This document shows, in pieces, positions 1 to 37,654 of a DNA stretch of 37,654 nucleotides. Within the stretch, counting starts at the first letter, position 1. Each line of letters starts with the position of its first letter. Below the pieces are notes generated by a model. It was not told the origin of the DNA. It did not search any database and saw only the letters and a program-made list of their open reading frames with translations. Origin of the DNA: Clostridiales bacterium (GTDB lineage Bacteria > Bacillota > Clostridia > Christensenellales > Borkfalkiaceae); assembly GCA_023667345.1 (NCBI GenBank), contig JAMPAF010000018.1, positions 1 through 37,654 on the forward strand. Direction: 5' to 3'. A program made the position numbers and the translations under genes.

Positions 1-111
1 GCAAACGTTTTTACTTAATTATTTTTTATATTATCTATAAGTTTTTGTTATAGCCTGCGGTTGATTGGGTTATAGCTTGGCGGGTTATTTAAGGCAAACA
101 CCCGCAAACTC

Positions 112-157
112 CGTAATTCTAGATTGCCACAGCGCGCAAGCGCGCTTCGCAATGACG
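112..157. repeat. Short palindromic intergenic repeat, family 1
   Basis: This is an imperfect palindrome running from CGTAATTCT to GCAATGACG. It belongs to a family seen also at 3531-3795, 9733-9832, 19213-19293 and 33777-34013. Conserved flanks (TTATTTAAGGC, AACACCCGCAAACTC on the left; GGTAACCGA on the right) are shared with the copy near 19190-19309, so the full unit here is about 84-176. Such hairpin repeats are usually non-coding and non-autonomous. Confidence 0.7.
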
Positions 158-200
158 GTAACCGAACAACCGATATGTTGACGGGGCACATTATATAATA

Positions 201-407
201 TTAATGTTTAGCGAGCTCTTCAAATGCCTTACGGTATTTTTCGAACACCTTTCGGCAAACAATATCAATCTGCTGTTCGTGCGTAAGCCCTTCAAGCGAA
301 ATTTCTTCGCCGCCAACTGTCGCTACTTGTGCTTTTTCCGTCACGTCCGCTTTCTCGGCGTCTTCCGCTTTGTTCTCCGTTAAATCCTTTTCGTCCATAT
401 CTTTCAT
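201..407 (-). CDS. Small acidic/helical hypothetical protein (68 aa)
   Basis: I do not recognise this small protein. The first 30 residues are Lys/Glu/Asp/Ala rich and look disordered. The second half, from about residue 31, contains a short glycine turn (VGGEEISLEG) followed by a helix (HEQQIDIVCRKVFEKYRKAF). There is no signal peptide or membrane segment. The ATG at 407 is preceded by AAGGGGTG at good spacing, and a sigma-A promoter lies upstream at 433-462, so it is probably a real monocistronic gene. It is co-directional with nothing nearby. Confidence 0.6.
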   Translation of the reverse strand: MKDMDEKDLTENKAEDAEKADVTEKAQVATVGGEEISLEGLTHEQQIDIVCRKVFEKYRKAFEELAKH

Positions 408-432
408 TTTGCACCCCTTAAAGCCTAATTAA

Positions 433-462
433 ATAATAGCATATTTTTATTGATACTGTCAA
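433..462 (-). promoter_or_regulatory. Sigma-A promoter for the 68-aa gene
   Basis: On the minus strand TTGACA (462-457) is followed after 18 bp by TATTAT (438-433). The start codon at 407 lies about 20 nt downstream of the expected transcription start. Confidence 0.65.
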
Positions 463-570
463 CGGCAACTAAAAAGCGGGTGCGCCACACTTTAATTTTA
501 TAAACTTTTGCGCGTTTTATTGCTTTTGCGGCGGAATTTGTTTACAATATTGTTGCGGAGAGTTTGCAAT

Positions 571-1560
571 ATGAAATTGAAAATAAGAAACAAATCGGCG
601 GCGGAGATAGTTTTAACGGTGCTTGCCATCGCGGTTTTAACCGTCGCCGTACTGCTTTCGGGCATACGCTTGGGCGAAAAAATCGCCTTCGCCCCCTTCT
701 ACGCGCGTGCGCGTTCGGAATTTATAATACCGACGGGCAGCGGGTTCGTCGGGCAGGGGCTCGACTACTTGGAGGACGAGGACGCGTTTATCACCTGCGG
801 CTATGCGGCAACTAACGGCAACAGCTCGATGGTATACTACATTGACGCCGACGGCGAGGCAAGCCGCACCGTTTTAAAGAACGCCGACGGCAGCAATTAC
901 ACGGGGCACACGGGCGGCATTGCGCACTATAAAGAGTACGTTTACATTACGGGCGACGACGGTTGCGACGTGTTCGCGCTTTCCGATTTTACCGAACACA
1001 GGCGCGTGAGCAAGAAGCTCGGCGAGGTTAAAACTCTTTTGGACCCCGCCTACTGCAACGTGCACGAGGGCAGATTTTACACGGGCTCGTTTTACCGCGC
1101 GGGCAACTACGAAACGCCCGACTGGCAGCGCATGACCACACCGAACGGCGATTACAACAAGTCGGTTATAACAGTGTTCGATATCGACGACAACGCCGCC
1201 GACACCTTTTATATCAGCCCCGACCCCGTCGCCGCATATTCGACGCCGTCGCTTGTGCAGGGACTGACCTTTACAGACGACAAAATCGTGCTTTCGACCT
1301 CGTACGGGCTGGCGGCTTCGCACCTTAAATTTTACGATAACTCGGGCATATCCGCGGGGCAACTGAACTTAAAGGGCAAAGACGTGCCCCTCTACTACCT
1401 TGACGGCGCGTGCCTTGACCGCACCGTTACGGTGCCGCCCATGAGCGAGGAAATCGTCTATTTAAACGGCAGAATTTACATTATGACGGAGAGCGCGAGC
1501 AACAAATATATCTTCGGCAAATTTATGAGCGGCAGGCACCTTTTCAGCTGGGCATATTGA
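571..1560 (+). CDS. Membrane-anchored extracellular protein, possible beta-propeller
   Basis: The ATG at 571 is chosen over the upstream in-frame start at 508 because GCGGAGAG lies just before it and the protein then begins with a normal export signal: MKLKIRNK followed by a hydrophobic segment at about residues 11-33 with no clear cleavage site. The remaining roughly 295 residues are extracytoplasmic and rich in Tyr, Asp and Gly. They have repeated strand-turn patterns (for example FITCGYAATNG, VYITGDDGCDVFALSDF, HEGRFYTGSFY) that resemble blades of a beta-propeller. No catalytic motif is recognised. It appears monocistronic and is followed by a strong terminator. The fold is inferred; the function is unknown. 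Confidence 0.75.
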   Translation: MKLKIRNKSAAEIVLTVLAIAVLTVAVLLSGIRLGEKIAFAPFYARARSEFIIPTGSGFVGQGLDYLEDEDAFITCGYAATNGNSSMVYYIDADGEASRTVLKNADGSNYTGHTGGIAHYKEYVYITGDDGCDVFALSDFTEHRRVSKKLGEVKTLLDPAYCNVHEGRFYTGSFYRAGNYETPDWQRMTTPNGDYNKSVITVFDIDDNAADTFYISPDPVAAYSTPSLVQGLTFTDDKIVLSTSYGLAASHLKFYDNSGISAGQLNLKGKDVPLYYLDGACLDRTVTVPPMSEEIVYLNGRIYIMTESASNKYIFGKFMSGRHLFSWAY

Positions 1561-1583
1561 ATAAATTAAACCGTAAACAGGCG

Positions 1584-1625
1584 AACCGTTCCGCGCGTTT
1601 TTCAACTCGCGGAACGGTTTTTTCT
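1584..1625 (+). terminator. Intrinsic terminator after the anchored protein
   Basis: A perfect 12-bp stem (AACCGTTCCGCG / CGCGGAACGGTT, 1584-1595 with 1608-1619) is followed by a T tract. The T tract is on the plus strand, so it serves the gene ending at 1560. Confidence 0.9.
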
Positions 1626-1657
1626 TTTTCGGTTTAATTTACTTCTATAAATTTTTG

Positions 1658-1834
1658 TTATTTGCTTTTTTGACTTCTGCTACTGCCGTAAGCCGAATTG
1701 TTCGGATTGCATTGGTTCGAGCGGTTGTTCGCACTTGCTCTGTAAGCAGAATTATTAGGGTTGTGTTGATTTGCATAATGGTTGCATTGCTGCGCCGTAT
1801 GCGTTTTCCCCGAAACGCCGTGTCCCTTGCTCAT
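1658..1834 (-). CDS. Small N/Q-rich protein of 58 aa (MSKGHG type)
   Basis: This short gene was found by reading the minus strand. The ATG at 1834 is preceded by AAGGAG at 8-9 nt. The 58-residue product starts MSKGHGVSGKTHT and contains two copies of a near-identical motif, ANQHNPNNSAY and SNQCNPNNSAY, about 20 residues apart, then an SSRSQKSK tail. It is polar, with two Cys and several His, and has no membrane segment. Small proteins of this composition occur in Clostridia genomes, as far as I recall, but I know of no function. It starts 31 nt after the stop of the hydrophobic protein gene (1866-2900) on the same strand, so it is probably the third gene of that operon. The plus-strand reading frame over it is a shadow. 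Confidence 0.75.
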   Translation of the reverse strand: MSKGHGVSGKTHTAQQCNHYANQHNPNNSAYRASANNRSNQCNPNNSAYGSSRSQKSK

Positions 1835-1865
1835 AAGCTTTTCTCCTTATTAATTTATAACTATC

Positions 1866-2900
1866 TCACAATCCCACAATATTGACCAAACGGTTTGTGA
1901 AATTATTGCATATTTCGATTTTTTTCTTCGATTTGTCAGCGTCCAATCTCTCAACGATAAGCAGATATTCGGCGTCCGAACGCAAATCGTTCAACTGCTT
2001 TAAGCAACCGTCCAATACCTGTTTCATCTCTTCTTCGCCCAACTTACTCTTCGAGAACTGTATTAAAGTTGCCTTTACGGATAGCAACAGGCTCAAATCC
2101 TCGGGAGAGGCTTTTCTTAAATTTTCTTTCGCCTTTTTTATCTTTACTTGTTTTGCGATTTCCGTACCGAGTAACGCGCCGGGGAGAAGCAGGGTAGAAG
2201 TGATTGCCACCGTTTCCGCAGTAAATGCAAGGCTTAAACCTATGTCCGCTAAAATCCCGTCCAAAAGCACAGGCGCCGTTACAGCAGTAACTACCGTTCC
2301 ACCCACCAAAAGCGGAGGCAACGCTACGGCTACTATGGCAGCAACGCCCAAACATTTTAACATAATTTTTTGGGCTTTGACGAAAGGCGCCTTATATAAT
2401 TGAATATAATTCTCCTTTAAATTATTGTACAAGTCGGCAATAACGCTCTTATCCCCGAACAGCATATCCGATATTTCGGAAAATATCGTTTCGCTGTTTT
2501 CGAATTTCAATTCGCCGTCAAGGCGGAGCTGTAATGCAAAGAGCGCTTTGGCTAAATCGGTATTTTCGCCGCTGAAAGCCTCGTCGATAAGGTTTAATAA
2601 GCCGTCCTCGCTTTTCGGCAAATCGTAATCTATTTCAGAATTTTCGTGCGCGTTTTTGAATTCTTCGAGACGGTTTAAAATATTTCCCTTTTTCTCGCTC
2701 AACTTCGCCATCGTCCTGCGTCTGGATTCGTTCAACACGTTTTTGTTCCAAAAATTTTTCAACACGCTATTGTTTCTATCGGTCGGCAACGGCTCGTTGG
2801 CACGCATTTCGTCCTCAACGATTTCTAAATCCCTAATTAGTCCGTAATACGACAACGTATCGTATAAAGCTCTCTGATTATTTATCTGCCCGTTTTCCAT
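1866..2900 (-). CDS. Unrecognised protein with central hydrophobic hairpin, pore-former-like
   Basis: The product is 344 aa from the ATG at 2900, which sits 9 nt after AGGAG; an upstream TTG at 2906 is too close to that site. Residues 1-180 are charged and strongly helical, with coiled-coil-like stretches around 60-85. Residues about 184-245 form a long hydrophobic, Gly/Ala/Val-rich block broken by PP and GG turns, giving two or three membrane-spanning hydrophobic helices. Residues 250-344 are again charged helices. Two helical arms around a hydrophobic hairpin are typical of alpha-helical pore-forming or membrane-remodelling proteins, but I recognise no family. The gene overlaps the end of the upstream HTH gene by 23 bp and is probably coupled to it, with the 58-aa protein following. 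Confidence 0.75.
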   Translation of the reverse strand: MENGQINNQRALYDTLSYYGLIRDLEIVEDEMRANEPLPTDRNNSVLKNFWNKNVLNESRRRTMAKLSEKKGNILNRLEEFKNAHENSEIDYDLPKSEDGLLNLIDEAFSGENTDLAKALFALQLRLDGELKFENSETIFSEISDMLFGDKSVIADLYNNLKENYIQLYKAPFVKAQKIMLKCLGVAAIVAVALPPLLVGGTVVTAVTAPVLLDGILADIGLSLAFTAETVAITSTLLLPGALLGTEIAKQVKIKKAKENLRKASPEDLSLLLSVKATLIQFSKSKLGEEEMKQVLDGCLKQLNDLRSDAEYLLIVERLDADKSKKKIEICNNFTNRLVNIVGL

Positions 2901-3210
2901 TTTCAATTTCTCCTATTATATAATTTTTTAAATTATCTAAATTAATTATCTCTTCGTTTTCGATAATAAGGTTAATTATCTGCCTCAATCCGTCGCCTTT
3001 TATCTCTTTTTCGAAAAAGTTATTTTCGCAATAGGCGTATATTTCGCTCTTTGCACACCCTGCTTCGATACGGTCAAAAAGTTCCTTTACAGAATTGGGA
3101 ATATTGTCGAAATTTTTTCTCTTATAGTCGGTAACGTATTTATAAACCGTCGGTCTGCTCTTTTTTACAAGTCTCGAAAGTTCGGTAATGCTTAAATCTT
3201 CTAATCTCAT
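2878..3210 (-). CDS. Small HTH DNA-binding regulator (110 aa)
   Basis: Residues 5-30 (EDLSITELSRLVKKSRPTVYKYV) form a helix-turn-helix of the resolvase/Tet-like kind, with SRPTVYKYV as recognition helix. The remaining 80 residues are helical and probably dimerise or sense a ligand. The ATG at 3210 follows GAGG at 7-8 nt. The gene is the first of an operon with the hydrophobic protein (23-bp overlap). The promoter upstream carries TGTAAA half-sites in direct and inverted order (see 3234-3290), so autoregulation is likely. A role as guard of the downstream membrane-active protein is an inference from context. Confidence 0.8.
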   Translation of the reverse strand: MRLEDLSITELSRLVKKSRPTVYKYVTDYKRKNFDNIPNSVKELFDRIEAGCAKSEIYAYCENNFFEKEIKGDGLRQIINLIIENEEIINLDNLKNYIIGEIENGKRADK

Positions 3211-3233
3211 ATTTTCAACCTCAGCTTTACTGC

Positions 3234-3290
3234 ATTATACATTAAGTGTAAATATTTGTCAATAGTTTTTTACACCTTTTTACACTTTTT
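3234..3290 (-). promoter_or_regulatory. Consensus promoter with three TGTAAA-type operator half-sites
   Basis: On the minus strand TTGACA (3262-3257) is followed by exactly 17 bp and TATAAT (3239-3234), a perfect sigma-A promoter. AAGTGTAAA occurs on the plus strand at 3244-3252 inside the spacer. Its exact inverse TTTACACTT lies at 3279-3287, and a near copy TTTACACC at 3269-3276 is 10 bp away, one helical turn. This is the layout expected for repression by the HTH protein it transcribes. Confidence 0.75.
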
Positions 3291-3530
3291 ATTAAAAAGC
3301 GAAAAAGCACTCCAACAAACCCGAACAATTAACAAAAATTTAGCACATAATAAAAATCCACACGCATAGCGGGTGGTATTTCATTTTACATCGTGCCGAC
3401 AAGTCAGGACGGGCAATAAGTCCTAATTATTACTGGCAGCGCAAAAGATTATTACTGGCAGCGCACAAGTGCGCCGGAGAATTGACCTGCCAGTCGTGCA
3501 ATTACTACTTGCTGCCCGCATGCGGATAAC
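3291..3530. other. Intergenic spacer without a supported gene
   Basis: AT-rich sequence up to about 3370, then GC-richer sequence. The phrase ATTACTGGCAGCGCA occurs twice at about 3428-3470 as a short direct repeat. I see no start with a ribosome site and no RNA gene. Confidence 0.5.
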
Positions 3531-3795
3531 GTCATTGCGCCCGCCCGCCAAAGGCGGTCGCACGGAGCGAAGCGCAGTAGGCGCGCTTGCCGACGCGGCA
3601 AACCAGAATTACGCAGTCTGCGGAAGTTCGCTTCCTACTTGCCGCCGTATTACCACGAGGGGATTCTCTCACTCAATACTACGTGCGACCGCTACGCGGG
3701 CGGGCGAACCCTCTATGAGGGCTTCTCAATCGTTCGAAATGACACACTCCTATGTGCTTTTATGATTATGCCCCGCCGCAAGGCGGAGCATAATG
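3531..3795. repeat. Long intergenic repeat, family 1 (copy 1)
   Basis: This stretch aligns over its whole length with 33777-34013. Shared blocks include GTCATTGCGCCCGCCCGCC, AAAGGCGGTCGCACG, TACCACGAGGGGATTCTC, GTTCGAAATGACAC and ATGATTATGCCCCGCC. It ends in a hairpin (ATTATG.CCCGCC / GGCGG.GCATAAT). Internal spacers differ between copies. The open frames crossing it are not supported as genes. Confidence 0.8.
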
Positions 3796-3823
3796 ACATA
3801 GCTCAACGGACTTAAATTTTAAC

Positions 3824-3866
3824 AATAGCTACGCGCCGCCCGAAAATCGGGCGGCGCGTAGCTATT
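3824..3866. terminator. Perfect 20-bp hairpin with 3-nt loop
   Basis: The arms at 3824-3843 and 3847-3866 pair over 20 bp without mismatch (AATAGCTACGCG ... CGCGTAGCTATT) around an AAA loop. It lies downstream of the XRE gene on the minus strand and downstream of a repeat on the plus strand. Neither side has a clear T tract, so it could be a terminator or a folded RNA. Confidence 0.5.
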
Positions 3867-3938
3867 ATGTATGTTCCATTTTTTAACATACCCATCCTTT
3901 AGCTGATTAATTCAGATAAAAACCCTGCGGTCTTTATT

Positions 3939-4145
3939 TTATTTATTGATTTTAGGATTATCTGTTCTTTCAAGCAAGTAATCGATAGAAATATCGAAAT
4001 AATCGGCAATAGCTATAAGCGTAGCATATCCCGCTTCCCTTTCGCCCGTTTCATAACGGCTTATAGTATTTTGGCTCAGATTTAAGTCCATAGCAACTTT
4101 TGTCTGTGAAAGGTGCCGCATTTTTCTCAATTTTTTTAACCGCAT
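3939..4145 (-). CDS. XRE-family transcriptional regulator (68 aa)
   Basis: The whole protein is one lambda-repressor-like HTH domain. Residues 3-57 include SQTKVAMDLNLSQNTISRYETGE, with the usual QNTISRYE recognition helix, and end with the common IDYLLERTD tail. It binds DNA as a dimer, and no ligand domain is present. It is divergent from the operon starting at 4290, whose promoter contains a perfect GGTATAAT palindrome. This regulator is the obvious candidate to bind it. No Shine-Dalgarno sequence is visible before the ATG at 4145. Confidence 0.9.
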   Translation of the reverse strand: MRLKKLRKMRHLSQTKVAMDLNLSQNTISRYETGEREAGYATLIAIADYFDISIDYLLERTDNPKINK

Positions 4146-4181
4146 CTAAATAAATATTAACAAAAATTTTCGACATTATTC

Positions 4182-4210
4182 TTGACAATATTATACCAAA
4201 TAGGTATAAT
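4182..4210 (+). promoter_or_regulatory. Consensus promoter with palindromic operator
   Basis: TTGACA (4182-4187), 17 bp, TATAAT (4205-4210). The palindrome ATTATACC-AAATA-GGTATAAT (4190-4210) fills the spacer and covers the -10 box, and a further half-site TTGGTATA lies just downstream at about 4225-4232. A repressor bound here would block RNA polymerase. Confidence 0.8.
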
Positions 4211-4289
4211 ACAAATATCCCGAATTGGTATAGTTTTTATGGCTTTTTGCCTTTGCTATTAAAATTAAAAATCAAAAGGAGTAATTACA

Positions 4290-4472
4290 ATGAACAACAC
4301 AAAAGAAACTAAACCCGTAAAGCTACCGCAAGGAAAGTGCTCTACCTCATATTGCGGCGATTGCACATATTTCAATCCCGCAAAAACCTCGTACGGAAAA
4401 TGCTGGTGCGGTTATTTCAAAAGCTACTCGAGAAACTCACACGATATCGCGTGTAGCCACTACCATCATTGA
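4290..4472 (+). CDS. Small Cys-rich, probably zinc-binding protein (60 aa)
   Basis: I do not recognise a family. The 60-residue product has six cysteines at 17, 22, 25, 38, 40 and 55 and three C-terminal histidines (57, 59, 60). The spacing C-x4-C-x2-C-x12-C-x-C-x14-C-x-H suits one or two zinc knuckles. There is no signal peptide. AAAGGAG lies at good distance before the ATG at 4290, directly under the operator-controlled promoter. It is the first gene of a three-gene operon with the JAMM peptidase 15 nt downstream and the DUF6273 gene. Confidence 0.75.
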   Translation: MNNTKETKPVKLPQGKCSTSYCGDCTYFNPAKTSYGKCWCGYFKSYSRNSHDIACSHYHH

Positions 4473-4487
4473 TTTACGGCGCTTTTA

Positions 4488-4892
4488 ATGCGGATTGAAA
4501 AAATAGTTTATGAGAAAATTTTCACCGCTTTCATAAATAGCGAAATAGAAAGCGGTGGAATTTTAGGCAGAAAAAACGACACAATATGTAAATTCTTCTT
4601 CGATGGCGGCGACTGCGCAACGGAGTACCGAATACGTACAGAAATTTTGAATCCCGTTATTGACGAATGGGCGGAAAACGATATAATTTTCTGCGGGATA
4701 ATACATAGTCACCCCAACGGAAACGGTAGCCTTTCGGAAACGGATAAGACATATGCAGAAAAAATTTTATTTTTATATCCTCATTTACAGTACATTATAT
4801 TTCCAATCGTAACTGTTTTTAACGGCAAAATGAAAATAATTTGTCATCGTTTTAACGGACATTGGTTTGAAGAAAAATTAATAAAGGAGTAA
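4488..4892 (+). CDS. JAMM/MPN metallopeptidase, prokaryotic JAB type (134 aa)
   Basis: The complete JAMM zinc site is visible: catalytic Glu21 in ESGGILG, His73 and His75 in IIHSHP, Ser83 and Asp86 in SLSETD (H-x-H-x7-S-x2-D). The domain fills the protein. Eukaryotic relatives cleave isopeptide bonds after ubiquitin-like proteins. Bacterial stand-alone JAB proteins act in ubiquitin-like, sulfur-carrier or defence contexts. No ubiquitin-like or E1 gene is adjacent here, so the substrate is unknown. The gene sits between the Cys-rich gene (15-nt gap) and the DUF6273 gene (2-nt gap). Its own ribosome site is weak, suggesting translational coupling. Confidence 0.85.
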   Translation: MRIEKIVYEKIFTAFINSEIESGGILGRKNDTICKFFFDGGDCATEYRIRTEILNPVIDEWAENDIIFCGIIHSHPNGNGSLSETDKTYAEKILFLYPHLQYIIFPIVTVFNGKMKIICHRFNGHWFEEKLIKE

Positions 4893-4894
4893 AG

Positions 4895-5488
4895 ATGTTT
4901 GCTATCACAAAAAAAATTATCAAAGCTATAAAAAGAAATATTGCGGAAAAGAAATACGGAAATATGAAATTTGACAAAATTTCTTTCGGCTCATATCCGC
5001 AAAGCGATTCCAAAACTAACGAGCCTATTGAATGGCTTGTTTTAAAAACGAACAACAATAAAGCGCTTCTGCTTTCAGATAAAATACTGCACGTAATGCC
5101 GTTTGCTTCAAACACCGACGACTTTGAAAAAAGTGAAGTACGGCGTTGGTTGAACGGACAATTTTATAACAGTGCGTTTACCGACGAGGAAAAGGCGCGT
5201 ATGGTAAACATATCGAATAACGATAAGGTTTCACTGATAAGTTATGAAGAAATTACAAAAGCCTTGCCCGCGGAATCATTGCGGCGGCGTCAGATGACAA
5301 ACGTTGCCAAGAAATTCAAATCAGGTTTCAATAAAAAAACGGGCACGGGAAACTGGATGCTACGCACCTCTTCAAACTATTACAAACCCTCGCCGGCAAT
5401 TCAGATTGTCGGTCCGAAGGGCGATATAGACCCGTTGCTTGCAAATTTTCCATATGGCGTAGTTCCCGTTATTATAATTACATTATAA
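4895..5488 (+). CDS. DUF6273-like protein (197 aa)
   Basis: After a basic helical N-terminus (residues 1-30) comes the block FGSYPQSDSKTNEPIEWLVL (about residues 33-52), followed by ALLLSDKIL, VRRWLNGQFYNSAFTDEEK and, near the end, a PYGVVPVIII strand. This is the order seen in DUF6273 domains, which are common in gut Clostridia surface and phage-associated proteins and have no known activity. There is no signal peptide or membrane segment. AAGGAG overlaps the stop of the JAMM gene, with the ATG 2 nt after that stop, so the two are translated together. Confidence 0.75.
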   Translation: MFAITKKIIKAIKRNIAEKKYGNMKFDKISFGSYPQSDSKTNEPIEWLVLKTNNNKALLLSDKILHVMPFASNTDDFEKSEVRRWLNGQFYNSAFTDEEKARMVNISNNDKVSLISYEEITKALPAESLRRRQMTNVAKKFKSGFNKKTGTGNWMLRTSSNYYKPSPAIQIVGPKGDIDPLLANFPYGVVPVIIITL

Positions 5489-5502
5489 ATATTTTCAGAT
5501 AT

Positions 5503-5533
5503 AAAAAGACCTTGCTTATGCAAGGTCCTTTTG
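5503..5533. terminator. Bidirectional terminator between convergent operons
   Basis: An 8-bp stem GACCTTGC / GCAAGGTC (5508-5515, 5520-5527) with a TTAT loop has an A run on its left and a T run on its right. It can end the DUF6273 operon on the plus strand and rpsR on the minus strand. Confidence 0.85.
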
Positions 5534-5551
5534 TCTTTTAAAAATTTTAAA

Positions 5552-5800
5552 TTACTCGCCCTTGAAAGGAAGGAGCGCCGCAACGCGCGCACGCTTGATA
5601 GCTTTTGATAGCTCTCTTTGGTGCTTTGCGCAGTTACCGCTCATTCTTCTGGGAAGCATTTTGCCCGACTCGGTGACAAATTTCTTTAAACGGTTGATAT
5701 CTTTGAAATCAATCTCCGCCACCTTTTCCTGACAGAAAACGCAGACTTTTCTGCGGGGAGCCTTTTTATAGCTCTTTTTAACGGTTGTCTTTTCTTCCAT
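5552..5800 (-). CDS. rpsR: 30S ribosomal protein S18, zinc-binding form
   Basis: The 82-aa product has the S18 core ([22 protein letters not shown]) and binds the S6-S18 site on 16S rRNA. Cys20 and Cys23 (CVFC), Cys57 and His60 (NCAKH) give the complete zinc-ribbon C+ version of S18. TAGGAG precedes the ATG at 5800. It is the last gene of rpsF-ssb-rpsR, but it is separated from ssb by an unusual 230-nt spacer that contains a structured element (5868-6000); most Firmicutes have only a short gap here. Confidence 0.97.
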
Positions 5801-5867
5801 TTTTTACTCCTAATATTATTTTCCCGTCGATTTCTTTTTCAAGACGATGAAAAATAAATCCGACGAA

Positions 5868-6000
5868 TTTTGGGAGACTCTGCCTCCCTGCCCGCGATAG
5901 TCAGGTGCCCTCGTGATTATCAAATCGCGGGCATTCCCACCGCTGAGGCGCAGGTATGCGCAAATTGTGGCGCGCTGCGCAAAAGCGCGGTTTTGCTTGC
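5868..6000 (-). ncRNA. Candidate structured RNA element, copy A (ssb-rpsR spacer)
   Basis: A block of about 130 nt with a second copy at 35590-35722. In plus-strand coordinates four hairpins can be drawn: 5872-5878/5882-5888 (7 bp, 3-nt loop), 5890-5898/5924-5932 (GCCCGCGAT/ATCGCGGGC, 25-nt loop), 5948-5952/5957-5961 (GCGCA/TGCGC) and 5979-5984/5991-5996 (GCAAAA/TTTTGC). The 25-nt loop differs at one position only. Against copy B, three stem pairs change on both sides (two G-C to A-T, one C-G to A-T). The single A-C mismatch becomes G-U on the minus strand, which is the transcribed strand. No T tract follows, so it is not a simple terminator. Function is unknown. Confidence 0.6.
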
Positions 6001-6031
6001 TACGTTATTAATTACAGGATGCCCTTATTAA

Positions 6032-6460
6032 TTAAAAGGGAATGTCGCTGTCGTCGTCGAACGACTGCAATGCGGGTTTGCCGGAACCTCTGTTGCCGCC
6101 ATTGCTGCGCGCGGGCGCTTCGCCTCCGTCGTAGCTGTCGGAATTTCTGGGCGTTAAAAATTCAACGTCCTGCGCGATTACGTCGACCGCGGTGCGCTTT
6201 GCGCCCGTGCTGTCTTCATAGTTGCGGATTTCGACGGAGCCCGACACGGCAACCTTGTTGCCCTTTTTGGCATAGCGCGCAACCGTTTCCCCGAGACCGC
6301 GCCATGCGGTTACGTTGAAGAAATCGGTCTTTCTTTCGCCGTCGGAGCCCGAATAATTTCTGTTGACCGCGATTGCGAAGCGGCAGATTGATACCCCGCC
6401 CGAAGTTTCGGTGAGTTCGGGGTCGCGCGTGAGATTACCTATTAAAAAAACCTTGTTCAT
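6032..6460 (-). CDS. ssb: Single-stranded DNA-binding protein
   Basis: The 142-aa product has the SSB OB-fold from MNKVFLIGNLTRDPEL through FFNVTAWRGLGETVARYAKKG to about residue 105. A short Gly/Ser/Asn-rich linker follows, then the acidic tail DDDSDIPF that recruits partner proteins. The length and layout are those of a replicative Firmicutes SSB. AAGGA precedes the ATG, and the gene starts 10 nt after rpsF, as in the widespread rpsF-ssb-rpsR operon. Confidence 0.97.
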   Translation of the reverse strand: MNKVFLIGNLTRDPELTETSGGVSICRFAIAVNRNYSGSDGERKTDFFNVTAWRGLGETVARYAKKGNKVAVSGSVEIRNYEDSTGAKRTAVDVIAQDVEFLTPRNSDSYDGGEAPARSNGGNRGSGKPALQSFDDDSDIPF

Positions 6461-6470
6461 TTGTTTATCC

Positions 6471-6752
6471 TTACTTTTTCGTTATCATTCTTCTTAAAAC
6501 TTCCGCGGTTAAACCTGCAACTCTGTCGAGCTCTTTAACCACTGCGCTTTCGGCTTCGAAAGTCATCAAAACGTAATAGCCGTCTGACTTATAATTGATA
6601 GGATAAGCCAACTTTTTTACGCCCCACTTGTCGGTGGAAACGACTTTGCCGCCGTCGGACGTGACGATACCTTCGAACTTGGAAACCAAAGCTTCCTTGG
6701 CTTCGTCGGCGATAGCTGCGTCCAATACGTAAAGCATTTCGTAAGTTTTCAT
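6471..6752 (-). CDS. rpsF: 30S ribosomal protein S6
   Basis: The product has 93 aa from the ATG at 6752, placed 6 nt after GGGAGGTG; a longer reading from a GTG inside that ribosome site is rejected. It shows the S6 ferredoxin-like fold with the N-terminal strand YEMLYVLDAA, the GGKVVSTDKWGVKKLAYPI segment and the C-terminal LDRVAGLTAEVLRRMI. It pairs with S18 in the platform of the small subunit. It is first in the operon, behind a long leader that may carry S6:S18 feedback control. Confidence 0.97.
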   Translation of the reverse strand: MKTYEMLYVLDAAIADEAKEALVSKFEGIVTSDGGKVVSTDKWGVKKLAYPINYKSDGYYVLMTFEAESAVVKELDRVAGLTAEVLRRMITKK

Positions 6753-6777
6753 ATTTTTCACCTCCCGGACTTAATCG

Positions 6778-6797
6778 GCATACCACTCACGGTATGC
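6778..6797 (-). promoter_or_regulatory. Hairpin in rpsF leader, possible S6:S18 site
   Basis: The stem GCATACC/GGTATGC with a 6-nt loop lies about 12 nt upstream of the rpsF ribosome site, within a 250-nt leader. Autoregulatory S6:S18-binding leaders are established upstream of rpsF in many bacteria and use a short hairpin with a CCG-containing bulge. Position fits. I cannot confirm the consensus by eye. Confidence 0.35.
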
Positions 6798-7010
6798 AAG
6801 GTAATTTATATTCACGCAAATCTTTTTGCGGTGCAAAAATATTTGCCGTGAGTTTGCTGATGTCGTAAAACCGCTTAACGGCGAAAGTGAATTCCGCCTT
6901 GCGGTTTTTCGGCGTAAGCATTTTAAATTTGCTTTCGTCGGATAATATCGCCAAATTTTTTAACGCAAGAGCCATCTTGCTAAAATTTGTGCGATAAAAA
7001 ACGCTTTTAT

Positions 7011-7039
7011 ATAATACAGTAATATTTTTTCTTTGTCAA
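7011..7039 (-). promoter_or_regulatory. Sigma-A promoter of rpsF-ssb-rpsR
   Basis: TTGACA (7039-7034), 17 bp, TATTAT (7016-7011) on the minus strand. It starts 28 bp after the stop of the 839-aa gene, with no terminator visible between, so read-through from that gene into the ribosomal operon is possible. Confidence 0.8.
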
Positions 7040-7067
7040 ACGATTTTTGCGAATACTTTCAGTCAGG

Positions 7068-9587
7068 TTATTGGGTCACATAGTCGATAAGCTGTTCGAG
7101 CGTCATATCCCCGAGCACCATATCGCCGAACGTTTTGGTCAAATCTTTATTTTTATCTATTATGCCCGCTTCCTGCAAAGCAGACAGCTTTGATTTGTAC
7201 ACGGTGTCGGCGCAGGATGCGACCATGTTGTTGAAGTTGTTCATGGTGTACGCCTTTTCCCTGTCGTTTTTATACAGCACCAGCCGCCACATGCCCTTAG
7301 CCCCGCCGTAGGTGTAGTAGGTGCCCGCATTGAACTGCGCTTCGGTGATATGCCCCAATTCGTCGTCGTAGGCAGTATCGTTTTGGGGTGGGTCGGCGAC
7401 AGTGTTTGCAAGCACAAACTCGCCGTCGGCGTTCTTGGTGTAGTACAGCCAGTCCCCGTGGTACTCGGTTGCTTCCTCAGGGTCGGCGTTTGCCGCAACG
7501 CCGTACACCTCTTCCGCGTAGACGAGCTGAATATACAGCTTGTCGATTGCCGTTGTGAGTTCGCTCACCTTCGTAGTTTTAAGCTGACGGAGCATGGAGC
7601 TTGCGGCAAGGTCTGCGGGGTCGATGATTTCTTCCACCGTCAGGTTGTCTATGCGCGCCGCCATTCCGCTGAGCCTTGTATCCTTAATCGCGTTTAAAAG
7701 CGGGCTTTCGCTGCCGTCGAGCCCCAAAACGTCGCCGACCGTCAAGTCGTCCGCAAAGCTGTTTACGCGCTCGGAAACCGCGTTCACCTTAGTGCCGCCC
7801 ACGCTGACCTTTTTGCCGTCGTCGCCTATGTACCAAACCGCGGTTACGGTTTTAACGCCGCCCGCGCTCTCGGTTGCAATGTAGCAGGTCTTTTCCTCTT
7901 CGCCTACCGCAACCGTGCCCGTGTGCGTGTAGCCTTCGCCCGCCGCGGCTTTTACGCCCCTTACGCCGTAGCCGAGGTAGACCATTATGGGCTCGTCTAT
8001 GCTAACGTCCATTAAAACGGTTATGGGCATTGTGTTTGTGAGCGCGGCTACGTCCTTGACCTTTACGCCCTCTACGCCCTCGACCTCGGCAATATACTTG
8101 CCGTCGGTGTCGAGAATTACTCTTACCTCGCGCTCGTTCCCGCCGTCCTTATCGTAAACCGCCGTATAGGTGTTGTCGCCGTTGTCGCGCAAATCGGAAA
8201 TTTTATACGCGAGGTAGCACATTACCTTGTTGTCGGGCGAAATATTGTCTATGAACGAGCTGACCTCCAAATCGGAAATAATCTCGTCTATTCCCTCGCC
8301 GCGGAGGAGCGCGCCGAGCGTAGTCGTGCCGAATATCTTCCCTATCTCCGTGTCGCCCTCGATTACCTCGGAAACGAGCACAGAATCGAGCGGCGCGAAC
8401 GGGTCGGCGACGATATCGAATAACGTGAGCGCGTCGAGCGAAACCATTGCGTTTCGGTTATCGCGGAAGTAGTTTTTGCCGCTTACGGTGCAAAGCTCCA
8501 ACCTGCCGTATTTATTGCCGTCCGCATCTCTCTTGTCCTGCGTGTAGTAGTAATTCGCAGCGTACGGCTCGTAATAGGAATAGCCCGTAAATCTGTCCGA
8601 AACGCCCGTCGCATCGGCGTTCAGCGCGGCATATACCGCGTCGTAATCGACCGCGAACTTGCCGTCGTTGTACTCTATAGCGATAAAATCGGTGCCCTCG
8701 CCGTATTTTAATATCTGGAATTTGTACGTCTTGCCGTCGCTTTCCGCGGTGACCTCGTCCGTGAGATATTCCGCTTCCTCTATGCCGCTGTCTGTGACCT
8801 TGCAGGGCACGTAATAGAGGGTGTAGCGCTCGAACTCGCTATCCTCGTCCACAATCTTGCCCGCGGGGGATAAAAGCGTATCCTGACTTTCGGTTAAATT
8901 CTGGGGGAACGCGCTTATGCTGTTTACGGGGCGCGCGTTGCCGTAATAATCGACGCGGGCGAGATTCCCTTCCTGCAACATATAGTAGTCGTACATAACG
9001 GGCAGCTTTAAAGTACTTTCTCTGCCGTCCTGATATTTAACCGTCGCGTAGTCGCACTCCGCGCCCGAAACGAGCGACTTCACCAAGGGATTTGCGTCGT
9101 CGCCGATAACCGCGGTCATACCCAACTTTTCCAGAAGCGGAGCGGTTTTAATGTTCATTATGCTGTCCGAAAGCACGACCGCAAGCTCGGTCATAGGCTT
9201 GCTTTGGAACGCCTCTTTGTCGAGCTCTATGTAGTCGTCGGCAATTCCGTAGAACAAATCGAGCGCCATCTGCGTGGCGGGGATAAGGTGGGAAATGTCG
9301 TCGAAGCTCTTGCCTAAGATAGAGATTTCGCCGTTTTCGTAAACCAGCCCCTTTACGCCCTCTAAAAGGTCCTTTAAAGTGGTTACGCCGCCGTTTTCCG
9401 TGTCGGTATTTATGTACTTATCGTCGGTGTTGGGCACGCCGAGCGTCGCCATTATCGTATTTATGTCCTTGTTCATAACGAACCAGTACACGCCGAAAAC
9501 AGCCCCTATTTCCACTAAAATGGCGAAAATGAAGCCGAGCAAAAACGAGATTATACCGGTTATTAATTTAGAACCGCCCTTTGCCAT
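7068..9587 (-). CDS. Large membrane-anchored extracellular protein of unknown function (839 aa)
   Basis: A single N-terminal membrane segment (residues about 9-36, hydrophobic with a short Lys-containing cytoplasmic end) anchors roughly 800 extracytoplasmic residues. The ectodomain is acidic and rich in Asp, Tyr, Thr and Gly. It has phrases that recur in altered form, such as TLGALLRGEGIDEIISDLEV, DLTVGDVLGLDGS and MVLGDMTLEQLIDYV. This suggests repeated helical modules separated by beta-rich inserts (ADSDGKTYKF-like strands). No enzyme motif, LPXTG or lipobox is seen. AAAGGAA precedes the ATG at 9587, and a promoter lies at 9862-9890. I do not recognise a family. Confidence 0.8.
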   Translation of the reverse strand: MAKGGSKLITGIISFLLGFIFAILVEIGAVFGVYWFVMNKDINTIMATLGVPNTDDKYINTDTENGGVTTLKDLLEGVKGLVYENGEISILGKSFDDISHLIPATQMALDLFYGIADDYIELDKEAFQSKPMTELAVVLSDSIMNIKTAPLLEKLGMTAVIGDDANPLVKSLVSGAECDYATVKYQDGRESTLKLPVMYDYYMLQEGNLARVDYYGNARPVNSISAFPQNLTESQDTLLSPAGKIVDEDSEFERYTLYYVPCKVTDSGIEEAEYLTDEVTAESDGKTYKFQILKYGEGTDFIAIEYNDGKFAVDYDAVYAALNADATGVSDRFTGYSYYEPYAANYYYTQDKRDADGNKYGRLELCTVSGKNYFRDNRNAMVSLDALTLFDIVADPFAPLDSVLVSEVIEGDTEIGKIFGTTTLGALLRGEGIDEIISDLEVSSFIDNISPDNKVMCYLAYKISDLRDNGDNTYTAVYDKDGGNEREVRVILDTDGKYIAEVEGVEGVKVKDVAALTNTMPITVLMDVSIDEPIMVYLGYGVRGVKAAAGEGYTHTGTVAVGEEEKTCYIATESAGGVKTVTAVWYIGDDGKKVSVGGTKVNAVSERVNSFADDLTVGDVLGLDGSESPLLNAIKDTRLSGMAARIDNLTVEEIIDPADLAASSMLRQLKTTKVSELTTAIDKLYIQLVYAEEVYGVAANADPEEATEYHGDWLYYTKNADGEFVLANTVADPPQNDTAYDDELGHITEAQFNAGTYYTYGGAKGMWRLVLYKNDREKAYTMNNFNNMVASCADTVYKSKLSALQEAGIIDKNKDLTKTFGDMVLGDMTLEQLIDYVTQ

Positions 9588-9732
9588 AAGAATTCCTTTT
9601 TTCGCAAAAATATGTTTTGCTTATTCATAATTTGTTATTTAAAATATTTGAGTACCGCATAAACTTGGTGTCTTCTTTCAATGCAAAGCATTTAAAGAGG
9701 ACGAGCAACGAGGAAGGCGAGAGCTGGGTACC

Positions 9733-9832
9733 CGTCATTGCGAGGCACAGCGTGCCGTGGCAATCCAGAAGAACAATGAGCGAACTTCGTAATTCTGGAT
9801 TGCCGCGGTTGCTACGCAACCTCGCAATGACG
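9733..9832. repeat. 100-bp inverted pair of family 1 repeats
   Basis: CGTCATTGCGAGG ... GGCAATCCAGAA is followed by TTCTGGATTGCC ... CCTCGCAATGACG, so two family 1 units face each other and the whole can fold into one long hairpin. It lies in the untranslated leader of the 839-aa gene. The rest of 9588-9924 holds no gene that I can support. Confidence 0.8.
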
Positions 9833-9861
9833 ATATACCTTAATTCCTAATTCCGAATTAT

Positions 9862-9890
9862 ATTATACTATACGCGCGAAAAATAAGCAA
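9862..9890 (-). promoter_or_regulatory. Promoter upstream of the 839-aa gene
   Basis: TTGCTT (9890-9885), 17 bp, TATAAT (9867-9862) on the minus strand. The leader to the start at 9587 would be about 270 nt and would include the 100-bp inverted repeat. Confidence 0.6.
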
Positions 9891-9924
9891 ATTATTTTTC
9901 CAGCCAATAATTTACTGCAAAATT

Positions 9925-11271
9925 TCATTGCCCGCGCCGAGCGAGCGCGTATTTTATCAGCTTTTGCTTTTCGTTTTTCACGTTGCCTATAGCGCACTCA
10001 CCGAGAAGCATTTTAAGCGTTTTTGCCGTTTCGTCGGGGCATATTCCCGCGCCAATCAGTTCGTCGCCCCTTAAATCGAGCTCTTTTAAAGTGAGCGGCA
10101 CGCCCTCTTCGAGCATTTTTTTATAGATATTTTTCCACTTTTCAACGCACGGCGCGACCGACAAATCGTCCTTGCACGCCGAAAAATCCGCCTGCTTTAA
10201 AAGCAACAAATCGTCGAAAATATTTAAATGGTTCACGATGAATTTGCGCACCTTGTTTTCCGCCGCCGCGCCCGACAAATCGTACATATGCCACCGCACG
10301 AGCTCAACCGCCCTTGCCGTCGCCTTTGCGGGCACGCGCAATCTTTTGCATATATCTTCGGCGATAATCGCACCCTCCTCTTCGTGGCGGGCAAACTTGC
10401 CGTAATTTAATTTGCAATACGGCTTGCCCGCGTCGTGCAGCAGCGCGGCGAGGCGCACCTCGGGCGGGGCGTAGAGCACGCACCTTAGCGAGTGTTCGAG
10501 GACGTCGTGGTCGTGATAGTCCTTGCGCTGCAACATATTTTCGCCGAGCGCGAGTTCGGGCAAAACGCGCCCCATAACGCCCGTTTTGTGTAAAAGTTTA
10601 AGCCCCGCATACTGCGCGCCGTTTACCCCGTACTTTAGGTCGGCGTGCAAAATTGCGTTCAACTCCGCCCATATCCTTTCCGCCGCGATATCGTCAATCA
10701 GTTCGCGGTTTTCACGGGCGCCCTCAACGCACCCGTCCGTCGGCGTAAAGCCAATCTGCGCGGCGATACGGCAAAGGCGCATGAGCCGCAAACCGTCCTC
10801 GCCGAACACCTTTTTCGCGTCGACGACGGTGGTTATGCGCTTATTTTTTATATCCTCTATGCCGCCGAGCGGGTCGACGAATTTCCGCGCGGCGATATCG
10901 TAGTAGACGGCGTTGCACTTAAAGTCGCGGCGGCGCGCGTCGCTTGCAATGTCGTCGGTGAAGAATACCTCGGCGGGCGAATGTTTTCCGCGCACGTATT
11001 TATCCGTTCTGAAAGAGGTGAACTCGTAGTCATCGCCGTCCGCGCTCATTAAAACCGTACCCGTGTTTTTATACACCGCCGAAATTGCAAACCCCGCGCC
11101 CTCTGCGCACGCGCAGACCTCTTCCGCCGAAAGGGGCGCGCATATATCCCAGTCGCTTTTTAAAGCCGACAGCCCCGCCAAGAAATCGCGGCAGGCTCCG
11201 CCCACCGCATACAGCGGCTTTTCGAGTACGTCGGCAAGTTCTTTGAGTTTTTCGGGTATTGAAGCGTACAT
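9925..11271 (-). CDS. cca: CCA tRNA nucleotidyltransferase
   Basis: This enzyme adds or repairs the 3' CCA of tRNAs. It is a class II nucleotidyltransferase of 448 aa. The N-terminal head has GGACRDF (residues 24-30) and the metal-binding Asp40/Asp42 pair in SDWDIC, followed by the DARRRDFKCN motif (111-120) and RLMRLCRIAAQ. A C-terminal HD domain (AALLHDAGKP) is present, as in many bacterial CCA enzymes with repair activity. Whether it performs full CCA addition or only A-addition cannot be told here; note that the nearby tRNA-Ser already encodes CCA. Ribosome site is weak. A promoter lies at 11318-11346. Confidence 0.92.
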   Translation of the reverse strand: MYASIPEKLKELADVLEKPLYAVGGACRDFLAGLSALKSDWDICAPLSAEEVCACAEGAGFAISAVYKNTGTVLMSADGDDYEFTSFRTDKYVRGKHSPAEVFFTDDIASDARRRDFKCNAVYYDIAARKFVDPLGGIEDIKNKRITTVVDAKKVFGEDGLRLMRLCRIAAQIGFTPTDGCVEGARENRELIDDIAAERIWAELNAILHADLKYGVNGAQYAGLKLLHKTGVMGRVLPELALGENMLQRKDYHDHDVLEHSLRCVLYAPPEVRLAALLHDAGKPYCKLNYGKFARHEEEGAIIAEDICKRLRVPAKATARAVELVRWHMYDLSGAAAENKVRKFIVNHLNIFDDLLLLKQADFSACKDDLSVAPCVEKWKNIYKKMLEEGVPLTLKELDLRGDELIGAGICPDETAKTLKMLLGECAIGNVKNEKQKLIKYALARRGQ

Positions 11272-11317
11272 ATATCGGGATTTTCCAAAATTTTACGGTA
11301 TTTATTTTAACTTTATC

Positions 11318-11369
11318 ATTATAGCAAACTTACAAAACTATTGCAATCTTTGCGCGAACATTGTATAAT
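11318..11369. promoter_or_regulatory. Divergent promoters sharing one -35 box
   Basis: TTGCAA (11341-11346) is its own reverse complement. On the minus strand it is 17 bp from TATAAT (11323-11318) and drives cca. On the plus strand it is also exactly 17 bp from TATAAT (11364-11369) and drives transcription towards the kinase gene at 11762. Only one polymerase can use the box at a time. Confidence 0.65.
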
Positions 11370-11383
11370 AAATATAATTCGGA

Positions 11384-11735
11384 ATTCAGAATTCGTAATG
11401 CGGAATTAAGCTAAGGTGAAGAGCGTCAACCTCTTCCGTCATTCTGCCCCGTGTTTATGCGACACGAAGTAGCGGAAAGCGGTACTACCGCCAACTGTCA
11501 TTCTGAGCGGAAAGCGGTACAGAAAAGTAAGTTGAAACAGTTACGCTTTCCCGCTTGCAGTCGAAGAATCTTTTTGCGCGCTTTTTCTCGCGCAAAACTA
11601 ACTTTGCCACAACAAACGCAATTTAAGGTGAAAGAGCATTAGAAAAGATTTCTCGACTACGCTCGAAATGACGCGCAATGCGCGTACTTCACTATTCCGA
11701 CCGCAATTCCGAATTCCGCATTACGCATTGTTAAT
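11384..11735. repeat. Composite repeat block with inverted ends
   Basis: The block begins with TTCGTAATGCGGAATT and ends with AATTCCGCATTACGCATT, which are inverted copies of one another, as in small non-autonomous transposons. Inside, 11397-11448 matches 37541-37597 (GGTGAAGAGCGTCAACCTC), and 11468-11602 matches 19036-19168 (family 3: AGTAGCGGAAAGCGG ... GTCGAAGAATCTTTTTGCG). No gene is supported in 11272-11761. Confidence 0.65.
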
Positions 11736-11761
11736 TGACTTTTTTACAAGAGAGAATATAA

Positions 11762-12655
11762 ATGTACCACGTTATTTTAAACGGCAATAATATAAACGAA
11801 AAGACCGAAGCCAAAATCGAGACGGTGAGAAAGGTTTTCCGCACGGCGGGCAAGGATATTGAGGTGCACTCCACCGCCCACGCGGGACACGCAAAGAATA
11901 TAGCCACGGAGTTGACCGCAAACGGCGAGTTCGCGCACCTTATCGCAATGGGCGGCGACGGCACTCTGCACGAGGTTTTAAACGGCATTTCCGACGCGGA
12001 AAACTGCACGTTAGGGCTCATCCCCTTGGGCTCGGGCAACGATTTTGCCGAAACGGCGGGCATTTCGCACGACGTAAAGACCGCCGCGGAGACAATCGCA
12101 TTCCGCGCCCCGACTTTTATCGACTATATCGAGCTTGACAGCGGGCTGCGGAGCATTAACGCCGTTGGCATGGGCATCGACGTCGACGTTTTGCAACGCG
12201 CCTACGCGGGCAAGGCGAGGGGCAAAAGCAAGTATTTTAAGGCGTTTTTAAAGAGCCTTAAATACTACAAGGCTTCCACCTTTAAGGCGAGCTGGGACGG
12301 CGGCGACGAGCGCGAGTACACGGGCATAATCGCGTGCCTCGGCAACGGCAGACAGATAGGCGGCGGAATAAAACTTTTCCCCGACGCGGAAATAGACGAC
12401 GGATATATGGACCTGCTCGTCGTCGACTACCTGTCGAAGTTCAGAACGCTCGTCGCGTTTTTAAAGCTGAATTCGGGCAAGGTGAACAAGGTTAAAGAGG
12501 TCACGCACGTAAAGTGCAAGAGCGCGCGCATTACCCCGATAAACGGCGGCGCACCCATTCAGGCGGAGGGCGAAATTTACGAAAACGTACCCCTAAACGC
12601 GCGCATAGTTTCGAACAAACTTAAATTTTACCTGCCGAGCAAAATTGACAATTAA
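11762..12655 (+). CDS. Diacylglycerol/lipid kinase family protein
   Basis: The 297-aa product is a DagK/YegS-type lipid kinase. GGDGTLHEVLNG (residues 64-75) forms the nucleotide-binding loop and PLGSGNDFAE (88-97) the second conserved motif. Later IGGGIKLFPDAEIDDGYMDLLVV and AEGE give the C-terminal beta-sandwich signature. The family phosphorylates diacylglycerol or related lipids with ATP, recycling lipid head groups at the membrane. The exact substrate cannot be read here. AGAGAG precedes the ATG. It is probably transcribed from the plus-strand promoter at 11341-11369 through the composite repeat. Confidence 0.9.
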   Translation: MYHVILNGNNINEKTEAKIETVRKVFRTAGKDIEVHSTAHAGHAKNIATELTANGEFAHLIAMGGDGTLHEVLNGISDAENCTLGLIPLGSGNDFAETAGISHDVKTAAETIAFRAPTFIDYIELDSGLRSINAVGMGIDVDVLQRAYAGKARGKSKYFKAFLKSLKYYKASTFKASWDGGDEREYTGIIACLGNGRQIGGGIKLFPDAEIDDGYMDLLVVDYLSKFRTLVAFLKLNSGKVNKVKEVTHVKCKSARITPINGGAPIQAEGEIYENVPLNARIVSNKLKFYLPSKIDN

Positions 12656-12656
12656 T

Positions 12657-12940
12657 TAAGAATTCGGAATTCGTAATTCGGAATTCGTAATTCGGAATTT
12701 AGAATTTAGAATTAAATCCGACCTTAATATAGGCTTCCCCTCGGTGGGGAGGCTCCGCGTAGCGGTGGTGAGGGGAATTCTTATAATAACACCCCTCATC
12801 CGTCACTGCCTTATGGCAGTGCCACCTTCCCCACGCAAGGGGAAGGCTTAATTGCGGGCGAATTTGCACAACCCTCATCCGTCTTGCTACGCAAGCCACC
12901 TTCCCCCTTTATTAAGGTGGAAGGCACGATTAAGGAATAA
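12657..12940. repeat. AATTCNN array followed by family 2 repeats
   Basis: 12657-12715 is a heptanucleotide array (AATTCGG, AATTCGT and AATTTAG units). 12727-12930 carries family 2 repeats: CCCTCATCCGTC ... CCACCTTCCCC in both orientations, able to fold on itself. Similar units lie at 14088-14146, 15618-15735, 34030-34095 and 37600-37634. No gene is supported here. Confidence 0.75.
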
Positions 12941-12957
12941 TCCCGAATTAAACAAAA

Positions 12958-14022
12958 ATGATAGAAAAATATTACAGGCGCATAATCGACGGGGTGCCCT
13001 CGGCGATTGTCGTCGTCGACCAAAACTTAAAAGCCGTGTTCTGCAACGCAAACTTTTCCGCGCTCTTTAACGCGGCTTTTCGCCGTACGAGCTTGGGCGC
13101 GGCTTTTGCTTGCGCAAACTGCAAAAACTGCGGCAAGGGCGACTGCATGCGCGGGTGCTCGCTCGTAACGGCATTCGAGGACTCCTTCTATTCGCAAAAG
13201 GAAATTTCGCGCCGCGTCTATCTTAAAATGGGCGGCGAAGAAAAGCGCGAGGTCGCCTTTTCGCTCACCGTAAAGCCGCTCGGCGGCGGACTGTGCTTAG
13301 GGATAATCGACGACGCGTTGGAGCTTGAAATAGCGCGGGAGCTCGTTGCCGCAAAGAGTATTCAGCAACGCCTTTTGCCCGCGGGCAAGTGGGCGGGCGG
13401 CAAGCGCTATTCCTACCTTTACATACCCTGCCGCGACATAGGCGGCGATTTGCCCGAGGTGTTTACGGTGGACGGCTCGGCTTGCGGCGTGATTGCCGAC
13501 GTTTCGGGAAAGGGCATTTCGGCGGGCATGCTTACGGCTTTCGTCAAGGCGGCGTACGACAAAAACGCCTACTCCCCCGCGCAAGCCATATCCGCGCTTT
13601 CGAGCAAATTTTCGGAACTTAATTTAGACGAGAGGAACTATATCACCGTCGCCGCGGCGAGAATTGATAAGGACAGCATAACCTACTCGATGGCTGGGCA
13701 CAACGTGCCTATTTTGTTGAAGTCGGGCGGCGGCATTACGCGCATTGTTCTGAACTCTCCGCCCGTATCCAACTGGTTCGACAATGCGGCGTATTTCGAG
13801 GATACTATCCCCTATAAGAGCGGGGATATCCTCGTTTTACTTACCGACGGCGTGACCGAGAGCAAGAACCGCTACGGCGAAATGTTCGGCGTGGACGGCG
13901 CAATCAAGACCCTTTCGCTTTCGCGCACGGGCGAGGAATTTATCAAGAATTTAGAGACAAATTTAAAGAATTTTTGCGGCGAGCTGCACGACGACGTAAC
14001 CGCAATCGCGTTCGATTTGTAA
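12958..14022 (+). CDS. PAS-SpoIIE-type protein phosphatase with N-terminal Cys cluster
   Basis: The 354-aa protein starts with a PAS-like domain (residues about 5-125, IIDGVPSAIVVVDQNLKAVFCNANF). A cysteine cluster is inserted at C52, C55, C58, C63 and C67 (C-x2-C-x2-C-x4-C-x3-C). The PP2C/SpoIIE catalytic domain runs from about 140 to 354, with metal-binding motifs DIGGDL, ADVSGKGISAG, LTDGVTES and HDDVTAIAF. Such phosphatases dephosphorylate serine on anti-sigma-factor antagonists. The Cys cluster suggests that a metal or Fe-S cluster tunes activity to redox or oxygen, which is inference. No antagonist/kinase pair is adjacent. Ribosome site is weak (AAGGA is about 20 nt away). Confidence 0.88.
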   Translation: MIEKYYRRIIDGVPSAIVVVDQNLKAVFCNANFSALFNAAFRRTSLGAAFACANCKNCGKGDCMRGCSLVTAFEDSFYSQKEISRRVYLKMGGEEKREVAFSLTVKPLGGGLCLGIIDDALELEIARELVAAKSIQQRLLPAGKWAGGKRYSYLYIPCRDIGGDLPEVFTVDGSACGVIADVSGKGISAGMLTAFVKAAYDKNAYSPAQAISALSSKFSELNLDERNYITVAAARIDKDSITYSMAGHNVPILLKSGGGITRIVLNSPPVSNWFDNAAYFEDTIPYKSGDILVLLTDGVTESKNRYGEMFGVDGAIKTLSLSRTGEEFIKNLETNLKNFCGELHDDVTAIAFDL

Positions 14023-14079
14023 ATGCGAAATTACACCTTAATCTTGGCTTCAACCTTTATCAAGGGACGAGCAATGCAC

Positions 14080-14250
14080 CCACTCTACCTTGCCTTCCCC
14101 CTTAGTAAAGGGGGAAGGTGGCTTGCGTAGCAAGACGGATGAGGGTTGTTCAAATTTCTACCTTATTTTAATGCGGTAAAAATAATATCCCTCTATCCCC
14201 CAAACCTTACGGTTTTGGTACTTTCCCCCTTAGGGCAAGGGGGAAAGCAA
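14080..14250. repeat. Family 2 repeats after the phosphatase gene
   Basis: Two poor inverted pairs of the CTTCCCCCTTA ... AAGGGGGAAGG type, with GACGGATGAGGGTTG between. They fill 14023-14292 together with short AT-rich sequence and could also end transcription. No gene is supported. Confidence 0.6.
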
Positions 14251-14292
14251 GTCTAAGGTGCAATTATAAATTATTAATCTTAAATATTATAA

Positions 14293-14326
14293 AACCCCGC
14301 GCGGCATATGTGTGCCGCGCGGGGTT
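14293..14326. terminator. Bidirectional terminator, copy 1 of a duplicated hairpin
   Basis: Stem AACCCCGCGCGGCA / TGCCGCGCGGGGTT (14293-14306, 14313-14326), loop TATGTG. On the minus strand it is followed by TTTATAAT and ends the 76-aa gene. An almost identical hairpin, including the TATTATAAAACC flank, recurs at 14895-14930. Confidence 0.85.
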
Positions 14327-14338
14327 CATTTTATCCTC

Positions 14339-14569
14339 TTATTCCATTTCCTTTACCGAAATATGAAATTTCTGTCCGTTTAAAAACTTTAATCTTATGC
14401 CCGTTCTGTCGTAACGGCACGTTGCTATAAACTCCTCCCTTATTATCGGTTTAATCAACGTTATTATGTACCAAGGGGTAATTATTTCGGGCATCTCCGT
14501 AATCTCCTCGCCAACGCCCTCTTCTTCTTTTCCAACCGTCTCTTCTAATTCATTTTGTTTCTCGTCCAT
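14339..14569 (-). CDS. Small acidic hypothetical protein (76 aa)
   Basis: I do not recognise this protein. Residues 1-28 are very acidic (repeated Glu and Gly), the middle (about 29-45) is hydrophobic (IITPWYIITLIKPII), and the rest forms a small strand-rich tail (CRYDRTGIRLKFLNGQKFHI). GGAGAA precedes the ATG at 14569. It is divergent from an XRE regulator gene, and the shared region holds TTTCGTA repeats, so it is probably repressed by that regulator. The pair looks like a small self-contained locus, bounded by duplicated terminators. Confidence 0.7.
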   Translation of the reverse strand: MDEKQNELEETVGKEEEGVGEEITEMPEIITPWYIITLIKPIIREEFIATCRYDRTGIRLKFLNGQKFHISVKEME

Positions 14570-14599
14570 CGCTTTTCTCCGTTTAATTTTGTACTTTTA

Positions 14600-14655
14600 A
14601 TAATACACGAGGATTTTTCGTAAGTCAACAAATTTACGAAGGTTTTTCGTACAAT
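14600..14655. promoter_or_regulatory. Divergent control region with TTTCGTA/TACGAAA operators
   Basis: On the minus strand TTGACT (14628-14623), 17 bp, TATTAT (14605-14600) drives the 76-aa gene. TTTCGTAA (14616-14623), its inverse TTTACGAA (14633-14640) and a third copy TTTCGTAC (14645-14652) surround that -35 box. On the plus strand TACAAT (14650-14655) lies 6 nt before the ATG at 14662, with no clear -35. Confidence 0.65.
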
Positions 14656-14661
14656 ACACGT

Positions 14662-14886
14662 ATGAAAGAAAGCAATTTTGAGACAATAGGAAAGAGAATC
14701 AAAGAACTGCGCATTGAAAAGAAAATGTCGCAGGCAGACCTTGGGATACTACTTTCCGTTTCTCAGGATACGGTTTCTCTTTGGGAAAATTCTAAAAGTC
14801 TGCCACCTGCCGATATAATAATCAAACTCGTTGAAATTTTCGGGGTTTCCGCCGATTATTTACTCGGCATTTCGGAAGAATACTGA
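14662..14886 (+). CDS. XRE-family transcriptional regulator (74 aa), possibly leaderless
   Basis: A single HTH domain (residues 9-64) includes MSQADLGILLSVSQDTVSLWENSK and the usual tail FGVSADYLLGISEEY. It should bind the TTTCGTA repeats just upstream, which overlap its own start region and the promoter of the divergent 76-aa gene. There is no Shine-Dalgarno sequence. A TACAAT -10 box ends 6 nt before the ATG, so the transcript may begin at or next to the start codon. Its GC content is lower than that of the neighbouring two-component genes. Confidence 0.9.
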   Translation: MKESNFETIGKRIKELRIEKKMSQADLGILLSVSQDTVSLWENSKSLPPADIIIKLVEIFGVSADYLLGISEEY

Positions 14887-14894
14887 ATATTATA

Positions 14895-14930
14895 AAACCC
14901 CGCGCGGCATATGTGTGCCGCGCGGCTTTT
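14895..14930. terminator. Bidirectional terminator, copy 2 of a duplicated hairpin
   Basis: Stem CCGCGCGGCA / TGCCGCGCGG (14900-14909, 14916-14925) followed by CTTTTATTTTT. It ends the XRE gene on the plus strand and, with TTTATAAT on the other side, the response regulator on the minus strand. It is a near duplicate of 14293-14326. Confidence 0.85.
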
Positions 14931-14934
14931 ATTT

Positions 14935-15573
14935 TTAAAGTACTGTTTTTATCTTTGCGATTGCCGCGGTGCGGTTTTCGACGCCGAGTTTCAGGTAAAT
15001 CGTGCTTATGTAGTTGCGCGAGGTGCCGTCGGAAAGCTTTAAGGCGGAGGCAATCTGGCGGTTGGTGAAGCCGTCTAAAATCATCATCGCAATGCCCGCT
15101 TCCCTGTCCGAAAGCCCGAACGCCCTTTTGAGCTTTATCTCGCGGTCGGATGAGACCATCATCGCCGCCTCGGTAATCTTTTTTGCAATCTGCGAGGGCA
15201 AAATCGTGTCGCCCTTATAGGCGTTGTGGATAGCGTCGATAAGCGCGGTAGAGCCGATATCCTTTAAAAGATATCCGCACGCGCCCACGTTGATTGCCGA
15301 TAAGATATAGTCGCTGTCGTCGAAAGTCGTCAGAATTATAATCTTGCAGTCGGGCAGAATTTCCTTTATTTTCTTAGTCGCCGCAACGCCGTTCATATTG
15401 GGCATACGGATATCCATTAAAACGACGTCGGGGCACTCCCTTTCAGCCATTTCCACGGCTTGCACGCCGTCGCCCGCAACGCCGACGACGCAGATGTCGC
15501 CGCCCGTTTCCAAAACGCTTTTAATTCCTTCCGCCAGAATTATCTGGTCGTCGACAAGCATTACTTTTATCAT
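14935..15573 (-). CDS. NarL/LuxR-type response regulator
   Basis: The 212-aa protein has a receiver domain (residues 1-120) with acidic pocket Asp8-Asp9, phospho-acceptor Asp54 in VLMDIRMP, Thr82/83 and Lys104 in YLLKD. A LuxR-type HTH follows at about 145-205 (LSDREAGIAMMILDGFTNRQIASALKLSDGT). It would be phosphorylated by the histidine kinase encoded upstream (15750-16955), with which it forms a pair. GGGGGCT precedes the ATG at 15573. The two genes are separated by 176 bp of family 2 repeat, unusual for such pairs. Confidence 0.95.
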   Translation of the reverse strand: MIKVMLVDDQIILAEGIKSVLETGGDICVVGVAGDGVQAVEMAERECPDVVLMDIRMPNMNGVAATKKIKEILPDCKIIILTTFDDSDYILSAINVGACGYLLKDIGSTALIDAIHNAYKGDTILPSQIAKKITEAAMMVSSDREIKLKRAFGLSDREAGIAMMILDGFTNRQIASALKLSDGTSRNYISTIYLKLGVENRTAAIAKIKTVL

Positions 15574-15617
15574 TGAATGAGCCCCCTATTTTAAATAAAT
15601 ATTCCGCATTATAAGCC

Positions 15618-15735
15618 TTCCCCCTACGTGGGGAAGGTGGCTTAACCGTTTAGGTTAAGACGGATGAGGGGTAAATTATTAGAATTCCCCTCATCACCCG
15701 CAATGCGGGAGCTTCCCCACCAAGGGGAAGCCTAT
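15618..15735. repeat. Family 2 repeat between kinase and regulator genes
   Basis: The sequence has CCTTCCCCCTACGTGGGGAAGG, then GACGGATGAGGGG and CCCCTCATCACC ... CCCACCAAGGGGAAG. The two halves are inverted relative to one another and can form a large hairpin in the mRNA of the two-component operon. Confidence 0.75.
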
Positions 15736-15749
15736 ATTTTGGTCGGATT

Positions 15750-16955
15750 TTATTCCAAATTTATTGCAATTTTTATTTCGCAGCCGTCGCCGCGCTCGCT
15801 TTCGTACACGATACCGCCGCCGAACGCCGCAGCCTTTTCCCTTATTCCGCGCAGTCCGTACCCTTCCTTAAAGTCTTCGGGAAGCCCCTCGCCGTTATCC
15901 GAAACGGTTAAAACCGCCTTGCCGTCGGTTTCGGCAAGCTCAACATAGAATGCGCTCGCCCCGCCGTGGCGTATGCCGTTGGAAAAGCATTCCTTTAAAC
16001 TGTTGCAGATAAACCTGCGCCTGTCGCCCGAAAGTTGCACGTCGGCAATATCGAACCTTATTTTAACGTCGGTGCCGTCCATCGTCTGGGCGATAATTTC
16101 GCCAACCTCTTCCTTTATGGAAACCGCCTCGCTCCGCCCCGCTAAAAGGTGCACGCTCTCGCGCATCTGCTCCAACGCGTTTTTCGCTTGAATGTTGGCG
16201 GATATTATCTTGTTTTTCGCCTCTTCGGGGTTGGTGTCGATTAAAAGCTTTGCCGCTTCCGTCTGCATTATAACCGCCGTCATGGAATGCCCCGCGTTGT
16301 CGTGAATGTCGCGTGCGATGCGGTTACGCTCCCTTAAAACCGCCGTTTCGGAAAGCTCTTCATACGCCTTTTCGAGTTCCTTTTTGCTCTCGTCCACCTC
16401 TTTTATAGCCTTTGAAAGCTTTACATTGTTGCGGTAGAACGCCAAAAGGAAATTGACCACGACAAAGTGCACGGCGATAATTATTATGCCGACGAGGCAC
16501 TCGAAAACGCGGTCCACTATGTTGCCAACGTTTATCTTAAAACACCACGCCAAAAGGTAGGTCAGGGCGAACAGCAGACAGCTCGTCACAAAAACTATGA
16601 CCTTGGTTTTAAAGTCGTCGACGTTAAAATATAGCTGCGTCAAAATTACGCAGTACAGCGCGGACAGATAGGAACTGCCCGTTATAACGCAGATAAAGAG
16701 CAGCAGAACAAAGTCGAAGCTGTATATAACAATGCGCGCTTTAAGCGTTTTTACAAGGCAGAATTCCACAACGCACAGCACATCGAGCACGATAATACAG
16801 CCGAAGAGCGAGATTATCTTCCACACCGCGGGCAACGATTTTGTGTTTATAAACTGGGTGCAGATAATGCCCTCGAAAATAATGAGTATCAGTCCCACGA
16901 CGATGCCCGCCGCTCGCGTTAAGCGGACGGAATTGTAAGTTCTGTTATTCTCCAT
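15750..16955 (-). CDS. Sensor histidine kinase, NarX/DesK type
   Basis: From the ATG at 16955 the product is 401 aa. Six hydrophobic segments fill residues about 10-185, with no large extracellular domain, so the signal is probably sensed within the membrane. A coiled linker leads to the HisKA_3 box (RERNRIARDIHDNAGHSM, phosphorylated His) and a HATPase domain with DNGEGLPEDFKEGYGLRGI. The start overlaps the end of the RadC-like gene by 11 bp, so translation is coupled; a GTG at 16964 is an alternative. It partners with the response regulator at 14935-15573. Confidence 0.93.
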   Translation of the reverse strand: MENNRTYNSVRLTRAAGIVVGLILIIFEGIICTQFINTKSLPAVWKIISLFGCIIVLDVLCVVEFCLVKTLKARIVIYSFDFVLLLFICVITGSSYLSALYCVILTQLYFNVDDFKTKVIVFVTSCLLFALTYLLAWCFKINVGNIVDRVFECLVGIIIIAVHFVVVNFLLAFYRNNVKLSKAIKEVDESKKELEKAYEELSETAVLRERNRIARDIHDNAGHSMTAVIMQTEAAKLLIDTNPEEAKNKIISANIQAKNALEQMRESVHLLAGRSEAVSIKEEVGEIIAQTMDGTDVKIRFDIADVQLSGDRRRFICNSLKECFSNGIRHGGASAFYVELAETDGKAVLTVSDNGEGLPEDFKEGYGLRGIREKAAAFGGGIVYESERGDGCEIKIAINLE

Positions 16956-17640
16956 AGCCGTCACCCGCGCATTTTATTGCAAACACGCCTCTGTCCGCCA
17001 TTTTATAGCTGTAAAATTCCCCGTCGCCGCCCACTATGCAATAGTCGTAGAAGCACGCGCCGCACAGAGCCGCTATGCGGTCGACCCGCCCGCACAACTC
17101 GTCGTCGAGGTCGGTCGCGGCAGCCCTGCCGCCCGCAGCACGTCTGCCCGCCGCAAAAATGCCGTACGGGCTGTGCACGGAGACGAGCTTTAAAATTTCC
17201 GTCTCGGCGGGCGCGGCGCGAAGCCCCTCATCCGCCTTGAACGGGATAATTCTTCTTACGTTGCCCGCCTTGTCGAGGCAATGCAGTTCGAGGCAGTCGG
17301 TCTCGGGCGCGGGACGGGCTGTTACAAACTTTCTGAACTCGAAAACATTCTTCGCCACGGCAAAGCTCTCGTTTTCGTGCACGGCGTGCAGAGCCTTGCC
17401 GAGCACTTCGAGATATTCCGCCATATTCGCGCCTACGCCGTCCACCTTCGAAAGTTCGCCGCTCTCCGCTTTGAGCACGCCCTCTATCGAGCCGAACCGC
17501 CCGTTGAGCGCGTGCGCGGTTGCATTTAAATCTTTGCGCGGGCAGGAATTGAACAGCAAAATTTCCATGAGCTCGTGCTCGTAGACAATCCCGCCGTCTT
17601 TGACCTTGCTTACAAGTCTGTTCCTGTGACCCTCGTGCAT
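16945..17640 (-). CDS. RadC-family protein lacking the JAMM metal site
   Basis: The 231-aa product begins with the usual RadC start MHEGHRNRL and HhH region (HELMEILLFNSCPRKDLNATAHAL, then GSIEGVLKAESGELSKVDGVGANMAEYL). The C-terminal JAB fold is recognisable from YDYCIVGGDGEFYSYKMAD. However, the segment that should read HNHPSG...SxxD instead reads AAGRRAAGGRAAATDLDD. Both metal-binding histidines are gone, so it cannot be a JAMM hydrolase. It overlaps the histidine kinase start, hinting at a joint role. A paralogue with intact His-x-His lies at 24862-25533. The ATG at 17640 is preferred over an upstream TTG. Confidence 0.85.
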   Translation of the reverse strand: MHEGHRNRLVSKVKDGGIVYEHELMEILLFNSCPRKDLNATAHALNGRFGSIEGVLKAESGELSKVDGVGANMAEYLEVLGKALHAVHENESFAVAKNVFEFRKFVTARPAPETDCLELHCLDKAGNVRRIIPFKADEGLRAAPAETEILKLVSVHSPYGIFAAGRRAAGGRAAATDLDDELCGRVDRIAALCGACFYDYCIVGGDGEFYSYKMADRGVFAIKCAGDGYGE

Positions 17641-17703
17641 AACCCTACCCTTTGCCCGACGCAAAAGCAAAAAAATAAATTTTGCAAAACGCCTTGTTTT
17701 TAT

Positions 17704-17732
17704 TTTACCATAAAAATAAAAAAGAGTATAAT
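17704..17732 (+). promoter_or_regulatory. Promoter of the M20 dipeptidase
   Basis: TTTACC (17704-17709), 17 bp, TATAAT (17727-17732), followed by AGAGGT and the start at 17748. The -35 is imperfect. Confidence 0.6.
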
Positions 17733-17747
17733 AAAAAAGAGGTAAAT

Positions 17748-19004
17748 ATGAATAATTACTTTAACGACATTGTAAAAAATCTTTCACAGATAATTAAGTT
17801 CGACTCGTCCGAGCACGCCGCCTCAGAGGGTAAGCCGTTCGGCGAGGACAACGCGCGGTGCCTCGACTTCTTTTTATCCCTCGCGTCCTTTTTGGGGTTC
17901 GAGGTGAAAAATTACGACAACTACGTCGGCGAGGTGCGCTTCGGCAGCGGCAAGGACTTTGCGGTGCTTGCGCATTTGGACGTCGTGCCCGCGGGCAGCG
18001 GCTGGACGCACGAACCGTTCGGCGGCGAGGTCGACAGAGAGAGCGGCAGAGTCTGGGGCAGGGGCGCGATGGACGACAAAGGTCCCGCAATTATCGCGCT
18101 GTACGCCATGAAAGCTTTGAAGGACGAAGGGTTCAAGCCCTCGAAAACTATTAAGCTTATTGTCGGCTGCAACGAGGAGACGGGCTGGGCATGCATGGAG
18201 CACTACAACAAGGTTGCAAAAATGCCCGAAACGGGTATTTCGCCCGACGCGGACTTCCCCGTAATTTACGCCGAAAAGGGCATAGCGCATTTGCAGTTCG
18301 CCTTCCCTGCGGCTAACGCGCAGTTTTCCGCTCTTTTGGGCGGCGGCGCGGCAAACATGGTATGCGACCTCTGCGCCGTGCAAGCGCCCTTAAAGAGCGA
18401 GCTTATCGAGCAGTTGGGGCTGGAATATGCCGCAGAGACCGTAATTTCGCGCGGGAAAAGCGCGCACGGCTCGACCCCCGAAAAGGGCGTAAACGCCATC
18501 GAAAAAGTGCTCGATTATCTGGGCTTGACCGAAATGAAGAGATTGCTTTTCGTCGAAAAATTCGGGCTTGTGAACTTCGAGGACGAGACGGGCAAACTCA
18601 CCTTTTCACCCAACGTGATAAAGCAGAGCGACGGCAAAATTTACGTGACCTGCGATATCCGCTACCCCGCCACGTACAAGCTTAAAGACGTGTTGGACGT
18701 CGTCGACAAATACGGCGTGCCCTACACCGTTCTGCACGAGCAGGCGCCCCTTTACAACGACAAAAACGGCGAACTTATCACCACGCTTTTGGGCGTTTAC
18801 AACGAGGTTACGGGTGCGGACGCGAAGCCCGTGGCGATAGGCGGCGGCACGTATGCTCGCGCGTTGAAGTGCGGCGCGGCGTTCGGTCCCGAAGAGGACG
18901 GCGAGGAATGCACCGTGCACCAGCCCGACGAATACATAACTTTCGAAAAGATTGAAAAGTGCTTTAAAATTTACAAGCTCGCCCTCGAAAGGCTTTGTAA
19001 GTAA
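17748..19004 (+). CDS. M20-family dipeptidase, PepV/Sapep type
   Basis: From the ATG at 17748 (after AGAGGTAAAT) the product has 418 aa. The dinuclear zinc site can be traced: His76 in LAHLDVVPAG, Asp109 in GRGAMDDKG, Glu143-Glu144 in CNEETG, Asp167/169 in SPDADFP and His391 in ECTVHQPDEY. A lid domain follows residue 185. PepV-like enzymes are cytosolic aminopeptidases that split dipeptides with broad specificity, sometimes annotated Xaa-His dipeptidase or carnosinase. It stands alone behind its own promoter. An upstream start at 17682 is rejected because it lies before the promoter. Confidence 0.93.
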   Translation: MNNYFNDIVKNLSQIIKFDSSEHAASEGKPFGEDNARCLDFFLSLASFLGFEVKNYDNYVGEVRFGSGKDFAVLAHLDVVPAGSGWTHEPFGGEVDRESGRVWGRGAMDDKGPAIIALYAMKALKDEGFKPSKTIKLIVGCNEETGWACMEHYNKVAKMPETGISPDADFPVIYAEKGIAHLQFAFPAANAQFSALLGGGAANMVCDLCAVQAPLKSELIEQLGLEYAAETVISRGKSAHGSTPEKGVNAIEKVLDYLGLTEMKRLLFVEKFGLVNFEDETGKLTFSPNVIKQSDGKIYVTCDIRYPATYKLKDVLDVVDKYGVPYTVLHEQAPLYNDKNGELITTLLGVYNEVTGADAKPVAIGGGTYARALKCGAAFGPEEDGEECTVHQPDEYITFEKIEKCFKIYKLALERLCK

Positions 19005-19035
19005 ATGATTTTAGCCCCGTTGCAAGGCGGCACGC

Positions 19036-19309
19036 AGTAGCGGAAAGCGGTACTACCGATAACTGTCATTCTGAGCGAAAAGCGGTACAGAAAAGTAAGT
19101 TGAAACAGTTACGCTTTCCCGCTTGCAGTCGAAGAATCTTTTTGCGCGCTTTTTCGCGCAAAACTAACCTTACCGCATTACAACGCTATTTAAGGCGAAC
19201 ACCCGCAAACTCCGTAATTCTGGATTGCCGCGGCGGCAAGCCGCCTACTGCGCTACGCTCCGAGCAACCGCTACGCGGGCGGGCGCAATGACGGTAACCG
19301 AGCAACGGA
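19036..19309. repeat. Family 3 repeat joined to a family 1 repeat
   Basis: 19036-19168 repeats 11468-11602 almost base for base (AGTAGCGGAAAGCGGTACTACC to TTCGCGCAAAACTAAC has only small differences). 19189-19309 is a family 1 unit with the same outer flanks as the copy at 84-176. The space 19005-19314 has no supported gene. Confidence 0.75.
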
Positions 19310-19314
19310 TAAAT

Positions 19315-19338
19315 AAGCCCCGCTGTTTAGCGGGGCTT
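19315..19338. terminator. Terminator after the YcxB-like gene
   Basis: Stem AAGCCCCGCT / AGCGGGGCTT with a 4-nt loop, 5 nt beyond the stop of the minus-strand gene. On that strand it is followed by ATTTATCC, a moderate T tract. Confidence 0.7.
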
Positions 19339-19343
19339 AACGT

Positions 19344-20012
19344 TTATTCCTCTTTGTTTTCAGTCGGCTCTGTCATATCCGTCGCCGTCTCTTCAACGGG
19401 CTCGTTCGCCTGAACCTTTTCGGGCGGCTGCGATGCAGTCATTTCGGCAAACGGTTCGGCGGGCGTTACGCCGCTCTGCATAGCCATAGGCGCAGGCGGT
19501 ATCTGCGGAGCTCTTCCCAAAAGCGCGCGAACAGTGTTCAGCTCGTTCGGCGTTAAGCTGTTCTTATCCACCGCAATGCACGTTGCGCGCGTGTTGTACA
19601 AAAACAGATAATTTTTGGTCTCCTTAATTCTTACAATCCACTTGTAGTACACCTTGTTCGCCGAGGTCTGCTCGCCGTCGGTATACTCCTTCTCGATAAG
19701 ATAGTCGCCGAAAAATTCCGTCTCTTCCACGCGCTCGATTTGCAACGCCTTTTTTGCGGCATTTTTGCAGAGGAGAACGTAGAAAATACCGAGAGCCAAA
19801 AATACCGCGCCCGCTATAAAATACACATAAAAGTCTGCGTCATCCACTCCTTCCCAAATATTTATTGCAAGCACTATCACCGCGCAAGCCAAAATGACCG
19901 CGCCCGCAACTATGCACACAATGCCTAAATTTCGCAAGGTTTTATTGAGTTCGTTGTACAGTTTTTCGTCTTGCTTTACGCTCGTTTTCACCGTGCCTTT
20001 TTCGGTTATCAC
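19344..20012 (-). CDS. Two-TM membrane protein with YcxB-like domain
   Basis: The 222-aa protein has two membrane helices (residues about 29-51 and 62-82) with a short acidic turn between. A cytoplasmic domain follows (about 88-165) resembling YcxB: KWIVRIKETKNYLFLYNTRATCIAVDKNSLTPNELNTVRALL. The last 50 residues are Pro/Glu/Thr-rich and probably disordered. The function of YcxB-like proteins is unknown. The start is a GTG at 20012 with GGGGG at good spacing. The gene lies 41 nt after the SGNH hydrolase gene and is probably co-transcribed. Confidence 0.78.
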   Translation of the reverse strand: MITEKGTVKTSVKQDEKLYNELNKTLRNLGIVCIVAGAVILACAVIVLAINIWEGVDDADFYVYFIAGAVFLALGIFYVLLCKNAAKKALQIERVEETEFFGDYLIEKEYTDGEQTSANKVYYKWIVRIKETKNYLFLYNTRATCIAVDKNSLTPNELNTVRALLGRAPQIPPAPMAMQSGVTPAEPFAEMTASQPPEKVQANEPVEETATDMTEPTENKEE

Positions 20013-20053
20013 TGCGATTACCCCCTTACTATGCCTTAACTAACGCTTTTTTT

Positions 20054-20662
20054 CTACATTAAGTGCTTTCTTATCGCCTTGATAGATGTGTTGGCGATAA
20101 GGTTGGAACCCTTGAACGTGGGGTGCACGCCGTCGAGCGAATAGTCGGTGAAAGGATGACTTTCGCACAGCCCGTTAAACATTTCGTCGTAGGCTACGAA
20201 CTCGTCGCACTTTTCCACGCAGACGCGGTGAATGATTTCGAGCTCCTTTTTAAACACGGGGCGCATACGGCTCTTGTCCGGTGCGGGCAAAAGGAAGGGC
20301 TCCAAGAAGATTACCACTATTCCCGCCTCTTTCAAAACGGTGATAAGCTCGGTCAAATCGCGCTCGAATTGCTTGAAATTGAGCTCTTTTCCGTACTTGA
20401 ACTGGTGAATTGTGTTGTTTATGCCTATCATTATAACGACGGCGTCGGGCTTTAAGTCAATGACGTCGCGTTGAACACGCGCCAAAAGGTCGCACACCTC
20501 GTTGCCCGAGACGCCCTTGTTTATAAGCTCGATATCCATATCGGGATAGATGGGACGAAGCTTGTCGGCAAGCACTTTAACGTAGCCGTTGCCCAGCGAC
20601 TTGTCGTCGTTTCTGTCCCTGTCGCAATCGGTAATAGAATCCCCGAAAAATACGATTTTCAT
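20054..20662 (-). CDS. SGNH/GDSL-family hydrolase
   Basis: The ATG at 20662, 6 nt after GGAGG, gives 202 aa; the longer reading frame is rejected. The four SGNH blocks are present: FFGDSITD with nucleophile Ser9, the Gly of NKGVSGN, the Asn of GINNT and the Asp-x-x-His of DGVHPT near the end. Such cytosolic GDSL enzymes are esterases or acyl hydrolases, sometimes rhamnogalacturonan or sugar-ester deacetylases. No signal peptide is present, so it acts inside the cell. First gene of a pair with the YcxB-like gene, from the promoter at 20733-20761. Confidence 0.9.
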   Translation of the reverse strand: MKIVFFGDSITDCDRDRNDDKSLGNGYVKVLADKLRPIYPDMDIELINKGVSGNEVCDLLARVQRDVIDLKPDAVVIMIGINNTIHQFKYGKELNFKQFERDLTELITVLKEAGIVVIFLEPFLLPAPDKSRMRPVFKKELEIIHRVCVEKCDEFVAYDEMFNGLCESHPFTDYSLDGVHPTFKGSNLIANTSIKAIRKHLM

Positions 20663-20732
20663 TTTTCCTCCGCTGCCGCTCCCTCTACCGTTTGCGCACG
20701 GGCGCGACAATTACCAAAATTAACTTATTGTC

Positions 20733-20761
20733 ATTTTACCACACCGACTTTTATTTATCAA
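20733..20761 (-). promoter_or_regulatory. Promoter of the SGNH hydrolase operon
   Basis: TTGATA (20761-20756), 17 bp, TAAAAT (20738-20733) on the minus strand, about 65 nt upstream of the start. Confidence 0.65.
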
Positions 20762-20814
20762 GCGTAGCGCATAAAATTTTGCGGGCATTATTTTTAAAAC
20801 GGTTAAAATATGTT

Positions 20815-20843
20815 TTGACAAGCGCGTTTATTTATGATATATT
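20815..20843 (+). promoter_or_regulatory. Promoter of the tRNA-Ser transcription unit
   Basis: TTGACA (20815-20820), 17 bp, TATATT (20838-20843). Transcription would start near 20850, about 160 nt before the tRNA. Confidence 0.8.
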
Positions 20844-20849
20844 TATTTA

Positions 20850-21009
20850 GCGTAAAGGGCAAACCGCTTAAAGTCGGTTTGTATGAACAAAATTAAATAT
20901 CGCGAAAAAGATTTCAAAGAAAGCTTTTTTGCGAAGAGGAGCAACCGACGTTAAAGGCGAGTTTTTGATTTAAAAATCAAAAACCGCAATACGCGTCGAG
21001 TTGCGACGA
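20850..21009 (+). ncRNA. Structured leader upstream of tRNA-Ser, candidate ncRNA
   Basis: Between the promoter and the tRNA lies 160 nt with several hairpins. AAACCG/CGGTTT pairs 20861-20866 with 20875-20880. A 10-bp stem CGCGAAAAAG/CTTTTTTGCG joins 20901-20910 with 20924-20933. TTTTTGATTT pairs with AAATCAAAAA at about 20962-20983, and CGTCG/CGACG lies just before the tRNA. GTCGGTT (20873-20879) can instead pair with AACCGAC (20943-20949), excluding the first hairpin. A 23-codon ATG frame (20883-20954, MNKIKYREKDF...) is possible but lacks a good ribosome site. It does not match SRP RNA, 6S, tmRNA or RNase P by eye. Confidence 0.45.
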
Positions 21010-21100
21010 GCGGACGTACCCAAGTGGCTCAAGGGGCTCCCCTGCTAAGGGAGTAGGGCGGGAAACTGCCGCGCGAGTTCAAATCTCGCCATCCGCGCCA
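21010..21100 (+). tRNA. tRNA-Ser (anticodon GCU)
   Basis: A complete class II tRNA cloverleaf: acceptor 21010-21016 with 21090-21096, T8-A9, D arm, anticodon stem CTCCC/GGGAG with loop CTGCTAA (anticodon GCT at 21044-21046), long variable arm (GGCGG/CTGCC), T arm GCGAG-TTCAAAT-CTCGC, discriminator G and encoded CCA (21098-21100). One acceptor pair is a C6-A67 mismatch (21015 with 21091). It reads AGC/AGU codons. Confidence 0.95.
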
Positions 21101-21104
21101 AAAG

Positions 21105-21140
21105 GGGCGTAAGTTGAACAAATCAACTTACGCCCTTAAT
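21105..21140 (+). terminator. Hairpin terminator of the tRNA unit
   Basis: A perfect 12-bp stem GGGCGTAAGTTG / CAACTTACGCCC (21105-21116, 21124-21135) starts 5 nt after the CCA and is followed by TTAATTATT. Confidence 0.8.
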
Positions 21141-21153
21141 TATTGCAATAAAA

Positions 21154-21185
21154 AAGCCGAATTACTATAAAAAGCAGTTCGGCTT
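21154..21185 (-). terminator. Terminator of the DMP19-like gene
   Basis: On the minus strand AAGCCGAA ... TTCGGCTT (8-bp stem, 16-nt loop) is followed by TTTTTATT. It lies 60 nt after the stop at 21245. Confidence 0.75.
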
Positions 21186-21244
21186 AATTTTAATAAAGTC
21201 AGGCAACCCGAATAGCCCGATAAATTGTAATTTAAAGTTTTATT

Positions 21245-22153
21245 TTAATTTAAAATCTTCATAACCCTGCTTGCAAGTTCTGGTAAAATCTCATCTTGCA
21301 TTTTATCATATTCAAATTCATTATTATACTCTTCACAATCCTTTCCGTTATTATGTGCATATAATGCTTTTTCAAATAATGCATAAAAAGTTGACGGAAG
21401 CAATTTTTTAAATGTTTTTTTCATTTGTTCTATATCCCAATTTGAATTTTCTGCAAAATCCCAAAATTGGTCAAATCCACCATTGCAAATCTCATTATAA
21501 AAGCACATAATCTGATAAGCACCAAACAAAGTTTCATTATTTGAAATTTCAGATTCTCTGCAATCAGCCCACCATTTAACAAAGTTGTCGTAGTCGGAAG
21601 ACAATGTACTGTTTAACTTATTTCCCTTTGCGGGCAAATATTTTTGTTCTTGCAAAACTCTTTCTTTAAAACCTAACGGAAAGACAAGTTTAATTTTTGT
21701 TTTCCTGAATATATTCTGTTTCTCTTCCAACCCTATGTCGTATACGGCACAAATGGTTTTAAGCATATTTAAAGATTTACAACTATATTTAGTTTCATTT
21801 TTCAGAATCGAATATTTTTGGTTAATATCAAACTTTTTGATATTATTCATTGAAACAAATAATATGAAAGAAACAACTATGGGTAGTTCTGCTCTTTGAA
21901 ACATAAAATCGCAAAATACTTTATTTAACTCATTTGGAACAGATACCAAAATAAACAGTAATTGTGTTATGTCTTGTTTTTCTCTTTCTGTTACATTACC
22001 CGTGAATTTGTTTTCGTTATACGTGTTGTATGCACAGTCTAAAAAAGTATCGATATATTTCTGCGTTTGTAATTCCATATACATATCCATAAATTTTGCA
22101 TGAAATGCATTAAACCCAAATAAATTACTGTTTATCGCTTCTTTTGGGCACAT
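21245..22153 (-). CDS. DMP19/DUF4375-like protein (302 aa), AT-rich
   Basis: The C-terminal third (about residues 185-300) has the pattern of the DMP19 (DUF4375) family, notably YQIMCFYNEICNGGFDQFWDF, where the family shows xEVxNGGFxQFxxN. Phage or accessory DNA-mimic proteins and uncharacterised bacterial proteins share it. The N-terminal 180 residues are not recognised. The gene is much richer in A+T than its neighbours, which suggests transfer. The start is uncertain: the ATG at 22153 has no ribosome site, and a TATAAT (22161-22156) lies only 2 nt upstream, so translation may begin at an internal ATG near residue 22. Confidence 0.75.
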   Translation of the reverse strand: MCPKEAINSNLFGFNAFHAKFMDMYMELQTQKYIDTFLDCAYNTYNENKFTGNVTEREKQDITQLLFILVSVPNELNKVFCDFMFQRAELPIVVSFILFVSMNNIKKFDINQKYSILKNETKYSCKSLNMLKTICAVYDIGLEEKQNIFRKTKIKLVFPLGFKERVLQEQKYLPAKGNKLNSTLSSDYDNFVKWWADCRESEISNNETLFGAYQIMCFYNEICNGGFDQFWDFAENSNWDIEQMKKTFKKLLPSTFYALFEKALYAHNNGKDCEEYNNEFEYDKMQDEILPELASRVMKILN

Positions 22154-22269
22154 TCATTATATCACGTATATCACATTTTTCAAGTTATAATATAGTTAAA
22201 AACTCAATTCGACCACTTAGGCGGGTGTTTTAGTAAACAAATAGACGGGCGTGCAGTGAAATGTAGCCA

Positions 22270-22308
22270 AAAAAACTAAAAGACCACTACCCTAAGGCAG
22301 CGGTCTTT
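22270..22308 (-). terminator. Terminator of the Panacea/two-TM operon
   Basis: On the minus strand AAAGACCGCTGCC ... GGTAGTGGTCTTT (13-bp stem with one G-U, 4-nt loop) is followed by TAG and seven T. The remainder of 22154-22369 holds nothing else that I can support. Confidence 0.85.
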
Positions 22309-22369
22309 GTATTCAGTTAATGCCCGGTCAACCGAACTTTTTCGCTATTATAGATTAATCTTTTTAATA

Positions 22370-22846
22370 TTATGTATCTTTCTTGTTTAATTCCACTATA
22401 AAATCAAGCAAATCTTTGTCCTCTTTCTTATGAAATAAGTAATTGCAAATAATAGTCGGCAACGCAATTATTGTGGACAAGATTGTACCAACACTCGTTA
22501 TTATAATTGCAATTGACTGAGAAGAATTCTCCCATTTAAAAACAACGCAAACGCATAATATAATCAATCCGATAATCAAAATAGTGATTAGACTCATTAT
22601 AATCCAGAAAAATGCTATTTTCAACCCTCGGTTGTGTTTGCTTTTTGTTTCATAATGAGTTTTATAGGCATCTATTAAATCATTATATATGCCTTCACGT
22701 TTAGTTAATGGGTCGGCTATAGCTTCCTTGCTCTCACCCGTACCGATAATAATCGCCTGCGCATTTTTAGGTCCAACATCAGAATTATTCGGATTATTCT
22801 GATTATTCGGAATATTCGGAATATTCTGATTATTTTCTTCAGCCAT
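22370..22846 (-). CDS. Two-TM membrane protein, possible toxin partner of Panacea protein
   Basis: The 158-aa product, from the ATG at 22846, has a low-complexity Asn/Pro/Ile N-terminus (residues 4-22, NIPNIPNNQNNPNN), a charged helix (38-75), and two strong membrane helices (about 76-103 and 111-137) before a short charged tail. I recognise no family. Its start overlaps the end of the Panacea-domain gene by 8 bp (ATGGCTGA), an arrangement common in antitoxin-toxin pairs, and it ends at a strong terminator. Membrane-acting toxins are an established partner class of Panacea antitoxins. The toxin role is inferred. Confidence 0.75.
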   Translation of the reverse strand: MAEENNQNIPNIPNNQNNPNNSDVGPKNAQAIIIGTGESKEAIADPLTKREGIYNDLIDAYKTHYETKSKHNRGLKIAFFWIIMSLITILIIGLIILCVCVVFKWENSSQSIAIIITSVGTILSTIIALPTIICNYLFHKKEDKDLLDFIVELNKKDT

Positions 22847-23312
22847 TTGCAATATCCTCGCCGTTAAAATATCTTTTGATTAGCTCGGAATCTATCTCGC
22901 GATTTTTACCCATTCTACGGGTTACTTCCCAAGGCGAATTAGGGGCATGAGATAATGTGCTCAATGTGTTTGCCGAATATACGCGATATTTTTTCCATAC
23001 ATAATCGAATACTTCAAAATACTTTTTACCATATTCGCTATTTGGATTAGTAACGTACATAATTCCCTCATCATTCGGGAGCAATTGGTCTATATCACTT
23101 TTACCATGTATACGGTTGTACAGTTCCGGGACAACAGGACCATAATCCCAAGCTTGGAAATGCTCGGGAAAAAGTTGTTCCCCGGTTTGTTGCATGTAAT
23201 GTCCGTACATAAAATAGACCAGTTTTAGCAATTTAGTGGGAGGCAAATATAAATTTTCTTCATGCGCTTTCAGAATGAAATCATTTGCAACACGCGCCAA
23301 ATCGGTTTTCAT
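22839..23312 (-). CDS. Panacea-domain (SocA-like, DUF4065) protein, putative antitoxin
   Basis: The 157-aa product spans the whole domain: PPTKLLKLVYFMYGHYMQQTGEQLF and HFQAWDYGPVVPELYNRIHG are the hallmark segments. SocA of Caulobacter is a proteolysis adaptor-antitoxin, and Panacea antitoxins neutralise many unrelated toxins by direct binding. The start at 23312 is chosen because AAAGGAGG is 7 nt away; the ATG at 23318 is too near. The next gene overlaps by 8 bp and encodes a two-TM protein. Low GC content like its neighbours suggests an acquired module. A promoter is at 23399-23427. Confidence 0.9.
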   Translation of the reverse strand: MKTDLARVANDFILKAHEENLYLPPTKLLKLVYFMYGHYMQQTGEQLFPEHFQAWDYGPVVPELYNRIHGKSDIDQLLPNDEGIMYVTNPNSEYGKKYFEVFDYVWKKYRVYSANTLSTLSHAPNSPWEVTRRMGKNREIDSELIKRYFNGEDIANG

Positions 23313-23398
23313 TATCATACCTCCTTTACAATAACGATTTTAAGTCACCGTCATAACTATCAAATTATCTTGAATTTTATATAACCTTTTCCAGTTAA

Positions 23399-23427
23399 AG
23401 TATAACACAAGTCAGGAAAATTTTCAA
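23399..23427 (-). promoter_or_regulatory. Promoter of the Panacea/two-TM operon
   Basis: TTGAAA (23427-23422), 17 bp, TATACT (23404-23399) on the minus strand, about 80 nt before the start. Confidence 0.65.
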
Positions 23428-23602
23428 TATTTTTTTTTAATATATATAATATTTATATTATATATATTAATTTTTAAATAAATATATTTTTTATTTATAT
23501 TATTATACGCCGATTACAGATTATAATGTTTTAAAAAACAATTAACTATATTGTTGATTTTTAAAACGGCGAAGAAAACTTTACTTGTTTTTAATTTTAA
23601 TG
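23428..23602. other. Very AT-rich intergenic stretch
   Basis: Runs of alternating A and T (ATATATAATATTTATATTATAT and relatives at about 23440-23505) make this one of the most AT-rich parts of the window. It separates the acquired Panacea locus from the GC-rich dGTPase-like gene. No gene or stable GC hairpin is seen. Confidence 0.6.
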
Positions 23603-23608
23603 TATAAT
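23580..23608 (+). promoter_or_regulatory. Promoter giving a leaderless dGTPase mRNA
   Basis: TTTACT (23580-23585), 17 bp, TATAAT (23603-23608). The expected start site, 6-7 nt later, coincides with the A of the ATG at 23615, and no ribosome site exists. Confidence 0.55.
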
Positions 23609-23614
23609 AAAATT

Positions 23615-24808
23615 ATGTACGAAGAACTTTCTGACGCGGTTGCGGAAAAAATGGTGCGCGAAAAGCGCGACGGCAATTTTAAAAGGGTCGCTTTCGATAA
23701 CGGCGGCGTTATAAGGCGGGTCGACAATCCGCACGATAAAGGCAGCGTTTGGCGCACCGCGTTCATCCGCGATATCGACAAGATTATGAACTGCCCCTAC
23801 TACAACCGCTACGCCGACAAGACGCAGGTCTTTTCCTTTTACAAAAACGACGACATCACCCGCCGCGGCTTGCACGTTCAACTCGTTTCGCGCATTGCCA
23901 GAACTATCGGCGGCGCGCTCAATTTGAACCTCGATTTGATAGAGGCAATCGCGCTCGGGCACGACATCGGTCACACCCCTTTCGGGCACGCGGGCGAGAG
24001 CTATCTCGACGCGCTTTTATACGAAAATACGGGGCGGCATTTTTCGCACAATATTCACTCGGTGCGCGTGCTTGACGGCATTTACCCCTATAATATATCG
24101 CTGCAAACGCTTTCGGGCATAGCCTCGCACGACGGCGAATTAGAACTTTCGGAGTACCGCCCCGCACCCTTAAAAAGCTTCGAAGAGTTCGACAGGCAGA
24201 TAGAAAACTGCTATCTCGACGCGGGCGCGGTGAAAAAGCTTGTGCCCTCCACTTTGGAGGGGTGCGTGGTGCGCATATCCGACATAATCGCCTACCTCGG
24301 CAAGGACAGGCAGGACGCCGAGCGCGCGAAGGTGGTTAAAGAGAGCGATTTCGACGGCACGGCGATAGGCAATTTTAACGCCGAAATGATTAACAATTTA
24401 ATGGTGAACATTATAGAAAACAGCTACGGCAAGGACTATATCAAGCTCGACGAAACGCATTTCGAGGCACTTAAAAAGGCGAAAAGCGACAACTACGAGC
24501 TTGTGTATAAGAGCGATTTGGCGCGCAAGGATTTTGCCGAAAAGGTAGAGCCCATGTTCCGCCTTTTATACGGCAGACTTTTGTATGACCTGCTCACGGG
24601 GCGGCACGACTCACCCATCTTCACCCATCACATAGATTACGTGAACAAGTCGCACTACAAGCGGCGCGAACCGTATGAAAATACCGAGCCAAACCAAATC
24701 GTGGTGGACTACATAGCCAGCATGACCGACGACTATTTTATCGACCTGTTCGCGCGGCTCTACCCCGACAGCGGCATAAAGATAGAGTACAACGGATATT
24801 TCGATTAA
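23615..24808 (+). CDS. dGTPase-like HD-domain nucleotidase
   Basis: The 397-aa protein has the deoxyguanosinetriphosphate triphosphohydrolase signature: TQVFSFYKNDDITRRGLHV, LVSRIARTIGGALNLN and the metal-binding HD motif LGHDIGHTPFGHAGE, followed by SHNIHSVRVLD and IASHDGEL. These enzymes split dNTPs to nucleoside and tripolyphosphate and help to balance DNA precursors. Some members also limit phage, but nothing nearby shows that. The start at 23615 gives a protein that begins with helix MYEELSDAVAEK. It has no Shine-Dalgarno sequence and may be leaderless. It is convergent with the radC-like gene. Confidence 0.9.
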   Translation: MYEELSDAVAEKMVREKRDGNFKRVAFDNGGVIRRVDNPHDKGSVWRTAFIRDIDKIMNCPYYNRYADKTQVFSFYKNDDITRRGLHVQLVSRIARTIGGALNLNLDLIEAIALGHDIGHTPFGHAGESYLDALLYENTGRHFSHNIHSVRVLDGIYPYNISLQTLSGIASHDGELELSEYRPAPLKSFEEFDRQIENCYLDAGAVKKLVPSTLEGCVVRISDIIAYLGKDRQDAERAKVVKESDFDGTAIGNFNAEMINNLMVNIIENSYGKDYIKLDETHFEALKKAKSDNYELVYKSDLARKDFAEKVEPMFRLLYGRLLYDLLTGRHDSPIFTHHIDYVNKSHYKRREPYENTEPNQIVVDYIASMTDDYFIDLFARLYPDSGIKIEYNGYFD

Positions 24809-24824
24809 ACTTAAAATCAGGCAC

Positions 24825-24856
24825 AATCCCCGCGGCGTAAAAGCGCCGCGGGGATT
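24825..24856. terminator. Bidirectional terminator between dGTPase and radC genes
   Basis: A perfect 13-bp GC-rich stem AATCCCCGCGGCG / CGCCGCGGGGATT with a 6-nt loop, 17 nt after one stop and 6 nt after the other. Confidence 0.85.
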
Positions 24857-24861
24857 ACAAT

Positions 24862-25533
24862 TTATATTTTACCCTTCAGTTTTTGGAGCAGACCGCTCTC
24901 GCGGTAGCTGAATTTTTCGCCGCCCGAGCCTACTATGCAGTGGTCGAAAAAGGCTATCTTGCAGATTCCGCACGCCGTGAGCAGTTTGGCGGTAACCTCG
25001 TTATCGGCTTTCGACGGGGTGGCGGCGGTGTTTATGTGGTTGTGCGCAATATACAGACCGTACGCGCCCGACGAGGAAATTTCGGAAAGCAACTCCCCCG
25101 CCGCAACCTCTACCTTGTCGGGAAGGTGCGAGGTGTACCTCTTGATTTTCGTCACCTTGCCGCCCTTGTTGACAAAATACAGCTCTAAATTTTCGTTTTC
25201 CGCGCCGCGCAGCCGCCCTTCCGCCACTTTAAAGCACTGTGCGGTGTCGATGATGAAAAGCTCCTCGCTCTTGAACGTGTTCCTCACGCGGTCGAGAGTT
25301 TTCAGGTACGCCGCAACGCTCTCCGTCACGCCGTCCACCGAAATCAATTCGGCAAAACTCGCGTTCAAAATGGCGGAAACGCCCGGAAAGCGCTCCAAAA
25401 GCGCGGCGGAAACCGCGGACATATCCTTGCCGCCGTACGCGTTGCCAAGAATTATATTCAAAATTTCGCTCTCGCCGAGCTCCTCGCCCGAGCCGAGCCT
25501 TTCGAGAAATTCTCTTCTGTAACCTTGCGCCAT
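24862..25533 (-). CDS. RadC-family JAMM protein (223 aa)
   Basis: The N-terminal HhH region (LGESEILNIILG...GVSAILNASFAELISVDGVTESVAAYL) and the JAB domain with IAHNHINTAATPSKAD are present. The His-x-His and Ser-x-x-Asp ligands of the JAMM site are kept, although the usual PSG after HNH is replaced by INT. It could therefore still bind zinc, unlike the paralogue at 16945-17640. The biochemical activity of RadC proteins is unsettled. It begins 13 nt after sbcC, so sbcD-sbcC-radC form one operon for DNA-end or fork repair. Confidence 0.88.
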   Translation of the reverse strand: MAQGYRREFLERLGSGEELGESEILNIILGNAYGGKDMSAVSAALLERFPGVSAILNASFAELISVDGVTESVAAYLKTLDRVRNTFKSEELFIIDTAQCFKVAEGRLRGAENENLELYFVNKGGKVTKIKRYTSHLPDKVEVAAGELLSEISSSGAYGLYIAHNHINTAATPSKADNEVTAKLLTACGICKIAFFDHCIVGSGGEKFSYRESGLLQKLKGKI

Positions 25534-25546
25534 CGCACCCTCTTTT

Positions 25547-28321
25547 TCAGTTCCGCACCATTATATAACTGCCGCCCGTCTTGTCTTTTTTAACGATTAT
25601 CTGTCTGTCTATCTTTTCTTTGAGCTCGGCGACGTGCGAAATTATGCCGACGAGCCGGTTGCTTTCCGCCAAATCGTCGAGCGCGCGTATCGCCTGCGAG
25701 AGAGAAACGTTATCGAGCGAGCCGAAGCCCTCGTCGACGAACATCGTATCGAGCTTTATGCCGCCCGCGGACGACTGAATTTCTTCCGACAGCCCGAGCG
25801 ACAGCGCGAGCGCCGCCTTGAACGACTCGCCGCCCGACAGCGTTTTAACGCTGCGCGTAGTGCCGTTGTAGTGGTCGGAAACGTCGAGTTCCAACCCGCT
25901 TTGACTGCGGAAACTGTCCGCGCTTTCGCGGCGTTTAAGCTCGTACTGGTTGTTGGTCATAACCAAAAGGCGGCGGTTTGCGCGGACTATTACCCTTTCG
26001 AAATAAGCCGCCTGCACAAAGGTTTCGAGCATAATTTTTTCCTTGCCCGAAAGGGTGCCGCAAGCCGTGTCGGAAAGAGCCTTGACCCAGCGGTACCTGC
26101 CCTCGCATTTTTCGATTGCGCCGTAAGCCGCGGCGATATCCGCAAGGCATTTTTTATTGCTTTGCAGGCGGTAATTCAAGCCCTTTTGCACGCATAAAAG
26201 CCGCGCCCGCTCCTCTTCCGCCGCCGACTTTTGTTCGGTGAGTTTTTGTTCGTCGGCGACCTCTTCGCGGCTCAACTGTTCGGTGCACTGCTTAATTCGG
26301 GCGCGGAGTTCGCCAACCCCTTTGTCGCAATCCGAGAACTCGTCGCGGCAGTTTTTGTAAGCCTTTTCGGTGGCAGCAACGCCGTCCGTAAGCTCCCCGA
26401 CGCGTTTAAGCGCGCCCGCTCTGTCGCCGTAGGTAAGCGACTTTTTCAGCGAAAGAGCGTCCGCTTCGCACTGCTCCGATTCTTTGAGCGAGGCTGTCAG
26501 CCCGACTTGCGCAACCTTAGCCGTTTCGGCGAGAGCGTTAAGTTTTTCCGCGTTTGCTTTTAGCTCGGCGGCTATTTTATCCGCGCGCGCAAGCGACTTC
26601 TTTTTCTCTTCTATCTTCTGCTTTACAGCCGAAATTTTGCCGTTGACCCCGTAATATGCCGCGGCTAACGCCTCTTTGACCGCAGTAAATGAGGCTCCCT
26701 CTTCAAGCGGGGTGAACTTTGCCGCACCCGCTTTCAACTGCTCGCGGCGCGCCTCGTACGCGCCCTTCAATCTGCCCGCGCGCTCGCTTGCGTCCCTCTC
26801 TTCGGCGGCGGCTCTTTCGGAAAGTTTGCGGCTTTCGTCAAGCTCGGCGGCTTTCGGAACGGCGGTCGGCTTCTTTGCGGGAGCGGGGTGAACAATCGAA
26901 CCGCACACGGGGCACGGTGCGCCCTCTTTAAGCCCGCTTGCCAAAACGCCCGCCTGCGCGTCGAGGTACGCTCTGTTCTTTTCGTCGTAGTCGGCGCGCG
27001 CCGCCTGCGCCTTCGCCCGCGCCTCCCCGTACCGCTTTTTCGCAAAGTCGTACTGTCTGTACTCGTCGCCCAGTCTGTCCGCGTCGGCAAGCAAACCTTT
27101 GAGCTCTTCCGACCTTGCCGTCAGCTCTTTCAATTCGCCGTCGCCTTTCACCGTTTCGAGCTCTGCAATTTTCAGATTTTCCCGCTCGGCTTCAAGCTGT
27201 TCGCCCAACCTTTTCGCCTCTTCCGTTTCGAAAGCGGCGCTGTCTAAAAGCTTTTTATAATATTCCGACTGCGCCCGCGCTTTGCGCGCGCCCTCACGCT
27301 TTTCTTCAAGCTCGTCATATCGGGGTAAGAGCGCGTTTATTTCCGCAATTTCCGCGGTCATTTTTTTAATGAGAGCCTCGTCGCCCGCGTGACTTTCGAG
27401 CGCGACGCGGCACTCGTCTAACCGCTTTTCCCGCTCGGCAAGCCGCGCCTTCAACTCCTCCGACTGCGCTTCGAGCGCCCTTCGGCGGGCGCACCCCGAA
27501 AGGCGCAGATTTATCCCGTCCAGCTCCTTTTCGCAAGTTTTGAGCTTCTCTTCCGCGTCCGCTTCCCCGCGTTCGTCGGCGGATATCAGCGAGGCAATCA
27601 GATTTTTGACCTCTTCCGGGGGAAGTTCGCCCCGCTTTGCCGCCTCGACGGACGGCGCGTATTCCGAGTCCTCCGCACACGCAATTCCCTGCGCGTACTG
27701 CACCGCTGCGGCTACCGCACGGTCGTAATCGGCTTTCAGCTTTGCCGCCTCCGACTTAATCTCGTCCTGCAACCGCTGGTATTTGTGCGTTTGAAAAATC
27801 TTCTGAAAAATCTTCTTCCGCTCCTCGGTGGGGGCTAAAAGAAGACGGGCAAAATCGCCCTGCGCAAGCATTGCAATCTGCGTGAACTGCTCGCGCTCGA
27901 TGCCTAAGATTCCGACGACGGCGCGGTTGACCTCTTTGACCTTGGTTATCACCTTGCCGTCGGGCATGGTCAGCTCGGCATTGGCTTTTTCGTCGGTAAA
28001 GCCCTCGCCGCGCGACTTTCTGCGCCTGTACTCGGGGTTGCGCAGCACCTTGTAACGCTTGCCGTTACTCAAAAAGGTGAGCTCTGCAAAGGTGGGCGCG
28101 TCGCCGTCGGCGTACTTCGAGCGAAGCATATTCGGCTCGCGCATATCCCCGCTTGCCTCGCCGTAGAGGGCGAAAACTATCGCGTCGAACACGGTGGTCT
28201 TGCCCGCGCCCGTGTCGCCGCAGATTAAGTACACACCCCGCTCGCCGAGCAAAGTAAAATCTATTTCAGTGCGTGCGGCGTAGGGACCGAACGCGGACAT
28301 TACAAGTTTTTCGGGCTTCAC
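25547..28321 (-). CDS. sbcC: Exonuclease subunit SbcC
   Basis: The 924-aa ATPase partners SbcD to open and trim DNA hairpins and blocked ends. It has Walker A GDTGAGKTT near residue 36, two long coiled coils meeting at a zinc hook CPVCGSIVHP around the middle, the signature SGGESFKAALALSLGLSEE, and Walker B DTMFVDEGFGSLD near the C-terminus. The start is a GTG overlapping the sbcD stop (GTGA). It is preferred because GGGGGGAAG is close and the protein then begins VKPEKLVMSAFGPYA, as in relatives. It lies between sbcD and a radC gene. Confidence 0.96.
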   Translation of the reverse strand: MKPEKLVMSAFGPYAARTEIDFTLLGERGVYLICGDTGAGKTTVFDAIVFALYGEASGDMREPNMLRSKYADGDAPTFAELTFLSNGKRYKVLRNPEYRRRKSRGEGFTDEKANAELTMPDGKVITKVKEVNRAVVGILGIEREQFTQIAMLAQGDFARLLLAPTEERKKIFQKIFQTHKYQRLQDEIKSEAAKLKADYDRAVAAAVQYAQGIACAEDSEYAPSVEAAKRGELPPEEVKNLIASLISADERGEADAEEKLKTCEKELDGINLRLSGCARRRALEAQSEELKARLAEREKRLDECRVALESHAGDEALIKKMTAEIAEINALLPRYDELEEKREGARKARAQSEYYKKLLDSAAFETEEAKRLGEQLEAERENLKIAELETVKGDGELKELTARSEELKGLLADADRLGDEYRQYDFAKKRYGEARAKAQAARADYDEKNRAYLDAQAGVLASGLKEGAPCPVCGSIVHPAPAKKPTAVPKAAELDESRKLSERAAAEERDASERAGRLKGAYEARREQLKAGAAKFTPLEEGASFTAVKEALAAAYYGVNGKISAVKQKIEEKKKSLARADKIAAELKANAEKLNALAETAKVAQVGLTASLKESEQCEADALSLKKSLTYGDRAGALKRVGELTDGVAATEKAYKNCRDEFSDCDKGVGELRARIKQCTEQLSREEVADEQKLTEQKSAAEEERARLLCVQKGLNYRLQSNKKCLADIAAAYGAIEKCEGRYRWVKALSDTACGTLSGKEKIMLETFVQAAYFERVIVRANRRLLVMTNNQYELKRRESADSFRSQSGLELDVSDHYNGTTRSVKTLSGGESFKAALALSLGLSEEIQSSAGGIKLDTMFVDEGFGSLDNVSLSQAIRALDDLAESNRLVGIISHVAELKEKIDRQIIVKKDKTGGSYIMVRN

Positions 28322-29457
28322 TGTTCTTCCCCCCACACCTTTTCAATCAGCGCGCGCACAAATTCCGACTGCTCGTCGCTCATTGCGGCGTTGTTCTGCG
28401 CCTCGTAAAGCGCGGAAAACAGCTCGAAGGGCGTGCGCGCGGGCACCCCGTCGTCGAGCTGCAATTTTGCCTGTTCCCGCGTGCGGCGGTTGTCGTAGCG
28501 GAGGCTCATGACGAACGGATAAATTATGCGCAGCTTGCCCAAAGCGTCGGGCACCTCTTCCTCGTCGGTGAGGACGACATGCACCAAATCGTCGGGCAAG
28601 GTCGTGTTTTCGTAATAATCGCGCCGCGTCAACTCGTCGTACGTGCCGCGGATTTCCACCACGTTCCGCATCGGTTTAAGCGGAATTTCGCTTATCTTCA
28701 AATCGCCCTTTTCCCCCAGCTCGACGAGCGTTACCGACTTTTCGCCCGCCGCCTCGGAAAGGGAATAGACGAGCGGCGTGCCCGAATAGCGCACCCTTTC
28801 GCCCGCGACGTTCTGCGCGCCGTGCACGTGCCCGAGAGCAACGTAGTCGAACCCGTCGAAAACGCCCGCGTCCACGTTGCCTATATCGCCGACGGTAAAT
28901 TCCTCCGAGCCCGAGCTCTTCGAACCCGTTACAAACTGGTGCGCAACTAAAATATTGCGCGCGTTGCCGTCAAGCCCGACCGTGCCGAGCGCGGCTTTCA
29001 CGGCGGCGGTATAGCTGTCTATATTCTCGTTTTCAAAAAACCTGCGCACGGTGGCGGGTTTAACAAAGGGCAGAAGATATACGTGCACCCCGCCGTGCTT
29101 ATCCGTAAGCTTTACGCGCTTAATTTTGCCGTCGAACACGGGTGAAATGTGCACGCCGCTCCGCCCCATAAACCGCTCGCCGAAGGCTATTCTTTCGGGG
29201 GAATCGTGGTTGCCGCTGACAATAAAAACCTGCAAATTCAACTCGGCAAGCCCGTTTAAAAACCAATCGAAAAGCTCTACCGCTTCGGCGGACGGCACCG
29301 ACTTATCGTAGATATCGCCCGCCAAAATCACGCCGTCGGGCGCGACTTCGGAAGCGATTTTAAGTATTTCGCCCAAAATATATTTCTGGTCGTCGATAAG
29401 CGACAACTCGTTGTAGCGTTTGCCGAGATGAAGGTCGGCAAGGTGCATAAGTTTCAA
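28318..29457 (-). CDS. sbcD: Exonuclease subunit SbcD
   Basis: The 379-aa protein is the Mre11-type nuclease of SbcCD. Metal-site motifs are visible: Asp8 and His10 in LADLHLG, Asp48 in LAGDIYD, Asn83-His84-Asp85 in SGNHDS, then VAHQF and GHVHG. A capping domain fills the C-terminal third. The start is taken as TTG at 29457, 6 nt after GGGGGT, giving the usual start KLMHLADLHLGK; ATG at 29448 is the alternative. It overlaps sbcC by 4 bp. Confidence 0.95.
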   Translation of the reverse strand: MKLMHLADLHLGKRYNELSLIDDQKYILGEILKIASEVAPDGVILAGDIYDKSVPSAEAVELFDWFLNGLAELNLQVFIVSGNHDSPERIAFGERFMGRSGVHISPVFDGKIKRVKLTDKHGGVHVYLLPFVKPATVRRFFENENIDSYTAAVKAALGTVGLDGNARNILVAHQFVTGSKSSGSEEFTVGDIGNVDAGVFDGFDYVALGHVHGAQNVAGERVRYSGTPLVYSLSEAAGEKSVTLVELGEKGDLKISEIPLKPMRNVVEIRGTYDELTRRDYYENTTLPDDLVHVVLTDEEEVPDALGKLRIIYPFVMSLRYDNRRTREQAKLQLDDGVPARTPFELFSALYEAQNNAAMSDEQSEFVRALIEKVWGEEQ

Positions 29458-29583
29458 ATTTTTACCCCCGCAAAAGCGTGATTTCAGAGCAATTGCCCCC
29501 GCAATATGCCCCGACGAACGCATTTTCGCCCGTCTTTTATAATTGTACCGCACTTGCAAAAAATTTGCAACCTTTTAAAGATA

Positions 29584-29613
29584 TATCCCCCGACCGCAAT
29601 CGGTCGGGGGATA
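29584..29613. terminator. Hairpin after the pectate lyase gene
   Basis: A perfect 13-bp stem TATCCCCCGACCG / CGGTCGGGGGATA with a CAAT loop, 18 nt after the stop of the minus-strand gene. The T tract is poor (TATATCTTT), so termination may be Rho-assisted. Confidence 0.7.
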
Positions 29614-29630
29614 AGCGTTATTTTAAATTT

Positions 29631-32600
29631 TTAAGCGGCAGGTGCAAGTTCGACGTAGCACAGCCAACATTCGCCGTCCTTGCTTCTTTCAATCTTGTGG
29701 CTGCCCGCTTCCAGATTAACGGTAACAATGCCGCCTGTCGCAGTGTACTGCGTGCCGTCAACGTTAACAGTCTGCTTCTTGCTTGAATGCAACATTAATT
29801 TAGCAGTCATATTTGTCGCCGTCGAGAAAGTAATCACCGTATCGCTCTGCACCTTTAAAGGCGAGATATAAGTTTCGTTGTTGTATTCAAACGTATCGGT
29901 TTTACCTCTGTAACTCTTGCTGCCCGAAATTGTGAAGCCGAGACCGGCAAGCTTGGAGTCGTTTTCCGCCGTAAACAATACTAACTTAGCCTTGCTCGCG
30001 TACTCGTCGTATGCGGCTACCGCCTTGTCGTAGGCTTGCTTTTCGTCGGCGGTTAACATTGCTTGCTGTGCCGTAGTAAGAGCCGTGTATGCCGCCTTTA
30101 ACGCGCCCGCCTGACTCATATAATTGCTTGCGGTTTCGTCGAGCGCGGCTATCATATCCTTAACCTCGAAAGGCTTTAACGCCGCAGTTAATGTTGCGAT
30201 AGAGTCGGTTACCGGATTAATGTTTATTCTGTCAATAATCGCGCTTTCATCGTCGTTTTCCTTGTCCAGCGAGTTATAGTCGTCAAGTACGTCGTTAAAG
30301 ATAACGAGCGCAATCTCAATAGCGGGCTTGCTGTCAATGATGAGCGGGAATACGCTCGTTGCGGGCAGTCTGTCTATGGCTCCCTGCATTGCGTCGCCCT
30401 TGAATGCGCTGAATGCCGATATAGCCGCAACCAGCGCGGAATAGTTGGTAACTTTGGATTTAGCCGAGTTATCCAACTCGTTATAAGCCGCCTGTGCAAG
30501 CGAAATGTCGCTGTCGGAATATTTGGTGACCGTACCGATATAATTTATTCTCGCTATGACGTAGTTGACCGAAATTTCGGCGTAAGCGTTTTCCGCTTTA
30601 ACATAGCGCGAATATAGGTCGGAGCTTATCTGCTGTTTTTCGTCCGCCGACAGTGCGCCGTATGCCTTTCTCGCCGCTTCGATTACCGTCTTGCTGTTGC
30701 GGGTTACGGTGTTGCCGATTGCCGCCAACGCCGTTTTAGCAGCGTTTACGCGCGCTTCGGAAGCGCCCTCCGCCGCCTCGAACGACAGCGCAGTAATGTA
30801 GGATTCCTTATCCTTTTGACCGGAGGTTATAACGTAAGTGCCCGCGGCGAGTTCCACGCTTACCGAGCCGTTGAATTTTGCGATTACCACTTTGCCGTCG
30901 GAACGTATTACCTGTGGATAGTGGTCCGCCTCTTTGCCCGAGCCCTCGATATTTACGAGCGTGGGTGCGGAAAGAGTGAACGTCATAAGCTGACCTTTGC
31001 CCTTGCCGCCCTTGAAATCATTGACATAAACTCCGTTCACCGTGGCTCCCGTAGCCGCTTTAGAAAGGTCCACGGTGCCGTTGGTTACCGCCGCCGCAGG
31101 GGTGTGGGTGTTGGCTTCAAGCATTTTCTTGGTATTGCCTGCCGCAAAGCCGACAGTACCTACATACTGCAAAACTCTCGTCCTTGCGGAAACGGGGTCG
31201 TCCACGAGCGCGTCCGTCTTTTTATTTGTCGCATCGTAATAGAACAGCGTAGGGTCGGTATCGAAGTGCGCAAGGCTGTACACGCTGCCCGTTGAGGACG
31301 ATATGCCGCCGCAGTGTTCGCAGTTGTTGGCTACATACTCGTCGCGCGCGGATACGTCGGTTATCGAATGTTCGTCGAAACAACTCGAGTATACATTTTT
31401 CCAACCCTTTGCAACGCCGCCCGAACTCTTATCCTCGGCTACCTTTTTGCGCCCTTCATAGAAATTCGCTTCCGAGAATACGTAGCTGTTAGCTCTGAGC
31501 GAGTGTACCTGGTCCATCGTTCCGCCGCTTTCGCCATATACGTAGTTGTTATAGTAGTGACAGTTTGCCTGTCTTATAAGAGGTATACGCGCCTTACAGT
31601 TGTACCACATATTGTGGTGCATAGTTATGTTGTATTGATACGAACTGTCCGCCGAACCTATGAGGTTGGTTTTGTGGCAGTTGATAAAGTAGTTATACGA
31701 CAAGGTAAAATACTGTCCGCGCTTGAAGTCGCAGCTTCCGTCACCCTCGCCCTTATCGCTTTCGGCGGGGCTTGCGCAGTAGCCCTCTAAGAATACGTTG
31801 TTATGTACCCAACATCTTTCAACCGAGCCCGTAATGCCCTTTGCCTTGTTGTCCTGCTGAACGCCTTCCATACCGACGCAGTCCTCGGGAACCTTATCAA
31901 AGGTTAAATTTCTTACCTCGAAGCCCTTGCCGCGTCCGTTCTTCGCGTCGCTGCCAGCCATAAAGTGGAAGCCCCAGCCGTAAATGGTCGCGTCGTCGCC
32001 TACACCCTCTATGGTGACGTTTTTCAGGTTTTTCATACGTGCCATATGTCCGTTGTCGCCTACGGAACCGCCCTCGCCGAGGCAATTGTATGCCGTACAG
32101 CCTTCGGGCGTGGTTACCGTACCTATGAAACGGACAACTATGGGGATATTGTCAAAAGCAGTGTTGCCGAAGCCGAGCGAAGAACCGCTTTCGGAATACG
32201 TATTACTTGCAACATTGCCGTTTTTATCTTTCTTGGTGTACTGTACGTTATTGAGCCACCAGCCTATGCCTTCCGCTTGTTTGTTCCAATTCTTATCCGC
32301 ACCCTTAATGCCCGCATAGTAAGGAATGTCGAACATTTGCTGACGCACCAAAGTATTGGTTTCGGCAAGGTCTTTCATAACCGTGTCTTTATTTTCCTCG
32401 GTTACGTAAATTACAAGGGCGTTATCTTTTAAAGTGCCGTCGTCGTTATACGCGCCTATGCCGTCGGTATAATTGAAGTGCGCGTAGCCCGAGCGGTCGT
32501 ACGCCTTTACCCTTACATCCGTTATTTCGGTTGCGCCTATCTTAACGCTGTATACGCCTGCGGATAACCCGAGAATATCTACTCTCGCAGAATTGCCGCC

Positions 32601-33563
32601 GAGTCCGCGCACGAGTTGCGCGTCTACAGTCGTCCATTCCGCTCCGCCGTTCTTTTTATACTGTACGACGGTATTTGCGCCGCCGGTGAATTCCACCGCT
32701 ACGGATTCCTGATTGCCTTCGACCTTTGAAATACCCGAAGGCAAAGCCTCCCACTGTGCCTCTAAGGTTATGGATTGATTTACGGGCGCATTAAAATCAT
32801 AGTCGCTGCCGTTGAGCTTCCAACCCGTAAGATAACTGCCGTCCTTCTCCACAAGGGGTTCGACGGCATATGCGCCGTGCTCTACGTACTGCACGGACGC
32901 GCCGTCCGCCTCGGTGAACGTTACGGAATGTTCCTCGGCGTCGGAGTCTGCCGCTACGGGAGGCAAATCGCTTTCGCTTACACTGCCTATGTCAACCGTG
33001 CCGCCCGCAAACGTAAACGGGTCTTTGTTCGCCGCCTGCGAACCGCTGTTTAAAGGCGCAAGCACTATTACCGTGCAGGTTACAACCGAGGTTCCCGCCG
33101 TTGCGGTAATTTTTGCAACACCCGCCGTTTTCGCCGTAATTTTGCCCTTGCTGTCAACCGTTGCGACATTAGTGTGTTGCGACGCAAAAACCGCGCCGTC
33201 AGCAGCCGAAATCTCCTGACTTTCACCGACGGTCAACGATATAGCGGTATCCTCGCTCAGAACAACGGGGTCGGGATTCTCTATCTCGCCGCCGCCACCG
33301 CCGCCGATTGTTCTCACATAAGAACAGTCGTTGCAGGTTGCGTCACCGTCGTTATCGTAGCTGTGCGGCTTTGTTTCGGTTACCGTAGCGTGGTCGAGGC
33401 AGGTAGATTTTCTTGTATGCTTCGTCTCGTCTTCCTTGTCCGTCTCCCACGAAGTCCAGGTATGAACGTGCCCTTCGTGCTGTTTGCAACCCGCCGTTGC
33501 AACCACGCCCACGGACATCACGCCCGCAAGCAGCAACGACAGAATCGCTCCCTTTTTCTTCAT
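29631..33563 (-). CDS. Large secreted pectate lyase (PL1-like) with Ig-like and repeat domains
   Basis: This 1310-aa protein begins with a signal peptide (MKKKGAILSLLLAGVMSVG) ending in ATAGC, a weak lipobox with Cys26. Then come a His/Cys motif (HVHTWTSW ... HSY....DATCNDCSYVR), a Gly run, a Big_2-like bacterial Ig domain (about 95-165) and a Listeria-Bacteroides repeat (TGWKLNGSDYDF, about 245-275). A PL1 beta-helix spans about 400-780, with NLIGSAD near 635 and RIPLIR near 661, typical of calcium-dependent pectate lyases. Two CBM-like beta modules (about 860-950 and the last 110 residues) flank helical FIVAR-like repeats. It probably degrades pectin at the cell surface. Confidence 0.85.
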   Translation of the reverse strand: MKKKGAILSLLLAGVMSVGVVATAGCKQHEGHVHTWTSWETDKEDETKHTRKSTCLDHATVTETKPHSYDNDGDATCNDCSYVRTIGGGGGGEIENPDPVVLSEDTAISLTVGESQEISAADGAVFASQHTNVATVDSKGKITAKTAGVAKITATAGTSVVTCTVIVLAPLNSGSQAANKDPFTFAGGTVDIGSVSESDLPPVAADSDAEEHSVTFTEADGASVQYVEHGAYAVEPLVEKDGSYLTGWKLNGSDYDFNAPVNQSITLEAQWEALPSGISKVEGNQESVAVEFTGGANTVVQYKKNGGAEWTTVDAQLVRGLGGNSARVDILGLSAGVYSVKIGATEITDVRVKAYDRSGYAHFNYTDGIGAYNDDGTLKDNALVIYVTEENKDTVMKDLAETNTLVRQQMFDIPYYAGIKGADKNWNKQAEGIGWWLNNVQYTKKDKNGNVASNTYSESGSSLGFGNTAFDNIPIVVRFIGTVTTPEGCTAYNCLGEGGSVGDNGHMARMKNLKNVTIEGVGDDATIYGWGFHFMAGSDAKNGRGKGFEVRNLTFDKVPEDCVGMEGVQQDNKAKGITGSVERCWVHNNVFLEGYCASPAESDKGEGDGSCDFKRGQYFTLSYNYFINCHKTNLIGSADSSYQYNITMHHNMWYNCKARIPLIRQANCHYYNNYVYGESGGTMDQVHSLRANSYVFSEANFYEGRKKVAEDKSSGGVAKGWKNVYSSCFDEHSITDVSARDEYVANNCEHCGGISSSTGSVYSLAHFDTDPTLFYYDATNKKTDALVDDPVSARTRVLQYVGTVGFAAGNTKKMLEANTHTPAAAVTNGTVDLSKAATGATVNGVYVNDFKGGKGKGQLMTFTLSAPTLVNIEGSGKEADHYPQVIRSDGKVVIAKFNGSVSVELAAGTYVITSGQKDKESYITALSFEAAEGASEARVNAAKTALAAIGNTVTRNSKTVIEAARKAYGALSADEKQQISSDLYSRYVKAENAYAEISVNYVIARINYIGTVTKYSDSDISLAQAAYNELDNSAKSKVTNYSALVAAISAFSAFKGDAMQGAIDRLPATSVFPLIIDSKPAIEIALVIFNDVLDDYNSLDKENDDESAIIDRININPVTDSIATLTAALKPFEVKDMIAALDETASNYMSQAGALKAAYTALTTAQQAMLTADEKQAYDKAVAAYDEYASKAKLVLFTAENDSKLAGLGFTISGSKSYRGKTDTFEYNNETYISPLKVQSDTVITFSTATNMTAKLMLHSSKKQTVNVDGTQYTATGGIVTVNLEAGSHKIERSKDGECWLCYVELAPAA

Positions 33564-33627
33564 TTTCTATATCCCCCTTTATGCTAAAAATGCTGATTTT
33601 TAACATTTTAAGTTTTCAATTAACACT

Positions 33628-33656
33628 ATTATATTACTTTTCCGTGACTTTGTAAA
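33628..33656 (-). promoter_or_regulatory. Promoter of the pectate lyase gene
   Basis: TTTACA (33656-33651), 17 bp, TATAAT (33633-33628) on the minus strand; GGGGGAT lies before the ATG at 33563. Confidence 0.75.
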
Positions 33657-33776
33657 TACTTTAAAACAATTTATAATGTAAAAAATACAGCCCGCGGCGT
33701 CGCCGCGTGACTTGCCCTCTCTTGCACCAAAATGAAAGCAAGGAGTGGTACACCGTCGTTGCGCCCGTCCCGCGCC

Positions 33777-34013
33777 GTCATTGCGCCCGCCCGCCAAAGG
33801 CGGTCGCACGAAGCGTTAGCGTAGTAGGAGCGTAGCGACGCGGCAATCCAGAATTACGTAGTCTGCAATGCTTCGCTTCCCAATTTTTCACGTATTACCA
33901 CGAGGGGATTCTCTCACTTAATCGCCCGCACAAGTGCGGGTCTCATAGCGTTCGAAATGACACGCTCCTATGGGCTCATATGATTATGCCCCGCCTTGCG
34001 GCGGGGCGAAATG
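33777..34013. repeat. Long intergenic repeat, family 1 (copy 2)
   Basis: Second copy of the 3531-3795 repeat with the same block order, from GTCATTGCGCCCGCC to a terminal hairpin ATGATTATGCCCCGCC / GGCGGGGC. Differences are concentrated in short GC-rich palindromes, where whole small inserts are exchanged. No gene is supported between 33657 and 34226. Confidence 0.8.
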
Positions 34014-34029
34014 GTATTGTCAAATGTTC

Positions 34030-34095
34030 ACAACCCTCATCCGTCACAACCTTAACGGTTGCGACACCTTCCCCCTTTATTAAGGTGGAAGGCAC
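34030..34095. repeat. Family 2 repeat unit
   Basis: CCCTCATCCGTC-ACAACCTTAACGGTTG-CGACACCTTCCCCC, followed by TTTATTAAGGTGGAAGG and GCACGATTAAGG, the same phrase as at 12905-12935. Confidence 0.7.
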
Positions 34096-34106
34096 GATTA
34101 AGGTAC

Positions 34107-34225
34107 AATAATTAATTCTTAATTCTTAATTCTTAATTCTTATTTCTTAATTCTTAATTCTTAATTCTTATTTCTTAATTCTTATTTCTTAATTCTTAAT
34201 TCTGAATTCTTAATTCTGAATTCAC
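34107..34225. repeat. Heptanucleotide array (TTAATTC)n
   Basis: About 16 tandem 7-bp units, mostly TTAATTC with TTATTTC and TGAATTC variants, ending at the stop of the TtcA-like gene. Related arrays lie at 12657-12715 and 35738-35795. Confidence 0.85.
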
Positions 34226-34226
34226 C

Positions 34227-35087
34227 TTAATTGCGAATTATCTTAATTCCTTTTTCGTATTTTGAATTAAAGTCGTACGTCTCGCCCCTGTATTTAAACT
34301 CTGGCAAGGTGTCGAGTTGCACGTTATGTAAGCTCTTGAAAATGCTCGCGTCGACGTCGGGGTTGCGCGCGCGGAAGTCCTTTATAAGCTTTTTGATATC
34401 CTGCCGCGCCGACTGCCCCTGCTCGCCCAAGGATAAATTTTCGGTGAGTTTGCACGCGCAAGCGATAAATTTTAAATTATTGTAATTTTGCCAGCGGATA
34501 ATTTCGTCGTCCAAAACGCAGTACAGCGGGCGAATAAGCTGCATACCCTTAAAATTGTTGCTGCTAATTTTGGGCATCATTCCCTGTATCTGCCCGCCGA
34601 AAAGCATCGACATGAGCGTCGTTTCGATAACGTCGGACATATGGTGCCCGAGCGCGATTTTGTTGCAACCTAATTCTTGCGCCCGCGCGTACAGAAAGCC
34701 CCGCCGCATGCGCGCGCAGAGATAGCACGGGTGCTCGCCGCCTATCAGCTCGTTTACGCCGAATATATCCGACTCGAAGATTTGCGCGGGTATTTCCAAA
34801 AACGCGAGATTTTGCTTTATGAGCGCGAGGTTTTCCTCATTGTACCCCGGATTCATTACGATATATTCCGCGTCGAATGAGATTTCGGAGTGCTTTTTTA
34901 ATTCCTGCACGCACTTTGCAAGCAGCATTGAATCCTTGCCGCCCGAAACGCACACCGCAATTTTGTCGCCCTCTTCGATAAGCTTGTATTTTTTTACGGC
35001 TTGCAGAAATTTAGTCCATATCCCCTTGCGGAATTTGGTTATGATACTGCGCTCGACAAGCTCGCACGGAGTGAGTTGTTTAGACAT
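34227..35087 (-). CDS. TtcA-like tRNA thiolation PP-loop ATPase
   Basis: The 286-aa protein belongs to the TtcA/TtuA group of N-type ATP pyrophosphatases. The PP-loop SGGKDS is at residues 48-53. A Cys121-x-x-Cys124 pair (CYLCARMRRG) with a further Cys at 210/212 (FIACACK) matches the three-cysteine Fe-S site. TtcA makes 2-thiocytidine at position 32 of tRNAs; TtuA thiolates U54. Which one applies cannot be read. It starts 3 nt after iscU, with the sulfur-transfer genes iscU and iscS upstream, which fits a client that needs an Fe-S cluster and sulfide. Confidence 0.88.
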   Translation of the reverse strand: MSKQLTPCELVERSIITKFRKGIWTKFLQAVKKYKLIEEGDKIAVCVSGGKDSMLLAKCVQELKKHSEISFDAEYIVMNPGYNEENLALIKQNLAFLEIPAQIFESDIFGVNELIGGEHPCYLCARMRRGFLYARAQELGCNKIALGHHMSDVIETTLMSMLFGGQIQGMMPKISSNNFKGMQLIRPLYCVLDDEIIRWQNYNNLKFIACACKLTENLSLGEQGQSARQDIKKLIKDFRARNPDVDASIFKSLHNVQLDTLPEFKYRGETYDFNSKYEKGIKIIRN

Positions 35088-35090
35088 AAA

Positions 35091-35534
35091 TTACTCTTCG
35101 CTGTACCCGTGCTCGTCCTCTTCGTCAGCAGGGTCGGGGAACTGCGCCTTATCATACTCTATTCCGTTCTTGTCGTAATAGTCCTTGATAGCCGCACGGA
35201 TAGCCTCTTCCGCCAAAACCGAGCAGTGCATTTTGTGCGCGGGAAGCCCGTCCAACGCCTCGGCAACCGCCTTGTTGGTGAGTTCCAACGCCTTGGATAT
35301 GGGCTTGCCCTTAATCATTTCGGTAGCCATCGACGACGACGCGATTGCGCTTCCGCACCCGAAGGTGTTGAATTTGACGTCGACTATAATGTTATCGCGC
35401 ACCTTGATATAAATTTTCATTATATCGCCGCACTTTGCGTTGCCTACCTCGCCTATGCCGTCGGCGTCGTCGAGCTTACCCACGTTGCGTGGATTTGTGA
35501 AATGGTCCATAACTTTTTCGCTGTATAATGCCAT
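35091..35534 (-). CDS. iscU: Fe-S cluster scaffold protein IscU/NifU N-terminal type
   Basis: The ATG at 35534 follows AAAGGAG by 4 nt and gives 147 aa. The three cluster ligands are Cys35 in NAKCGD, Cys60 in TFGCGSA and Cys104 in KMHCSVLA, with Asp37 also conserved. The protein builds Fe-S clusters from sulfur supplied by IscS. A charged tail of about 20 residues (DPADEEDEHGYSEE) extends the core. The gene sits between iscS and the TtcA-like gene, but a 260-nt spacer with an RNA-like element and a heptanucleotide array separates it from iscS. Confidence 0.95.
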   Translation of the reverse strand: MALYSEKVMDHFTNPRNVGKLDDADGIGEVGNAKCGDIMKIYIKVRDNIIVDVKFNTFGCGSAIASSSMATEMIKGKPISKALELTNKAVAEALDGLPAHKMHCSVLAEEAIRAAIKDYYDKNGIEYDKAQFPDPADEEDEHGYSEE

Positions 35535-35589
35535 AAAACTCCTTTCTCGCAAAAATCTTTCGCTTGGGGCGCGAAATATTATTTGCGAT

Positions 35590-35722
35590 TTTGAAAGGCG
35601 CTGCCTTTCTGCCCGCGATAGTTAGGTGCCCTCGTGATTATCAAATCGCGGGCATTCAATCCGCTGAGGCGAAAGTTTTCGCAAATTGGGTCGCGCTGCG
35701 CAAAATGGCGATTTTGCTTGCT
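35590..35722 (-). ncRNA. Candidate structured RNA element, copy B (iscS-iscU spacer)
   Basis: Second copy of the element at 5868-6000. Plus-strand stems: 35593-35599/35603-35609 (GAAAGGC/GCCTTTC), 35611-35619/35645-35653 (GCCCGCGAT/ATCGCGGGC, 25-nt loop with GGTGCCCTCGTGATTATCAA), 35669-35673/35678-35682 (GCGAA/TTCGC) and 35700-35706/35711-35717 (GCAAAAT/ATTTTGC). Stem lengths and loop lengths equal those of copy A for the first three. It ends about 50 nt before iscU. As with copy A, no T tract follows on the minus strand. Confidence 0.6.
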
Positions 35723-35737
35723 AAAATTATTATTTTT

Positions 35738-35795
35738 TTAATTCTTAATTTTTAATTCTTAATTCTTAATTCTAAATTCTTAATTCTAAATTCTT
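35738..35795. repeat. Heptanucleotide array (TTAATTC)n
   Basis: About eight 7-bp units of TTAATTC, TAAATTC and TTAATTT, ending 2 nt before the iscS stop, so the array runs directly up to the gene end as it does at 34225. Confidence 0.8.
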
Positions 35796-35797
35796 AA

Positions 35798-36997
35798 TTA
35801 AATAAGGTGCGGTTTTTCGCCCTTTTCCAGCTCTTCCCATACGGGCGATATCGAGCGCAGATATTCCACTACCTTTGGCACTTCCGCTATGATATAGTCG
35901 ATTTCCTCTTCGGTGTTGTATTCCGAAAGGCTGAGCCTTAAAGAGCCGTGCGCCACCTCGTGCGGCAAGCCCAGCGCGAGGAGCACGTGCGACGGGTCGA
36001 GAGAACCCGACGTGCACGCCGAACCCGACGACGCGCATATGCCCTTTGCGTCCAAAAGCAGCAGTAAGCTTTCGCCCTCTATCCCCTCGAAACACATATT
36101 TACGTTGTTCGGCAAGCGGTTTTCGGGGTCGCCGTTTAATTTGGAGTGCGGAATTTTACTCAGCCCCGCAATAAGCTTGTCGCGGAGAGCCGCTTCCCTT
36201 TTCATATTTTCGGACATACACGCGACCGCTTCCTTCAAAGCCGCCGCCATCGCGCAGATACCCGCAATATTTTCGGTGCCCGCGCGGCGGTTTCTTTCCT
36301 GTGCGCCGCCCTCTATCAAATTTTTAAGCTGTACTCCGTTGCGGCAGTACAGAAAGCCCGCGCCCTTCGGTCCGTGGAATTTGTGCGCCGAAACAGACAG
36401 CATATCCACGCTATCTTCTATGACGTTTACGGGGATATGCCCCACCGCCTGCACCGCGTCCGTGTGGAAAACCACCTTATGCTTGCGGCAAACCTCGCCG
36501 ATTTGACGGATAGGCAAAACCGACCCGACCTCGTTGTTCGCGTACATAACCGTGACGAGCGCGGTATCGGGGCGGATAGCCGCCTCCACCTCCCCCGCGG
36601 TGATATTGCCGTGGGAATGAACGGAAAGGTAAGTGACCTCGAAGCCCTCTTTTTCAAGCTTTTTGAGGGTATGAAGAACGGCGTGGTGCTCGAACGCGGT
36701 GGATATTATGTGCTTTTTGCCCTTGGCAAGACCCGCGTACGCCGCCGAGCGGATAGCCTGATTATCCGCCTCGCTTCCGCCCGAGGTGAAGTAAATTTCG
36801 TTGGGTTTGGCGCCTATTATCGCGGCTATCTCCGCGCGCGCCTTATCGAGCGCCTCTTTGGCGATTTGCCCCACGGTATGGAGCGACGAGGGGTTGCCGT
36901 ACGTTTCCTTTAAATAAGGGAGCATTGCGGCGATTGCCGTATCGCTCATAGCGGTTGTTGCCGCGTTGTCTACGTAAACGGTCTTTGACATATACAT
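35798..36997 (-). CDS. iscS: Cysteine desulfurase IscS/NifS
   Basis: The ATG at 36997, 5 nt after GAAGG, gives 399 aa. It is a PLP enzyme that removes sulfur from cysteine. It shows VYVDNAATT at the start, SGGSEADN, the PLP pocket HTDAVQAVG, the PLP lysine 206 in SAHKFHGPKG and the active-site Cys328 in SSGSACTSG on the mobile loop. Its promoter carries a palindrome over the -35 box (37025-37061), so it is probably controlled by the IscR-like protein upstream. It delivers sulfur to IscU and possibly to the TtcA-like protein. Confidence 0.96.
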   Translation of the reverse strand: MYMSKTVYVDNAATTAMSDTAIAAMLPYLKETYGNPSSLHTVGQIAKEALDKARAEIAAIIGAKPNEIYFTSGGSEADNQAIRSAAYAGLAKGKKHIISTAFEHHAVLHTLKKLEKEGFEVTYLSVHSHGNITAGEVEAAIRPDTALVTVMYANNEVGSVLPIRQIGEVCRKHKVVFHTDAVQAVGHIPVNVIEDSVDMLSVSAHKFHGPKGAGFLYCRNGVQLKNLIEGGAQERNRRAGTENIAGICAMAAALKEAVACMSENMKREAALRDKLIAGLSKIPHSKLNGDPENRLPNNVNMCFEGIEGESLLLLLDAKGICASSGSACTSGSLDPSHVLLALGLPHEVAHGSLRLSLSEYNTEEEIDYIIAEVPKVVEYLRSISPVWEELEKGEKPHLI

Positions 36998-37024
36998 AAA
37001 AACCTTCTTAATTAGTTTGTATTC

Positions 37025-37061
37025 ATTATAATAAATAATTCCTATCAAGTCAATAGGAATT
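37025..37061 (-). promoter_or_regulatory. iscS promoter with Rrf2-type palindrome
   Basis: On the minus strand TTGACT (37053-37048), 17 bp, TATAAT (37030-37025). A perfect 9-bp-arm palindrome AATTCCTAT / ATAGGAATT (37037-37045, 37053-37061, 7-nt centre) covers the -35 box, so binding would block transcription. The IscR-like regulator is encoded directly upstream. Confidence 0.8.
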
Positions 37062-37095
37062 AAAAGAGTTTACAAAATTTTTTGTTAAAGTTGAG

Positions 37096-37124
37096 CGCGC
37101 GGCGTTTTTGCAAAACGCCGCGCG
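37096..37124. terminator. GC-rich hairpin between iscR and iscS
   Basis: A perfect 13-bp stem CGCGCGGCGTTTT / AAAACGCCGCGCG with a 3-nt loop. The T tract (TCTTTT) is on the plus strand. On the minus strand it begins 9 nt after the iscR stop and may act as a partial terminator. Confidence 0.55.
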
Positions 37125-37132
37125 TCTTTTGG

Positions 37133-37525
37133 CTATTTCAATAAATCGGCGAGCGATTTTGAATTTAAAAAGTTGGTGATAACCTCGTCAAGCTCCCGCC
37201 AAAGGGGCAACGTTAAGCAGTTGCACGCATTTTCGCAGTTGCCGTCGAGGCAGGAAACGGGCGCGAGCGAGCCTTCCGCCGCGATAATAATTTCCGCAAC
37301 GGAATATTCCTCGGGCTTTCTTGCAAGCTTATAGCCGCCGCTCTTGCCGCGCGCTGAAAGTATAAGCCCCGCGCTCGATAGCTGTTTTGCCGATGTTTCG
37401 AGGTATTTCAAAGATTCTTTCTGCCTTTCGGCGATATCGGCAAGCGAGATATTCGTGCCGTCGTTATGCTGCGCCAAATCGAGCATAATTTTGAGGGCGT
37501 TCCTGCCCTTGGTTGCAATCATCAT
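37133..37525 (-). CDS. iscR: Rrf2-family regulator, IscR-like
   Basis: The 130-aa protein has the Rrf2 winged helix (MIATKGRNALKIMLDLA ... LADIAERQKESLKYLE ... LILSARGKSGGYKLAR). A cysteine group follows at 92, 97, 101 and 103 (SCLDGNCENACNC), at the place where IscR binds a [2Fe-2S] cluster. CymR, the other common Firmicutes member, lacks this group. It most likely senses Fe-S status and controls iscS through the palindrome at 37037-37061. The ribosome site is weak (AGGTTATATT). The gene symbol is by similarity. Confidence 0.88.
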   Translation of the reverse strand: MMIATKGRNALKIMLDLAQHNDGTNISLADIAERQKESLKYLETSAKQLSSAGLILSARGKSGGYKLARKPEEYSVAEIIIAAEGSLAPVSCLDGNCENACNCLTLPLWRELDEVITNFLNSKSLADLLK

Positions 37526-37540
37526 AATATAACCTATTTA

Positions 37541-37640
37541 ATGCGGAATTCGTAACTATGCTGAGGTGAAGAGCGTCAACCTCTTCCGTCACCTTCGGTG
37601 CCACCTTCCCCTTCAAAGTGGAAGGCGAGGGGTTGCGCGG
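37541..37640. repeat. Composite repeat at the window end
   Basis: AATGCGGAATTCGTAAC and GGTGAAGAGCGTCAACCTC repeat 11397-11448, then CGTCACCTTCGGTGCCACC and CTTCCCCTTC form a family 2 unit. The junction differs from the copy at 11449, where a family 3 unit follows, so modules have been combined in different ways. It probably continues past the window. Confidence 0.7.
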
Positions 37641-37654
37641 AATTCTTGCTTTCC

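Follow-up and report, generated by a model that had tools for sequence, protein, structure and literature searches.

Strongly structured intergenic repeats dispersed among genomes of a Christensenellales genus, with two copies in operon spacers

The same block of about 130 nt lies in two operon spacers of a 37,654-nt stretch of a Clostridiales bacterium genome (contig JAMPAF010000018.1, hereafter the window), raising the question of whether it is a structured RNA that belongs to these operons or a repeat that has reached them from elsewhere. The original prediction, made from the letters of the window, described an element of two copies, took selection on RNA structure as the simplest reading and named the minus strand as the RNA. 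We favour, with a probability of about 70%, a different reading in which the family consists of non-autonomous mobile repeats of ~190 bp that are constrained as a folded single strand.

Make-up and distribution of the element

Copies A and B share 86% identity across 136 nt and, as had been described, have the same orientation in the ssb-rpsR and iscS-iscU spacers, each between minus-strand genes (gene orders rpsF-ssb-A-rpsR and iscS-like-B-iscU-like, assigned by Pfam). Alignment of 16 copies from the own genome (A, B and 14 other full copies) gave an element length of ~190 nt, comprising the consecutive hairpins H1 to H5 and an AT-rich tail, in the order H1, a short H2, a long-stem H3, H4, a linker AAATTG-, H5 and a tail like GTTATTATTTT (Table 1). 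The block first reported is real at its coordinates but is not the whole element, as the H1 hairpin of about 40–45 nt lies to its left and ~10 nt of tail to its right. The H4 region consists of GAGG followed by, for example, CGCAGGTATGCG. No protein gene was found in the ~190-bp element. In copy A the H1 foot is degenerate, with CCCG in place of CTCG, and in copy B the iscU Shine-Dalgarno sequence (SD; AAGGAG, minus strand) directly adjoins the H1 foot.

The finer details which had been reported for the two copies agree with the sequence: 5872-5878 pairs with 5882-5888 in the 7-bp stem (H2), where the copies differ by two G-C/A-T double changes and 5877/5883 is an A-C opposition; the 5-bp stem (H4) carries a C-G/A-T double change; and the loop differs at one base (H3 loop GTCAGG/GTTAGG).

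Table 1 Positions in the window of the two copies, their parts and the neighbouring genes.
Feature	Position	Strand	Evidence or remark
Copy A, whole element (H1–H5 and AT-rich tail)	5822..6014	+	ssb-rpsR spacer; own-genome alignment; element plus strand is window plus strand, flanking genes on minus
Copy A, R1 model match	G000:C9:5868-6008		
Copy A, H1 hairpin CGTCG...CGACG	5825..5865	+	hairpin search, alignment
Copy A, H2 hairpin	5872..5888	+	triloop TCT at 5879-5881
Copy A, H3 long stem, loop with GCCCTC..ATTAT	5889..5933	+	
Copy A, H4 (GCGCA GGTA TGCGC)	5948..5961	+	GAGG at 5945-5948
Copy A, linker (AAATTGTGG) and H5 hairpin	5962..6004	+	
Copy B, whole element	35545..35736	+	iscS-iscU spacer; model match G000:C9:35589-35729
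Copy B, H1 hairpin TCGCAAAAATC...TTTGCGA	35547..35588	+	alignment, hairpin search
rpsR (S18), downstream of copy A	5552..5800	-	Pfam PF01084
ssb, upstream of copy A	6032..6460	-	Pfam PF00436
iscU-like (NifU_N), downstream of copy B	35091..35534	-	Pfam PF01592
iscS-like aminotransferase class V, upstream of copy B	35798..36997	-	Pfam PF00266

Runs of 7/14-nt repeats of the AATTCTT/AATTCGT type were seen at window positions 34088-34250, 35707-35827 and 12635-12713, one AATTCTT-type run adjoining the tail of copy B and occupying most of the remaining enlarged iscS-iscU spacer.

Instead of two copies, the own genome contains some twenty-odd. BLAST gave 31 matches, of which 27 were at E ≤ 1e−5, on both strands and in some cases belonging as a pair to a single interrupted copy (e.g. 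L008/L018), and a covariance model covering H2–H5 (model R1, built from the 35 copies of alignment A1) gave 22. The model also found at least 1,085 matches at E ≤ 0.001 in 80 of 93 genomes of the same genus, counting the best matches of each genome up to 35; a few of the same-genus genomes had weak matches alone. At order level, 25 of 396 genomes had a match, 23 of them within the own family and the other two weakly, and at class level 3 of 391 genomes matched at E ≤ 1e−6, all three in the own family. The host genus includes Candidatus Coproplasma: records under the names Ca. Coproplasma avicola and excrementipullorum contain matches (L187 and L213) that agree in coordinates and score with those in the same-genus genomes G045 and G049.

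The family is strongly structured and absent from Rfam, in keeping with the original statement that no described family with this loop was known. At the Rfam gathering threshold the whole window contained only a tRNA and copy A had no match, and a known RNA family was rejected on this ground; copy A had three sub-threshold hits at E ≤ 10, the best being OxyS with 20.9 bits against a threshold of 75. Literature on these repeats or on SD-anchored MITEs was not found in open-licence papers under the terms searched. We also rejected a plasmid or phage origin, since copy A matched none of 72,556 plasmid records or 50,697 phage records at E ≤ 1e−5. One copy was seen in a contig filed as viral (L267 1460-1598; IMGVR_UViG_3300027374_000002, 84 kb), which may represent either a prophage or host sequence that was misfiled.

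Insertion sites and gene edges

Both window copies are lineage-specific insertions. The element was absent from the ssb-rpsR spacer in all 29 other same-genus genomes, including the nearest (G007, RpsR 99% identical), in which this spacer is an empty 33 nt. The iscS-iscU spacer contained it in 3 of 29 loci (G000, G044 and G045, the G044 contig stopping before iscS), 26 of the 28 other loci being without it, and in the two closest relatives the spacer was empty and 17–19 nt long. When these spacers were rechecked with the model, the sole other match (L083) lay beyond the rpsR end. A further gene pair was empty in one locus (L238, 22 nt) and contained the element in opposite orientations in two others (L273 vs L284). 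For 101 copies the same gene pair was present in another fetched locus, many of these being the same genome fetched twice; of 17 copies inspected, 9 had an element-free counterpart spacer of ≤ 36 nt, other counterparts measured 50–330 nt and one counterpart (L250) carries an element too. One insertion is common to two related genomes (L168, L341), indicating that movement is not fast and that older insertions are inherited. The empty orthologous sites expected of a non-autonomous mobile element are thus present, and mostly empty spacers do not suit the site-specific operon RNA that had been proposed. Lineage-specific insertion in both orientations likewise argues against an operon RNA as the simplest reading.

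Terminal inverted repeats were not seen by eye, the left end reading TCAC, TCTC or TTAAC and the right end being like AATTATTTT. In 99 copies compared with shuffled partners there was no clear excess of short target-site duplications of < 8 nt, and duplications of ≥ 8 nt in the flanks numbered 6 vs about 1.2 expected, several of them tandem or repeat-flanked. Direct matches from flank to flank scoring ≥ 15 were found for 9 of 206 copies vs 0.2 expected, and most of these look like adjacent repeats or tandem copies. An exact 42-bp duplication flanks the element at L359 822-958 and an imperfect 47-column duplication flanks it at L191 1947-2086; in both cases it is the end of the adjacent gene, as called by the ORF scorer described below, that is duplicated, and these are possibly long target duplications.

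We then classed copies by their position relative to genes, which were called around the copies with a purpose-written simple ORF scorer in place of a published gene finder. The copy set comprised 88 of a first 100 matches (12 weak, cut or interrupted ones were excluded), 36 of a second 55 (which also included own copies already listed and one weak match that was excluded), all 96 of a further set and 16 own copies, giving 236 in total; removal of 22 duplicates left 214 and removal of one without an H1 foot left 213. It should be noted that the copies from the G genomes were the best-scoring matches listed and so a non-random choice, that copies L151–L230 were among the matches listed for an H4 pattern and are biased to that H4, and that in every statistical test the copies are non-independent, coming from related genomes.

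H1 adjoined the SD of a gene directed away from it in 49 copies (and 8 less certain ones; median 12 nt to the start codon) and after a stop codon in 58 (and 9 less certain ones; median 6 nt), and 89 of the 213 copies were not tightly anchored (tandem copies, other repeats at the left, unclear genes). Only 3 of the 213 overlapped a confident ORF by > 60 nt. Among the 178 copies with genes on both sides, the flanking genes were co-directional at 139, and 95 left (H1) ends vs 27 right ends were within 15 nt of a gene, where uniform insertion predicts 34.3 ± 3.7 ends. In spacers of > 100 nt (n = 123) the corresponding numbers were 52 left and 3 right ends with 6.4 expected, so the left-right asymmetry goes beyond the effect of short spacers alone; spacers that have since lengthened at the tail, for example through the AATTCTT repeats next to copy B, may contribute. 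Either targeted insertion or the retention of only those copies whose H1 directly abuts the gene could produce such anchoring. This one-sided anchoring to gene edges in either orientation is an unusual feature of the family, as is the fixed place of an extrahelical C within a hypervariable H1.

Pairing, covariation and the folded strand

Among 96 model-aligned copies, pairing was kept in 98.5% of cells and 24 of 26 pairs had two-sided changes, with 459 cells changed on both sides vs 7 on one side. The covariation score was 0.514 vs 0.150 after shuffling, none of 500 shuffles reached the observed value, and shifting the pairing partner abolished the signal. Since these copies were aligned by the model itself, the structure is favoured in advance, but alignment A1, made freely with MAFFT, concurs, with two-sided changes at 22 of 26 pairs, and for the 10 pairs of H3 two-sided changes were found at all 10 in both alignments A1 and A3. 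A structure with compensatory changes, as first put forward from two copies, is therefore upheld in the larger set. The original prediction had set against itself many copies at random positions, in both orientations and without covariation: the copies are indeed many and in both orientations, whereas covariation is present and the positions are non-random.

Covariation also extends beyond the stems, as the middle base of the H2 triloop covaries with the linker base before H4 (C-G or T-A). In 180 parsed copies, GTT occurred with xAC in 17 of 17, GCT with xGC in 21 of 21 and the TCT triloop with G at the linker position in 50 of 51; six copies whose loops were parsed as TAA or TAT break the rule and rarer loops are noisy, some hairpins having probably been misparsed in this count. 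H1 is hypervariable (feet TCAC, TCTCG, TTAACG and TTTCG) yet palindromic. A single extrahelical C is present in the 3' arm of 120 of 193 H1 feet, and single bulges of any base in this arm lie four pairs from the foot in 121 of 134. SD-type and stop-type copies of the own genome mostly have different H1 (within-genome permutation, p = 0.001 for H1 and 0.019 for the core). We treat this difference as genealogy, because genome JAIDSQ has near-identical H1 in two copies of which L162 is SD-type and L205 stop-type, and the idea that the H1 type is an adaptation to context was dropped.

Even perfect compensatory change need not imply RNA when the sequence is a dispersed repeat, and a simple test of relevance here is to compare G-T with A-C oppositions. 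In RNA families G-U intermediates are expected. In 182 core sequences we found 24 G-T and 23 A-C oppositions in 4,580 cells, and in the lower H1 stem 13 and 17 in 2,387 cells; with G-T and A-C equally rare in these stems, the G-U pairs of neither strand are favoured there overall. The whole H1 stem had 122 G-T vs 61 A-C, an excess which is attributed to loop-proximal pairs. Core G-T was ~13-fold rarer than wobble in the tRNA stems of the same loci (24/4,580 vs 9/132, from 11 tRNAs only; Fisher test p = 1.8e−7, calculated with 4,560 cells where the sum is 4,580, a difference to which p is insensitive). Covariation that is nearly wobble-free is an unusual property of this family.

Naming the minus strand as the RNA was based on one A-C cell and is not supported by these counts or by the orientation of 124 anchored copies, of which 57 had the minus strand transcribed and 67 the plus strand (p = 0.42). 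Some results do lean to one strand, however. In free folds, G-U use was higher on the plus than on the minus strand in both contexts (185 vs 121 and 200 vs 166). Copies transcribed from the minus strand have a slightly more stable fold as that strand (by 1.22 ± 0.63 kcal/mol), and in the core helices of anchored copies the oppositions reading as G-U on the transcribed strand were 9 vs 5.

Among the other explanations, the one that survives best, although we consider it unlikely, is a cis-acting regulatory or processing RNA whose fold controls the adjacent cistron, for example through mRNA processing with H1 as a protective cap. The very strong covariation, that of loop and linker included, is what such an RNA would show, and the proximity of the H1 end to SD or stop, the co-directional genes at 139/178 copies, the filling of the iscS-iscU spacer in three genomes in the same orientation and the slight leanings to the transcribed strand (wobble 9 vs 5, and the folding energy of minus-transcribed copies) all point the same way. 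However, a fixed orientation to the gene is absent (57 vs 67) and, with both orientations equal, the RNA would come from opposite strands; the ~13-fold deficit of G-T relative to the tRNA stems of the same loci (11 tRNAs) and the mostly empty orthologous spacers also argue against it.

Candidate machinery and relation to known repeats

We searched 93 same-genus genomes for four families of helper enzyme, and none was supported. Y1 transposase was found in 26 of the 93, and the number of element copies did not differ significantly with or without it (p = 0.39); the match in the own genome is a 43-residue piece, 15 of the 24 genomes with ≥ 20 element matches had no Y1 hit, and no element model match lay beside the Y1 genes at 10 Y1 loci. 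Reverse transcriptase occurred in 30 of 93 genomes with a slight negative link to copy number (p = 0.04). Neither enzyme is supported as the helper, as there was no significant excess of copies where they are present. An IS110 bridge-RNA or TnpB omegaRNA element was likewise not supported, the cognate enzymes being found in 2 (IS110) and 4 (TnpB, zinc domain) of the 93 genomes.

The comparisons with published repeats made here draw on excerpts of the cited papers. An element of the REP/IS200 type, whose single-stranded DNA would be mobilised by a Y1 (HUH) transposase, is a doubtful explanation and ranks somewhat below the cis-acting RNA. Subterminal hairpins without visible inverted repeats or a clear short target-site duplication would fit it, as would Y1 genes in 26/93 genomes with a 43-residue piece in the own genome, and the extrahelical base in the H1 stem is comparable to the bulge in the REP stem which E. 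coli TnpA-REP requires (PMC8266576). Set against this are the genomes rich in copies in which no Y1 hit was found (15/24), the lack of a relation to copy number, the 10 Y1 loci with no element match alongside, and a left end in which no constant 4-nt target was seen by eye. The likeness to REP/BIME repeats and their TnpA-REP (RAYT) lies in the dispersed, high-copy intergenic palindromes, in the stem bulge and in the position of part of the copies near stop codons; the excerpted text describes REPs ≤ 15 nt from a stop codon as stalling ribosomes (446/4,072 predicted; PMC12306157). The element differs in being about 190 nt long with five hairpins, where REPs measure 20–40 nt (PMC3733652), in facing SDs as well as stop codons with one end, and in having no RAYT-type gene that follows its distribution. 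By eye, we saw no unpaired GTAG or CGTC tag of constant form, CGTC occurring within some H1 stems and GAGG before H4.

The element belongs with the structured dispersed repeats of bacteria, which are a known kind. BOX, RUP and SPRITE of Streptococcus pneumoniae are also structured, dispersed and intergenic, and BOX is modular and variable in length (PMC3049150). In the excerpts of that paper, BOX and RUP differ in having IS-like terminal inverted repeats, which were not seen here, and the distances of BOX from genes follow the pattern of spacer lengths, whereas our element is anchored by one end. ERIC, Correia/NEMIS and other MITEs, and CIR of Caulobacter, share small size, strong pairing and intergenic position, and ERIC and NEMIS have been connected with mRNA stability or with cleavage by RNase III (PMC2229807). 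As excerpted there, the MITEs other than CIR form an end-to-end stem loop, in contrast to the consecutive independent hairpins found here, and CIR, with two arms and a linker, is nearer in shape; in our element no terminal inverted repeats were seen and there was no clear target-site duplication. The bcr1–bcr18 repeats of the Bacillus cereus group, which we compared by description only, are interspersed, some being MITE-like and some having a conserved structure, and about half are transcribed in UTRs or operon spacers (PMC3446304); they belong to another clade and anchoring of an end is not described in the excerpted part of that paper.

Quasi-palindrome templated correction acts at hairpins. 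The least probable of the alternatives is that pairing is kept mainly by this mutational process in an otherwise neutral repeat with an unselected fold, which would agree with the excess of two-sided cells (459 vs 7), the equal rarity of G-T and A-C and the almost perfect palindromes of the hypervariable H1, but the covariation of H2 triloop and linker lies outside any local palindrome and the extrahelical C kept in 120/193 feet would be erased. As templated correction explains neither of these, we infer a constraint that acts on the folded single strand.

Returning to the reading of a non-autonomous repeat constrained as a folded strand, the fold of one DNA strand (or a fold indifferent to strand) would be conserved because it is needed for spread, and spread would take place via machinery acting in trans through the folded strand. 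Insertions might survive mainly where H1 is flush against a cistron, whose mRNA H1 could then cap, as a 5' hairpin before the SD or as a 3' hairpin after the stop. Such a cap may be tolerated or, by analogy with REPs near stop codons, may tune translation or decay. A tentative extension of this reading, to which we give only limited credence, is that the family represents a new type of small mobile element which moves by means of the folded strand, uses the hypervariable H1 with its one extrahelical C as the recognition end, and is inserted (or fixed) so that this end meets the border of a gene's translated region, at SD or stop codon, in either orientation. A large family which puts hairpins beside SDs and stop codons, including those of rpsR and iscU, may alter the translation or decay of many mRNAs, and it differs between species.

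Several other arrangements of copies were seen. Head-to-tail tandem copies with a period of 187–198 nt occur at L157, L144, L221, L305, L317, L322 and L340, with three in a row at L157. In the own genome, H4-H5 half copies at L017, L022 and L024 are joined to a repeat with CATTCTGAACGAAGTGAAGAATC, forming composite repeats in which the fusion junction looks identical in all three, and a GC-rich module (of the CGCCCGCC...CGGTCGCAC type, on either strand) is inserted within H4-H5 of L008, L012, L021 and L025. The window also contains a separate direct repeat of 146 nt, 92% identical, at 11446-11591 and 19014-19159.
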